The notes beneath the pieces were generated by a model. It was not told the DNA's origin, searched no databases, and worked only from the letters and a program-made list of their open reading frames with translations. This document shows positions 1 through 64,000 of a stretch of 64,000 nucleotides of DNA, in pieces. The DNA lies in NCBI RefSeq assembly GCF_000002985.6, contig NC_003281.10:2232001-2296000 (forward strand). Direction: 5' to 3'. Every line of letters begins with the position of its first letter. Position 1 is the stretch's first letter. A program made the translations under genes and the position numbers. The stretch is from Caenorhabditis elegans. Its lineage: Eukaryota > Nematoda > Chromadorea > Rhabditida > Rhabditidae.

Positions 1-460
1 CTTACCTTTACTGTATTTTATCAGATTTCGGTCCAATTCAAGTTCAATGAAATTTTCGTACAAGTAAATGTGAATTTCATCAAAGCAAATACCAAATTTA
101 TCTACGGCCGTCCTTAAACTACGACATACTTTTCGAGAAACCAATCTGTAACAAAAATTTGAATAATTTTAGAAAAAAAACCGCTGAGCATTTTTTGAAA
201 CAAATTTTCAGGCCCCTTACCAGACCATTCTGGAGTGTTTAAAAAAATAATTAAAATTTTTTTTTCATAGTTATTAAGCTTTTCAAAACATTCTCAAGTC
301 ACGGAAAAATCCAACAAAATTTTTTTCTTTTTTTTTCAATTTTGAAAAAAGACTAGTTTCAAAGTAAATTTAAAATAACTCACAAATCCAGGGGCTCCAT
401 TTTTTCAAAAACTTGCTCAGCGACATCGAGTATATCTAGCAAAGTTGGTGTCTCGGGCAT
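1..460 (-). CDS. fbxa-type F-box/FTH gene, 5' part (runs off the window)
   Basis: Exon 1 is 384-460 and starts at the ATG ending at 460. It encodes about 26 residues and ends in the F-box half LDL, followed by a gtgag donor. Exon 2 is 6-145. It opens with the second half of the F-box (LVSRKVCRSLRTAVDKFGI) and ends in phase 1 at a gtaag donor at positions 1-5. The rest lies to the left of the window. The exon 2 boundary matches the two four-exon paralogues at 25554-26950 and 28004-29430, so it probably belongs to that subfamily. Sequence just upstream (about 505-545) resembles the upstream flanks of those two genes. The first half of the F-box is short but reads without a stop. The FTH domain cannot be assessed here. 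The expected role is SCF substrate adaptor, by family. Confidence 0.85.
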
Positions 461-699
461 TTTGGAAATTTTCTAAAAATTGAGTAGCAAGATCTAAGAA
501 AAATCTGAGGAATCACTACAAAAAAGGAACAATTTCAAAATATATTCCTAACTCTAATACAAGACGGAACACACATTTTTGGAGGGCTGTTCAATTTTGA
601 AAATCTTGTCGTTAATGTTTATAACCACAGGAGAATTGAGAGATAATAAGAACAAACAAAAAATTGATTCTTGCTACTTCTTAGTTTGTAGCAAACTCT

Positions 700-1465
700 G
701 TTTTCCTTGTTTTTTGAAAAAAATTTTGTATTCCAAAAATTTTTCTCGAGTTTTCTAGAAGGACCTAAAACATTCCAGAAATTTTTTTGAATTTTTCAAA
801 AAGTTTCAGAACATTTTTGGATACTTTCCAATTTTCCAGAAGGATCACGAACATTCCAGATTTTTTAAAAAGTTTTCAGAGGTACGTAGAACATTTCAGA
901 AATATCTCGCAAATTTTCCAGAAGGTTTTTTTCTTAATTTAATTTTTTTTCAAAGAACATTCCAGAAATTTTTCGAATTTTCCAGAAAGGCTGGTAACAT
1001 TCCAGAATATTTTTAAAAAATTTCCAGAAAGTTCGCGTAACATTTCACAATTTTCTAGAATATTCCAGAATATTTCAGATTTTTATTTAATTTTTCCAAA
1101 ATGACCTATACCATTTTAGATTTTTCTCAAATTTTCTATAAGAACCTAGAACATTCCTGATTTTTTTTGAATTTACTAGAAGTTTCCCGTCGAACCAAAT
1201 TTTTTCGAATTTTTCAAAAGGTTTCGGAAAACTGTAGAATTTTATAGAATTTTCCATCAAGTTTTTTATCAAGTTTTCCAGAAAGTTCCCGTATATCCCA
1301 ATGTTTTTTTTTCAATTTTCCGAAGAAAGCCTGTATTTACGATTCTAGATTTTTCTCGCTATTTCCAGAAAATTTCAGAACATTCCTAAAAAAATTTTGG
1401 TTTCTCCAGAACGTTTAAAAACATTTCAAAATTTTTAAAATTTTTTCAGGTGCAGAGGAACATTC
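700..1465. repeat. Degenerate TTTTCCAGAA-rich minisatellite
   Basis: This stretch is a run of imperfect units around the core 'ttttccagaa' alternating with 'cattccaga', with spacers of about 20-60 bases. No gene is supported in it. Similar material recurs at 40590-40890. The stretch 461-700 is the upstream flank of the F-box gene at 1-460 and holds the GCTACTTCTTA-type motif at 661-685. Confidence 0.6.
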
Positions 1466-1810
1466 CAGATCTCTCGGGGAGGCTATGCCTAACCTACGTC
1501 ATTGTACAGTTTACCTACCCATCAATATTTACCCCATTCCTCATGTTCATTGTTTTTCTGCGTCCGTTTATCTTTCTTTGATAAACTCACTACATATATA
1601 AGATAAGAGCACAAGGGTTCCTTGTGCAAATACTTTATTTCTCGATGACTTCCTGGTGGGATGGTCTGGTCTATTATTGATTTTTTCCCGAACTTCGAAT
1701 TTTCGAATTGCTAGAGCTCTAGCTGTAAATTTTGGTAAGTTTTGCTCTACGTAAAATTTCGAAATGTCTACTTTTTTCAGATGAGTGAATTTGAATTTCC
1801 GTTGCAACGG

Positions 1811-2010
1811 ACTCATTTGGATCAATGGAAAAATGCAAAATATTGGAGTTAGAGATTTTGGTCTGAAAATTAATTTTTTTCCAATATATGCAGATATTTT
1901 TCAGACTGAGATCTCGTAAAGTATGCCGAAGTTTGAGAACAGCCGTTGATAAATTTGGAATCTTTTTCGATGGAATTATGTATTTTTTTCGTAGAGTTGT
2001 AAATAATTGT
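1811..2010 (+). pseudogene. F-box/FTH gene relic
   Basis: Two fragments lie next to each other in the wrong order. At 1811-1845 the reading LDQWKNAK matches the conserved FTH signature of the neighbouring genes. At about 1905-2010, after a tttttcag acceptor, the reading LRSRKVCRSLRTAVDKFGI matches the start of exon 2 of the family. The second fragment loses frame and meets a stop after about 35 codons. No first or last exon is visible nearby. It is a shuffled relic and not a working gene. The segment just upstream (from 1647) shares a 20-base block with 63052-63071, where another LDQWKNAK relic lies. Confidence 0.7.
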
Positions 2011-2039
2011 AATAAATAATTTTATATGTAACTAGCATA

Positions 2040-2760
2040 ACACATCTAGAAATTGTACCAAATTTGAAATGAAGCCATGAGAAATTACCGACCATAAAAA
2101 TGACGTCATATTTAATATTTGTTCATATTTAATACTTTTTCAAAATTGTTTTTTAACTGTGAACTTTTTGAAGTAAAACTTCAACTAATTTTAGGTCTTT
2201 TTTTAAGCAGCCATAACTTTTATTTATGATGAACTTGTATTTAAGCTCGGCCACTAATCCAGGCCACCGTCAAAATACTCGTGTTTCTAGAAAAAGATGA
2301 CTACTGCTGTGAGTAAAACAATTGGCAGGTGTGCGAACGGAGGGGGGTGTCCCAATAAGGTCAACCATATGACGTCATAAATTGTGCGAAAGGACGTTCA
2401 TCAGGTGGATGTCGCAACGTGGCCTATGACGTCATAAATGCAGTTGCCAACTGCTCGATCGATCGGTTGCCATATACGTACGCACATAAAAAGGCACACT
2501 ATGTATAACCAACAATGTTTTTCTTGTTTTTTTTTTCGATATGTGAATTGTTAACTTAATGGACCTAATATGCCATATGCATAAACCAGCTAGAAAACAT
2601 TTTTTTTTTCGAAATTGGTTTTTTTTAAACTATGCATAATTGATTGAAACTGTGAACTTTTTGAAGTATAATTTCAAATTTAAATTAATTTTTGGTCGTT
2701 TTTAAGTAGCTATAATTAAAAAAAAAGAAGTTTTCAAGAAGTTCCATTATGAAATTTGTC
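2040..2760. other. Intergenic, with direct repeats and CRE-like sites
   Basis: No gene is seen here. An imperfect direct repeat of about 60 bases, beginning 'aactgtgaactttttgaag', occurs near 2154-2214 and near 2648-2712. TGACGTCA palindromes (CRE/bZIP-type sites) occur near 2102, 2371 and 2428, the last two flanking a stretch similar in both orientations. The region probably includes the upstream regulatory sequence of the gene starting at 2885, but the sequence alone does not show this. Confidence 0.4.
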
Positions 2761-2873
2761 GTTCGACTACACAATATTTAAGCGCAAATAAATAGTGTTT
2801 TTTACAACTTTTTGTATGAGATTATCTCAAAACGTATTGTTTTTTAATCTTTTCTCCACTATAGATTATCTTT

Positions 2874-2884
2874 CCAATTTCAGA
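2874..2884 (+). promoter_or_regulatory. Probable trans-splice acceptor next to the start codon
   Basis: The polypyrimidine-AG sequence ending at 2883 matches the nematode acceptor consensus and lies one base before the ATG at 2885. No in-frame upstream exon is needed to start the F-box. An SL1 trans-splice is the simplest reading. Alternatively, an upstream exon in the stop-free frame from 2795 could be used. Confidence 0.5.
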
Positions 2885-4913
2885 ATGCCGTTCAAAGTGT
2901 TCAATTTTCCATTGAGCGTCCGTAGACAAATTGTCAGCGAATTGAATATCCTCGACGTGTTCAACTTCTCAGTTTGCTCACCAAAAACAAAGTCAACAAC
3001 CGAAAATATACAAAAAGACGCGTTCATCATGATGAAACATATTTGTCAGAGAACTGATGCCGGGGAATTGCATAAGATAATTATGGAAAATGATGAATCG
3101 AATACGCATCTCACTGTACGTTTCGAGAAAGTTGACGAGAGCCAGGTCGGGAGATATGGAAAGCTATTCAAATGGGTTATAGGGAAAAATGCTGTTACAT
3201 GCTGGTGAGTTATTTTGGGTTTTTTTTTGGTTAGGGTGAGATCGAAAACTTTAGACATGTTAAGCAATAGCTGACCTGTTGTGCTTAATCCCTATGAGTC
3301 TGGAAATATCTGTTTGAAGATTGAGCTCTGAATTTTGTTGATTATTGGTTCATGCGCCAATTTCAATTTCAATGAAACTTTGTAGAATAGGTTAATTCTT
3401 ATGTTTTCCGAATTGAAAGTCATATTACAATTTATAATTGTTACTGGCAATTTCAAAAAATTGAAGTAAATTTTTGAAGATATTAAATGAAAAAAAACGT
3501 TTATAATTTGAAAGGTACAAAATGTAATTTTAAAAAACACATTTTGGGGGGAACTAAACCTATAAGTACCAACAATTTTCATTAAATCGAAGCACTGACC
3601 AAATTTGTTTCAGCGCTGACCAAATTTGTTTTAGCACTGACCAAATTTTTTTCAGCACTGACCAAATTTTTTCAGCACTGACAAAATTTGTTCCAGCACT
3701 GACCAAATTTGCTATTTTTTAAATAATTTCAGCATTTGTATCACATCAAATGAAGAAATTGTCTTTTACTTTAATGGATCAGCACTGCAAGATGTTCATC
3801 AAGAAGTGTACAATGTGATTGATAACATCCATATGACTGCGAAAAATGAAGTTGCAATTACACTCCAAAAAAACGAAACTAGACCCAGTTGCCTATCACC
3901 AGGCGAATCCGAATACTCCTGTTGCCTCCCAAAATTGAAAAATGCTGATGAAATTTCGATTTTTGCACCACGGTCTCGGTTGGAACCCGGAATTATTATC
4001 AATTATAGCTTCCTTGACGATGTATTCTTGAAATGTCCCAATTCACAAGTTGCACGGATATATGGTTTGATTGATAGTAGGATTAAAAAAGAATGCTGCT
4101 TGTTTGATGTCAAGGAACATGAATGTGGAGACTTGGGTCCAATGGCTTATCGAATTATGTCCATGTTTAGAGGACAACATTTGTCTTTAAAGGCAGTCTT
4201 AACAACAGAACCCGTGATTAGTTACTTGAAACACTGGGCCAGCGGCCGGAAACATCAGAATATTGAAACACTGGAAGTAGGTGTTGAAGGATTTGTTTCG
4301 ATGCGATACGCTGGGACAACAATTCTTGAAGAATTGAAAGCAAGACCTTGGAATGGTGCGAGAAGGCCTAGGAATTATATTTTTTCTAATAAGTAAGTTA
4401 TATACTATAAGGGGGAGTAATAAGTTTCATATCGATTTTTTTTTGAAATCATGGGAGTTTACGTAATCAATAATGATTATTCGTTTGACGGTAGCTTAGA
4501 AAATTTCTGACCAACTTAATTGTCCTAGGTTGGAACGTGTTGTTATTCTAATGTGTCTTATTGCGGTTTGATCTACAAAAAATGTGGGAATTTTTCTCCC
4601 AGATAAATGTGACGTCGGAACACTCTTAACCATGCGAGATCAATTCCCGCGTTTCTCGGAGATCAAACCAGAATGGGACACTCTGACACCACGTGCACCT
4701 TCTCACGCTTCACTAGTTTATAGTTCAAATCTATGTAGTAGTTTATCATTTTTCAGAACGCACGGAAAACCGCAGATCTTCGATTGTGTAAAATGGTTTG
4801 ACATTAAAGGTGATGGGAAGCTGGCTTCAATTCTTGTCGGCCATTCCGATTTTAAAATGGTTGTTTGGAATGGCTCCGCTACGAGCCTTCTCGCTACTTG
4901 TGTATTGGGTTAA
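2885..4913 (+). CDS. fbxb-type F-box protein (FBA_2 domain)
   Basis: Exons are 2885-3204, 3733-4392 and 4757-4913, with matching phases, giving 378 residues. The N-terminus (FNFPLSVRRQIVSELNILDV, then FNFSVCS) is an F-box of the nematode fbxb/sdz style. The middle holds the F-box-associated type 2 (FBA_2) region with VISYLKHWASG, and the last exon has the family-typical DIKGDGKLASI followed by MVVW. The protein would be an SCF substrate adaptor, by family. The ATG lies one base after a good acceptor (atttcag, ending 2883), so the mRNA may be trans-spliced right at the start codon. Intron 1 carries a roughly 21-base minisatellite and intron 2 a foldback element. A polyadenylation signal AATAAA follows at about 4968. 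The model is uninterrupted. Its family differs from the fbxa genes around it. Confidence 0.88.
3593..3715. repeat. About 21-base intronic minisatellite (GCACTGACCAAATTTGTTTCA)
   Basis: About six tandem copies of a unit with core 'agcactgaccaaattt' lie at the end of intron 1 of the F-box gene. The same core, inverted, forms the larger array at 13215-13470 in an intron of the srd gene. Confidence 0.85.
4549..4700. mobile_element. Foldback element, copy 1
   Basis: The left arm holds 'ggtttgatctacaaaaaatg', and the right arm holds 'gagatcaaaccagaatgggaca', its inverted counterpart, around a centre with GTGACGTCGG. A second copy is at 12401-12571. It is a small non-autonomous palindrome inside intron 2 of the F-box gene. 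Confidence 0.75.
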
Positions 4914-5087
4914 TTGTTGTATTGGTTCCCACATAAAAAGTTCAAATTTATCAAATTATGCATTTTGAATAAACGTGATAAAAATATTTTAATTTTCTCA
5001 TTTTTCACCAGTACATGAGTTTAGTTGACAGCTAACAAGCCACACATTGTAAGATTATATAATTTAAAAAAAAACTAAACGTTGATA

Positions 5088-7223
5088 TACAGTGCCGGTC
5101 AAAAACATATCCCATTTTTGATTTTTGATAAATTTACAAATTTTCCAAACAAGCACAACTTTAAAACTAGAAATGTTATCGAAAAAAGTTCAACTGATGA
5201 AGTATTGCCCATAATTACGTCTACTTGTATCAAATTGTTTAAGTTATTTGCCAGTGTCATGACAAGAAATTCAGCGGCCGACATTTCGTGAGCCCGTTTT
5301 TGACACTTTTTACTGATTCGGCCGTATCTCGATAACTAATTTTTTTTCCGAACGTGTTTTTAGAGTAAAATATCAGGTCGTCCCATAAGTTTTTGTACTT
5401 TTTTTCGAATTATTCCCAAAACTTTTTCGGACAATTCTAAGATTTTATATTGATGGTAGCTTGTCACCAACTTGTCACCTTATTGCAGCATAACTCTGGC
5501 ATCCCAGGTCCCCGCGGTTCTTTAGAGAAACGAGTAACTATAGAATCAGCTTTTTACACCATTCCTTCTGGAGTTTATTCTACACCACCCAGAGCTTAAA
5601 GTAATGGTTAATATATACTGTCAAGTAGAAGCTTCCACACTCTTGTTTTAAATAATTTTAAATTTAGTATAACTATTCCGGAAAAACTACTGTAGCTAAA
5701 CACAATTGTTGAGGCCAATTGAATATGGCGTCCGAGTTTTTGATTCCTGCGAAGCCGCTCCAAATGGAACGGGTGCATCGTGTATGTTTACGATAAGTGC
5801 ACATCATGTGCAGTTAAAATTTAAAAAAATTTAATTTTTTCAGTCATGGGGAGATGTTATAATTGAGAACATTGTAACCACACTATTTTGTACTTTTTAA
5901 CAGTTGGCTATAGGAGTGATTGAAGCATATATTGGTCCATTTAGTCCTCGGAATGAAAGATAGATAATTAAGTCTAGTGTTATTTAGAAGTGGATCAATG
6001 TATCATAAATAAAATAAAAAAACTTTACTGGTGGCCTCTTCGTTCAAACAATCTACATGGCCAACCTCATGTGATACCCGACATTTATAGTGTTGGGCTT
6101 CTAACTTATGATTGAAAAATCAGCAAGTGAAACAAAGTTTGTATTTGTACTATGCAAGTATTGTTAAATAAAATTAGAGACAACAATCAAAATAATCCCA
6201 TCACTTTTAGTGAGAAATTATTCCATGAAGATGTTCACTCAGTGGGTGATAAACATGAGCCAAATAGCCAACGTCCAAAACGGCTAATAAGTGCTAATGA
6301 TAATCTGAACCATACTTAACATGTATTTTGAATCATTATCTGTACTATTACTATGTTTTCATGTTCATTGATTAATTCCCTGTGAATAGCAGGACGAACG
6401 AAAACACCTACCAATATTTGGGTATGTCACTATTTTTGGCTCTGGTTTCCGTAATTGTTATCAGGAGGATCTTCAAATAACGCATAAAAATTTTAACAAG
6501 TAGTACATACTATACATGCGCATTTATAAAAGATTCGATTTTGTTCTGTCAGTTTAGAACTTGTTCAAAAAGTTTTTAAAAAAGTACAAAAACTTATGGG
6601 ACGACCTGATAGTCTCCATACTACTTGTCATCAATTGTGTCTACTCACTTAGTTCTGAAAAATTCAGCAAAAGAGTTATGAGAGATTAAACTTAAATAGT
6701 GTATGGCCACGCCTCGAACATTTCTCTCAAACGGTGAATTTTTCTCCTGAATCTTGATATCGTGTTTGAATATAGTTTAATTATGATTTTACAAGTATTA
6801 TTTCTAGAAAATGCTCAAAAAAAATTATTCGAACTAAGCAACCTGATTGTTGGTTGTAGCGGGTGAGTGGTACCTAGTGAGCGACAAGTTTGCACTCCCA
6901 TAACTTTTTTGCTGGATTTTTCAGAACAAAGTAAATAGACACAATTGATGACAAGTAGTATAAAGACTATTTCACTTCAACAACACTTCCTGAAAAAATT
7001 TAGTTTTCGAGATACGGGCTTACGAGATGTCGGCCGCTGTATTTCTTGTCATGACACAGGTAAACAATTTAAACAATTGGATACGAGTAGACGAAATTAT
7101 GGGCAATATTTCATCACTTGAACTTTTCTCGATAAGTTTTCTAGTTTTAAAGTTGTGCTCGTTTGGAAAATTTGTAAATTTATCAAAAATCGAAAACGGG
7201 ATTTGTTTTTGGCCGGCAGTGTA
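5088..7223. mobile_element. Tc1-like palindromic element interrupted by a mariner-type element
   Basis: The ends read TACAGTGCCGG and its near-inverse CCGGCAGTGTA, with TA at both flanks. This matches the terminal inverted repeat style and TA target of the Tc1 family. Each arm is about 280 bases. A second element of about 1.24 kb sits in the left half at 5373-6609, and removing it leaves about 0.9 kb, close to the size of the copy at 9091-10011. No transposase is recognisable, so it is non-autonomous. Confidence 0.85.
5373..6609. mobile_element. Mariner-type element nested in the Tc1-like palindrome
   Basis: The ends are TCAGGTCGTCCCATAAGT and its exact inverse, flanked by TA at 5371-5372 and 6610-6611. 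The terminal motif matches the mariner consensus and the length of 1237 bases is that of a full mariner element. No long reading frame or transposase signature could be recognised on either strand, so the interior is decayed or replaced. The outer element's sequence resumes exactly after the second TA. Confidence 0.8.
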
Positions 7224-7360
7224 GAACAACAAAGTAATAAAGAATATGATTCGTCTTTCATAAACCCAAAAACTGTTACTTTGTAGTCAAGAACACTGAA
7301 ATGTATGTAAGGCAGTCTTGAAAATAAAAATGCTATAACTTTTATTCAATCAACTAAAAT

Positions 7361-7770
7361 TTAAAAAGTCGGCTTATTGCAAAGATTTCCTTTACAACAG
7401 CAATATCCACCATTAGTGGTACTACGGCAACCGCCTCTGAAAGGCTGTGTGCATTGAGCTGTTGCGCATCCAAACGTGCTATCCTTTTCATCTCCGTCTT
7501 TTGTTACGTATGTCCTGAAATTTTCACCTAAAATTGCTCATTATCATCTATAAACTCACGTCATACAAATATCACCGGGACACTTTTCTTGAGACATATT
7601 TGAATTAGTTCCAGAGGGTGATTGGGTTTGCGTGCCTGTAAAGTGTTAAAAAAAGTTAATTTAAAATTAAAAAAAAACTAGCGAACCATAAAACACCACT
7701 CACCAGACCATCATTCCTTTGCAGAAATAATAGCGACAAGCACCAGCAATAGGAAAAGCTGCTTCCACAT
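7361..7770 (-). pseudogene. ET-module secreted protein, with an in-frame stop in exon 1
   Basis: Exons by phase are 7704-7770, 7560-7635 and 7361-7514 (98 codons). Exon 1 encodes a clear signal peptide, MWKQLFLLLVLVAIISA. The mature part has Cys spacing ending in CCCKGNLCN, the hallmark of the ET module, a small nematode extracellular domain related in form to three-finger folds. The only phase-consistent donor (after TCTG at 7704) leaves a TGA at 7711-7713, codon 20, just after the signal peptide. No other ATG or donor rescues the frame by eye. It is therefore a recent pseudogene, a strain-specific null, or a gene with an unseen first exon. The Cys-rich exons look otherwise intact. The molecular role of ET-module proteins is unknown to me. 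Confidence 0.7.
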
Positions 7771-8164
7771 TTTCTGATGGATGAAAATGAATTGTCTTAT
7801 CTGTTTCATGCCAGTTAAAACGATAAAATTCAAATTTAAAATCTTGATAACATAGTTGGAAATCAAGTTTTTAATTTCACATGTACGAAACCAATGCACA
7901 TTTGCTATTGAACTCTTGATTCGGAACTGGTGATGTATAGGAACTGATAAGAAATTGTTGGCGCCTGCAACTTCCCTCAGATAGCAAACTCGGTAGAGTT
8001 TGACAGGAAGGGTATAGTTTTCATTGTAGAAAGTACGAACAGTATATGTCAATGTTTCAAAAAATCTTGATTCATAGCAGAAAACATGTAATTTGTAGTT
8101 ATCATTCACATTCGCTACATGGAATGAGACAAGTTTGCAATAAATTTGTTGTGTGCATCCGGAA

Positions 8165-8530
8165 ACTGCCATTTTGCCAATTTGCCGATGTGCCGAAAAA
8201 TTTGGCCGAAAGTTTCTAGAGAGATTTGTTACAAGTCGAAAGCACTTGAAACTGTGCCTTTTTGAAATTTTTTTCCTGTGTTGTCCAGAATTTGCTTACT
8301 TTTCAAAATAGATGGATGCGTACAATGTTGCCAATTACAATTAAAATTCTGAAATTTCCAAAAGAAAAGTGCAAAACCACAATTTTCCGAAAATTTTCGG
8401 CAATTTCTTTTTTCCAGGCAAATTCGGCAAACCGGCAATTTGCCCATTTGCCGATTTGCAGGAAGTTTTCAATTCCGACAATTCGCTGATTCGTCCAGTT
8501 GCCGGAAAAAAAATGGTTGGCCGCCCACTC
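8165..8530. repeat. GCCGATTTGCCG-rich repeat, copy 1
   Basis: Imperfect units of 'ggcaatttgccgatttgccgg' and its inverse, spaced by short AT runs such as 'aattttcaattccg', form an element of about 0.37 kb. Related copies are at 33517-33930 and 62208-62828. All share the 'gtgggc' edge on one side. The reading frames open through it are repeat artefacts. Confidence 0.75.
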
Positions 8531-9090
8531 CTGATAAAATTCGTATGTCATGTTTTTGAATACAATTTGAATTCTCATTTGGTTCTCGGTTCCAAAAAAG
8601 TTAATTTTTCTACTACTAGTTAAACACGCAAAACATAAATCAACAGCTGAAATACAAAAAAATTGAAAATATACTCAAAAATAACTCTTGATTCAGGTGA
8701 AAATATGCTGACGTTGAAGTTGGTAAAACTGCTTTTAAAGTATACGTCTACAAAAAATCTACTTGCTCTCATGAATTCTACGAGCTTTTTTGACCAGCTT
8801 CAGGATATACAATATGCTTATAATTTCACAAGTTTTTTGATGTTGTTGCCAATTCCTTGTTTTTTGATAGTCAATGTTTTAATCACACCATTTTACATGT
8901 TTGTCTATAAGCAGAACATCAAACGTGATGAGAAGGTAGAGTCTTTTTTTTTTGGTATTTCAAAAGAGCCAAACTTATTGAGCCTTTCTGAGAAACTTAA
9001 CATTGCATTTAATGTAAGGACAATCCCCTGAGCATAGGTTTTAAAAGGGACGTTTTGGGCTCACCCTAAACATATATTATACACCATGCA

Positions 9091-10011
9091 CAGTGCCGGC
9101 CATAATTCTATCCAATTTTCGATTTTTGATAAATGTTCAAATTTTTCAAACGAGCACAACTTAAAAACTGGGCATGCTATCGAAAAAAGTTCAACTAATG
9201 AAGTATTGTCCTTAATTACGTCTTCTTGTTTTCAATTGTTTAAGTTATTTACCAGTGTCATGACAAGAAATACAGCGGCCGACATCGCGTGAGCCCGTTT
9301 TAGACAACTTTTACTGATTCGGCCGTACCTCGAAAACTAATTTTTTTCCGAAAATGTTGTTAATGTAAAATAATCTTTATACTACTTGTTTATTGTCTAT
9401 TACCTTTGTTCTGAAAAATCCAACGAAAAGGTTATGGAAATGCAAACTAGTCGATCACTTACTATTAGCACTGCTCATGCTCTACAACCAAAAATTGGGT
9501 TACTTACTTCGAATATATTTTTTCGAGCATTTTCTAATAATTACAAACGTAAAATTACAATTAAACTATATTCAAACACGATATCAAGATTTAGAAAAAA
9601 ATTCATCACTTGCGAGAAATGCTCTAGATGTGGTCGTACACTATTCAAGTTTAATCCCTCATAACTTTTTTGCTGAATTTTTCAGAACAAAGGTAATAAA
9701 CACAAATGATAACAAATAGTATGAAGATTATTTTACTTTAACAACATTTTCGCAAAAAAATTAGTTGCCGAGGTACGAGCGCGATCAGTAAAAGTTTTCA
9801 AAAACGGGCTCACGAGATGTCGGCCGCTGAATTTCTTGTCATGACACTGCCAAATAACTTAAACAATTTGATACAAGAAGTCGTAATCATGGACAATATT
9901 TCATTAGTTGAACTTTTTTTGATAGCATGCCCAGTTTTTAAGTTGTGCTCGTTTGAAAAATTTCTAAATTTATTAAAAATCGAAAATTGGATAGAATTAT
10001 GGCCGGCGCTG
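9091..10011. mobile_element. Tc1-like palindromic element in srz intron 1
   Basis: It starts CAGTGCCGGCC and ends GGCCGGCGCTG, followed by TA, with arms of about 280 bases matching the element at 5088-7223. No transposase is encoded. It ends only about 20 bases before the intron's 3' splice site, so it lies entirely within the intron and leaves the exons untouched. Confidence 0.85.
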
Positions 10012-10184
10012 TATGTATGTAAAGAAATTTCAGATGCCTATATTTCCACTTATGAACCACTTCTACAAAATGACTCGGACAACTACTGTGATAATATTGT
10101 TTATCATACTTGGCCTGTTTATGTGCTTTTTCACACAGTCAAAGAATCGCATGTAAGTTTTTCTTTCATCCGAATTCACTTTTT

Positions 10185-10877
10185 TTAAAGGTGGAGTAGC
10201 GTCAGTGGGGAAATTGCTTTAAAACATGCCTATGGTGCCACAATGACCAAATATCGTAGTAAAAAAATTTTAAACAATTTTCTAAATCTTATATGAATTT
10301 TTGAAAATTGAAAAAATCCCAGTTTTTGCCTAATTCCTATTTGAGTTACCGTCAATAGTTCGATGTTCGATGGAGCGCACTTGCATTATTTTAACTTTTA
10401 TTTATCAATTTTTCTTATTTTTGATTGATTTTTTATGTTTTTTGAGTAATTTTACTGGAAATTTAATGAAAAATTCAATATAAATGTAATTTTTTATTAA
10501 AAAGCGGTCGCTAAAGCCTAAATCTTTGAAATAGATTATTTCAGGCTCAACGTCGTTGGAAAACGTTCTTTCTCTGTTTTCAATTTTTTTTAGTGAACAA
10601 TCTACATTTATCTTGAATTTTTAACATGAAAAATCAATCAAAAATAAGAAACATTAATAAATAAAAGTTAAAATAATGCAAGCGCGCTCCATCGAACATC
10701 GAATTATTGGCGGTAATTCAAATAAGAATTTGATGCAATTCGAGATTTTTTCAATTTTCAAAAAATCATATAAAATTTAGAAAAATATTACAAATTTTTT
10801 TACTATGATATTTGGTCAGTGTGGCACCATAGGCATGTTTTAAAGCAATTTCCCCACTGGCGCTACTCCAGTTTTAA
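10185..10877. mobile_element. TTAA-flanked palindrome, copy 1 (srz intron 2)
   Basis: It begins TTAAAGGTGGAGTAGCG and ends with the inverse CGCTACTCCAGTTTTAA, with TTAA at both ends. The arms hold 'ggggaaattgctttaaaaca' and 'gatggagcgcacttgcatta', each with an inverted partner. It is a non-autonomous element of the TTAA palindrome class common in C. elegans. About 693 bases. Confidence 0.85.
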
Positions 10878-11805
10878 ATGAAAATTGATGGCGTACACCT
10901 TTCTATTTCCAGTTTTGCATTAGCGTCACTTTTCCCGGTTTTACTATTAATGGAATCACTTGTTATTCTGACTCAAGTTTATCATTGGTTGATATTCCTT
11001 CTCGCTGCCGAGCGAGCCATCATCTATTTTTTTCCATCGTCGGAAAAACGAGTTTTGTCGATTCTCAAGTCAATTCACGCAAATATCCATTACATTTATA
11101 TTTATCACCTACTCATAATTTTAATGCTTAAAATTGGATTTCGTCGTGGGAGGATGTTCAAAAACGCTTATTGGTACAACCCTGAGCTCCTTTTTTGGGT
11201 AAATTAGAAGCTCAGCAAAGAAAAAAAAGAAGTTTTTAAGAGTTGGCATATGTTGGGCTACATCTTACTAATCATTTCCGCACTCCTCTATCTTCCCATT
11301 ATGATAAGTGTTCGGAAACTTTCACATCTGGCTTCGGCGCAAGAGAATAAGCCGCAAAAGTACATCTTCTGGCAGACGATGATTGTTGTTATTTTTCAAT
11401 TGGTAAGTGTAGAGAGACCGTTTTTTGTTTGAATAAGTCATTATCAAAGCTTTTTCAGATATAAATGCCTTAAAAAGATAAAGGAACCAGTTATAAACTT
11501 ACAGATCTCACTGGTTCAATCCCTTACTTTGGTACTAATAAATAAGGAAACAGAAGAGATCGATATGGTTTTACTGACTTTCACGATGATGATAATGGAT
11601 ACAGCATATGCCCCTTTGATCATTCAGACTTGCTATTTGGGATGTAACAAACGGAATGTCAAAATGCTAGTCACGTCAAGAAACTTGAAAAAGCTGGTGA
11701 TAGTCGTTTGTGATTCAAACGATTCAGCCGTTCATGCAACTGTATGTAACAGTTATTTTCATTATGTTATATGTATTTCAGACTGGCCGTCTGGAAAGCA
11801 TTTAA

Positions 11806-12164
11806 AGTCCCGTAAACCGGACCTAAAACGGGAGTTCTACTGATTGAATCCCTGACACTGATTGGGCTATTCTCCGTGTACCTATATATATATAAGTAAC
11901 CTATAAGTTAGTGTTTTTTTTTGCAAAAGTTTCCAATCTGCTGTTCTGTAGTAATATTTTTAAAGTCAATTTCTCTGTTCAGGTGAGAAACGCTTAACTT
12001 ATGTGAATAGAATTTTTCTGATCTCACTCTTACTTCATCCAATTTTTGATATATTTTCTTAACAAATTATAAAAACGAGATGAATATATGTTTTTTTTTC
12101 AAATGCTGAATGTATAAATATTTTCATGCAAAGCTTCAAAAATATTAACATTTCGGTGTCATTC
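11806..12164. other. Intergenic between srz and srd (convergent)
   Basis: This is an AT-rich spacer between the 3' ends of two convergent receptor genes. An alternative unspliced end of the srz frame would stop at 11843. I see no other gene or clear repeat here. Confidence 0.5.
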
Positions 12165-13827
12165 CTAGCTTGTCACAACTCGAGACGCCCAACTGTAGCT
12201 TGGGGAGCCACGTGGCAACGTCTTGCACTCCAGAAATCGACGAACAGCGTTTTGATAAGGTGTTATAAAGTAAATTTGAACCATCGGATCGAGCAAACAC
12301 GGCAGAGTGCCCAGGAATGTTCCAGCGTACTGGGAGTATGGGAACTCCTGTCCTGTAACTATTATGTATTAAATTATAAGCTCAAACTGAGCTATCCACC
12401 CACGTGGTGCCAGGCTGTCTCATTGTGGTTTGATCTACAAAAAATGCGGGATTTTTCCCCCAGGAAAATGTGACGTCAGCGCACCCTTAACCATGCAAAA
12501 TCAGTTAATAAGTCTCTTCTCCCGCATTTTTCCAAGATCAAACCAAAATGGGACACTTTGACATCCCGTGTCTACCTGAAACTTGTTTGTAAAGGTATGC
12601 GAGTTGCTGCGGCACATAACTGATCATGGGCAGCAGAATTTGAAAGTTGAGACCCTGCAATTAAGTTGACATATCTAACAAACTTTCGATCTACACACCT
12701 TCATCAAAGTACGTAACATTACACGTGAAGCAGGCGACGTTTGTGGTGACATATGAACCTTCAACATCTTCATCGCCTGATGCTTCCAGTAGCTTCCAAT
12801 GACTGGCGAGTAGAACGTTGCAATTGTGAACATCCAGTTCCTCGCCTGATAAACTACTTCCGTGGGGTCAAATCCTCCAAAATCCAAGTAGGGAGTGTAA
12901 TCGTACTCCGGGTGGAGGATCAAGGTCTCGTTGTGCACTGCAGCGTGGTTCGACGGAGCCGTTAGCATTAGGATCTGGAAAAAAACTAAACTTTCAGTTT
13001 TATCATAGAAAATCACCTGTGAACTAAATGGGAATATATAGTGCACGGAGTACAACAAGGTCCAACGGTGAGCCTTTTTCGAATCCAAATGCACAAGACA
13101 CATGGTACGGTAGTACATTGTGTGTAGATTGATCACACAAGCTGTGATTCCAAATGCCTGAAAAAAAATGCATGGTGAGCTTTTAAATGAGCTTAAAATA
13201 GGACTAAAGGCTTGCACATTTCGTCAGTGCTGGAGTAAATTTGTCAGTGCTGTAACACATTTTGTCAGTGATGTAACAAATTTTGTCAGTGCTGGGACAA
13301 ATTTTGTCAGTGCTGGGACAAATTTTGTCAGTGCTGGAATACATTTTGTCAGTGCTGGAACAAATTTTGTCAGTGCTGGAGCAAATTTTGGCCAGAGCTG
13401 GAGCAACTTTGGTCAGTGCTGGAAAAATTTTGTTCCAGCACTGACCAACTTTTGTCAGTGCTGGAACAGCTGTAACAAAATGAACCAACCCTCCACAAGT
13501 GGTAGCAGTGTAGGCAAAAGTTTGGCCCAATGTACTTGCAGGGTCCGTCACACAGAAGTGCTGTAGACTGCTTATTCCCCACTGTTCTGGAAAAACCAAT
13601 ATCACCATTAAAAGCATAACAAAAAAAACCAACCTAGACTGTATAACAAACGCCATTGTAATTGAAATCATCATTACGGCATTAGCAGGGTAGAGAAAAA
13701 ATCGGAGTGGTTTCAAAAGTGGTGTGGTAAAGTTGTGGATGAGGAAAAACATGATGAGGAACAGACTCGAACATGACATGAAAAAAACTGGCCAGTAATA
13801 GTGGAAGAAGTAATAGACGAATTCCAT
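12165..13827 (-). CDS. srd-class serpentine receptor
   Basis: Six exons join in phase: 13634-13827, 13490-13586, 13017-13157, 12699-12974, 12576-12654 and 12165-12352, giving 324 residues, normal for the family. Exon 1 has two hydrophobic segments. Exon 2 carries the SRD signature (STALLCDGPCKYIGP). Exon 4 has FDPTEVVYQARNW, exon 5 a membrane segment with LLPMISYVPQQLAYLY, and exon 6 the end DPMVQIYFITPYQNAVRRFL. The protein is a predicted seven-helix chemoreceptor of ciliated sensory neurons, by family. Intron 2 contains a 20-base minisatellite and intron 5 a foldback element. The gene is uninterrupted, unlike its srz neighbour. I cannot assign a gene number from sequence. Confidence 0.9.
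12401..12571. mobile_element. Foldback element, copy 2 (srd intron 5)
   Basis: Inverted arms read 'tctcattgtggtttgatcta' and 'aagatcaaaccaaaatggga', with further matching flanks ('cacgtggtgcc' against 'ggcatcccgtg'-like sequence) around a GTGACGTCAGCGCACCC centre. It matches copy 1 at 4549-4700. Confidence 0.8.
13215..13470. repeat. About 20-base intronic minisatellite (TTTGTCAGTGCTGGAACAAA)
   Basis: About twelve imperfect copies lie in intron 2 of the srd gene. The core GTCAGTGCTGgaacaaat is the inverse of the array at 3593-3715. All frames through it stay open, which explains the long but spurious frames on both strands. Confidence 0.9.
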
Positions 13828-14467
13828 TTGGAGTAGGACTGGAAATTACACTGACCAGGAAAAAAAAAAGAAAAAGCGTGAAATGTTATTCCAAAAGTTC
13901 CTTGTGCCATTTTTTCTTGAAGTTGGAGCGTTTCTTTTTGTTAATCATAGGTTGCAGAAATAACAACCGACTAACATATGATTTGCGTGAACTATGAAAA
14001 GTCCTCAAAGGTTCTGAAAACTCCTGAAAATTCTTGGAACTTGGTCGTATTTTCTCAAAGTAGTGAAAACTTTTACCATAGTTAAAACAGTAGATACCTA
14101 ATTGGTACAAAAATTCCCTGAGGAATTTGCGGTGAAAATTGGAAAAACAGTAATATATTTTTGGAATTTCTTATTTTCTCTCCCCTGCCCAGCCTATGCC
14201 TAAGCCAAACCCTAAATTTAAGCCTAAGCCTAAATGTTATGCGGAAACAGGTTCCTGTTAAAAGTTGGATGACGTTATCGCGAAAAGGGAAATAACGTGT
14301 TTCTTCTTACAAATTAATGTGAGTGGGAATTTTTTGAAAATTTAAAACTATACATATTTACGTGAAATTTGAAATTACTCTACTCCACGTCATTTATCGA
14401 TTATTCCACATTTCCACATATTTCAATTCATTACGAAATTTGCTCTTTTATTGATTGAAAAATCAAT
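13828..14467. other. Divergent intergenic region between the srd and WSN genes
   Basis: It holds a small interstitial telomere-like patch at 14195-14238 (GCCTAA units, the complement of TTAGGC, some imperfect). Otherwise it is AT-rich, and presumably contains the promoters of the two divergent genes. No further gene is seen. Confidence 0.5.
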
Positions 14468-17404
14468 ATGCGCAGTTTTATCACAAGTGAGTTTTTCTGT
14501 TCAGTTTCTAAAATTTTCAGACTTGAATTTCAGATAAATCGCCACAATTATCAAGATTTATGTTTATCGGTTTACTATGTATATTTATTGCTGGATATGC
14601 TGAATCAACTGACCGTGAGTTACTTTATTTTTTATTGAAGCTTTTCAATGCTCCAGAAACCATTTAAAAGTTAACTGGAAATTAGATTTGACAAGTGAAA
14701 TAAGCGCTTGAGCCACATAACAGTTTATGTTCAAACACAAAACTGTACGTATCCATGATTCAGTCAGCCTGGATTCTGGACTTGACGGATCTACGAGAAA
14801 CGAGCTTACCAATGAATCCTTGAAGATTCGTGCTCGTCGTGCAACTGATGGTGAGTTTCGAAGATTTTTAGTGCTGTAATTGGTCTAGTATTGGCTAATT
14901 TCGAAACTACTAAAGTCACAAAATTTTTGATTTTAATTTCTAATTTTTTTTCAGCTGAGTTTTCCATAATGCTCGATCGAATTCAAATGATATCTCGTAT
15001 TGCCACAGGAATCCATCTTCGACATGGTATTACCAAGGGAACTATCGATTCGGAAGAACTGATATCTGAATTTCTCAATTTCGGAACTACGACTCCTGCT
15101 CAAATCACTGCAATTTCTGTAGATAAGTTGAAGGGGATTGTTGATGGAATCAATAGGCTCCGTGAGCTGAATGTTGATGATAAGATGAAGCAGCTAGAGG
15201 ATCGAGTGACACTTTATAGTTCATTTGTTGAAAAAACGAAGGGAATGGAGAGTGCTAACATCTTTTCTAACAAAGATGAATATGAGGCTCAATTGAAACA
15301 ATTTCAAGAAAAAGCACAAACACTGAATTTGCATCAGCTGGAAAGTTATTTTTATACAAATATTGATATTTTTATGGCGTCCTTAAATATATTGGAGGCT
15401 ACAGATAACGAAAAAGAAGCTGATGAAGATTTTAGAGAGGTGATTCGTCTTATAAAAGAATTAAACCGTTCTTACCCAGACTATAATCCACTATTTGAAT
15501 TTGAAAAACTTAATAATCCTCAAAATAGTTTTCCACTTCTATATCCAGTTTATGAGACTATTCAAGAGTATTCCAAAATCAGTGAAACACTCGAGACCAC
15601 GATATTATCTGGTATTCAAAAGAATATTGATAATGTTATCAAAATAGCCAAGTCAGCTAAATTGAATGCAGAAAGTGTTGAACAACTTTCCAATATGTTA
15701 TTGTCTCGACATTCCAAATCAACTAAAGCTTCCAAACACATAACTGGGTTTTTCAATGGCGATTCGGATATTTGGAATATTTTCGACAACTTGAAAACGG
15801 ATTGGATAAATAAAACAGTGTATGGACAAGCGGAACACATTGGTAAAGCTTTGCAAACACTAAAGACAGTTCAAACCAACGTGCAAGATTCTAATGAATC
15901 GATTAGAAGAGGCGAAAATGATATGCTGAAGGAAATCACCGATGTGCATTCAAAAGTCATTCGACTAGTGAAGTATGCTGAAACCGTGGAGCCGTTTATT
16001 GGAAGCATCGAAGCAATTGATATACCTCAAGTGAACAAAGATGTGAAGATCTCTGAGATGGACATAATGGAATCTTTGCTACACAACATGACATTGCTGT
16101 CGTCCAAAATATCAACGCTGAAAGAATTGTATAAACTGATGAATACTTTGAAAATCGAGGAAAACCAGAAAAAGTTAGCTGAAATGGTCAGAATTGCTAG
16201 TGTTACTGGAGACAAGCTCAAGTTGTACCGAGGAAGTCAAGAATTCAAGGATATTCACTAATTGCTTCTACCAATGCATGACGCGTATAACATTTTAAGA
16301 GAACCAACAGTCATGGAAACTATTGACGGTATATTAAATAATTTAGATGCTTTGAAAGTGTTCCAAAATGATTTGGAAACATTCTTCACGGAAATCGATA
16401 CTTTGAGAACAATTCCACGATTTGAAATGGTGGAAAATGCTATAGAGGTTATCAAAGTTTTCCGAAATTCAACTTCTAAAAAAGCTAGTTTGAGTACAGT
16501 AACTACCCAGTTGCCGAAAATTCAAAAAAAATTGTCTGAATTCAGCTCTTTCATCAAAAATTCCAAAAATTCGGCTCAAATAGAAGTCAATTCCCTGTCA
16601 GAATTCAAAGATATTGGAAGGAATTCTCAAGTGATTGGAACAGCAACACGTGGAATACTCAACATGCAGAAATTGATGAATGCGACTATCGATTTTCAGG
16701 CCTTTGAAGATATGAAATATCTGACAAAAAAAGAAATTTTAGAACTTGAAAAGAAGATGAGTTCTCAGGATGTCAGAAATTTGAAATCTTTGGCTGGGAT
16801 TGGAGGCGAATTGAGAACGGTTGTGAACGAAGTTATTAACTTTAAAAATTTGTTACCAGCCTTTTCAGCCAACTTATTAGATTATGGTGGAGTTTTTATA
16901 CAAGCAACAAAGATCAAAGGAATTGCAATTGATTGCCCGGCATTTATTGCTTCATTGGAAAAGCTGAAAAATATTCTAGCATCTTGGTTTTTTTCAAAAC
17001 TCTCCATAGATCAATTGGATAAAATTATGATCAGTCTTGAATTTCACCTTGATTTCTCCAAGTTCTCAAAGGCGCTCAATGGCTCAGCCGAATCGTTGCA
17101 AGCACTTGAAATGCATTTTGCCAAGTATAAGGACACATTGAAAAAAGCTAAAAATGGAACGGCTTCATCATTTTCGCAACCTCAAAGCGGAGCAGGTTTT
17201 ATGGAAAAGTAAGATAACAGCAGCTAAAACATTGATAAACACAAAAAAACATTTTGCAGAGGCTCTCCTTATTCCTACATTGGTTTATCGATGATAGTCT
17301 TTATTATTGTATGTGTAATTCTGTTTGTGGCATGGAAAGTTTACGACGCTTCATCTGATGATAAGAAGATAGAAGAAAAATCCAAATCTCATTCGTCTAA
17401 GTAA
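14468..17404 (+). pseudogene. WSN-domain membrane protein, split by one in-frame stop
   Basis: Exons are 14468-14486, 14534-14614, 14764-14850, 14955-17208 and 17260-17404, all in phase, about 861 codons. Residues about 10-28 form a signal peptide or anchor. A basic RARR motif precedes the WSN domain (RIQMISRIATGIHLRHGI, then EFLNFGTTTPAQITAI). A long helix-rich ectodomain follows, then a C-terminal membrane helix (residues in exon 5 with MIVFIIVCVILFVAW) and a charged tail ending SKSHSSK. The single lesion is a TAA at 16259-16261 (codon 498), after KDIH, with the same frame open for another 316 codons. This may be a recent pseudogene or strain null. An alternative is two separate products, but the second half would lack a signal peptide. 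The function of WSN proteins is not known to me. Confidence 0.85.
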
Positions 17405-17971
17405 AATATTATTCAAGTGAGCTTCACAACTATAATATTTATGCTTATTTAATCATAATTTCAGGGATATTTCAAAAAAAGGATCGGATTTAATGATTAT
17501 TATAGAACTATTTCAATTGGTTTCTTTGTAATTATAAAGTACACTTTCCTGGTTTCTGCTATTTTTGAATTTCAGAATCATATTAGTGTGATCAAAAGGA
17601 AAAAAAAACTTTTTGCCTGGAGCCCCGGCTGGAAAGATTGATTTCCGTGATCCAGTTTTAACTAAGCTGCTTGCCTGAGCAAAACGAGACGACCTGTGAA
17701 CAAAGCGGCAAAATAACCGAGGATTTTTATAAGTTTCTTTAGTGATAAGGGTTTATCAACGAAAAAGAGAACATGATCAAATTGATGTCTGCAAAGAAAC
17801 CCGATTTTAATCGGAATCTCTCTGTATTGTAGTAAATTACCACTGATGTTTGAGTGTGAGCCGGAACGAAATTGTAATCCGAGTCGAAAAAATAATGTTT
17901 TAATATTATAGTTTTAGGATTTTGAATCAAGCCGGTTATATTTATTTTTGAAAAATTAACAAATATTGACA
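17405..17971. other. Convergent intergenic region
   Basis: This lies between the WSN gene and the 3' end of the F-box gene on the other strand. No gene or obvious repeat is seen. The final base pairs before 17972 are the 3' UTR side of the F-box gene. Confidence 0.4.
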
Positions 17972-19448
17972 TTAAAATTTTTCAATAATGAGCTCATATG
18001 GATTCAAATCCTCCTCGTCTCCATCGTAAAATTCAACTCGTTTACAGCGAATTGAAAAGTCGTCGCCATCATCATTTGAATAATCTATGTCATATTCATG
18101 GCCATGATATCCGTCCGGATCAAATGTTTGTGCCGTTGAGAACCAACTAGAATTAAACCAGACCTCGCATCTTCGAAATGTATCTCTTTTCATGAGATCC
18201 TGAAATATAATGTAATATATTTGAACTGAAAAAGCTGAAAATCGACTTACATCTCTAATTTTGATTGCATTTTCCTCTGTGAAAAAATCAAATTCAACAG
18301 AAAGGCTTTCAAAATGAAAAAGAGTCTCAATTGAAAACTTAAACGCGGTGCCTTGGAAACCAAGTGTTTTTACATTTTGCCACTGTTCCATCTGTGTAAT
18401 CCGTTCGAAATTCTCCTCTGCGTTCGGGTCTTGGCCCCATACATCAGTTTCCCACAATTGAACTTTTCTTAGTGATTGTGCATCAAAATATGGTAAGATT
18501 GAATGGATCTCACTAAACAAGAGCTTGTGAAGTTCCAGCTTCTCGACAAACACACATGCATTTCCTTTCAAGGCGCCGTCTATAAATTGAGTAGCCCAGG
18601 CAGCTTGGTCAATAAATCCTTTCTCAGAATAAAATTTTCGGGCATGTTTCAATGCAGTTCCCAAATCCTTGAATGCTCTTTCTGTGAAATTAGTTGCTCT
18701 GATGATCATCTTATATTTTCCGCGGACATCGCGATTTTCTGCACTAGTATAGTTGACTGCTATTTCGTCGAAATATATTGTGACGTCTTTATCTTCTAAA
18801 TAAAAACATATGCTATCAAAATGAATTCCAATTCTATCTATAGATGCTCTCAAGCAACGGCACACTTTACGGCAGGCCAGTCTGGAATAAAAAATTAATT
18901 TGATGATTCTGTGGCTTAAAGGTGGAGTACCGAAATTTGGGACTTTGCTTTTTAGGGCGAGATTGGTCCAAAACTGCCAAATTTTGTAATGAGGCATTCT
19001 GAAAATTTTTCAAAACAAAGTTATGGCCGCTTAAAGTATTAGAAAAACTGGTATATTTTTGTAGCTAAAATCTTAAATTTTTGCAACTTTTCAGTGTCGC
19101 AGCGATTGGAACTTAATTTTTATTTGATTAGAATTTTTTAATACACATTAATTGTAAATTGCATAATATTTGTGCACCTTTTTTTTCCGAAACTTTGAGA
19201 GGCCATATCTTTTTTTTGAGAAATTTTCATTTTAAAATTTGGTAGTTTTGGCACATTTTGGGTACAAAAAGGCAAAGTCTCAAATTTTGTTACTCCATGT
19301 GATAGACAACATTGTTTAAACAGAACTTGTCGTTTAACTGAAAATTTGTAAATATAAATAACACTTACAGATCAACAGGCTCCACCTTTTCCAAAACCTG
19401 GGCAGAAATGGTGATAGGCAAATTTAGAAATGTGGGCGATACAGACAT
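17972..19448 (-). CDS. fbxa-type F-box/FTH protein
   Basis: Exons are 19369-19448, 18251-18881 and 17972-18199, in phase, 312 residues. The F-box runs over the first splice: FLNLPITISAQVLEKVEPVD, then LLACRKVCRCLRASIDRIGI. The FTH part carries the landmarks FDAQSLRKVQLWETDVW, ITQMEQWQNVK, ETLFHFESLSVEF and IRD at the second splice, and the last exon begins DLMKRDTFRRCEVWF. No interruption is visible. Its closest relative in the window is the gene at 59454-62124 (shared CRKVC, DLGT, ITQ.EQW and ILPYFDA). It lies head to head with the F-box gene at 19957, about 0.5 kb away. Intron 1 contains a TTAA-type element. Confidence 0.92.
18916..19302. mobile_element. TTAA-type palindrome variant in F-box intron 1
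   Basis: The left end TTAAAGGTGGAGTACCG has an imperfect inverse near 19290-19302 (gttactccatg). The arms share 'ggcaaagtctcaaatttt' and its inverse near 18935-18950. The interior differs from the main TTAA family and the right boundary is approximate. Confidence 0.6.
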
Positions 19449-19956
19449 TTTCCGGTTTAAAAATTGTACAGTCAAAATCTGGAAAACGTCATCTAAAAGT
19501 GTTCAAAAATGAAAGTGAAAAAATCAAGAATCTACATCAATTTAAGACGTAGCAAGTCCTTATGAATTGCACATCAAACCTTCCCAATACTTTTTGATGT
19601 TAACATGTTTATGCAAAAAGTGATAACGACTTGCTAGTCATTAAATTAAAAGGTATTTTCAAGAATTTTAGAGTTTTATAGTTATAAAATTTAGTTCTGG
19701 GCATTTTTTAAACTTTTTGAAAGTTCTGGAAACTTTCAAAAATTCATGTAAACTCTAAACAAGTTGTTAGAAGTTTTGGAAAAAAAGCTAGAAACTTTCA
19801 GCGAGTTTCAGCAAAACCCTGATTTTTTTAGTTCGGAAACACGAGGGTATTATAAGAGACACTAACTGATAAGGAATTTCTACTTCCTTATATTGATTCT
19901 TGCCAATTTTTAGAACAAATTTTGAATTTTTCTATTTTAAGCGTTACCAACCAAAT
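19449..19956. promoter_or_regulatory. Divergent promoter region of two F-box genes
   Basis: Both genes start within 0.51 kb of each other. Each side has a related block: TTTAAGACGTAGCAAG at 19541-19556, and 'ctacttccttatattgattc' at 19880-19899. The first matches blocks upstream of the F-box genes at 34032 and 460. A shared regulatory role is inferred only. Confidence 0.4.
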
Positions 19957-20989
19957 ATGTCTGTTCTTACAAAACTACAAGCATCCCTTCTCGATTTGCC
20001 TCTGGATGTTGCTGACCTAGTTCTGGAAAAGTTGGAGCCCATGGATCGGTGAGTGGTTCAGATTACCAAATAGTCACTGAAATAATCATTGCAGACTAAG
20101 ATCGCGTAAGGTTTGTCGAAGTTTGAGAACCGCTATCGATAAGTTTGCAATTCGCTTTGACTATGTTACATGTTACATGTCGGATAACGCATTTGACATT
20201 AATTTGAACGGTATATCGATCCGCTACACTGATGCAGGTAGTAGCGGTACACAAGTTAGACACGATGAACGAGAAGAGCTAATCGGAGGAGAGAACTTTA
20301 TGGAAATAGCATTTAAGGATTTAACAATAGCGTGGAAGCAAGTTTCAAAACTGAATTTATTTATCTGAACTTCTGATGATTACGACATTATCACACTTTT
20401 CCTGGACTTATTGGGATCAGAGGAATACATTAAAGTTAGAAAAATATCACTTTGGAAAAACAACTTCGACGATCTTATTTCTATTCTGTCTTATTTTGAC
20501 CCACAAGTGCTCGAAGAAATCGAGTTGACTTATACTTACTCGGATGACCAATTCGAACGGATTGCTGAGCTAGATCAATGGAAAAATGCTAAACACTTCG
20601 AAATGGGACCTACTGACCGTCAACTAGGTTTTCCCATTGCAAAAATTGAAATCTTTTTTCATTTTCAAAGTTTCAATATAGCAATCGCCAACTTTTCAGT
20701 AGAAAGTGCAATTCTAATTAGAGATGTATGTAAGTTATATTTGTAATTCAACTTATCAGTTAATTTGCAGGACTTGATGAAAAGAAGTGCGTTCCAGAAA
20801 TGCCGTATTGATGTTTTTGAAGGAGGGAATTATGACACATGCGAAATTATAAGAGTATTCAAACCGAACTTTACAAGCCACACATTTCGTGGAACAATAC
20901 AATGGTCTAGCGGTAACGACGAATTTGAAATTTATGTGGATGCTGATCGTGATTCTCTCATATTTTCTGTGGAGAGGCTGCAATTTTAA
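19957..20989 (+). pseudogene. fbxa-type F-box/FTH gene with one in-frame stop
   Basis: Exons are 19957-20048, 20095-20725 and 20771-20989. The F-box reads SLLDLPLDVADLVLEKLEP, then LRSRKVCRSLRTAIDKF, close to the family consensus. A TGA at 20366-20368, after KLNLFI, breaks exon 2. The downstream frame is the same and intact (SILSYFDPQVLEEIEL, IAELDQWKNAK, AKIEIFFHFQSF and IRD, then DLMKRSAFQKC in exon 3). All splice sites are consistent and exon 2 has exactly the length (631 bases) of exon 2 in the divergent neighbour, so nothing else seems lost. A truncated product of about 121 residues with a full F-box but no FTH is possible. Confidence 0.85.
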
Positions 20990-21448
20990 CAAAGGTTTAA
21001 AATTTAATACCATGCTAATTGTATGTCGATGATGAAAATAAACGAATTTATTGATTTATACACAAAGAAATGCCAACTGAAACTTTATTTCAAATTCATT
21101 TTCTGGACAATATATAAGTATTCAGTAACAGATTGAAGTTCCATGAACAGATAGAAAATTCTGTAATTTATCAAATATGTTATCAGTAAGAGAGTTGTTT
21201 GCCCCAAAAAATGAAACAGTCCTGGAAGAGGTAACTGATAACAAAACACAATTTTTTTGATGTCACATATTGTTTCATTTTTCAAGATTTGTTTGCTTTG
21301 TTCTAGCTTTTTCAACGAGAGTAATAATGTTTTTTATCTGATAAAAAATTGTTTTTGGAAAATCGTTTATTTGTACTACCGAAAATTGTTGATTTTTTGA
21401 AACCCTTGCGAAATTTTCTTATCTATTCGGATTTTCAGATTTTTAAAC
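20990..21448. other. Intergenic
   Basis: AT-rich spacer with a likely polyadenylation signal (aataaa) at about 21039. No gene or clear repeat is seen. Confidence 0.4.
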
Positions 21449-22783
21449 ATGTCCCGTGAAAAAGTGCTAGCAACCTTTCTTCATATGCCTCACACAATCG
21501 CAGAGCAAATTTTGGAAAAATTGGAGCCTCTGGATTTGTGAGTTGTTTTGCAGTTTGTTTCAATTTTTATTGCTTTATTAGAATTGTCAAAAATCACCAG
21601 ATTTTCTTATGATGCTTCTTGAAAACTTCTCAAAAAAAATTAGGCGGCTCAGAAAATGACCAAAAATTAGTTGAAGTTTGAAATTTGACCGACTTGTCAA
21701 TGTGGCAGAGGTTTGAAACTTTTTTTTGAATTTTATCTCAATTTAGGATTTGATCTTAAATCTACGTAAATTTCAAAAAGTTAAGCTTCATTTTTTGAGC
21801 CGCCATAACTTTCTGTTGAGAAGGTGTTTTCAAACAGTTTCTAGTCTGAGAAAGCAATAAAAATTCCGACTACAACTCCTAAACAATATAAGTCAAGTTT
21901 GAATAATTTTTGACATTTTCCAGAATGAGATCCCGCAAAGTATGTCTAGGTTTGAAATTCGCCGTAGACAGAATCGAAATGAATTTTAATAAAGTTGTGT
22001 GGCACCTTTACCCTGGAATAGTATCTCTATTATTTGATGACATGAGAGTCAATTACCATGAGACAGAAGATGGTGGGACAACTGTGCATCATAATGGACA
22101 AAAAAAGAGAATCGAAGGAGAACAATATAAAGAAAGATCGATCAAGGATTTGGCAGTTATCTTTAAGCATGCTTCTATCCTAGAGCTCTACAATTTGGGA
22201 GATAATGTAAAACTACTCGTTGATATTTTGAAAGACTCATTTATTCACGTGGAATCAATTAAACTCAATTGTATCACCATCGATAAGTGTCTTGCAATTC
22301 TTTCTCGCTGCAAGACCAAAGTGCTCAAGAATATTGATCTGTTCATAGTTTACCGATCTGAACAATTCGAACGGATTACTCATTTGGAGCAATGGAAGAA
22401 TTCAAGAACCTTAAAGTGCTGGGCAGATCATGTGATCAGCGATCCGTTGCCAATCGAACAGTTCTTTCATTTTGAGCAGTTTGAAATTGAAGAACATGGT
22501 ATTTCAATTGAGAAAGTGATTAGTATTAGAGATGTAAGTTCCATGTAATATAAAATTGTGAACGTTTTTTTAAAAACAGAATCTATTGAAAAGAAGTACA
22601 TTCCGGAAATGTACAATAACACTTTACGATAGCGATCCAGACGAATTTTTGAAAGTTTTCAAACCAGAATATGATGGAGGCAATAACCATAGAGTTGAGT
22701 ATTTGAGCGATAACAACATCTTTGTGATTAGCTACGGAACAACGAGCAGACCTTGGGTTCATTGCTGCATCGAAAGAAGTTAA
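21449..22783 (+). CDS. fbxa-type F-box/FTH protein
   Basis: Exons are 21449-21537, 21924-22533 and 22580-22783, in phase, 300 residues. F-box halves: LHMPHTIAEQILEKLEPLDL and MRSRKVCLGLKFAVDRIEM. FTH landmarks: RIEGEQYKERSIKDLAVIFK, ILSRCKTKVLKNIDL, ITHLEQWKNSR, IEQFFHFEQFEI and IRD at the second splice. The last exon starts NLLKRSTFRKC and ends VHCCIERS. No break is seen. A small palindrome lies in intron 1 (21577-21866). It is the middle member of a run of three genes on the + strand (19957, 21449, 24004). Confidence 0.92.
21577..21866. mobile_element. Palindrome with ATTGCTTTATTAG ends, copy 1
   Basis: The left end 'attgctttattag' has an inverted partner 'ctgagaaagcaataaa' at about 21852-21866. 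Inner arms carry GGCGGCTC and GAGCCGCC. The related copy at 41648-41990 is cleaner. Confidence 0.6.
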
Positions 22784-24003
22784 TTTTAAGAAAGCTGCTT
22801 ACTTATGTATAATTCGTTTTCAATAAAACAGTCAATGCTAATACTGATTTTTCTGTGAACTGTGACGTCACAGACTACGAACTATAAGCAGACGCACGTT
22901 TGCAAGCAGGACGTCCGGCAACTTTGGTTTTCACGGCGGCCGACATTTTCCGAGTGTAGCCACTCATCATAAAATTATATGATTGAGTACAGTCGCGACA
23001 GAACGATCGCTCCGCCAATTTTGCATGCGGCAAAGGGGCGTGGTTTAGTGGGAGGCGGGGCGTCCACGCAAGCCTGCGGCACGCTTTTTTTCTCGCTTTT
23101 TTCGTGTGGTAATTTGCAGTTAATTTTATTCGTTTTCTGTTCGAAATTTTACGATTTCGCTCGATTTTGTTCGTTTTTTCGGATGAAAAAGTCTTCAACT
23201 ATTTTTTAAATGAGAAATATTCAAGTTTTCACAGTTTTTACTCGAAAAAATGTTTCGTTTGTCTGTTTTTCTGTAAAATACGATGCAAAACGTTAAAAAA
23301 TCGCTTTCTCTTCACATTTTCCCTACAAAATCGAGCGAAATCGTGAAATTTCGGACAGAAAACGAATAAAATCAACTGCAAATTACCGCACGATAAAAGC
23401 GAAAAAAAGTGTGCCGCAGGCTTGCGTAGACGCTCCGCCTCCAACTAAACCACGCCCCTTTGCCGCATGCAAAATTGGCGGAGCGATCGTTCTGTCGCGA
23501 CTGTATAGTGAGTGGTCAAACTCGGAAATTGTCGGCCGCTGTGAACAACTGCACATCGGAAAGTTTTCAAAGTTGTGCAAAGAGTATTTAAAAAAACTCA
23601 AATGTGCCAAAAATAAAATGGCAGTCATGTTTTTAACAGATTAAGAAATAGCAAGCTATTTTAAGTTTAGCTTTTTATCATATTGCTTCACACAGTGTTT
23701 GTTCTTGCTTTTTGTCAGTTGACGTGTGCTGACAAATATTTACTGAAAGACCTTTTGCTCTATAAAAAAATTTTAAAAAAATTAGGTCTCGCATAAGAGT
23801 AAGGAAACGATTTTGAAACCCTTTTTTTTCGTGCGAGCCCCTCATTTTGTGGGCAGAAAAGACAAACACACAACGTAACTTTGAGAATGTTTCGGCCTAA
23901 TGCTATGGAATAGACTTTGCTAATCTTAAAATTCGCTATAAATTCAGTGCATTGCGTTTTGTTTTCTACATTTCATTTCAAACTGTTCCCATTCTTGTTC
24001 AAC
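22784..24003. other. Intergenic, mostly one palindromic element
   Basis: The region upstream of the F-box gene at 24004. It is dominated by the palindrome at 22936-23545. The remainder (about 23650-24003) is AT-rich with no gene seen. TGACGTCA lies near 22862. Confidence 0.5.
22936..23545. mobile_element. Large palindrome with GCGGCCGAC ends
   Basis: The left arm runs from 'cggcggccgacattttccga' through 'cagtcgcgacagaacgatcg' and 'gggcgtggttta' to 'gcctgcggcac'. The right arm repeats these inverted, ending 'aattgtcggccgctgtg'. Both arms are GC-rich compared with their surroundings. The centre has 'gatttcgctcgattttg' and its inverse. No protein is encoded. The frames open through it are arm artefacts. 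Confidence 0.8.
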
Positions 24004-24949
24004 ATGCCTCGTGATGTCTCTCACCTAGTTATGAAACAATTGGAGTACGTTAATCGGTGAGATATTTGAAATTTATACCACCTATATAAACTTTGGTTAC
24101 TTAAATATAATATTGAATTAAAAAATTCCAGAAGATCCGTCGATAAAACTGAAATATGTTTTGATAGAATTATGTATCAAATGAAGGACGGTTTCATCGA
24201 ATTGGATATGGACGGACACACCATCAGATATGATGATGATGAGAATGGTGGTACGACGGTATCATACGATGAACATTTAGTACACAAAAGGCAACATGAA
24301 GATGGAAACTTTGTGGAACTTGCACTCAAAGACTTGAAGATAGTACTGAAACATGCATCAAGCTATTTTTTCAACAACGATACAGAAGATAGCAACAAAT
24401 CTTTTATTGATCTTTTGAAATCGGAAAATGGTCTTCCCGCGAAGAAAGTAACACTTCTAAGATTCGCATTCAATGATCTTTTTGATATACTCCCATGTTT
24501 CGATGCACTGGAAGACATAGAGTTGTGGTACATAAGCTCCATCGACCAATTTCAACGGATAGCTTCTCTTGAGCAGTGGAAGAAAACAAAAAGATTTTGT
24601 ATCGAAGACCATTTGTTTGACAATGAACAAATTGAACTCTTCTTCCACTTTGAAGTCTTTGGCATAGATTTTGATAAATTCTCGGTGCAGAATGCAGTTA
24701 AAGTCAGAGATGTAAGTTATACTATGCCTTAATTTTTAAATTAAATTAGGATTTTTTGAGGATCTTTTGAGAAGAAGCACATTTCAAAGTTGTGGGATAA
24801 ATTTCAAAGAATCAGGCCCTGTCGAAATAGCAAAACTATTCAAACTGGACTATGTTGGTGGTGAAACATTCGAAATGGAATATTCAAACAAAAATGGAAA
24901 ATTCGAGGTTTCGATTGACGAGAATTTGTTTTCTGTGGAAAGATTGTGA
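24004..24949 (+). CDS. fbxa-type FTH protein with a truncated F-box
   Basis: Exons are 24004-24056, 24132-24711 and 24761-24949, in phase, 273 residues. The first exon is short (MPRDVSHLVMKQLEYVNR), and exon 2 opens RRSVDKTEICFDRI. The stretch that reads RKVCRSLRTA in the neighbours is missing, so the F-box is cut in half. The FTH part is complete: VELALKDLKIVLKHAS, ILPCFDALEDIELW, IASLEQWKKTK, IELFFHFEVFGI and RD at the splice, then DLLRRSTFQSC. The frame is open throughout. It may have lost SKP1 binding while keeping the substrate-side domain, or it may be early in decay. The last exon uses the second of two close ag sites (24760). Confidence 0.82.
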
Positions 24950-25553
24950 AACATTTTTGTTTTTTTTATTGCTCATAAAATGCGATTCTTATAATTATTT
25001 TGCCATTACAAAAAAACAGCTTTAGGGCTACATTTTAAATGTATCTGGTGTAAATGAGTACCAAGGCTTTTTTTGTTGTTTTTCGAATCGAAAAATAACA
25101 AAAAAAATGTTTTTTTTAGGAGAAATTCGATTCTTTGGCCGAAATTTTTTTTGCAACATCCCCTTCCTCGTTGGATATATTGTTTAATACAATTAAAAAA
25201 ATTTGTGCGTATAGTTTTATTTCGTAAAATAAAAATTTTCCAGAAAATTTTTCCGAATTCCATTGATTTCTTTTGGTTTTTCGAATCATCTAGAATTTTC
25301 AAGCACGATTTCATTTATTAGCTTGGCACGTTTGAGCAAATTCTCAAAAAACACAAGTGAAGAAAAGAAATTTATTTGACTTTATTCAACTTTTTGAAAT
25401 TTGAAAAAATCTCCGTTTTTGTCACAACATTTCTGTTTGAGACCTAATCACTTTAATAAAAATTTGGTCACAACTGCGGAGAATTTGCGTAAAACTGTAC
25501 AGTTTAACATTGTAACTCACAAAAATATTTTATTACGTAAAAAAGTCGGTTTT
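24950..25553. other. Convergent intergenic with a weak palindrome
   Basis: Between two convergent F-box genes. 'ttttggttttt'/'aaaaacaaaaa'-type arms around 25070-25320 read partly as their own inverse, so a decayed palindrome is likely. No gene is supported. Confidence 0.35.
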
Positions 25554-26950
25554 TTACAGAGCAGGTTCAATGAAAATAGAATCAAAATAATTTTTGATGT
25601 GAAGAAAATCGTCAGAACTCAATCTTTTCACACAAAAACAGAAACCATCCCACCAATCATTGGATAGGAACTTCTGACATTTAATCATAAACTTGTCGTC
25701 ATCGTTTGAATATACAATTTCAAATTCATTGCCACCTGCATATTCCGGTTTGAATACTTTTGCTATTTCAATAAAATCAATCCGCTCCGTATAATGTAAA
25801 CCAAATTGTACAGTGCAACTTTGAAATGTACTCCTTCTCATGACATCCTGCGAATTAGTTGATTAATTAACTAAAATCTGCATTTTCACTTACATCTCTA
25901 ATTTGAACTACACATTGAATTGGAAAGCTGAGCCATGTTTGCTCAATTGTGAAACTTTGAAGGTCTACCAAATAGGCGAGCATATTACTGTCAAACCAAC
26001 CATCCCTCCTTCGAAGTTTGAACTCTTTTATATTCTTCCATTGATCCAGCTGGATGATCTTATCAAATGAAAGGTCTGGATTTTCACAAAATGCAATACT
26101 TTGCAGTGTTGTAGCATCAAATAATGAAAGCATCCTTAAGACATATTCTTCCCAGAATGAGATTAGGCATATTTCTTTTATGTGAAAACATTCTTCTAAT
26201 TTCGCGAGTTCAGTAGTAAAATGTCTGTCAATGTAGTCATTTCGATATGAGCGCCACTCGCGCCGGGCCTGATTACTGTGAATTTCAACGCTTTCTGCAT
26301 GCTTCAGTAGTATCTTCAAATCTCTACACACTGTTTGCACAAAGTTTTCTTTTTCTATTCTTGTTCTTCGTCCACTGCTAAAGATCACAATCGTACCAAT
26401 TGTTTCTGGATCAACTTGCTGTCCGTTCCATAAATTTTTGACGATCCTGTTTAGTGTTGATTCTGTAACAAAATAATGTTTTCTGAAATCGTTTGAATCG
26501 TTTTTAGTAATCTTTCGAAATTAGTAAGAAATATTTTTCTATTCATACCGTCTCTGTATTGAATACATTTTCCGTACGGTTTGTCTACATCCAACTCCAC
26601 TCTGATCAGATCTTTTTCCAGTTTTATAGTAATTTTATTAAAACGGATTCCGACTTCATCGACGGCTGTCTTCAATTTTTGGCATGCTTTACGAGCCGAT
26701 AATCTGTAAAAAAACAGTTTCTTAATTATATGAAACAAATTTTTGTTAAATATAATCAATTTTAGGAAGTCTGAACAAATTTAAGGTTTCAGAATATAAA
26801 ATAGAACACTTTATAATTTTAATGCTTTTAAAATTATTCTCCTAAAACTCACTGATCCATGGGATCCATTTTTTCCAAAACTAGGTGGGCAATTCTCATA
26901 GGCATATCGAGAAAAGTTGAAGATTGTGACTTTGAAAACATACCACCCAT
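25554..26950 (-). CDS. fbxa-type F-box/FTH protein, four-exon subfamily
   Basis: Exons are 26853-26950, 26549-26703, 25894-26462 and 25554-25847, in phase, 371 residues. An extra intron splits the usual exon 2 after QYRDG. F-box halves: TFLDMPMRIAHLVLEKMDP and LSARKACQKLKTAVDEVGI. FTH landmarks: CRDLKILLKHAES, LFDATTLQSIAF, IIQLDQWKNIKEF, VVQIRD, then DVMRRSTFQSC. The C-terminus is longer than in the three-exon genes. It is a tandem paralogue of the gene at 28004-29430 (same strand, exon structure, GGMFSK/GGILSK start). The usual WFHF-type FTH block is divergent (LVDLQSFTIEQ). No breaks are visible. Confidence 0.92.
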
Positions 26951-28003
26951 TTTTCAAACTTTTCTGAAAATCTGAATACATTTAAAAATTGGGAGAAAAT
27001 GGTGTTTCGGTGCATGGGTAGTTGCAAGAACATTATTTTTCTGCACGGAAAAAACTAAATTTTCAAATCTGAAATCGTTAGAAAATCATGGGATCTGACC
27101 AAAAAAATGTGTTCAAAAAATTGAAATGAGAGGAAAAAGACTAAGCCAGTGGACTAATATAAATGTGGGTAACAAAGTATTAGCAATATCTTGTTCAAGT
27201 GTCTTCCTCAGATATACGTAGGCGTAAACATTTTGAAATCTGGCCATTTTTTGTTCATATATTTCACTACAAAAAAAAAAGTTTTGAAATATATTCCTAA
27301 CTCTACAGATCTCCACAATAGCACTTAAGTCAGCTGATAGCATAGTTCTCACAAAAAAGCAAATGTTGAAGTGGTCACGGGCCGTAAACGGGTACTTCTG
27401 ACAGTAAGAAAAACATTTATTCGAATGCTACGTGAAAAAAAGGCGTTTTGGTTGATGGGAAAACTTGGTCAACCGATTAGCAACATCTTGTTCAAGTGTC
27501 TTCCTCAGAAATCAGTGAAATTAATTGAATTGGACAACCAAACGCGGTTGGGAAATTCTCAAAAAACTACGAAGTAATCCATAAAAATTTAGGAATTAAA
27601 TTGCAATTAATTTGGAAGTTCAACGCGGTCGGCGCGTTGCGCTTCTCAATGGAGCGCGCTTGCACCGATTTCCGCGATAATGGCGGTGATTCAAATAATG
27701 ATTATTTCAGTGAATTTTTCAGTTAAAGTAACGGATTGTGATCAATATTTTGTGGGCAAATTATTTTTTTCTTTTACCTTTCTTTTCATTTTTTAGACCA
27801 AATATCAGACCCCTAGTTTATCTAACGATTTCAGATTAAAAAATTTAAAAATTTTTGTGCAAACTGCGAAGCATTCGCGTAAAACTGTGAAGTCAATATT
27901 GTAACTCACAAATAATTATTTATTACGAAAAAAAAAAATCAAAATGTATAACATGTAAAAAGCCGAATGTTTGACAAATCTTGAAGCTACATTCTTTTAA
28001 AGC
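26951..28003. other. Intergenic unit duplicated at 30200-30900
   Basis: Segments around 27100-27215 and 27255-27410 match 30220-30320 and 30345-30400 plus 30760-30865 in the same orientation, so the upstream flank was duplicated together with the gene. A decayed piece of the TTAA palindrome (GGAGCGCGCTTGCA) lies near 27650. No protein gene is supported. Confidence 0.6.
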
Positions 28004-29430
28004 TCACGGTTCAATGAAAACAAAATCAAAATTATTTTTGATGTAAAGAATATCATGAGAACTCAATTTTCTCACAGAAAAACAGTAATAATTCCAATTA
28101 TTCAATTGTATCTTCTGACATTCGATCATAAACTTGTCGTCATCAAGTGAATATTTGATTTCAAATTCATCGCCACCAGCATATTCCGGTTTGAATACTT
28201 TTGCTATATTAATCGTATCACTCGGGTTCATATTATTAGTGCCAACTTTTATAGTGCAACTTTGAAATGTACTTCTTCTCATGATATCCTGCAAATTAGT
28301 TGATTAATTAACCAAAAACTGCATGTTTCACTTACATCTCTAATTTGAACCACATTTTGTATTGGAAAGCTGTCATATGGTTGCTCAATTGTAAAACTTT
28401 GAAGGTGTAACAAATAGACGAACATATCACTGTTAAATGGCTCATGCAATCGGAGTTTGAACTCTTCTATATTTTTCCATTGATCCAGTTGAGCGATCTT
28501 TTCAATCCAAAGTCCAAAGTTATTTGGTGGACAAAGTTCAATGCTTTTCAGTGTTGTAGCATCAAAATTTGGTAGTATCTTATAGACATATTCTGAGTTG
28601 AAACTGATAAAGCATACTTCTTTTATGTGAAAACATTCTAATAATGGAGCGAAACTCTCAACAAAATAGATGTCATTGCTGCAAATACATATATTGAATA
28701 TCGGCACTTTATACGCAATGACGTCAAATTCGATGCATGAAGCGTGCTTTAGTAGTATCTTCAAATCTCTACACGCTGTGTGCACGAAGAATTCTTTTTC
28801 AATTTTCGTACTTCGTCCACAGCTAGAAATCACATATGTTTCATCATCAAGTTCACGTCCGGTCAATAAAGATTTGACGATTGGAATTATTATTCCTGTA
28901 ATATAAAAATTGGTCTTCCATTTTTTTTAAATTTAAGACATCCACACCGAAGTAACTCGAATACTTTATATAAATCAGCAATCTTTTAGTAATTTTAAAA
29001 TTATAAAAGCGTGGTCAAAAACCGACAATGCTTGTGCATCAGCACCTAATTTTAAAAAAACTGTTCATACCGTCTCTGTATTGAATACATTTTCCGTACG
29101 GCTTGTCTACATCCAACTCCATGCTGATCTGACCTTTTTCCAATTTTAAAGTAATTTTATTAAAACGGATTCCGATTTTATCGATGGCTGTCCTTACACT
29201 TCGTGACACTTTGCGAGCCGTTAATCTGTAAAATATAACCAATTTTAGGAAGTCGGTATAAATTTAAAATTTCTGAATACTCAGAGCACTTTGTAATTTT
29301 AATGCTTTTGAAATTATTCCCATAAAACTCACTGATCCGTGGGATCCATTTTTTCCAACACTTTGTAGGCGATTGTCATAGGCATATCAGACAAATTTGC
29401 CGATTGTGTCTTTGAAAGAATACCACCCAT
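28004..29430 (-). CDS. fbxa-type F-box/FTH protein, four-exon subfamily
   Basis: Exons are 29333-29430, 29071-29225, 28336-28895 and 28004-28288, in phase, 365 residues. F-box halves: LSDMPMTIAYKVLEKMDPTD and LTARKVSRSVRTAIDKIGI. Shared with the paralogue at 25554-26950: DVDKPYGKCIQYRDG at the end of exon 2, the CRDLKILLKHAS stretch, the ATTLKSIEL stretch, IAQLDQWKNIEEFKLR, and the last exon's IMRRSTFQSC. The central region after the first FTH helix is the most divergent. The frame is open throughout. The TTAA palindrome ending at 30117 starts 34 bases upstream of the ATG. Confidence 0.92.
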
Positions 29431-29463
29431 TTTTGGAACTTTTCTGAAAATCTGATGGCATTT

Positions 29464-30117
29464 AATTGCTTTAAAACATGCCTATGGTACCACAATGAGC
29501 AAATATAATAGTAAAAAAAATTTAAAAAATTTTCTAAATTTTATATGATTTTTTGAAAATTGAAAAAATCTCAAATTGCATCAAATTTCTATTTGAATTA
29601 CCGCCAATAGTTCGATGTTCGATGGAGCGCGCTTGCATTATTTTAACTTTTATTTATCAATTTTTCTTATTTTTGATTGATTTTTCATGTTTTTTTGAGT
29701 AATTTTACTGGAAATTTAATGAAAAATTCAAGATAAATGTAAATTTTTTATTAAAAAACGAGCGCTAAAGTTTCACTGATTCTCTGTTTTCACTGATTTT
29801 TAGTGAACAATTTACATTTATCTTGAATTTTTCATTAAATTTCCAGTAAAATTACTCAGAAAAACATGAAAAATCAATCAAAAATAAGAAAAATTAATAA
29901 ATAAAAGTTAAAATAATGCAAGCGCGCTCCATCGAATATCGAACTATTGGCGGTAATTCAAATCGGAATTTGATGCAATTCGAGATTTTTTCGATTTTCA
30001 AAAAATCATATAAAATTTAGAAAATTTTTTAAATTTTTTTACTATGATATTTGGTCATTGTGGTACCATAGGCATGTTTTAAAGCAATTTCCCCACTGGC
30101 GCTACTCCACCTTTAAC
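29464..30117. mobile_element. TTAA palindrome, copy 2 (left end truncated)
   Basis: The right end is complete (CGCTACTCCACCTTTAA). The left starts inside the element at 'aattgctttaaaacatgcct', lacking the terminal AAAGGTGGAGTAGCG block. The arms otherwise match the other copies. It lies directly upstream of the F-box gene that starts at 29430, so it may affect its promoter. Confidence 0.8.
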
Positions 30118-31248
30118 AGTTTTAGTGAATAGGGAATTGCTTCTAAAATTATATATTTTTTATATTTCTGCACAGATAATCCAAAAAAAAAGTTAGATAA
30201 ACCTCGGATCAGACATAAAAAATGTGTTCAAAAGTTAAAATGAAAAGTAAAATAATAAGTTAGTGGACCAATATATAACAAAGTATTAGCAATATCTTGT
30301 TCAAGTGTATTCCTCATATATGAGCGCAATTTTTTGTTCATATATTTCACTACAAAAAAATAAGTTGTGAAATATATTCCTAACTCTACAGATCTCCAAG
30401 TTGACAATTTTGGTCATTTTGGAACGTTTCTGAAAATCTGAATACATTTCAAAATGGGGGAAAAATGGTGTTTCGGTGCATGGGTAATTGCAAGAAAGAA
30501 TAGTTTTAGGTCAGGCAGCCACCTTTATTGTAGAAAGATCAAATGCAGTCCACATGGGCTGCTATAAATACATAAGAAAAGGGGCGGAAAAACTGTAGGA
30601 ATGTCGGGGGCAAAACAAAAAGGTATTGTGATAAAAGCAAGATCAAATATTGCTGATATGAATCATATGGGGAACGGAAGATGAAAGAAGAGATAGAAGA
30701 GTACGAGTTCTCGTACAACTACAAACAATAAATTTCGAAGTATATTCCTAACTTTAAAGATCTTCACAATAGCACTTAAGTCAGCTGATATCATATTTCT
30801 CACAAAAAAGTAAATGTTGAAGTGTTCACGGGCTGTAAACGGGTACTTCTGGCAGTAATTCCAGGAACGATCAAGATATTTTCGAGTTTTAATAAGCAAG
30901 AAATGACAGAATTAGCTGAGTGAGCTGTGAGGGAGAAACCTGAACAAGATAATTTTAATTATTCTTTTACCTTTCTTTTCAACTTTTTGAACACATTTTT
31001 TTGACATACATTTGCATGCAATCAAATTTGCCTGCCGTCAAAATTGCTTCATGTCTTTTATTTATTTTCGAATCTACTCCACCAGTATGTCGGTCAAAGG
31101 TCCTTTCGTCGTTTCTAATGAGTGTGACGTCACAGCTCTTTGCGCTCATCGATCCAATTTCCCAACAAACCAATCAATAATGCCGAAATTAACCAGTCGA
31201 TAATGATGAGGCCCCTCGCTAGCGAAGAAATGTTGTCTTCATTTCACA
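30118..31248. other. Intergenic
   Basis: The left part (30200-30900) is the duplicated flank matching 27100-27410, with an extra stretch at about 30400-30760. The right part leads into the RING gene at 31249 and has a TGACGTCA near 31124. No further gene is supported. Confidence 0.5.
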
Positions 31249-32054
31249 ATGACTACCATCCAAGTGGGCTTATATTTTCTTCTGGGGGCGTATATTCTTT
31301 TCAGTATATTTTTTTGTACACTGGTTCTTTTTTCAACATTTGCGGACTCTGTTTTTATTCGATACCTTAGCTCAACACACTTAGGGAAACCGGTAGTTTA
31401 CCATTTGCAGCAGGTTGTGGAATGGCTTGAAGGGTAGGCTTTTCTGTTTCAAATTTTTGTGATTAAACTTTCAAGTTTTTCAGACCCAAGTGTGGGATCT
31501 GTCTTGCTCAGTATTGGAGCACTGGAGACATGGCTCCGCGAGTTATGAACTGTGGACATACTTATTGTGGGTCATGTATCGAAATATTTGCTGAGCAGAA
31601 AGATGGAATGGTTATTTGTCCATTTTGCACAAGGACACATTTTTGTAATACCAGTAAGTCTGCAAGTGTCATTATTTTTCAAAATTTTCAAATTTTCAGT
31701 ACACCCACTGCCCTTCTTTTCCGAAAATCACCTGCTCATTATTCTATGTTCCTCGCTGATCACAGTAAACCTGTGGAAATGCCAGACTTGTCGCAAGAAA
31801 TACAGTAGCCAAGATGTTTCCAGAACTCCACGAGTCTACTCGACTTGCGGACATACATCATGTGAAGCTTGTGTCGAAAGTGATTTCACTCAGAAAAAAC
31901 GAGTGGTATGTCTAACCTGTGAAGGAAGATCTGGCGGAATAACTGGTAAAATAAAAAAAAAACGCGGTGATATTTATTGATATTAGTTGTTGCAGAAAAC
32001 TGGAAACCCCATGTGCCAATCAACTATGCAATTCGGGATTTGTTGAAGGAGTAG
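31249..32054 (+). CDS. Membrane protein with two RING motifs
   Basis: Exons are 31249-31433, 31484-31653, 31700-31945 and 31996-32054, in phase, 219 residues. Residues 7-31 form one membrane helix near the N-terminus. The first RING is complete C3HC4 with C65, C68, C85, H87, C90, C93, C107 and C110 (CGIC, MNCGHTYCGSC, CPFC). The second has C146, C149, C168, H170, C173, C176, C189 and C192 (CQTC, STCGHTSCEAC, CLTC) preceded by a weakly hydrophobic link. The C-terminus reads NYAIRDLLKE. RING proteins usually act as E3 ubiquitin ligases with an E2, so it may work beside the F-box family, but this is inference. The acceptor of exon 3 is the least certain, as a later ag is also in reach. Confidence 0.85.
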
Positions 32055-32084
32055 AATTATTTTAATTTTTTTTTGATTTTTAAG

Positions 32085-32485
32085 TTAAAGGCGGAGTAAC
32101 GCCAGTGGGGATTTATCATAATAAAAGACTCCAATAAGTTTTAGATTTTTCATAATTTCCGGTCAAAGTTTTTTGGCAAATTGCCAAAAATTTGAAAAAT
32201 AAAGGCTTTTTAGGAAATTTAAAGAAATGTCGAATGTTTCGACCCCTACTATGTTTTAATACAAATCATTAAAACAAATTTAAAACATAAAAAATGTCGA
32301 AAAAAAAATGTTTTTTGGTCGACTTCCAAAATTATGAGTGGCTAAAACTGAGTAATTGCCACTTTTTGACAGTTAATGAAACATTTTCAGAACATTTTTT
32401 AAACGTTTTATCATCGTATTTGGTCATTTTGGAACCAATGGAGTGGTTTTTAACAATTTCCCCACTGGCGCTACTCTACCTTTAA
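32085..32485. mobile_element. TTAA palindrome, diverged copy
   Basis: The ends TTAAAGGCGGAGTAACG and CGCTACTCTACCTTTAA flank a 401-base element. The terminal blocks match the main TTAA family, but the interior ('aaaatgtcg'-rich) differs and it lacks the GATGGAGCGC block. It is a separate subfamily. It lies between the RING gene and the convergent F-box gene. Confidence 0.75.
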
Positions 32486-32630
32486 TACGTTTTTCCTGAA
32501 TATTGAATACCTTTTCTAGAACTTTGAACGAATATGGAAAAAAATAAACATCTTTATAACTTCAAGAACATATAAAAAAAAGAAAATCGTTCGATTTTTG
32601 TACGTTTTATTTTTCAGAATTATTTTTAAT

Positions 32631-34032
32631 TTAACACCTTTTGATGATAAAATTAAAGCCTCCTTCACATTTGATCTCAAAAATGCTGTTTTCATATGAA
32701 TACTGGAATTCAAATAAATGATACATATCATCGTAAGGCAAGTAGTCTGGTTTAAAAACTTTTCCAATTTCATCCCGATTTCCACCTCCAAAATGAATTT
32801 CACACTTCTGGAATGTACTTCTTTTCAATAGATTCTGCAATAAATTCATCGTAAAAAATATACCCTTAAAATATAAACTCACATCTCTGATATTAATTGC
32901 ATCTTCTATTGAAAAATTTTCGAGTGAAATTTCAAATTCTTCCAGGTGGAATAGATGTTCGATTGGAGCCCCATAACGGGAAAAATCGATTTTTTTCGCG
33001 TTTTTCCATTGATCCAATAGAGTGATCCGTTCGAATTGGTTTACTCTGACTGTACTTCCCAAATAAATATTCTCCAGAAATTGAGAATCAAAATACTGCA
33101 GGATTTTGAGCACGTCATCGAATTTGAACTTTTTAAGTGATATTGCTTTCACGTGTAAAACTGTTGTGTTTCTCAAGCTCTTGATAAAATTCACAGCAGT
33201 TTTTCCATAAACTTCAAGCGTCAACCACGAGACATGTTTCAGTACAATCTCCAAATCCGTAAGTGCTTTTTCCACAAAGTTTGCTCCTATGGTAAATTTG
33301 TCTACTCTTAAAAATGCAGGTATACTATCTCCAGAGTAAACGATTTTTATATCGTCTAGTTTGATAGAAATTGAGTCTTCCCAAAATTCGCATGTGATAC
33401 TATTGAAATTTATACCGAAATTATCAACGGCAGTTCTCAAACTTTGACAAACTTTACGAAAGATTAGTCTGTAAATAAGTATTTCAAATTTTTTTTGCAA
33501 AGCCAATACATTCAAATCAGGGGTGGGCGGCAATTGCCACAATTTGTCAGTTTGCCGGTTTGCCAATTTTCCATAGGATGCGTACAATTTTTCAGATTGG
33601 CATTGATATTTTGAAATTTCGAAAAAAAAAAGGTTGAAAACCACAATTTGCCAATAATGTTTGGCAATTTGCCGATAATTTTCAATCCCGGCAATTTGCC
33701 GACTTGCCGCAAACCCTAATTCCGGCGAGTTGCCGATTTGCCAGAATATTTCAATTCCGGCAATTTGTCGATTTGCCGATTTTCCGTAAATTTTTAATTC
33801 CGACAATTTGCCGATTTGCCAGAAATTTTTAATTCCGGCTGTTTGCCGGTTTGCCAATTTCCCGGAAATTTCAATACCGGCAATTTGCCATTTTGCCGGA
33901 AAAAATCGTTGCCGCCTAACCCCTGATTTGAATGCATAATTTAAAAAAAAGCTCAATGGGCTCAAACTTCTCCAAAACTAGATTAGCGACATCCAAAGGG
34001 AGATGGAGCAAATCTCGATTGAAACAAGACAT
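32631..34032 (-). pseudogene. fbxa-type F-box/FTH gene with a lost first splice donor
   Basis: Exon 3 is 32631-32834, exon 2 is 32883-33468, and the first exon begins at the ATG ending at 34032. Exon 1 reads LLHLPLDVANLVLEKFEP, then IEL, where all relatives have gtgagt or gtaag. Here the sequence is 'attgagcttttttttaaa' and no GT follows for many bases, so the donor is gone. Exon 2 (IFRKVCQSLRTAVDNFGI, ILQYFDSQFLENIYL, ITLLDQWKNAK, IEHLFHLEEFEI) and exon 3 (NLLKRSTFQKC) are open. A GCCGATTTGCCG element (33517-33930) fills intron 1 next to the missing donor. In one frame the intron, exon 2 and intron 2 read through without a stop from about 33965. It is either a pseudogene or spliced from an unseen donor. 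Confidence 0.75.
33517..33930. repeat. GCCGATTTGCCG-rich repeat, copy 2
   Basis: About eight units with 'ggcaatttgccgatttgcc' spaced by 'gaaatttcaattcc' fill intron 1 of the F-box gene. The outer ends are 'gggtgggcggcaa' at left and 'ggcggcaacga...' inverted at right, which makes the whole an imperfect palindrome. Confidence 0.85.
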
Positions 34033-34692
34033 AGTTGAAATTTTATCTGAAATTATTAAATTTATTATCGGGAAAATAAATATTGCGAAGAAAATAAAAT
34101 AAAATGTATTGAATCAATATTAATTTAAGAAGTAGCAAGGCGTTATCAGTTCTGCTCTTAAATATACATTCTTATCAATTTTTTCGAGTTAACAAAAGAC
34201 GTCAATGTGATAAAATATTCAAAGAAGAACAACAAACCCGCGGGTAGTTGTGCACATTTTTTCTTTTAATTTTTCAAGTTTTTTGTGTGAAAATATTTTA
34301 TTTGTTTTTATACGTTCACGTTTTTGTAATTACTAGTAATTATAATGATAGTAAGAAGTCAAATTTGGCCAAAAAATCGATAATCATGTTAAAATTAATA
34401 AAAACTAATCAGGATGGAAATTCAAACATAATTCGGTCGTTGGAAACATTTAAAAATCATAAAAAAAATTTTAATTTTTTTCAGAATTTATGAAAATTTT
34501 TGTAAATTTTTTATCAGCGATTTTTTCTGAAAATGTTATTTTAATCTTGAACAATCTGTCTTTTACATATTTTTAAGTTTTTTTCGAGAAAAATAAAACT
34601 TTTAAGACTTTGAGCTCTCAATTCTCAATTCTTTCAAATTTTTGAACTCCAGATTTTCTGCAAAATTCTAAATTTTCTGGACAGTTTCAAAA
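34033..34692. promoter_or_regulatory. Divergent region between two F-box genes
   Basis: It carries TTTAAGAAGTAGCAAGG at 34123-34139, about 90 bases upstream of the gene starting at 34032, and matches blocks upstream of two other F-box genes in the window. The rest is AT-rich. No gene is supported. Confidence 0.4.
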
Positions 34693-36300
34693 ATGGTTGG
34701 TCAATTTGATTTCATTCCATCCAAGTGGCTGTCTTGTTTATCAAAAAGTCGTCGGAACACCCCAAAGTTGCTCGCAATGCCTCTGGATATTGTGAACCAA
34801 GTTTTTGAAAAGCTGGAGCCTGTGGATTTGTGAGTTTTACTTATTCTAAATTTATTTTTTATGAATGCTTTCCAGACTGGTCTTGCGTAAAGTTTGCCAA
34901 TGTTTGCGAGCCGCCGTCGATAAATTTAGAATTCATTTGGATGAAATCAGAATAATTTGCAATGGAAACAAAGTTTTCATAAAACTAAACGAAAGTTGCA
35001 TTGAATACACTAAAACAACAACTGGTGGTGCAAAAGTGTCTTTCAATAAAAAAATAAAGATACTTGAAAAAGGATCCTACATGGACATTGCCGCCAATGA
35101 TTTGGGATTATTATTGAAGCATGTTTCAAGATTATATTTTGCAAATTACGTCCCAGATATAAAAATCTTCATCACATCATTTATAAACGTCTTGAAAGCT
35201 AAGAAATGTATTCACGTGAGAAGTATCGAACTTGGCGGCTTACTTTCCCGTGATGTTCAGTCTATTCTTCGGTACCTAGATGCTCAGAAATTGGATGATA
35301 TTATACTATGGAGAATTAAAGGTATTTTTCGCTTCAAATGGCAGGAAATAGACCCTAATGACGGAATATGACTGTATAAAATTTTAAAAAAAAAATGCTC
35401 TAAATCCTCTCAATTTTCCAAAAAAAAACGGTCGAATTAAATTGAACTCCCGCGCAAACGCGTGACGTCATTTTTTTTTTGAAGAACTCTGTATTTTTTA
35501 ATCAAATTTTCAAACACCTTATCCGATAAAGTTTATGAAAACTATAGTACTAATTGTTCGATTTTTAGGCCAATTTTCTATATTTTATCTAGCTTTATTT
35601 ACAGAAAAGCGAGCGTCTGAAAAATTGAAAAAAAAAGTGTTTTAAATCAAATATAGAAGAAATTGAGCCAGAAAACGCAAAAATATCAAAAGTGACGTCC
35701 CTCATGATTTTTGAAAAATTTCCTGAAAGTTTAACCAGTTATGGTGCATTAGATCAGTTTTGGTACATCTAACCAGTTATGGTGCATCTAAAAAAATTTT
35801 GAAGCCATATTCGGAATTAGGGTATATGTTCTGTCATTTAAAACAAAAAAAATTAAATCTACCCCACCTTTAAAGAATTTAATCAATTGGAACGGCTTGA
35901 TTGCTTGGATCAGTGGAGAAGTGCAAAAACATTTCAAAGTTGGCATCTTCCGCTGAAAGAGGCGGAAATAAAAATTGAACAACTTTTTCATTTCAATAAA
36001 TTCAAAATTAAATTGGAAAATTTCTCAATAGAATATGCAGTTAAAATTAGAGATGTGAGTTTTACTTGTTTTTATATTTTATTCGTATTTTGATTTCAGG
36101 ATCTTTTGAGAAGACGTTCATTTCAGTACTGCTGCATATTATTTGATACAATAAATTCAATAACGCTTTTCGAATTGAAAAAAGTGTTCCAACCGGATGT
36201 TTCTGGTCGAGATGAACATCAATTTGAATATTCAAACCGTAACAATACGTTTCACATTTTCATTTTAAATAGTCATTTTATGTGTTCTATTTCCGAATAA
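34693..36300 (+). pseudogene. fbxa-type F-box/FTH gene split by a TTAA element
   Basis: Exon 1 is 34693-34829 (LLAMPLDIVNQVFEKLEPVD), with a longer N-terminus than most. Exon 2 begins at 34876 (LVLRKVCQCLRAAVDKFRI) and is interrupted at 35319, between ILWRIK and EFNQLERLDCLDQWR, by a 550-base element flanked by TTAA. It resumes at 35874 and ends at 36054. Exon 3 is 36100-36300 (DLLRRRSFQYC). Removing the element with one TTAA gives 625 bases for exon 2, exactly in phase with both neighbours, for 320 codons. With the insertion, a stop comes at 35369-35371, leaving about 190 residues with the F-box and a partial FTH. No second lesion was seen, so the insertion is likely recent. Confidence 0.9.
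35316..35873. mobile_element. TTAA-flanked element inside an F-box exon
   Basis: TTAA at 35316-35319 and 35870-35873 is the target duplication. The element begins AGGTATTTTTCGCTTC and ends CTACCCCACCT, so the terminal AGGT/ACCT pair matches the other TTAA palindromes. Arms include 'ggaaatagaccctaatgacg' and, inverted near the right end, a form of 'cggaattagggtatatg'. There is no protein coding. Related sequence lies at 36825-37310 and 38245-38670. Confidence 0.9.
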
Positions 36301-37312
36301 AAATCTGGAATAGATTTTGAACTGTAAAACATGAAACATTGTTTGACACATATTTTCAGCGGGAAATTTGGAATCCCCCGACTTCTGGGGCTGAAAACTT
36401 ATTTTTCTGAAACTACCGTAACCCTACAGTATTCCTACCGTACCACTATTGTACCACTACAGTACCCCGACTATATCCCTACACTAACCCCAACTCACTA
36501 TCCCCACTGAAGCCAAAACTTCACAGACTACAAAGACTACATTGACTACAAACTATGGACACACAGAATAAGCGCTTTATATATAGTAAATGATATAGTA
36601 TTGTCAAACTTTTGACGTGTTTAGCAAATTCTGCAAAATCTGCAAATTTCCTGCACACCTATGCTTTAAATGGGTTCGTCTGACGACAACTAATGTAACT
36701 TCAGAACCGCATCAGTTACAAAAAAGTCAAATGCATTTATAATATCAAAACTCAAAATAAAGTGCAATAAGTACAGAAAAATGTAAAAGTAACAAATGTA
36801 ACAAGCTATTCTTATTTCGAAGGTGGAGCAGAGTCAAGTCAAAACAATTTCGCTTCTAAATGACTAAAATATATACCCTAGCAACCGAATATAACTGTGA
36901 AAAAAGTTTAAAAATTTTTTTCACAATTTTATGATTGAGTTTGAGAGTTCCCGCGCAAATTAGTGACGTCACTTTTTCTTGATTTTTCTTCTATATCTGA
37001 TTATAAACACCGCTTGTCAATTTTTTAAACCATTTTTCGAAAAAAAAATTAGATTGTCGATTTTTTGGCCAATTTTGAAATTTCCACCTATTTCTTTCGG
37101 GTTACCAAGTTCTCTTCCCCGAAAAAATTGAAAGTTGAAAAATAGTGTTGTAAATCAAATATGGGAGAAAAAACCGGTAATTATAGCCGGAAAAATGGCA
37201 AAAATGACGTTTCTCTGATTTTTGAAAATTTTTTAAAAAATCATAAAAAAATTTAGAAAATTTTTAAATCTTATTTACACTCATAATAGGTCATTAGGGT
37301 TTAGTTTCTTTT
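36301..37312. other. Intergenic with a decayed palindrome
   Basis: At 36410-36490 there is a short run of TACCGTACC/TACAGTACCCC-type units. From about 36825 to 37310 lies a decayed relative of the element at 35316-35873, with 'gctaaatatatacccta' and 'ggtcattagggttta' arms and TGACGTCA-like centres. No gene is supported. Confidence 0.55.
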
Positions 37313-40173
37313 TTAAAAAAATTCATACAATTTTTCTACAAAAAATTCAGAACATCTGGAATCAACTTCCGCGTATTGAACTACGAATTTGGTGTTATCA
37401 TTTGAATATTTCAATTTGAACTCGTTTCCGCCAGTATAGTCCGGTTTAAATACTTTTGCAATTTCGATTGGATTCAATTTGAGTTTTTTAAAATATATCC
37501 GGCATCTTTGAAATTCACTTTTTCTCATGAGATTCTGCAAAAATATTATTAAATTAAAAACACTACAATTCGTGTATACATACAACTTACATCTCGAATT
37601 TCAACTGCAGTTTCTGTGGAAAAGTTGAACATTTTGTAGATAGTGAAGCATTGAAAATGAGAAAAATGCAAAATAAATTTACTGTCAAGTCTGGAATACC
37701 AAATTTCAAAGTTTTTCGCACATTTCCATTGATATAGAAGAGTTATTTGTTCAAACTGATCCAATTGAACAGCTCCATTCAATATAATTGTTTCCATCTT
37801 TTGAGAATCAAAATTTGATAAAAGATATGTGATATCATCGATTGAGAATTTGTAAAATGCTAACTCTTTCACATGAAAACATTCTTCTGGTTTCAAAAAA
37901 TCAATAAAAGATTTGATTATTGTCTTATTTTCACCACTTGTCCAATTACATATGATTAATTTTGATACTTTCTTCAATACTATTTTCATATCCTTGAATG
38001 CTGTTTCAGCACCTTTAATTTGCTTGTTTTGATCTTTATAAACGAGAGTAGTTGTACGACTCTTCTCTGCATAAGTATAACTAATTTTAAATCCGTCCAA
38101 AATCAAAGTTAAGCTATCATCATACAAGTATGTAGTGATTGTTTCAAAAGGAACTCCAAATTGATCAACAGCGTTTTTTAGACCTCGGCACACTTTCCGA
38201 CATCTTAGTCTGTAAATAATTCATGTTAATTGTTGAAAAAGTTTGCTTTAAATGACAGAAAATAGACCCTAATGTCCGATTATGACTGTAAAAAATTTTT
38301 GAAAAAATTCCTAAATTTTGAATATTTTTTTTTAATTTCAAAAATCAAAGAAACGGCCGAATCAAATTTGAATTACACACCGTTTCTCTAATTTTTCACA
38401 CGTTTTTCTGTAAATATAACTTGATAACTCCAAAGCAAGTTGTGTAAAAATCGACAAAGTTTTTGAAAAAATGACGAACGGTGTTTTAAATCAAAATTTG
38501 AGCCAGAAAACGCAAACAAAAAAAAAATCAAAAATGCCGTTACTCATTTGCGCGGGAATTCAAATTTCATTTGGCGGCCGTTTCTTTGAATTGTGAAAAT
38601 TTTTAAAAACCAATACAAATTTAGAAAACTGTTTAAAATTTTTTTCACACTTTTTTTTGACTGGACTTTACCTTTAAAACATGACTATGGTACAAAAATT
38701 ACCAAATTTCATAGAAACATTTATTTTCAAAATTACAAAATTTTTAATGATTTTATTGAAAAATTTAATAGTCAGTTTTTGTCGAAATTTTAATAGGATT
38801 TACCGCTTAAATTTTTAAAAATATTTTTATTCATTCACTTTACTTTTTCACCTTATTTTCAAAGTTTTAGTGTAATTTTACAGGAAAATTTTTAACAATT
38901 TCAGTTTTCATTTTACCGTCAAAAGCATCTCCATTTTTGTTTAGTTTTTCGTAGTTTTTATACAAATTTTAATGATAAAAAGTTGCGATAATGCAATTTT
39001 TTAATTTTTTAAAAAGTTTACTAGACCAAACATTTAAGCTGGAAATTTTGAAAAAAAATCACGATATATGCAATTTGTTTTTAATTCAAAAAAAAAAAAC
39101 GAAGAAAATTAATTTTACAGATTTACGCTTGTTCAGCTGCTTTTTTTTAAATAACAATTGCATTTATCTTGATTTTTTTAAAGGTGGAGTAGCGTCAGTG
39201 GGGAAATTGCTTTAAAACATGCCTATGGGGTCACAATGACCGAATATCATAATAAAAAAATTCAAAAAAATTTTCTAAATTTTATATGATTTTTTGAAAA
39301 TTGAAAAAATCTCAGTTTTTGCCTAATTCCTATTTGAATTTCCGCCAATTGGATTATCGATGGAGCGCACTTGCACGTTTTTAAATTTATTTATTTTATT
39401 CCACCGATTTTTAATGTTTTCGGTGTATTTTTGCTTGGATTTTAAAGAAAAAGTCAAAATAAATGCAAATTTTCGATTAAAAAACACGATTACAGGCGTA
39501 AAAATGAAAAAGTAACGCTTTTAAACGATCTCGAACCTGAATTAATTAATTTCACTGACTTACGCCTGTACGCTTGCTTTTTAATCGAAAATTTGCATTT
39601 ATTTTTACTTTTTCTTTAAAATCCAAGCAAAAATACACCGAAAACATTAAAAATCGGTGGAAAATAACAAACAATAAAATAAATAAATAAATTTAAAAAC
39701 GTGCAAGTGCGCTCCATCGATAATCCAATTGGCGGAAATTCAAATAGGAATTAGGCAAAAACTGAGATTTTTTCAATTTTCAAAAAATCATATAAAATTT
39801 AGAAAATTTTTTTGAATTTTTTTATCATGATATTTGGTCATTGTGGTACCATAGGCATGTTTTAAAGCAATTTCCCCACTGACGCTACTCCACCTTTAAT
39901 GAAAAAATATATAAAAAAAATCAAAAAATAGTTATAAATTTTTTCTGAATTTTTTAACTTTGATATTTGGCCATTGTAGTATTTACCATAGGCTTTGAGA
40001 CATTAAAAAAAATCTTACAAATCAAATGTCTCCAATTTCTCCAAAATTTGGTTAGCGACATCCAGGGGCAAATCGATCAAAGATGCTGATTTCAGATTCT
40101 GAGGGGATGTGTGTTGGAAAATTGATAATTTTGAAAACCAGACAGGTACGATATTCAAGAAATTGTGACACAT
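37313..40173 (-). CDS. fbxa-type F-box/FTH protein with a long repeat-filled intron 1
   Basis: Exons are 40019-40173, 37591-38209 and 37313-37534, in phase, 331 residues. Exon 1 has an extended start (MCHNFLNIVPVWFSKLSIF) and then the F-box half SLIDLPLDVANQILEKLE. Exon 2 opens LRCRKVCRGLKNAVDQFGV and holds the FTH landmarks AFKDMKIVLKKVSKL, LLSNFDSQKMETIIL, ITLLYQWKCAK and IRD. Exon 3 opens NLMRKSEFQRC. The F-box and FTH are complete and the frame is open. Intron 1 is 1.8 kb and contains two TTAA-class elements. The start with CHNFL is similar in style to the gene at 42028 (long basic N-terminus). Confidence 0.88.
38245..38672. mobile_element. TTAA-class element, decayed
   Basis: 'gacagaaaatagaccctaat' at the left matches the left arm of the element at 35316-35873, and the right end is ACCTTTAA at about 38665-38672. 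The right arm is diverged. It is within intron 1 of the F-box gene. Confidence 0.6.
39178..39899. mobile_element. TTAA palindrome, copy 3
   Basis: It begins TTAAAGGTGGAGTAGCGTC and ends GACGCTACTCCACCTTTAA, 722 bases. Long arms with 'gaacctgaattaattaattt' near the centre. It is nearly identical to the copy at 45826-46556, so both are recent. Within F-box intron 1. Confidence 0.9.
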
Positions 40174-40459
40174 CTCTGGAAAAATAGCTGAAAATTTATT
40201 AATCTGGAAACGAGAACGACAAAGGTTATGGCGGTAATTTCAAAAAAAAAATCAGTTTCCAAACATTGACTTCACCTGCATTGAGTCAATGACAGTCTAA
40301 AATGCAGAAAATTTTTATCAGCTGATCATCTCCACATGTCTAAGTCTCTCAACAAATATGTTATCTTACTTTTCCATATGCACAAATATGATTCATAAAA
40401 TAGGCAGGCCATCTGACGTTGTTGAAAAAAAAACGTTTGTTAAAATAATTAAAGAATAT

Positions 40460-40533
40460 TCACAAGTCTTTCACAGAAAACTCATAGTTAACTGAAAACT
40501 TGTATTCTTCATTTGAATATTCCAGTTCAAATT
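40460..40533 (-). pseudogene. Relic of an F-box/FTH last exon
   Basis: The minus strand reads FELEYSNEEYKFSVNYEFSV, then KDL and a stop. This matches the C-terminal end of the family (compare FEMEYSNKNGKFEV, then FSVERL, in the gene at 24004). There is no upstream part of the exon. It is a stand-alone fragment about 290 bases upstream of the start of the F-box gene on the same strand. Confidence 0.75.
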
Positions 40534-40589
40534 AACATTCTTATCAATTTCTCAACTGACGTGAAGCTTTTATAAGTCAACAAAAACTT

Positions 40590-40890
40590 CCAAGAAGGTC
40601 AATTTTGCAGAAGTTTCCAGAAGTTCGAAGAGGCTTCCAGAATTTTCTAGAATTTTCCAGAATTGTACTGAAGCTTCCGAAAAATTTTTAGAAGCTTCCA
40701 TAATTTTCTAAAAGTTTCCAGAATTTCCAGAATTTCCCAAAATTTTCCAGAGTTTTACTGAAGCTCCCAAATTTTTTAGAAGTCTCCACTATTTTCTAAA
40801 AGTCACCAGAATTTTCGAGAAGTTTCCAGAATTTATAGAAATTTCAAGATGTTTCCAGAATTTTTCAAAATTTCTTGCAGTTTCTAGAAT
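40590..40890. repeat. Degenerate CCAGAATTTTC minisatellite
   Basis: Imperfect units of 'agaagtttccagaatttt' and 'gaagcttccagaattttcta' of about 20-30 bases. Same style as 700-1465. Confidence 0.7.
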
Positions 40891-41647
40891 TTTTTTTTTA
40901 ATTTACAACTACCGCGGACTTTGAACGTTTCAAAAATACATTCTTTCGGAAAAAATTGCCAAAAACCCCCGGTACTTGTAATCAGAACAATGTAAACAAA
41001 TGTAAACTCTCAAGTTTTCACTCGTGTACCGACGCTTGCTCAGAATTAGAGCTTTCATAGAGTTTTGCTCATTATAAATAGGTACGTCTTGGTGGAATTC
41101 AAATGTTTCTTACTTAAATGGCTTAGCTTAAATGTTCAAAAATTTCGATTTAATATTTTCAGAAAATCTTCCAACCTCTCAGTTTTTTTTTACTCATGCC
41201 TCGGGCCGTGAAGATTGTAATCTCAAAAATGATTTTTTTTTGGTAAAAAATTCTGGAAGTACATAATAGAAAAGCTTTTATAGTTTTTAAGGATAATTTT
41301 ATTCAAAAATTATAATTAGTACACAAAGAAAAAACAGCATATTTTACTGAGAAAATACCAAAAAGTTTTCCATAAATTATACTTTCAGAAAATAGATATA
41401 TATTGAAATTCTTGTAATTAACCTGGTTAGGTCTGTTTTGAGCAAAATGGCTCAGTTCACAAATTTCTTCTGGAGACTTGACTCTAAAAGTGCTTCCGAA
41501 ATTGGAGCAACAATCGATCAAGAGTTTAAAATAAGAGTAGCAATGAAAAACCCTTGAGCTAATATTGATTTAGTGCACTTTAGTTCGTGTTCGACATGTT
41601 CTTTGTTTTATCTAAATGTGAACATTTAGGTGTAGTAGAGATTTTTT

Positions 41648-41990
41648 ATTGCTTTATTAGACTAGAAATTATCTGAAAATGCCGAATTTTTAAATGAAAC
41701 TTCTTGAAAACTTCTCAAAAAAAATTTTTTGGCGGCTCAAAAAATGACCTAAAATTAGTTAAAATTGGAAATTTGACCGACTTGTCGAGCGAAAACTAAT
41801 TTTTTTGAAATATTCGGCAAATTTTGGATATAAAATTCATTATCTTGGTAATATTTGAAATTTTGGCAACATTGACTAGTTGGTCAACTTTCAAATTTCA
41901 ACCAATTTTTTAAAAGAATTTTTCAAATTTTTCAAGAAGTTTCATTTTGAAATTCGGTATTTTTAGACAATATTAAGTCTAATAAAGCAA
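41648..41990. mobile_element. Palindrome with ATTGCTTTATTAG ends, copy 2
   Basis: The ends are 'attgctttattagactag' and 'aagtctaataaagcaat', with inner arms 'aaacttcttgaaaacttctc' and 'tttttcaagaagtttcattt'. It is 343 bases and lies just upstream of the F-box gene at 42028. Copy 1 is at 21577-21866. Confidence 0.8.
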
Positions 41991-42027
41991 TGATTTTAAA
42001 CAACATTTTTTCAGAAATTCTTCCAAA

Positions 42028-44965
42028 ATGTGTGATAGTTGGTGGAAAATTGTGTCTAGCCGATTTTCAAAGTTGTTAATTTTCAAACGAAGGCACACTC
42101 TACAACAAAAAGAACCTCTAACTTTGCTCAAATTGCCGATGGATATCGTAAACTTGGTTTTTGAGAAGATGGAGCCTAAGGAATTGTGAGTTGATTTTTG
42201 AAATTTTATTTTTAAAAGAAATTAAATGGTACCAGAGCAGGCCTGGGACAATGATTTTGGATTAAAAACAATGGCAGAAGTTTGACATTTTGACACTTTT
42301 GACATTTTGGCCCAAACTTGGGTTAAACTTTGGAGCATGATAAATATAAGTCTAGCCAAAGTCTTGCCCAACTTTTGCCCAGGTCTAGCAAACTTCTATT
42401 CTAAGTTAGTATTTTTCGGCCCAAACTCCGGCAAGAAGCTGGAGCAAAATGCCAAATAGCTGGTTAGATGCACCATCGATGCACCATAAATAGTTAGATT
42501 TACTGTTAAAAGGTGGAGTAGCGCCAGTGGGGAAATTGCTTTAAAACATGCCTATGGACCAAATATCATAGTAAAAAAATTTTAAAAAATTTCTAAATTT
42601 TATATGGTTTTTTGAAAATTGAAAAAATATCGAATTGCATCAAATTCCTATTGGAATTACCGCCAATAGTTCGATGTTCGATGGAGCGCGCTTGCATTAT
42701 TTTAACTTTTATTTATTAATTTTTCTTATTTTCGATTAATTTTTTAATGTTTTTTTGAGTGATTTCACTGGAAATTTAATGAAAAATTCAAGATAAATGT
42801 AAATTTTTTCTTAAAAAGCGGACGCTAAAGCCTAAATCTTTGAAATAGATTAATTCAGGCTCAACGTCGTTGAACAATTTTTTTTTGAATTAATGTTAGT
42901 GAACAATCTACATTCATCTTGAATTTTTCATTAAATTTCCAGTAAAATTTATCTATATATTTATTCAATCAAAAGAAGATAGCACATGACATAGAGGTAA
43001 TAAATAGTTAGATTTACTACTAAAATCACTCAAAAAAACATGAAAAAACAATCGAAAATAAGAAAAATTAATAAATAAAAGTTAAAATAATGCAAGCGCG
43101 CCCCATCGAACATTGAACTATTGGCGGTAATTCAAATAGGAATTTGAAGCAATTCGAGTTTTTTTCAATTTTCAAAAAATCATATAAAATTTAGAAAATT
43201 TTTTAAATTTTTTAAACTATGATATTTGGTCATTGTGGTACCATAGGCGTGTTTTAAAGCAATTTCCCCACTGGTGCTACTCCATTTTTAAATGCACTGA
43301 AATACTGAAAAAAATCAACTTGTTACAGACTGAAGTTGCGAAAAGTCTGCACAACTTTGAAAACCGCTGTCGACAAATTCGGAATTCATTTCAATTCAAT
43401 TCACTTCGAGTTGGATGTCAAAGGTTTCACATTGAGCCTGGACGACGGGTGCTTCATTTATATCGGAGACGTTGATGGTGGCGCGGCTGTAGATCACTGT
43501 CATCGAAGAATTCAATTCGATGGGGAAAACTTTGTGGATATCGGATTTAAAGATTTGAAGATGTTACTGAAAAGTGTATCATTGTTGAAAATTCATTCCA
43601 AAAGCAACTGCATGATTAAATCTTTGATCGACGCTTTGAAACCAGAAGCCAGAAATCCGGCGGAATTTCTGAAAGTTGAATCAATAGAACTTCGGAATTT
43701 TTTATTCGAAGATATCGTCGCTTTTCTATCATATTTTGACACTCATACACTAAAATGTATTAAATTGGGTAAACATATCCAGCAGATAAAACAATTCCAA
43801 CAAATAGCCGTGTTGGATCAATGGAAAAACGCTGAAAATTTCCAAATAGAGATTGGGAGTTTAAATTGTATCAGTGAAATTATGGATCACATCTGTCATT
43901 TTGAATGTTTCCATATTAATATAAAATCCGAGTTTCCAAGACAAGTTGCTGTTAGAATGAGAGATGTAAGTTTTATACCATTTTTTTCGTTTTTATTGAT
44001 ATAATAGAAAATGAAACCGAGTATAACTGTTTTCTTTCTTTTTTGGGTTTTAGAATTTTCTGGAAAATTCTCTTCTTAAGCCTAGGCCTGAGCTTAATCC
44101 TAAGCCTAAGCTTGCCTGAGTCTAAACCTAAGCATGAATCTGGGCCTAAGCCTGAGCTTACTTCTAAGCCTAATCCTAGGCATAAGCCTAAATATAACCT
44201 TAAGCCTAAGCCTAAGCCTACACCTAAGCCTTAACTTAAGCCTAAGCCTAAGCCTAAACCCGCGAAAATCTGTCTTAATTTATTGATTTTCTAAATTTTT
44301 AAAAATTCTTTAAAAGTTTCATTTTAAATGCTGATTTCTCTAACATTTTTCCACAAAAAAAAATAATTTTTTAATTTTTTTTTGTGCTAATTTAGTTTTT
44401 TTTACAGCAAAAAAATTTCTGAAAATTTGACATTCAAATTTTAAAAAAACCGAGAGAAACCCAATGTTTCGGAAACATTTTCCAGGAGCTTCCAGAATTT
44501 TTTCAAATTTTTTTTGAAGTTTTCAAAACTTTTCCTCAAGTTTTGTGGTTTCTTCTTTTGAAACTGCTAGAAATTTCCAAGAAATCAGATGTTTTTAGGG
44601 AAAAACTATTAATAAATTAAGCCAAATTCAAAGATGATAATTTTTTAAAATAAAATTTCATAATTTTTTAAATGTATAATGACCATTTTCTATCATGTAA
44701 AGCAAAATTTCAATAAATAATTTCCCAGGATCTCATGTCAAGAAAAACATTCCAACACTGCACCATAGCAGTTGACGAATTTAACATGAACCCAATCGAA
44801 ATTGCAAGAGTATTCAAGCCGGACTACGCTGGTGACGATAAATACAAAATTGAATATTCAAACGACAACTGCAAATTCGAGGTGGCTTCAGTGATATCAG
44901 ACAAAGCTCCTAATTATCCTCTTAATTTTTCTGTGAGGAGATTGCAAAAATCATGTACTCATTGA
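42028..44965 (+). CDS. fbxa-type F-box/FTH protein
   Basis: Exons are 42028-42185, 43329-43965 and 44729-44965, in phase, 343 residues. The start is extended and basic (MCDSWWKIVSSRFSKL, then KRRH). F-box halves: LLKLPMDIVNLVFEKMEP and LKLRKVCTTLKTAVDKFGI. FTH landmarks: VDIGFKDLKMLLKSVS, FLSYFDTHTLKCIKL, IAVLDQWKNAE and MRD at the splice. The last exon opens DLMSRKTFQHC and ends FSVRRLQKSCTH. The FHF block is diverged (ICHFECFHI). No breaks are visible. Intron 1 carries a TTAA palindrome with a nested insertion, and intron 2 a telomere-like array. Confidence 0.9.
42505..43291. mobile_element. TTAA palindrome, copy 4, with a small internal insertion
   Basis: The ends are TTAAAAGGTGGAGTAGCG and GCTACTCCATTTTTAA. 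About 80 bases near 42952-43030 interrupt the right arm. They are absent from the matching place in the copy at 29464-30117 and are flanked by a repeated TAAAAT. It lies in intron 1 of the F-box gene. Confidence 0.8.
44076..44262. repeat. Interstitial telomere-like array (GCCTAA/TTAGGC units)
   Basis: Roughly thirty units of 'cctaagcctaagcctaag' with frequent point changes. GCCTAA is the complement of the nematode telomere unit TTAGGC. It lies in intron 2 of the F-box gene. A smaller patch is at 14195-14238. The frame across it (SKPKPKP-type) is not a gene. Confidence 0.9.
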
Positions 44966-45278
44966 TTTTTTTTTTTTTTTTCACAATTTTTCTTGTTAAT
45001 ACAGTTTAAATTTTTTTTTCAGATAACTCGTTGAGTTTGCTCTTTTTTAATTTTTTTAAAAATATTTTGCCCACAAAATCAAACATTTCTTATTCCAAAA
45101 ATCACAATTTCGTTTTTTATTGCAAAAAAATTAGTTCTTCGGCCCCTTATCACTGATAAAATTCGCCTAACTGGTTTTTCATCTATTATTTTTATATTTC
45201 CGATAAACTTGTGATTTGATTTCACGTGACTTAGTTGTAAAGTTTGAGAACCTAAAAAATTTACCTTTTACCTAAAAA
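44966..45278. other. Intergenic
   Basis: AT-rich spacer, probably the 3' end of the F-box gene and the promoter of the small secreted gene at 45279. No other feature seen. Confidence 0.4.
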
Positions 45279-47223
45279 ATGACCCAAAAATTGATTTTTT
45301 CCTGCTTATTCCTTGTTATTTTATTGGAAATTGTAAAGGCTCATCCACATCCAATTGGATTTTATAGTAAAAATAATCCTATTAATAAACCGTTCAGGTG
45401 AGTTTTTATTATTTTTTTGATAAAAAGTTTAATTTTTTTTTAATTTTATTTATTTTATTCAAAATTTTTTTCGAGAATTTTCAAAAAATCATAAATTTTC
45501 CAATTTTTCAGTTTTTGAGTTGATTTTCTATTCGAAATGTGCTCAAAGTACTGAATTTTGAATAAAATATGCCTAATTTATATGTTTTACCATAACTACA
45601 GTACTATATGAATTTTCGTGGCGGGACCCAAATTTTAAAACTTTAAGGCCAAACAATTTTTTGCAAACATTTCAAAAAATCATAACTGGTTCAATTTTCA
45701 GTTTTTGAGTTTGTTTTTTACCCAAAATGAAGTATAGAATTTTTAATTATATGTGCTTGATACCTATGCTTTAAAAAAAACTACAGTACCTCATGTGTTT
45801 TCGCGGCGGGACCCAAAATTTAATTTTAAAGGTGGAGTAGCGTCAGTGGGGAAATTGCTTTAAAACATGCCTATGGGGTCACAATGACCGAATATCATAA
45901 TAAAAAAATTCAAAAAAATTTTCTAAATTTTATATGATTTTTTGAAAATTGAAAAAATCTCAGTTTTGCCTAATTCCTATTTGAATTACCGCCAATTGGA
46001 TTTGTTCGATGGAGCGCACTTGCACGTTTTTATATTTATTTATTTAATTTTTTGTTATTTTCCACCGATTTTTAATGTTTTCGGTGTATTTTTGCTTGGA
46101 TTTTAAAGAAAAAGTCAAAATAAATGCAAATTTTCGATTAAAAAACACGATTACAGGCGTAAAAATGAAAAAGTAACGCTTTTAAACGATCTCGAACCTG
46201 AATTAATTAATTTCACTGATTTACGCCTGTACGCTTGCTTTTTAATCGAAAATTTGCATTTATTTTTACTTTTTCTTCAAATTTCAGACAAAAATACACC
46301 GAAAACATTAAAAATCGGTGGAAAATAATAAAAAATAAAATAAATAAATTTAAAAACGTGCAAGTGCGCTCCATCGATAATGCAATTGGCGGAAATTCAA
46401 ATAGGAATTAGGCAAAAACTGAGATTTTTTCAATTTTCAAAAAATCATATAAAATTTAGAAAATTTTTTTGAATTTTTTTATCATGATATTTGGTCATTG
46501 TGGTACCATAGGCATGTTTTAAAGCAATTTCCCCACTGACGCTACTCCACCTTTAAGGCCAAAAATTTATTTTCGCGAAAATTTCAAAAAATAACTTTTT
46601 CAATTTTTTAGTTTTTGAGTTGATTTTTTACACAAATGTGACTGAAATAAGGTTCATTAGAATAAATTTACCACTGTTCAGAAAAGTTCGAAAACTACAG
46701 TACCCCATGAGTTTTCGCGGTGGGACCCTAATTTTACTTTTAAGGCCAAAAATTTATTTTCGCGAAAATTTCAACATATCATAACTTTTTCAATTTTCAA
46801 ATTTTCGAGTTGATTTTTCACTCTAATGTGAATAAAATATTGTTTAAGAAAAGTACTAAAACTACAGTACCCCATGAGTTTTCGCGGCGGGACCCAAAAT
46901 TTAATTTTAAGGCCGACATTTTTTTTTCGCAAAAATTTCAAAACGTTATAACTTTCTCAATTTTTCAGATTTTCAGTTGGTTTTTTACTCAAATGTGACT
47001 AAAATAGGGTTCATTAGAATGAATTTTTTATTTTTCAGAAAAGTTCAATAACTACAGTACCCCATGAGTTTTCGTGACAGGACCCTCATTTTTCCTATTT
47101 TTTTCCAGATGCGCTGACAATGCTATTAATTCAACAAACTGTGAGGAAATATTAATCAATAATTCAATACCTTCAAGTAATTTATTTTCAATGTTATTAT
47201 TGTTTTCATTGATCTGGGTGTAA
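45279..47223 (+). CDS. Small predicted secreted or GPI-anchored protein
   Basis: Exons are 45279-45397 and 47109-47223, in phase, 77 residues. The N-terminus is a clear signal peptide (KLIFSCLFLVILLEIVKA). The middle part is short with two Cys (RCADNAINSTNCEE) and N-glycosylation motifs NST and NNS. The C-terminus is hydrophobic to the end (LFSMLLLFSLIWV) directly before the stop, as in a GPI-attachment signal. The mature product would be only about 40 residues. The intron of 1.7 kb is filled by a TTAA palindrome and TACAGTACCCC-type repeats. I recognise no family. It could also be a single-pass membrane micropeptide. Confidence 0.65.
45430..47100. repeat. Repeats with ACTACAGTACCCCATGAGTT and GGCGGGACCC blocks
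   Basis: Outside the TTAA palindrome, the intron is built of about five imperfect copies of a block of about 130-170 bases. Each has 'cataactttttcaatttt', 'gttgattttttac', 'ctacagtaccccatgagttt' and 'tcgcggcgggacccaaa'. Confidence 0.75.
45826..46556. mobile_element. TTAA palindrome, copy 5
   Basis: It begins TTAAAGGTGGAGTAGCGTC and ends GACGCTACTCCACCTTTAA, 731 bases. Nearly identical in interior to copy 3 at 39178-39899. It lies in the intron of the small secreted gene. Confidence 0.9.
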
Positions 47224-47392
47224 ATAAAAACTTGATATTTTTTGATAATTTTGGGTCCCGCCACGAAAATTCCTGTATTTTTTTTTGTGATTTTTTTATT
47301 GGATTGAAATTCAATACTTTATAAACAAATTCAAAACAAGATTTTTGAAGAAAAAAAAATTAAACAAAAAATCAATAAAATGAATTTTTAAA

Positions 47393-47557
47393 TTATTTCA
47401 AAGAGTCCTTGATAGCTCCAAATGGTCCTTCTTCGGGGCTCCAAATGCCTCCAAAAATCTGATGAGGTGGGCGTGGAGGAGGAGGTGGAATTCCTATTAC
47501 AGTAGAGCATATTATAGAAAATATAGCAAAAATCTTGAAAAGTAGGGAAAAAATCAT
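47393..47557 (-). CDS. Small proline-rich secreted peptide
   Basis: A single exon of 54 residues. Residues 1-22 are a signal peptide (MIFSLLFKIFAIFSIICSTV, then IG). The mature peptide of about 32 residues starts IPPPPPRPPHQIFGGIW and ends GPFGAIKDSLK. It has no Cys and no dibasic processing site. It is convergent with the small gene ending at 47223, 170 bases away. I recognise no family. It could be an antimicrobial-type, neuropeptide-like or structural peptide, and these cannot be told apart from sequence. Confidence 0.6.
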   Translation of the reverse strand: MIFSLLFKIFAIFSIICSTVIGIPPPPPRPPHQIFGGIWSPEEGPFGAIKDSLK

Positions 47558-48920
47558 TTTTTTTTAAATTTTTTTCTACTTGCCGAGTTGAATTTTTATA
47601 TACTGGTGAGATGTCAACAATTTCAAGCCAAAAAAACCGGTTTTCAGTAGCCAGTTTGCTGAAAATGGGAGGTGGAAAAGACGAAAATAAATTGATCAAA
47701 ATTCAATTTAAGTACACATTTTGGGACATAAACTACAAAAAAGTAAATCCGGAAACGTAAAAAAATTTTTTTTTGAAAAATTTGGAAAAAAAATTTTTGG
47801 AACTTTTTTAAAAATTTTATAACTTTGTCAATTCTCAAGATTTTTGGCTCAAATTTGTTTTGAATAGTGCCCAAAATGTTTTCCTATACAATGTAATATT
47901 GTAGTTAACAAAAACCCGTAAAACTACAGTACCCCAATGCTTTTCGTGAGAAGACCCAAAAATTTTTTCGAAAAAATATTTGTTTTTCAAAACTTTATAA
48001 CTTTGTCAATTTTCAAGATTTTTGACTCAAATTTATTTTTATTAAAGCTCTAAATATTTTTCTATGAAATCTGACAATAAAATTTAAAACAATTTATAAA
48101 ACTACAGTACCACAACACTTTTCGTGGCGGGATCCAAAAATTTAACAAAAATTTTTTTTTGATTTTTTTTCAAAACTCCATAACTTTGTCAATTTTTAAG
48201 ATTTTGAGCTCAAATTTATTTTGAATAGCGCTCTAAATGATTTTCTTTAAAATCTAGTACAGTAATTCATAGCAACTCATAAAACTACAGTACCAAAAGA
48301 CTTTTTAAGGCGGGACCCAAAAAATTTTGAAAAAATTTTTTTTTCAATTTTTTCAAAACTCCATAACTTTGCCAATTTTCAAGATTCTGAGCCTAGATTA
48401 GTTTTAAATAGTACCCTCAATATTTTTCCATAAAATATAACATAGGAATTTACAAGAACCCGTAAAACTACAGTACCCCATAACTTTCCGTGTAGAGACC
48501 CAAAAAATTTTTGTTTTTTTTTTTGAAAAATTGGAAAAAAATTTTCAAAATTTTTTTTTTCAAACTTAAATTAATTTTACTGATTTTGTTGAAGTTTTTC
48601 GCTATATTAAAATTGATTTTAAAAAATCTGCACCCATTGCTTAGGTGCAAAATGTATCCCTCTACCCCTTTTCAGGTACACTAAGAATTCAGCGAATTCA
48701 GATTTGCCAAACATCAAAACAATGGAATTTTTCATTGTTTCTCACGTGTAGCAACTGATAAAAACTGATAAAAGATATCAAAATTGATCCTATGACGTCA
48801 TCATGTCTTATGACGAATTCCACCCCCCGCTGACTGTGAGAAAAGTATTTAAAAACTTGATTTTTCAAGTTTTTCCCTAAAAACTTTTTACACTTTCTCT
48901 ATGTAAAAGTTCAAAAAAAC
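47558..48920. repeat. Tandem blocks with ACTACAGTACCCC and GACCCAAAAA
   Basis: Between about 47790 and 48500, four to five imperfect blocks of about 170 bases repeat. Each has 'ataactttgtcaattttcaa', 'aaactacagtacccca' and 'ttttcgtggcgggacccaaa'. The remaining part to 48920 includes a TGACGTCA near 48795 and leads into the gene at 48921. No gene is supported inside. Confidence 0.75.
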
Positions 48921-49721
48921 ATGCGAAAAACTACAGTAACCTTATTATTTTTGATATTTTTTATTCAAATTTCTGAAATTCTGACTCTACCTATCAATTA
49001 TGGTGCATCGTTGAACTCTGTACACTCGGATGACCTGAGTGCTGAGGATTATCAAGTTTTGAGGAAAAATGAGACAAAAATTGAGTAAGTTCATTGATTT
49101 TTTGCTAATAGAAAGGTTTTTGAAATTTTGGAAAAATTAAAAAAAAAATTTTTTTGAAAAAAACTTGTTTAAAAATAATAATTCCGCCAAATTATCGATT
49201 TTTTTGGTCGAAATCTCAAGTTTTAAATGTTTTCTTTAATTTTATTGAATTCAGCGTCATTGATTACCCCTATCCCAAAATTTTGGGCCTTCTAGCTCAA
49301 TTTTCAAGAATTGGCTGAGTAGCGACCCATTGCGATACGGAGTTTGGTCAGTTTTAGTGCAAATGGCTAAAAATTTAGGATTCTGGGTTTCCAAGTATGG
49401 CAAATTTAATGATAATGTTAGTTTTTCAAAACTATGACTCCGTATCGCAGTTCTGAGTCGCTACTCAGCCAAATTTCAAAATTTTGAGATTTTGAGCTAG
49501 AGCTCTGAAAACCTATAGATAAGGGTAATCAATCACGCTGAATCCAAAAATAACTTCTAAAACCAAAAATTTTAATTTTTTCCAGAAGAATCCACAGAAT
49601 TCAGCAATTTTTCAAAGCGGAGCACCACGAATCCACGTGGCGAGACTCGATTTGCAGTGCATTCCACTCGTTTTCACTGTTCCCGCCAAACTGCTTTGCG
49701 GCTCCGCCAAACGACAAATAA
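48921..49721 (+). CDS. Small predicted secreted protein
   Basis: Exons are 48921-49084 and 49586-49721, in phase, 99 residues. The N-terminus is a signal peptide (TTVTLLFLIFFIQISEIL) followed by a mature part with one N-glycosylation motif (NET). The second exon encodes ERIHRIQQFFKAEH, then two Cys in a short C-terminal region (SICSAFHSFSLFPPNCFAA) ending PPNDK. Two Cys could form one disulfide. No family is recognised. The intron holds a palindrome with 'gctgagtagcgaccc' arms. A polyadenylation signal AATAAA occurs at about 49769. Confidence 0.65.
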
Positions 49722-50085
49722 ATCGATATTATTGATTTATGAAATGACATGATTTTTTTCTACGACGCACAATAAATTTTTGTGATTTTCTGATTTTTTT
49801 TGATTTTTTTTTGGGTCTCGTCACGAAAAGTTGTGGGGTACTGTAGTTTTTACCGGAATTTCTAAAATTTTTATTTTATCTTTTACGTGGGTAGTTTTCG
49901 CACATTTTAAGCCAAAAATGAACAAAATATCTCAAAAACTAAAAAAGTTACAAAATTTTTAAAAAATTGAATAAAAACGTAAAAACTCAAAAATTGCCAA
50001 AAAACATTCCACGTCGGGAACCACGTCGTTTGATTTTCGAAAGTCGATAAATCGATATTGAAAAATTTATTTCACAATATTCAAG
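49722..50085. other. Intergenic
   Basis: 3' region of the small secreted gene, then a GGGTCTCGTCACGAAAA/GGGGTACTGTAG block like those nearby. It includes the upstream region of the phosphatase-like gene. No other gene is seen. Confidence 0.5.
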
Positions 50086-53000
50086 ATGAAATTGTGGTCG
50101 ATTTTATTGGTGACCATATCGATTTTTGGCATCTGCCACGTGGAACCATATGAGCTAAGTAAGTACGGGGGTTTGACGCCAAGATACGGTTCGATTCTAC
50201 AAAATTATCGGATTTTTCGGGAAATTATCGATTTTCTTGAGAAATTATCGATTTTCTGGCGGAAATATCGATTTTCTTGCTAAATTATCGATTTTCTTGC
50301 GAAATTATCGATTTTTTCGCGAAATTATCGATTTTTTCGGGAAATATTGATTTTCGGGAAATTATCGATTTTCTGGCGAAATTACCGATTTTTCGCGAAA
50401 TATTGATTTTTTCGCGAAATATTGATTTTCGGGAAATTATCGATTTTTTCGCGAAATTATCGATTTTTCGCGGAATTATTGATTTTCTGGCGAAATTATC
50501 GATTTTCTTGCGAAAATATCGATTTTCTTGCGAAATTATCGATTTTTGGCGAAATTATTGATTTTCTTGCCAAATTATCGATTTTTCGCGAAATTATTGA
50601 TTTTCTTGCGAAATTATCGATTTTCTCACGTGTCGAAAAGTTGCCCTTATTTTTTATTTCTGTCAAGAATGCAATTTCAGGATTTAATATAGGAAGAGGC
50701 AGATTTTCTTGCGAAATTATCGATTTTTTCGCGAAATTATCGATTTTTTTCCCGAAATTATTGATTTTCCAGGAAATTATCGATTTTTAAAAAATTATCG
50801 ATTTTTAAAAAATTATCGATTTTTAAAAAATTATCGATTTTTAAAAAATTATCGATTTTTTGCGTAATTACTGATTTTCGATAAATTATCGATTTTTTCG
50901 CGAAATTATCGATTTTTGATATTTTCGATGAACACGTGGAGTTTGTTATTTATTTCTTTTTGAAAATGACGTGGAGAGGACGGTAAAAAAAAGCCACGTG
51001 GCCATTGCGATTGCGAAATTATCGATTTTTGATAATTTATCGATTATTCGCGAAATTATCGATTTTTCAACAAAAATTTATTGATTTTTTCCAGGTTTCG
51101 TCGATTGGCCTACACCCGCCCCGCCGACCTCAACAACTCCACCAGTGTAAGTCTATCCGTTGTCCCGTTAGTTTATCCCGATGACCGCTCTTTTTCAGAT
51201 CCTCAACCAAACCACCACCTGCTGAACAGTTTAATTCGCTGACCGACATTCTCGACCTAATTCCAATCGAAGTGTAAGTTGTGAAAATTTGACATCGATA
51301 ATTGCTCGGCGGCGAAAAATTGGTTTTTTTTTTTCGAAAAATCGATAATCTATGTTGATTTTATTGATTTTTTTGGTCGGATTTTTGAAGAAAAATCAAT
51401 AATTTTTATTGATTTTTTGTTCAAAAAATCGATAACTTGCGTCATTTCTTTTATCGAAAATCAGTAATTTCGCAAAAAAATCGATAATTTCGCAAGAAAA
51501 TCAATAATTTCGCAAGAAAATCGATAATTTCGCGAAAAAATCGATAATTTCGCAAGAAAATCGATAATTTCGCAAGAAAATCGATAATTTCGCAAGAAAA
51601 TCGATAATTTTGCAAGAAAATCGATAATTTTGCAAGAAAATCGATAATTTCGCGAAAAAAATCGATAATTTCGCGAAATTATCGATTTTCTTGCGAAAAA
51701 ATCAATAATTTCACGAAAAAGTCGATAATTTCGCGAAAAAAATCGATAATTTCGAAAGAAAATCGATAATTTCGCAAATTTTCTGTAATTTTTCAGCTGG
51801 CTTGTTGTACTTTTCCTGGAATCTGCGTTTGTTGGAGCATTTGGAGCATATTGCTACTGGAAAGTTCAACAATGGCGCGACGAGAAAATGGCAAGGGAAA
51901 AGGCTTGGGAAAGGCGTCTGGCACGAGTTTCTGAAGTTTCGGCTTCGAAAAATCGAAACGCTGGAGGTGTGGATCCTGCAAAAAGACCGAGAGAATCAGC
52001 CAAATGGCTGAAACATGTAAAGGAGGTGACGCTGAAACGGGGTGGAGTCGAGCTGCTGCCGATGGAGGATGTGATCGTGAAAAATAAAGAGGTAGAGATT
52101 TTTCCGAAAAAATTTGAAAATTTACGTGTCAAAAATCAAGGAAAAATCTTGAAAATGAACAAAGTTATGGGTTTTCGAAAAAAAAATTTTTTTTTGAAAA
52201 TTTTTTTTGTAAAAAAATTTGTTTTTTCAGAAATTCAAAAAGCCACAAAATGAGCTTCGAGAAAATGAAGTGTGGGTGGAAAGACAAACGGGCCCTGATA
52301 TTGATAAAGATTCGGACCCAAAGACGGAAAATGCATTGGATGAGCAGGATTATCAGCTGGAAGATGGATGGCACGGCAAGTCAGGTATGGTTTTAAAATC
52401 AGGTTTTAAGAAATTTTACTTTAAACATTGCAAGTTATTAAATTAAACATTAAACTCACAAAAAGATTGCGCTCATTTTAAGACTATATTCAATCGAATA
52501 TCTTTAAAATTCGCAGAGTTATGTAGTTTTGAAAATAAAATTTGAAAATTTGAAATTTTTTTTTAAATTTTTATTTTCTTGAAAGCTCGAGCTAACTTTC
52601 AATTCAAAACCGATTTGGCGTGAATTTTCAGATTTAGCACGCCTAGAGCTTTCAAATAACACCCATCATGACTAGGTTTCGCCTGTTTTGGGTCCCCAAG
52701 TTTTCAAAGTGGACGGAGCTTAGTCAATATGGGTGTTAAATGGAAAGTCTTGACACGCTGAATTAAAAAATGAGCAAAAAATTGTAAAAATTTTTTATGT
52801 TTTCCAAAAATCTCAAAAAAAAATTTTTTTTTTTTTAATTTTTTTCTAAATTTTTAGACTTTTTTTGCACCAACTGAGAAATAATTAACAAATTCAAAAT
52901 AATCACATTGAGACCTTTAAAATAAAACCCATCATGACTAGGTTCCGCACATTTTGGGTCCCGCCACGAAAATGCCGCCGGGAGTACTCTGGTTTTCGTG

Positions 53001-56000
53001 GTGGGACCCAAGAATTTGCAATTTTTAATCTGAAACGTTCAAATCGGTTTCGTAGAAAATTTTAAAAGTTTTTGAAACAAAAATTTTGAAAAAAAATTTT
53101 TTTTTCGAAATTAATTTTTTTTGGAAATTTTGAAATTTTGTTTTTTTTTCTACTTTCAAGCCAAACAGTCCAATTTTCATTCAAATTCAAAATTCCAATT
53201 ACAGTAACCTACAGTAACCTACACAAATTTCAGCTCTCAACATCACACGTAAAGAATTCAAAAAGCTGTTCACCAAAATGAGCTATAGCCCGTCGATGTG
53301 CTCTATCATACCGGGAAAAGAACGCGATCCGTCGAAAACTGTAATCGCAAATTGGTTCGAATGGTGTCAGCCAGAATTTGAAATTCCGATTGAGCTGACA
53401 GCGATGAGCGCAGGAAACCCCAAGCTTTGCAGGTGATTTTTCGGCAAAATTTTTTTTCGGCTGAGGAATTTAGAGTTTTTAATTCGAAAATTAGATTCAG
53501 CTGCTCATTAGCTTTCAAATGACACCCATCATGCGACCGCTTTGGGTCCCGCCACGAAACCCAACCTGGGGTACTGTAGTTTTCGTGGTGAGACCCAAAA
53601 TGGGCGGAAGTTAGGCATGATGGGGGTCATTTTGAAGGTCTCAACGTGCTAAATTCAAGTTTTTAGATAAAATTTAAAGAAAACAGATACTTTCTGAAAA
53701 TTTTGAAGTTCTAAAAAAAATTTAAAAAACTTTTTTTTTAATATTTTAATTTTTTGAGACCAATTTTATTAAACTTCCAAAATAAGAAAAATTCTACATT
53801 TTTTTTTTTTTGAAATTTATACATTTTTTGTGCGTCAAAGCCAGTTTTTGGGGGGGGGTCATTTGAAAGGGTATGACGTGATAAACTTAAATTATTGCAC
53901 AAATTAGTAGAAACCAAAAAACTCTTCAAAAAGTTGAAAAAAAAATTCTGCAAATTTTTTTATTATTTTTCAAATTTTTCAACGTTTTTTTTTCCAGAGA
54001 CCCAAAAGTTCAAGCATGGGATTCAACATCGTACTTAGTTGATGACACCCATTTCATCCATGCCTCAACCGTAACAGCCCCTGGAAAAGAGTATATTGGA
54101 AAAGCGATCATTTGTCAGGCGCCGTTTGACGATAAGGAGAAAGGACATCCGGATACACGGGAATCTTTTTGGCGAATGGTTTGGGACACGAGAGCTACTT
54201 ATGTGGTGATGTGCTGTCAGATTATGGAGAATGGAGTTCAGAAGTGTGGAAGATATTTTCCAGGTTAGACTTGAAAAACCCTATTTTCTTAGATCTTTCT
54301 TAACTCAAAAACTAGAAGAGCTATAAAAAAGTTGTTAACTGTAAAATTGTAGCCCGTATAATTTTACACATTTTGTTAGTTGAAAACTTTTTGATAGCTT
54401 TCAAACTGACGAAGTTATAAGAGTTTGAAACTGAGAACTCGACTTTTTTTCGAAAAATGATTGGCTCAGCCGGTAACAGGTGTGGTTGGTAGAAAATAGG
54501 CCGAAGGTTTGATCCCCGTAGAGGTCAATTTTGTTTTAACGATATTACACGTTTACTAGGTTTTGGAGTCATTGGCTTATCGGGAACAAGTATTTTTGCT
54601 GAAATTTCTAGTTTTTTAAAACAATTTTTTGATAAAAAATTGATTTTCACAACTTAAAACAATTTTTTACACGATTTGGTATACATTTTCGGAATCTCCA
54701 TGAAATTTCACACTGGAAACTTTTTTTTTTGAAATTTGGAAATTTCACCTTTGGCTCAGTCGGTAGCATGGATGACTGGCGTGAAATAGGTCCGAGGTTC
54801 GATCCCCGCAAATGACAAAATTTTTGTTTTTACGATATTGCAAGTATTCTATGCTTTGGGGTCATTGGCTCGTCTGGGAAATGTTTTTTTGCTGAAATTT
54901 CTAGTTTTTTCACAATTTTTCGATAAAAAGTTGATTTTCACAACTTAAAACAATTTTTTACTTGATTTGATGTACATTTTCGTGTTTTCCATAAAATTTC
55001 ACATCGGAATCCTTTTTTTTTTTGGAAAGTTTTAAAATTACTCTTTTGGCTCAGTCGGTAGCATGGATGACTGGTGTGAAATAGGTCCGGGGTTCGATCC
55101 CAGAAGATAGCAAAATTTTTTGTTTTTCACGATATTACATGTTTTCTAAGTTTTAGAGTCATTGGCTTGTCGGGAAATAGTCGTTTTTGCTGAAAATTCT
55201 AGTTTTTCACAAGTTTTCGATAAAAAAGTGGATTTTCACAACTTCAAACTAATTTTCACACGATTTTATGTAAATTTTCCGGTTTTCCATAAAATTTCAC
55301 ATCAGAATCTTTTTTTTTTGGAAAATTTAAAAATTTCACTTTTGGCTCAGTCGGTAACAGGTATGACTGGTGTGAAATAGGTCCGGGGTTCGATCCCCGC
55401 AGAGGTCAATATTTTTTGTTTTTACGATATTACACGTTTTCCATTTTTTGGAGCCATCGGCTTGTCTGGAAAATGGTTTTTTGCTGATATTTCTAGTTTT
55501 TTCAGAATTTTTCGAAAGAATTTCAATGATTTTTTAACACAATTCAACCGTTTTTTTTCTATAATTTCTTTTCAATTTCCAGATGAAACTGGCGCCACCG
55601 AAAACTATGGGTTTGCCGAGGTTCAGTTATTGGAGAAACATGAAATGCTCAACGGACATTTGCTGACTCGGAAAATCGAACTTACAAGCGGCACTTGGAA
55701 ACATTCAGATGATGATCCGCCGATCCGTACAATCACCCATTTTCAGTTTTTGAAATGGAAGGAAGGAGAGGGTTTGGAAGGTGAAATGAGTATGGACGCA
55801 TTCAACTATGTCAACCATCGGACCAGAAACAATTTGGTAAGAGATTTAAAAAAAACACTCAAAAAAACAAACCTAAATTTTTGAAAAAATTTTCAAAAAA
55901 AAATTTTTTTTTAAAGATTTTTTGGAAAAATTAAGAAATTTTGACAATTTTCTTGCTCATTTTTGCTTTCAGCGTGTTGAGACCTTTCATTTAAGTCCCA

Positions 56001-57876
56001 TATTGACTAGGTTCCGCCCACTTTGAAAACTTGGGGTCCCGCCACGAAGGGTTACTGTAGTTTTCGTGGTGGGACCCAACGTGGGCGGATTCGCGGCAAA
56101 TAAACGGTATTGGCCTGGTGAAACAGAAAATGTATATTAAAAATAAAGAAAACAGTAAAATGCTGAAAATTTGGAATTCGAAAAATTCAAAACAAAAATT
56201 TTTTTGAAAAATTTTGAAATTCAATAAAGTTGCTAGTTTTGAAGATTTTTGATGTTTTTTTGGCCTAAAAATTGTGTAAATTTTCAAATTTTGAAACTAG
56301 AAAAATGAGACCCAAAATTTTCCAAAAAAAAAGTGTTATTTTTTTAGGACCCAATAATAGTGCACAGCTCGCTGGGTACAGGACGTGCGTGTGCATTTGT
56401 CGGAGCCGAGTACATGTTTCAAATGATTAATACCAAAAAATGTGGAACAGCTCGCTTCTTTCAAGTGGATTTTCGTACAAAGCGTTTGGGAGCCCTGCAG
56501 AACGGGAAGCAGCTTTTCTGGGTTCAGAATATGGCTTTTGAACTGTTGATTAAGGTTGGTTTTAGTGCTAAAAAGTTAATGCGGTAAAAATTGAAAAATT
56601 ATGGGTGTCTAGAACTAAAAAAACCGAATTTAAATTTATTTTTATGAGTTTTTGCTCAAAAAAGTGGATTTTCACAAATTCAATTAGTTTTTCACACGAT
56701 TTTATGTAAATTTTCGGGTTCTCCAAGAAATTTCACATCGGAATCCCTTTTTTTTGGAAAATTTGAAAATTGCACTTTTGGCTCAGTCGGTAACATGGAT
56801 GACTGGTAGAAAATAGGTCTAAGGTTCGATCCCCGCTAATGTCAATAATTTTTGTTTTTACGACATTACACGTTTTCCATGTTTTGGACTCATCAGCTTG
56901 TCTGGAAATAGTATTTTTTGCTAAAAATTCCAGTTCTCAAAAAAAAATTTTTGTCATTGTCACTTTTGATGTTTTTGATAATTTTCAACAATTTCCAGAA
57001 GCTCAAGATGCATCACCTCAAATTTGAGATGGAGGAGCAATGGAATTTCTTGAAGAACTACTCGAATAAGGAAACTGACAAAGCAGCGCGCGACACTCTC
57101 GCAATAACCGACCAACAAATGTGTGGACAAACGGTATCATTCAAAGGAGTTCCCGGGCAAAAAGTTCGCATTTTGATGAGGTCCATCAATGCGGAGCAGG
57201 AAATGCTGGAGGAACAGAAGACACAGGAGGCTACTGATAAAAGTGTGAAGCAGGTGATTTTTTGAATTATTTCGCATAAAGCCAAGAAAATTCTCAGCAT
57301 TTTGAGTGTAAAATCGTTGAAAAATCATGAAAATTGACAAAGTTGCATGTTTTGGATTTTTTTTAACTTTAAAAAATGTTTTCTCAAAATTATTGACTCT
57401 TCTCAGAGGAAAACCTAAATTATTTAAAATTTTGAATTCACCCAACTGAGACCTTTTATTTGACATCCATATTGGTTCTCTCGGGTCCCGCCGCGAAAAC
57501 TACAGTACCGCCCCTCCACTCCCGGGCGATTTTTGTGGCGGGACCCAAAAATCGGGAAACCTAGGCATGACGGGTGTCATTTGAAAGCTCTTTGTGAGCT
57601 GAAACTGAAAATTTGATAAAATTTGAGTTCCGATTTTTTTTTTGAATTTTAATTGAATTTTTTTTTCAATTTTTCAAAATTTTCAAAATTAAAAATTTGA
57701 AAAGTTCGTAACTTTGTCAATTTTCAAATTTTTTTGCTCAAACTTTTTGTAACAGTTGAATAGTTATATATTCATCTGAAAATTAAATTTCTAAAAAAAT
57801 TGATTGATTTTCGCGCCCAGACCCAACCCATTTTCAGCGCAAAGTCGGAAATGCGAAGAAAACCGGTGGGCATTGA
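50086..57876 (+). CDS. Receptor-type tyrosine phosphatase-like protein, predicted inactive
   Basis: Eleven exons join in phase: 50086-50158, 51095-51146, 51199-51273, 51797-52091, 52231-52384, 53234-53432, 53998-54263, 55583-55836, 56348-56554, 56999-57253 and 57838-57876, 622 residues. Order: signal peptide 1-19, short Pro/Thr-rich outside part to about 66, membrane helix about 68-88, basic juxtamembrane region, and PTP domain from about 220 to 600 (FIHASTVTAPGKEY, ICQAPFDD, FWRMVWDTRATYVVM). The signature loop reads VHSSLGTGR (461-469): the catalytic Cys is Ser463, while Arg469 is kept. The WPD loop reads WKE (430-432). Both changes predict no catalysis, with possible phosphotyrosine binding. 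The frame is open over all exons, so it looks like a functional pseudophosphatase. Introns are packed with repeats. Confidence 0.88.
50190..51070. repeat. GAAATTATCGATTTTCTTGC minisatellite (sense array)
   Basis: About forty imperfect copies of a unit of about 20 bases with core AAATTATCGATTTT fill intron 1 of the phosphatase-like gene, interrupted once near 50625-50700. The inverse array is at 51455-51780. Confidence 0.95.
51455..51780. repeat. GCAAGAAAATCGATAATTTC minisatellite (inverse array)
   Basis: About sixteen copies of the inverse of the intron 1 unit lie in intron 3. In RNA it is complementary to the intron 1 array, with exons 2 and 3 between them. Confidence 0.95.
52620..53660. 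repeat. Palindromic blocks with GACCCAAAATGGGCGG and CACCCATCATGACTAGG
   Basis: Blocks at 52630-52760, 52905-53010 and 53515-53650 carry 'aacacccatcatgactaggt', 'gggtcccgccacgaaaa' and inverted partners. Further copies are at 55975-56100 and 57445-57600, always in introns of the phosphatase-like gene. Confidence 0.75.
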
Positions 57877-59070
57877 AACTCGAATCTCGATATGGCAACT
57901 TCGATCAAAAATTTTTACTTGTGATTCAATTCAATCGATTTTTGTAGAATTATGTGTGTATGCGTATTGAATAAATGGGATTTTGATGATAATTTGAATT
58001 TCGCACCAATTTTTTGAGTTTTTGCTCGAAAAAATGGATTTTCACAACCTAAAACAACTTTTCACTCAATTTTATGTAAATTTTCGAGTTCTCCATAAAA
58101 TTTCACATCGGAATCTTTGTTTTGTGGAAAATTTAAAAATTGCACTTTTGGCTCAGTCGGTAACAGGGATGAATGGTGTGAAATAGGTTCGGGGTTCGGT
58201 CCCCGCAGAGGTCAATATTTTTTGTTTTTACGATATCACACGTTTTCCATATTTTGGAGTAATCGGCTTGGCTGGAACAAGTATTTTTGCTGAACATTCT
58301 AGTTTCTTTCACAATTTTTCGATAAAAAGCGGATTTCCACAACTTAAAACAAATTTTAACACGATTTTTTGTAAATCTTCGGGTTTTGCATGAAATTTCA
58401 CATCGGAATCTTTGTTTTGTGGAAAATTTAAAAATTGCACTTTTGGCTCAGTCGGTAACAGGGATGAATGGTGTGAAATAGGTTCGGGGTTCGGTCCCCG
58501 CAGAGGTCAATATTTTTTGTTTTTACGATATCACACGTTTTCCATATTTTGGAGTAATCGGCTTGGCTGGAACAAGTATTTTTGCTGAACATTCTAGTTT
58601 CTTTCACAATTTTTCGATAAAAAGCGGATTTCCACAACTTAAAACAAATTTTAACACGATTTTTTGTAAATCTTCGGGTTTTGCATGAAATTTCACATCG
58701 GAATCTTTGTTTTTTAGAAATTTTAAAAGTGGCACTTTTGGCTCAGTCGGTAACAGGTATGACTGGTGTGAAATAGGTCCGGGGTTCGATCCCCGCTGAG
58801 GCCAATAATTTTTGTTTTTACCATATTACACGTTTTCCATATTTTGGAGTAATCGGCTTGGCTGGAACAAGCATTTTTGCTGAAATTTCTAGTTTTTTCA
58901 CGATTTTTCGATAAAAAACGGATTTTCACACGATTTCATATAAATTTTTGTGTTTTCCATAAAATTTAACATCGGAATCCACTTTTTTTCGAAAATTTTA
59001 AAAAAAAACGCTTTTGGCTCAGTCGGTAACAGGGATGACTGGTGTGAAATAGGTCCGGGGTTCGATCCCA
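54462..59070 (+). repeat. Nine copies of a ~295-base unit with tRNA-like A and B boxes
   Basis: Each copy has TGGCTCAGTCGG (an A-box match) and, 44 bases from its first base, GGTTCGATCC (a B-box match). Copies have A boxes at 54462, 54752, 55047, 55343, 56779, 58149, 58444, 58739 and 59015, mostly 290-296 bases apart. Four are in intron 7, one in intron 9, and four lie downstream of the gene. The tRNA cloverleaf is not kept: the D stem does not pair and the acceptor stem is not visible, so they are not tRNA genes. They could be a tandem SINE-like or tRNA-derived repeat. All copies share the orientation of the gene. Between the boxes the sequence is 'taacaggtatgactggtgtg' followed by a short variable part. 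Confidence 0.9.
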
Positions 59071-59453
59071 GCAGAGGTCGATATTTTTTGTTTTCACGAT
59101 ATGACACGTTATCCATGTTTTGGAGTCATCGGTTTGTCTGGAAAACTCAAAATCAGTTGATTTTTATACCGATTCATTGTAAAATTTGAACAAAAAAAAG
59201 AAAATTTTAATAACATGATTGTGAGGTTTCATGAGTTTTCATAACAAATGTAATGCCAGGTTTTTTCATCATTTGATCATGTGAAATTTGGCCAAGTGTT
59301 ATAAATTCAAACTTCAAACTGTGTGTGCGCATGGAAAAGTGATAGAGTATTTGTATTGAGAGACATGATTTTGCACTGATAAGGGTTTTTTCACATCATT
59401 TCACATTATTTCCTAAATAATTCAAATTTTGAAATAAACTTTCAGAAAAAGTC
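57877..59453. other. Intergenic, half filled by tRNA-like repeats
   Basis: Holds the 3' end of the phosphatase-like gene (aataaa near 57971), four copies of the 295-base unit (58110-59150), and the promoter of the F-box gene at 59454. The copies at 58133-58427 and 58428-58722 look identical. No gene is supported. Confidence 0.7.
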
Positions 59454-62124
59454 ATGCCCGAGAGAGTATCACCCACATTACTGAATTTACCTATAGCAGT
59501 CGCTAAGCAGGTGTTGGAAAAATTGGAGCCCATGGATCGGTGAGTATTTTAAAGTATGCTTTTAAGCTAAAAATATTCTTTAAATCAACTGAAATTATTT
59601 TTGGTAATTGTTCAAGAATTTTGTGGGTTCCTGAAATAAAACAATGAATTTTTTCAATAAAAATAAACATAAAATTTTAAATTAATCTCTATATTTTCTT
59701 TTAAAAAACCAATACTAATATTTTTTCAAAAATGCAAAAGTGTTTTTTTAGGAAATTTTTTTTCCAAACTTTTTTTGAAACGGTTCCTCTAAAAATTATC
59801 AAATTTGCAAATTAAATTTTTTTTACATATATGCACTACTCTAATTTCTTTTAGAAAGCAAGACAAATTTTCGAAAAATTTTCATTTTTTTTTGGAAAAT
59901 TTTTGGGCAATTTTTTTTTGTTTTTTTTTATTTATATTTTTTAGATTTCGCTTAAAATCATCCGATTTAGTGATCAAACTGGTGTTTATTTAAAATAAAA
60001 ATGTAAATTCCCAGTGTTCACTATAGTTTTCAAAAAATTAAATTTTATTTTTCAAAAAAAAAAAACCTTTAAAAATTTTTTTCGAAATTTTTGGCCACTT
60101 TTTGTCAAAAATCAAAAAATCTGAATAAAAAAATTGTTAATTGAAACTTCAATTTCTTTGAAAAATCAACAAAAATTTTCAAATTTTTTTTTGCATTTTT
60201 AGGAAATTTTTGAACAAAATTTTTTTTCAAAGTTTCACCTGATTCGGCTATTAAAATTGTTGTTCATATGAAAATAAATAAATACATTTACCCAGCTAAC
60301 TAAGCATTTATTGGAATATTTCTCTGGAAAAATTGAAATTTCCAGCCTGACCTGCCGAAAAGTGTGCAAAAGTTTGCGGACCGCCATCGATACCATTGGA
60401 ATTAATTTTGACTCAATAACTTTCGAAGTGGAAGATGATTACGTTAAAATTATTATCAAAAATCTTATTATCCACTATACAAACTCAGAAATTGCGGTAG
60501 ATACCGAAAAGAAAAAAATCATAAAAACACAAGACTTCATGGAAAGAGCTCTCAAGGATTTGGGGACTTTAATAAAATATGCAAAAATGTTGAGGATCAT
60601 GGAAAGGGAATTCCACGAAGACGTGACACCTTTGCTAGAAGTTTTAGAATCCAAAAAACCGCTGTTTGCACACCAAATCATACTTTATGCTTTTCGGCTC
60701 AGTGAGATTCAATCTATTCTACCGTACTTCGATGCTAAATCACTTACGGGTATTATTTTGTGGGATATTCCTGAAGAACCCGATTCAAGTCATTATTTCG
60801 AACAGATTACTCAGTTGGAGCAGTGGAAAAGTGCAAAGTTTCTTCTTTTTCGAGATTTCTCCTTCGACAATCTTCCATTCGAACAGTTATTCCACTTTGA
60901 GAAATTCATCATTGAGCTGGAAACTTTAACAATCGAACATGCTATCAAGATTAGAGATGTAAGTTATTTGGGCACCTGTAGGGATACTGTAGGGGTACTG
61001 TAGGGGCACTGTAGGGGTACAGTAGTGTGTTTATACTGTAAGGGCATGAAAGGGGTACTGTAGGGATACTGAGGAGTACGATAGGGTACTGTAGGGGTAC
61101 TGTAGGGGTACGGTAGTGCATCTGTAAGATACTGTACCTGTTGGGATACTGTAAGGGATACTGTAGTGCACCTGTAGAGATGCTGCAGGGATACTGTAGT
61201 GTTCCATGTTGTAGGGGGTAGGGTAGTGTACCCTGTGTACTGTAGGGACACTGTAGGGGTACGGTATGGCGCCTTCGAGGTTACTGTAGGGATACGGTAG
61301 TGTACTTGCATGGATGGTGTAAGGGTGCGGAGTGTTGAGATACTGTAGGGGCACGGTAGTGCATCTGTAGGATACTGTACCTGTTGGGATACTGTACTGG
61401 ATACGGTAGTGCTCCTGTTGTAGGGGGTAGAATAGTGTAATGTTTATACTGTGGGGATACTGTAGGGGTACGGTATGGTACCTTCAAGGTTACTGTAGGG
61501 ATACGGTAGTGTAACTGCATGAATGGTGTAAGGGTGCGGTAGGGTTGAGATACTGTAGGGGCACGGTAGTGCATCTGCAGGATACTGTACCTGTTGGGAT
61601 AATGTAAGGGATACTGTAGTGCCCCTGTTGAAATATTCAGGGCTTTTGCAAAAAAAAATTTCGGAAGGATTTTTGTTCTTGATTTTTAAATTTTGCTTAA
61701 TTAGTTTTATGTTTAATCAAAAAAAAATCCATGTTTCCCAACAAAAACACGACAGCCCTGAAGATAATGTCTACCCGAATAAACACTGCAGGGGTACTGT
61801 AGTTTTCCATATTGTAGGGGTACGGTAGTGTACCTGTAGGGATACTGTGGTATTACTAGAGTTTTCAAAAAAAAAAAACGTTGTGTATTGTCTTTTCTCC
61901 CCTCGAAAATAATGCTTCAAGTTAATTTAAATTAATTTAAATTTTAGGATCTCATGAAAAGAGATACATTCCGAGAATGTACCATCTGGTTCAAAGACAA
62001 TGATTCATTCGACGAAATATTTTCACCGGAATTGAACGAGCGTTTCACAATTCGTTTTGAAGAGGAAGAGGATTTCGAATTTGGATATGAGAGCGAATTT
62101 AAATTTTTTGTGAAGAGAAATTGA
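59454..62124 (+). CDS. fbxa-type F-box/FTH protein
   Basis: Exons are 59454-59539, 60346-60958 and 61948-62124, in phase, 291 residues. F-box halves: LLNLPIAVAKQVLEKLEP and LTCRKVCKSLRTAIDTIGI. FTH landmarks: ERALKDLGTLIKYAKML, ILPYFDAKSLTGIILW, ITQLEQWKSAK, EQLFHFEKFIIEL and IRD at the splice. The last exon opens DLMKRDTFREC and ends FFVKRN, with an acidic run EEEEDFEF. It is closest to the gene at 17972-19448 in the window. It lies 18 kb from the other end of the F-box run, separated by the small secreted genes and the phosphatase-like gene. Intron 2 contains a TACTGTAGGG minisatellite. Confidence 0.9.
60963..61855. repeat. TACTGTAGGGGTACGGTAGTG minisatellite
   Basis: Imperfect units of about 12-30 bases with 'gatactgtaggggtacggta' fill intron 2 of the F-box gene, with a higher-order repeat (61080-61320 resembles 61340-61600). 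A short non-repeat island lies at 61630-61780. Frames open through it are artefacts. Confidence 0.9.
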
Positions 62125-62207
62125 ATTATTTGTTTTAATATTGATTTTTTGTCTGAAAATTGTCTATTTCAATAAATTTTTACTTTAGAGATTTTAAATT
62201 GGAGCAC

Positions 62208-62828
62208 TAAATTGCTGGCAAATGCTGTTCGGCAAAATTTCTCGCCAACAAATTCGACAAATCGGCAAATTGCGAGTTTGCCAATTTACCGAAAATTTTC
62301 AATTCCGGCAATTTGCAGGTTTGCCGATTTGCCATTTGCCGGATATTAATAGTGCTTAGAGGGCCGATTTGCCGGAAATTATCGTTTTTCCGGTAAAATC
62401 GGCAATTTGCAGGTTTGCCGTTTGCTATTTGCCGGTTATCAATTTGCCGGAAGTGTTTAGAAAATTTTTTTATAAGACGGAAACCTGGAAACAACAAATT
62501 TGCCGAAAATTTTCGTAAATTGCCGTTTTTCCGGCAAAATCGACAAATCGGCAATTTGTCGATTTGCCGATTTACCAAAAATTTTTAATTCCGGCTTTTT
62601 GTCGGTTTACCGATTTTCCGGAAATTTTCTTTGCCGGAATTTTTTGAAAATTGCCGTTTTACCGGCAAAATCGACAAATCGGCAACATTTCGGCAATTTG
62701 CCGGTTTACCGATTTGCCGTTCGCAGGATATCAATTTGCCGAAATTTTTCGAAAACTGCCGTTTTTCCGGCAAAATTGACAAATCGGCAATTTGCCAATT
62801 TGCCGATTCGCTGGGAAGCCCACCACTG
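62208..62828. repeat. GCCGATTTGCCG-rich repeat, copy 3
   Basis: About fifteen units of 'ggcaatttgccgatttgccg' in both orientations with 'gttttccggcaaaatcgac' blocks. The largest of the three copies. It ends 'gctgggaagcccaccactga', the same GGGC edge as the others. Confidence 0.85.
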
Positions 62829-63468
62829 ATTTCAACTATGTTGTGATATTTCCAAAAACGACCCCAGTCACCGGTTTTAACATCAATAGTCTGTGGCCTA
62901 CTTGACTAGACAGTCAATATTTACCTTCTCTTCTTCTCTGAGTCTCTCTTTCTTGGTCTATTTTATAGATAACAGTTCACGTTATGTTCACTATCGACTT
63001 GAGTCTATAAACATGTATATTTCTATATAATTAATTCATTCAATTTCCAAAGACTTCCTGGTGGGATGGTCCATTTTCTTTGATTTTTACTGAATTTTTA
63101 ATGGATTTTCACTAAATTTTCTTGACTACGGGCTATTTTCTGGTAAGTATTTCTATATGAAATCTCACAATGTTTCACAAAAATTGGTAAATTTCAGCTA
63201 AATATTGTGTATTTTGATGCTTAAGTGCTGAAAACAATTGACCAATTAGAACGGATAACTCATTTGGATCAGTGGAAAAATGCAAAACCGCCGGAATTTT
63301 CAGCCCCAAAAATGAATATGAAAATAAAATATTGTTCTGTTCTAGACTTTCAGCAAACTTTATTCAAAACATAATAAATATAATAAAACTAGAGATCAAA
63401 GTCTTCCTGAAAAAGTTCACATTTAAATACAAACATATATACTGTTAAACCCGATGAAAATCTGTTGT
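62829..63468. other. Intergenic with an F-box relic
   Basis: It holds the block shared with 1647-1666 at 63052-63071 and an FTH relic at 63243-63290 (QLERITHLDQWKNAK on the + strand, then a break). It ends at the 3' side of the minus-strand gene at 63469. No intact gene is seen. Confidence 0.6.
63243..63290 (+). pseudogene. FTH-domain relic
   Basis: The + strand reads QLERITHLDQWKNAK, the conserved block in the middle of the FTH domain, with no exon around it. Confidence 0.75.
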
Positions 63469-63738
63469 TCAAAAGCGTTCTAGCATTCCAAATAAGCTTT
63501 TTTTATTGTCTCCCGGAACCTCTTGTTTAACTTGTGCAAGTCCCGGAGCTTCTCCAACAAGTATGGGCTCTGTATTCATATTGTAGCCATCGCCTTCTCT
63601 GATCTCTTCCTGAACTTCTCCAACGGGTTCTGATGGGGCTCGACTAGTATTCTTCGACGTAATCTCCGCACCACTATCTACCGCTTGTGATGAGACATAT
63701 ACCACATAGATTTCGTTTCTGAATTCTTTGAGGAATAT
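63469..63738 (-). CDS. Terminal exon of an unrecognised gene (5' part outside the window)
   Basis: The exon begins after a tttgcag acceptor (63739-63741) and encodes about 89 residues to a stop at 63469-63471. It starts IFLKEFRNEIYVVYVSSQ, then a polar and acidic tail (SEPVGEVQEEIREGDG, then VKQEVPGDNKKSLFGML). A short hydrophobic-basic start followed by a polar tail would fit the cytoplasmic C-terminus of a serpentine receptor, but no family signature is visible. The gene continues to the right beyond the window. The frame that extends upstream of 63738 is intron. The remaining 63739-64000 is AT-rich intron with no other feature. Confidence 0.5.
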   Translation of the reverse strand: MFLKEFRNEIYVVYVSSQAVDSGAEITSKNTSRAPSEPVGEVQEEIREGDGYNMNTEPILVGEAPGLAQVKQEVPGDNKKSLFGMLERF

Positions 63739-64000
63739 CTGCAAAAAAAAGTATTCATTTAAAAGTGTTCTATGAGGATATGTCATTGCAGAATTGAAAA
63801 AAAATTTATTTTTTTTATTTTTTCACTACTTTGGAGGCCTGTAGAATTGCTCCAAATGCTTTTTTGCAAACGTTCAATGTCTTTCAGAACGGTTAGAAGT
63901 TGGTGAACATTCTGTGGAGATTTTTGGAAAATGTTCAGATTATTTTTTTTTTTCAAAAAAAATTAAAATTTTCAAAATTTTCTCAGAACGTTAACCTACT

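Follow-up and report, generated by a model that had tools for sequence, protein, structure and literature searches.

The second exon of an F-box gene of Caenorhabditis elegans is split by a TTAA element whose removal would restore the reading frame exactly. Is this a very recent and perhaps still mobile insertion, as the initial annotation proposed, or can a gene of this kind keep working with the element in place? The window analysed is a stretch of 64,000 nucleotides (G000:C3:2232001-2296000), and genome-wide searches covered 100,286,401 bases in 7 contigs. The gene lies on the + strand at 34693-36300 and has three exons, the second of which is interrupted at 35316-35873, just where the initial annotation had placed the element. 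Exon 1 (34693-34829) starts with the ATG at 34693, and its N-terminus resembles that of the paralog L039. As predicted from the sequence, it is followed by intron 1 (34830-34875, GTGAGTTTT...TTTCCAG) and by exon 2, which, if the element is spliced out, consists of a 5' portion (34876-35321, ending TGG AGA ATT AAA G) and a 3' portion (35876-36054). The last intron (36055-36099, GTGAGTTTT...TTTCAG) leads to exon 3 (36100-36300), whose TAA stop at 36298-36300 is overlapped by AATAAA at 36296-36301.

Without the insert, exon 2 measures 625 bp, exons 1 and 2 together make 762 bp or 254 codons, and the reading frame is open across exon 3 as far as the TAA. The resulting CDS of 963 nt, including the stop, encodes a product of 320 aa with Pfam matches to an N-terminal F-box (1.1e-8) and to the FTH domain (1.1e-38), the two domains of an F-box/FTH gene. 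Once the element and one TTAA are removed, the sequence reads TGG AGA ATT AAA GAA TTT, and the codons join as W-R-I-K-E-F-N-Q, as had been claimed; the further claim that the gene carries no other lesion agrees with what we see in its ~960 coding bases. In the unspliced reading a stop appears 16 codons past W-R-I-K, and the insert carries many stops. Elsewhere in the window, by eye, a likely RING-finger gene occupies 31250-32055 of the + strand, and a tract of GGCAATTTGCCG-like units at 33520-33900 probably belongs to an intron of an F-box gene on the minus strand.

The element itself spans 35320-35869 on the + strand, 550 bp with inverted ends AGGT...ACCT, and is decayed. It lies between TTAA target-site copies at 35316-35319 and 35870-35873, the right one followed by an exonic AG at 35874-35875; with one TTAA counted, the insert is 554 bp (554 mod 3 = 2). 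Its termini are TTAAAGGT, read inwards from both sides. At least 139 matching pieces of the repeat family were found genome-wide, the own copy counted (E<=0.001), and the family consensus end is TTAA-AGGT, derived from 23 arms that were selected with patterns close to this end. The motif TTAAAGGTGGAGTAGAGTC has 21 exact sites in the genome, and 151 when one mismatch is allowed. Being short and non-coding, with inverted ends and many copies, the element is a MITE, and its description as a non-autonomous TTAA element inside a coding exon is confirmed. With regard to the piggyBac superfamily, the TTAA target duplication is present and relatives end in TTAAAGGT and ACCTTTAA. PiggyBac elements have CCC ends (CCC/GGG adjoining TTAA), and no such terminal triplets occur here, where the ends are AGGT...ACCT. 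The right arm contains, at 35732-35787, three copies of TAACCAGTTATGGTGCAT spaced 19 bp apart (two identical, one 72%) that are absent from the family arm consensus. Neither an RNA family nor a special fold found support: an Rfam search of 34600-36800 gave no match, and the folding z-score was -1.53, with 7 of 100 shuffles equally stable, though the predicted fold pairs both ends of the element. Elsewhere in the window, an element at 39178-39899 has both TTAAAGGTGGAGTAGCG...CTACTCCACCTTTAA type ends intact, and decayed relatives lie at ~36840-37320 and 38235-38680.

Comparison with paralogs gives the direction of the change. The protein search of the same genome scored 150 of 224 candidates, two of them this gene, and its counts are therefore lower bounds. 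Among the other FTH matches listed, 138 of 148 span the insertion position in one piece, which indicates that the interruption is derived and leads us to reject a shared intron of ancient origin here. Nine of the ten exceptions fall in six loci (L039-L044) and the remaining one is at C6:1892820. Near the site, the breaks in the six loci are lesions of other kinds (frameshifts or indels, deletions, one truncation and one in-frame insert), and the displayed stretches showed no TTAA element. Three of these FTH paralogs, L041, L042 and L044, carry ordinary frame lesions in this exon and have the look of dead copies. The in-frame insert of L039 (G000:C3:1340000-1342500, minus strand) is a stretch of 48 nt, GTGAGTTT...TTTTCCATTAG, which resembles a short worm intron and occupies nearly the same codon position; by its sequence it is a candidate for a second young intron.

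The age of the element was judged from its relatives and from changes private to this copy. Among its long matches in the genome, the best reaches 77% over 152 query bases, shorter pieces go up to 97% over 31 bases, and against eight relatives with intact ends the whole copy reaches at best 66% over 282 bases. Among these eight, the best pairwise identity over at least 200 bases is 76 to 91% for seven and absent for one, two pairs of places on C5 that lie 108,279 bases apart not having been used as pairs. The repeat copies there (G000:C5 ~2400382-2409000 and 2508661-2517100) have identical scores, and mariner-type matches nearby on C5 are also ~108 kb apart, which suggests a large duplicated segment. 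The two arms of the element differ from the arm consensus in 23 and 29% of the columns compared, where 21 other arms differ in 2 to 24%, and private bases, found in under 10% of hits, make up 15 of 151 columns in the left arm and 6 of 85 in the right. The left end also lacks ~15 bases, directly 3' of AGGT, that are present in its own right end and in the family; the deletion site is at 35323-35324. A genome-wide search with the left-end pattern, allowing up to 3 mismatches, returned one match, the copy itself, so the deletion most simply postdates the insertion. Dating by private changes assumes that they arose in place, and the estimate is soft, given that cut-and-paste transposition carries older mutations along. 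An old copy may thus have been moved by cut and paste before the last deletion.

On this evidence, a very recent or currently mobile insertion is unlikely. The private bases, the private deletion and the ceiling of 91% among relatives do not support the very recent and possibly polymorphic insertion that the initial annotation inferred. Its second proposal was excision in a fraction of cells. Ongoing somatic or germline excision without a footprint would repair the gene in some cells, and both TTAA copies are indeed intact and removal would be exact. We consider it highly improbable, because the left end is damaged, no pair among the eight relatives compared exceeds 91%, and the piggyBac transposase profile PF13843 (DDE_Tnp_1_7) gave no match in the genome, though its own controls were also silent; the mariner profile PF01359, used as a control family, gave 150 matches in the same genome.

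The open reading frame puts a second limit on the history of the locus. A gene that had been dead for 9% of neutral divergence should have gathered 3.9 to 4.5 stops in its ~960 coding bases, where none is seen. The probability of no stop at this divergence is 0.01-0.02, and that of a lesion-free sequence, at an assumed 0.1 indel per substitution, is 2e-6 to 4e-6. The intact CDS therefore means either that the insertion is young or that the gene has worked with the element in place. The first option corresponds to a fairly recent knockout, in which cut-and-paste transposition brought a diverged MITE into a functional gene, useful splicing does not occur and the frame is open for lack of time. 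This option comes near to the view of the initial annotation, and we regard it as somewhat unlikely. A young null allele would also have an intact CDS (P 0.23-0.25 at 1% neutral divergence, with the same assumed indel rate), and since cut and paste leaves no source copy, the insertion cannot be dated by the lack of a close relative. Against this stand the private deletion within the left inverted repeat, the best pairwise identity of 91% among the eight relatives, and the contrast between PF13843, without matches but with silent controls, and PF01359. If the gene instead worked with the element in place, the route visible in the sequence would be splicing.

The boundaries of the element do provide a possible intron. 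The stretch 35322-35875 (+ strand, 554 nt) starts TTAAAG|GTATTT and ends CCTTTAAAG|, and would be a GT-AG intron with the donor AAAG|GTATTTTT and the acceptor CCTTTAAAG|AATT. The predicted spliced junction at 35321/35876 reads ...ATTAAAG/AATTTAAT, and when the strings were compared by script the spliced exon was letter-for-letter identical to that of the empty site. Because splicing and excision would leave one and the same exon, the restored frame does not speak for a recent or mobile insertion, and the argument that the initial annotation drew from it falls. That annotation had itself named splicing of the element as an intron among the outcomes that would contradict it, and a possible junction of exact fit is present in the sequence. 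Two features expected of an introner-derived intron are found here: element boundaries that are possible intron boundaries with the mRNA unchanged, and similar sequences elsewhere in the genome, namely the matching pieces counted above.

The two halves of the junction have different origins. The AG 5' of the donor comes from the element and the acceptor AG from the exon, such that the donor half (AG|GT) is a property of the family consensus end, and the acceptor half requires an AG after the TTAA of the exon. Only one of the five TTAA sites in the CDS is followed by AG, and it is the one that was hit, a coincidence that counts for the intron reading and against the recent knockout; in exon 2 of 28 paralogs the figure is 5 of 89. 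However, AG adjoins TTAA at 7 of 29 element ends that were not chosen for AG, so that it is not rare next to existing copies, and this counts against the intron reading.

Splice-site strength also speaks against it. Sites were scored on a set from FTH genes with 64 donors, from two intron positions, and 34 acceptors, which all precede exon 3, that of this gene included, and are thus a related and narrow yardstick. The donor GTATTT has a local score of -1.1 against a minimum of 2.0 among the 64 donors, and the acceptor TTTAAAG scores 3.6 against a minimum of 4.7 among the 34 related acceptors, where position -3 is C in 32 cases, T in one and G in one, with no A and hence no AAG. The donor has AG at -2,-1 and lacks RAG at +3 to +5. 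Both boundary sites are below every site of the training set, which argues against the intron reading and in favour of a recent knockout. The worm acceptor consensus is UUUUCAGR, and TTTTcag accounts for ~26% of some 40,000 introns, according to PMC2762039; according to a paper on U6 modification, weak acceptors can be supported where U5 and U6 contact the donor strongly (PMC11347140). Efficient splicing of 35322-35875 is doubtful on these scores, and partial splicing is plausible.

In all, 31 GT-AG pairs keep the frame (donors at 35151-35600, acceptors no further than 36054). The boundary pair comes third among them, and it alone among the first three retains all 320 residues. The best summed score belongs to donor 35322 with acceptor 36040, which loses 55 residues. 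The element could accordingly be removed through this or other pairs of sites, giving a shortened F-box protein or several products. We find this quite improbable: FTH-region sequence common to paralogs would be lost, and the ranking that favours it is based on the 64 donors and the 34 related acceptors. As for the donor, the private deletion raised its score from -8.7 (GTGGAG in the family) to -1.1 (GTATTT). In simulation, 27 of 120 deletions matched that gain, which is thus not rare.

Taken together, these observations make it somewhat probable, in our judgement, that an old MITE insertion in exon 2 of this F-box/FTH gene has been tolerated because it is spliced out as an intron. An old copy of a palindromic TTAA MITE would have inserted in exon 2 at a TTAA that by chance preceded AG. 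With the consensus end AGGT after TTAA, the insertion would have brought its own AG|GT donor, and the exonic AG just 3' of the duplicated TTAA would act as acceptor. If the spliceosome uses these boundary sites, splicing of 35322-35875 would take out the element and restore the original exon exactly, and the gene, presumably still functional, would have been kept open while the element decayed in place. The deletion in the left inverted repeat would then have changed the donor from GTGGAG to GTATTT, an improvement by the local score, and the same deletion would have destroyed the symmetry of the ends, leaving a copy that may now be an intron and not a mobile unit.

Splicing of transposons from worm transcripts has a precedent: Rushforth and Anderson (1996) reportedly described Tc1 insertions that are spliced from mutant C. 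elegans pre-mRNAs. As proposed here, the worm spliceosome takes a transposon out of an exon in both cases. Tc1, however, is an active TA element that is often imprecisely spliced, whereas the present one is an old TTAA element with an exact junction. A likeness is also found in introners, which are non-autonomous, carry target-site duplications and terminal inverted repeats and insert in exons, with splice sites supplied by the element, the duplication or the neighbouring exon (PMC9860276). Their insertion leaves mRNA length mostly unchanged, and their families form introns in several genes, with 5 to more than 2,000 copies per genome (PMC9860276). The mechanism proposed here is the same, with target-site duplication, inverted ends, exon insertion and unchanged mRNA. 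The words Caenorhabditis and nematode are absent from the main text of that source.

Unlike introners, whose families form introns in several genes, the present family offers, in the sample surveyed, a single candidate intron with weak predicted sites. Our survey comprised 70 TTAAAGGT...ACCTTTAA pairs in the loci examined, of which 30 are followed by AG (these were partly chosen for AG); copies without exact ends were dropped, and the survey covered all 44 listed exact CTACTCCACCTTTAAAG ends and a minority of the remaining ends among the 127 counted. Only in this copy is a gene frame across the junction found together with a flanking AG (1 of 70). It also has the longest open frame across the junction, 73 codons on the shorter side, followed by L082 with 59, where AT follows the TTAA. 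L082, L108 and L095 were rejected as further coding insertions, as no convincing gene frame could be seen by eye. The repeat family did not behave as an introner in this sample of 70 pairs.

For the palindromic TTAA repeats of C. elegans, the label PALTTAA2/PiggyBac is in use (PMC1431705). The element shares with them the TTAA target, the inverted or palindromic structure and the many copies, and differs in that this copy is decayed and asymmetric; its assignment to PALTTAA2 is a lead. With respect to intron gain, a survey of ten Caenorhabditis species lists 168 confirmed gained introns, 13 of them in C. elegans, all 168 with gt-ag signals and polypyrimidine tracts, and reports a source sequence for none (PMC9169325). 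An older study cited there saw a resemblance to other introns in 28 of 122 reported gains, which was later disputed. The candidate described here is like these in its derived position in C. elegans, and it differs in that a source family is visible and the sites are weak. In a limited literature collection, we found nothing that joins TTAA MITEs, C. elegans introns and splice sites.

A wider reading, which we advance tentatively and think rather unlikely to hold, is that Caenorhabditis harbours latent introners in its palindromic TTAA elements: with AGGT as donor in either orientation, any insertion at an exonic TTAA-AG would make an intron and restore the mRNA exactly, and the present gene would exemplify intron gain in C. 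elegans with a visible source family, in which an end deletion improved the donor. If the element is not spliced, the locus is an ordinary disrupted gene. If it is spliced, an intron would have been gained here from a family that the genome still contains, with paralogs that display the intronless state.
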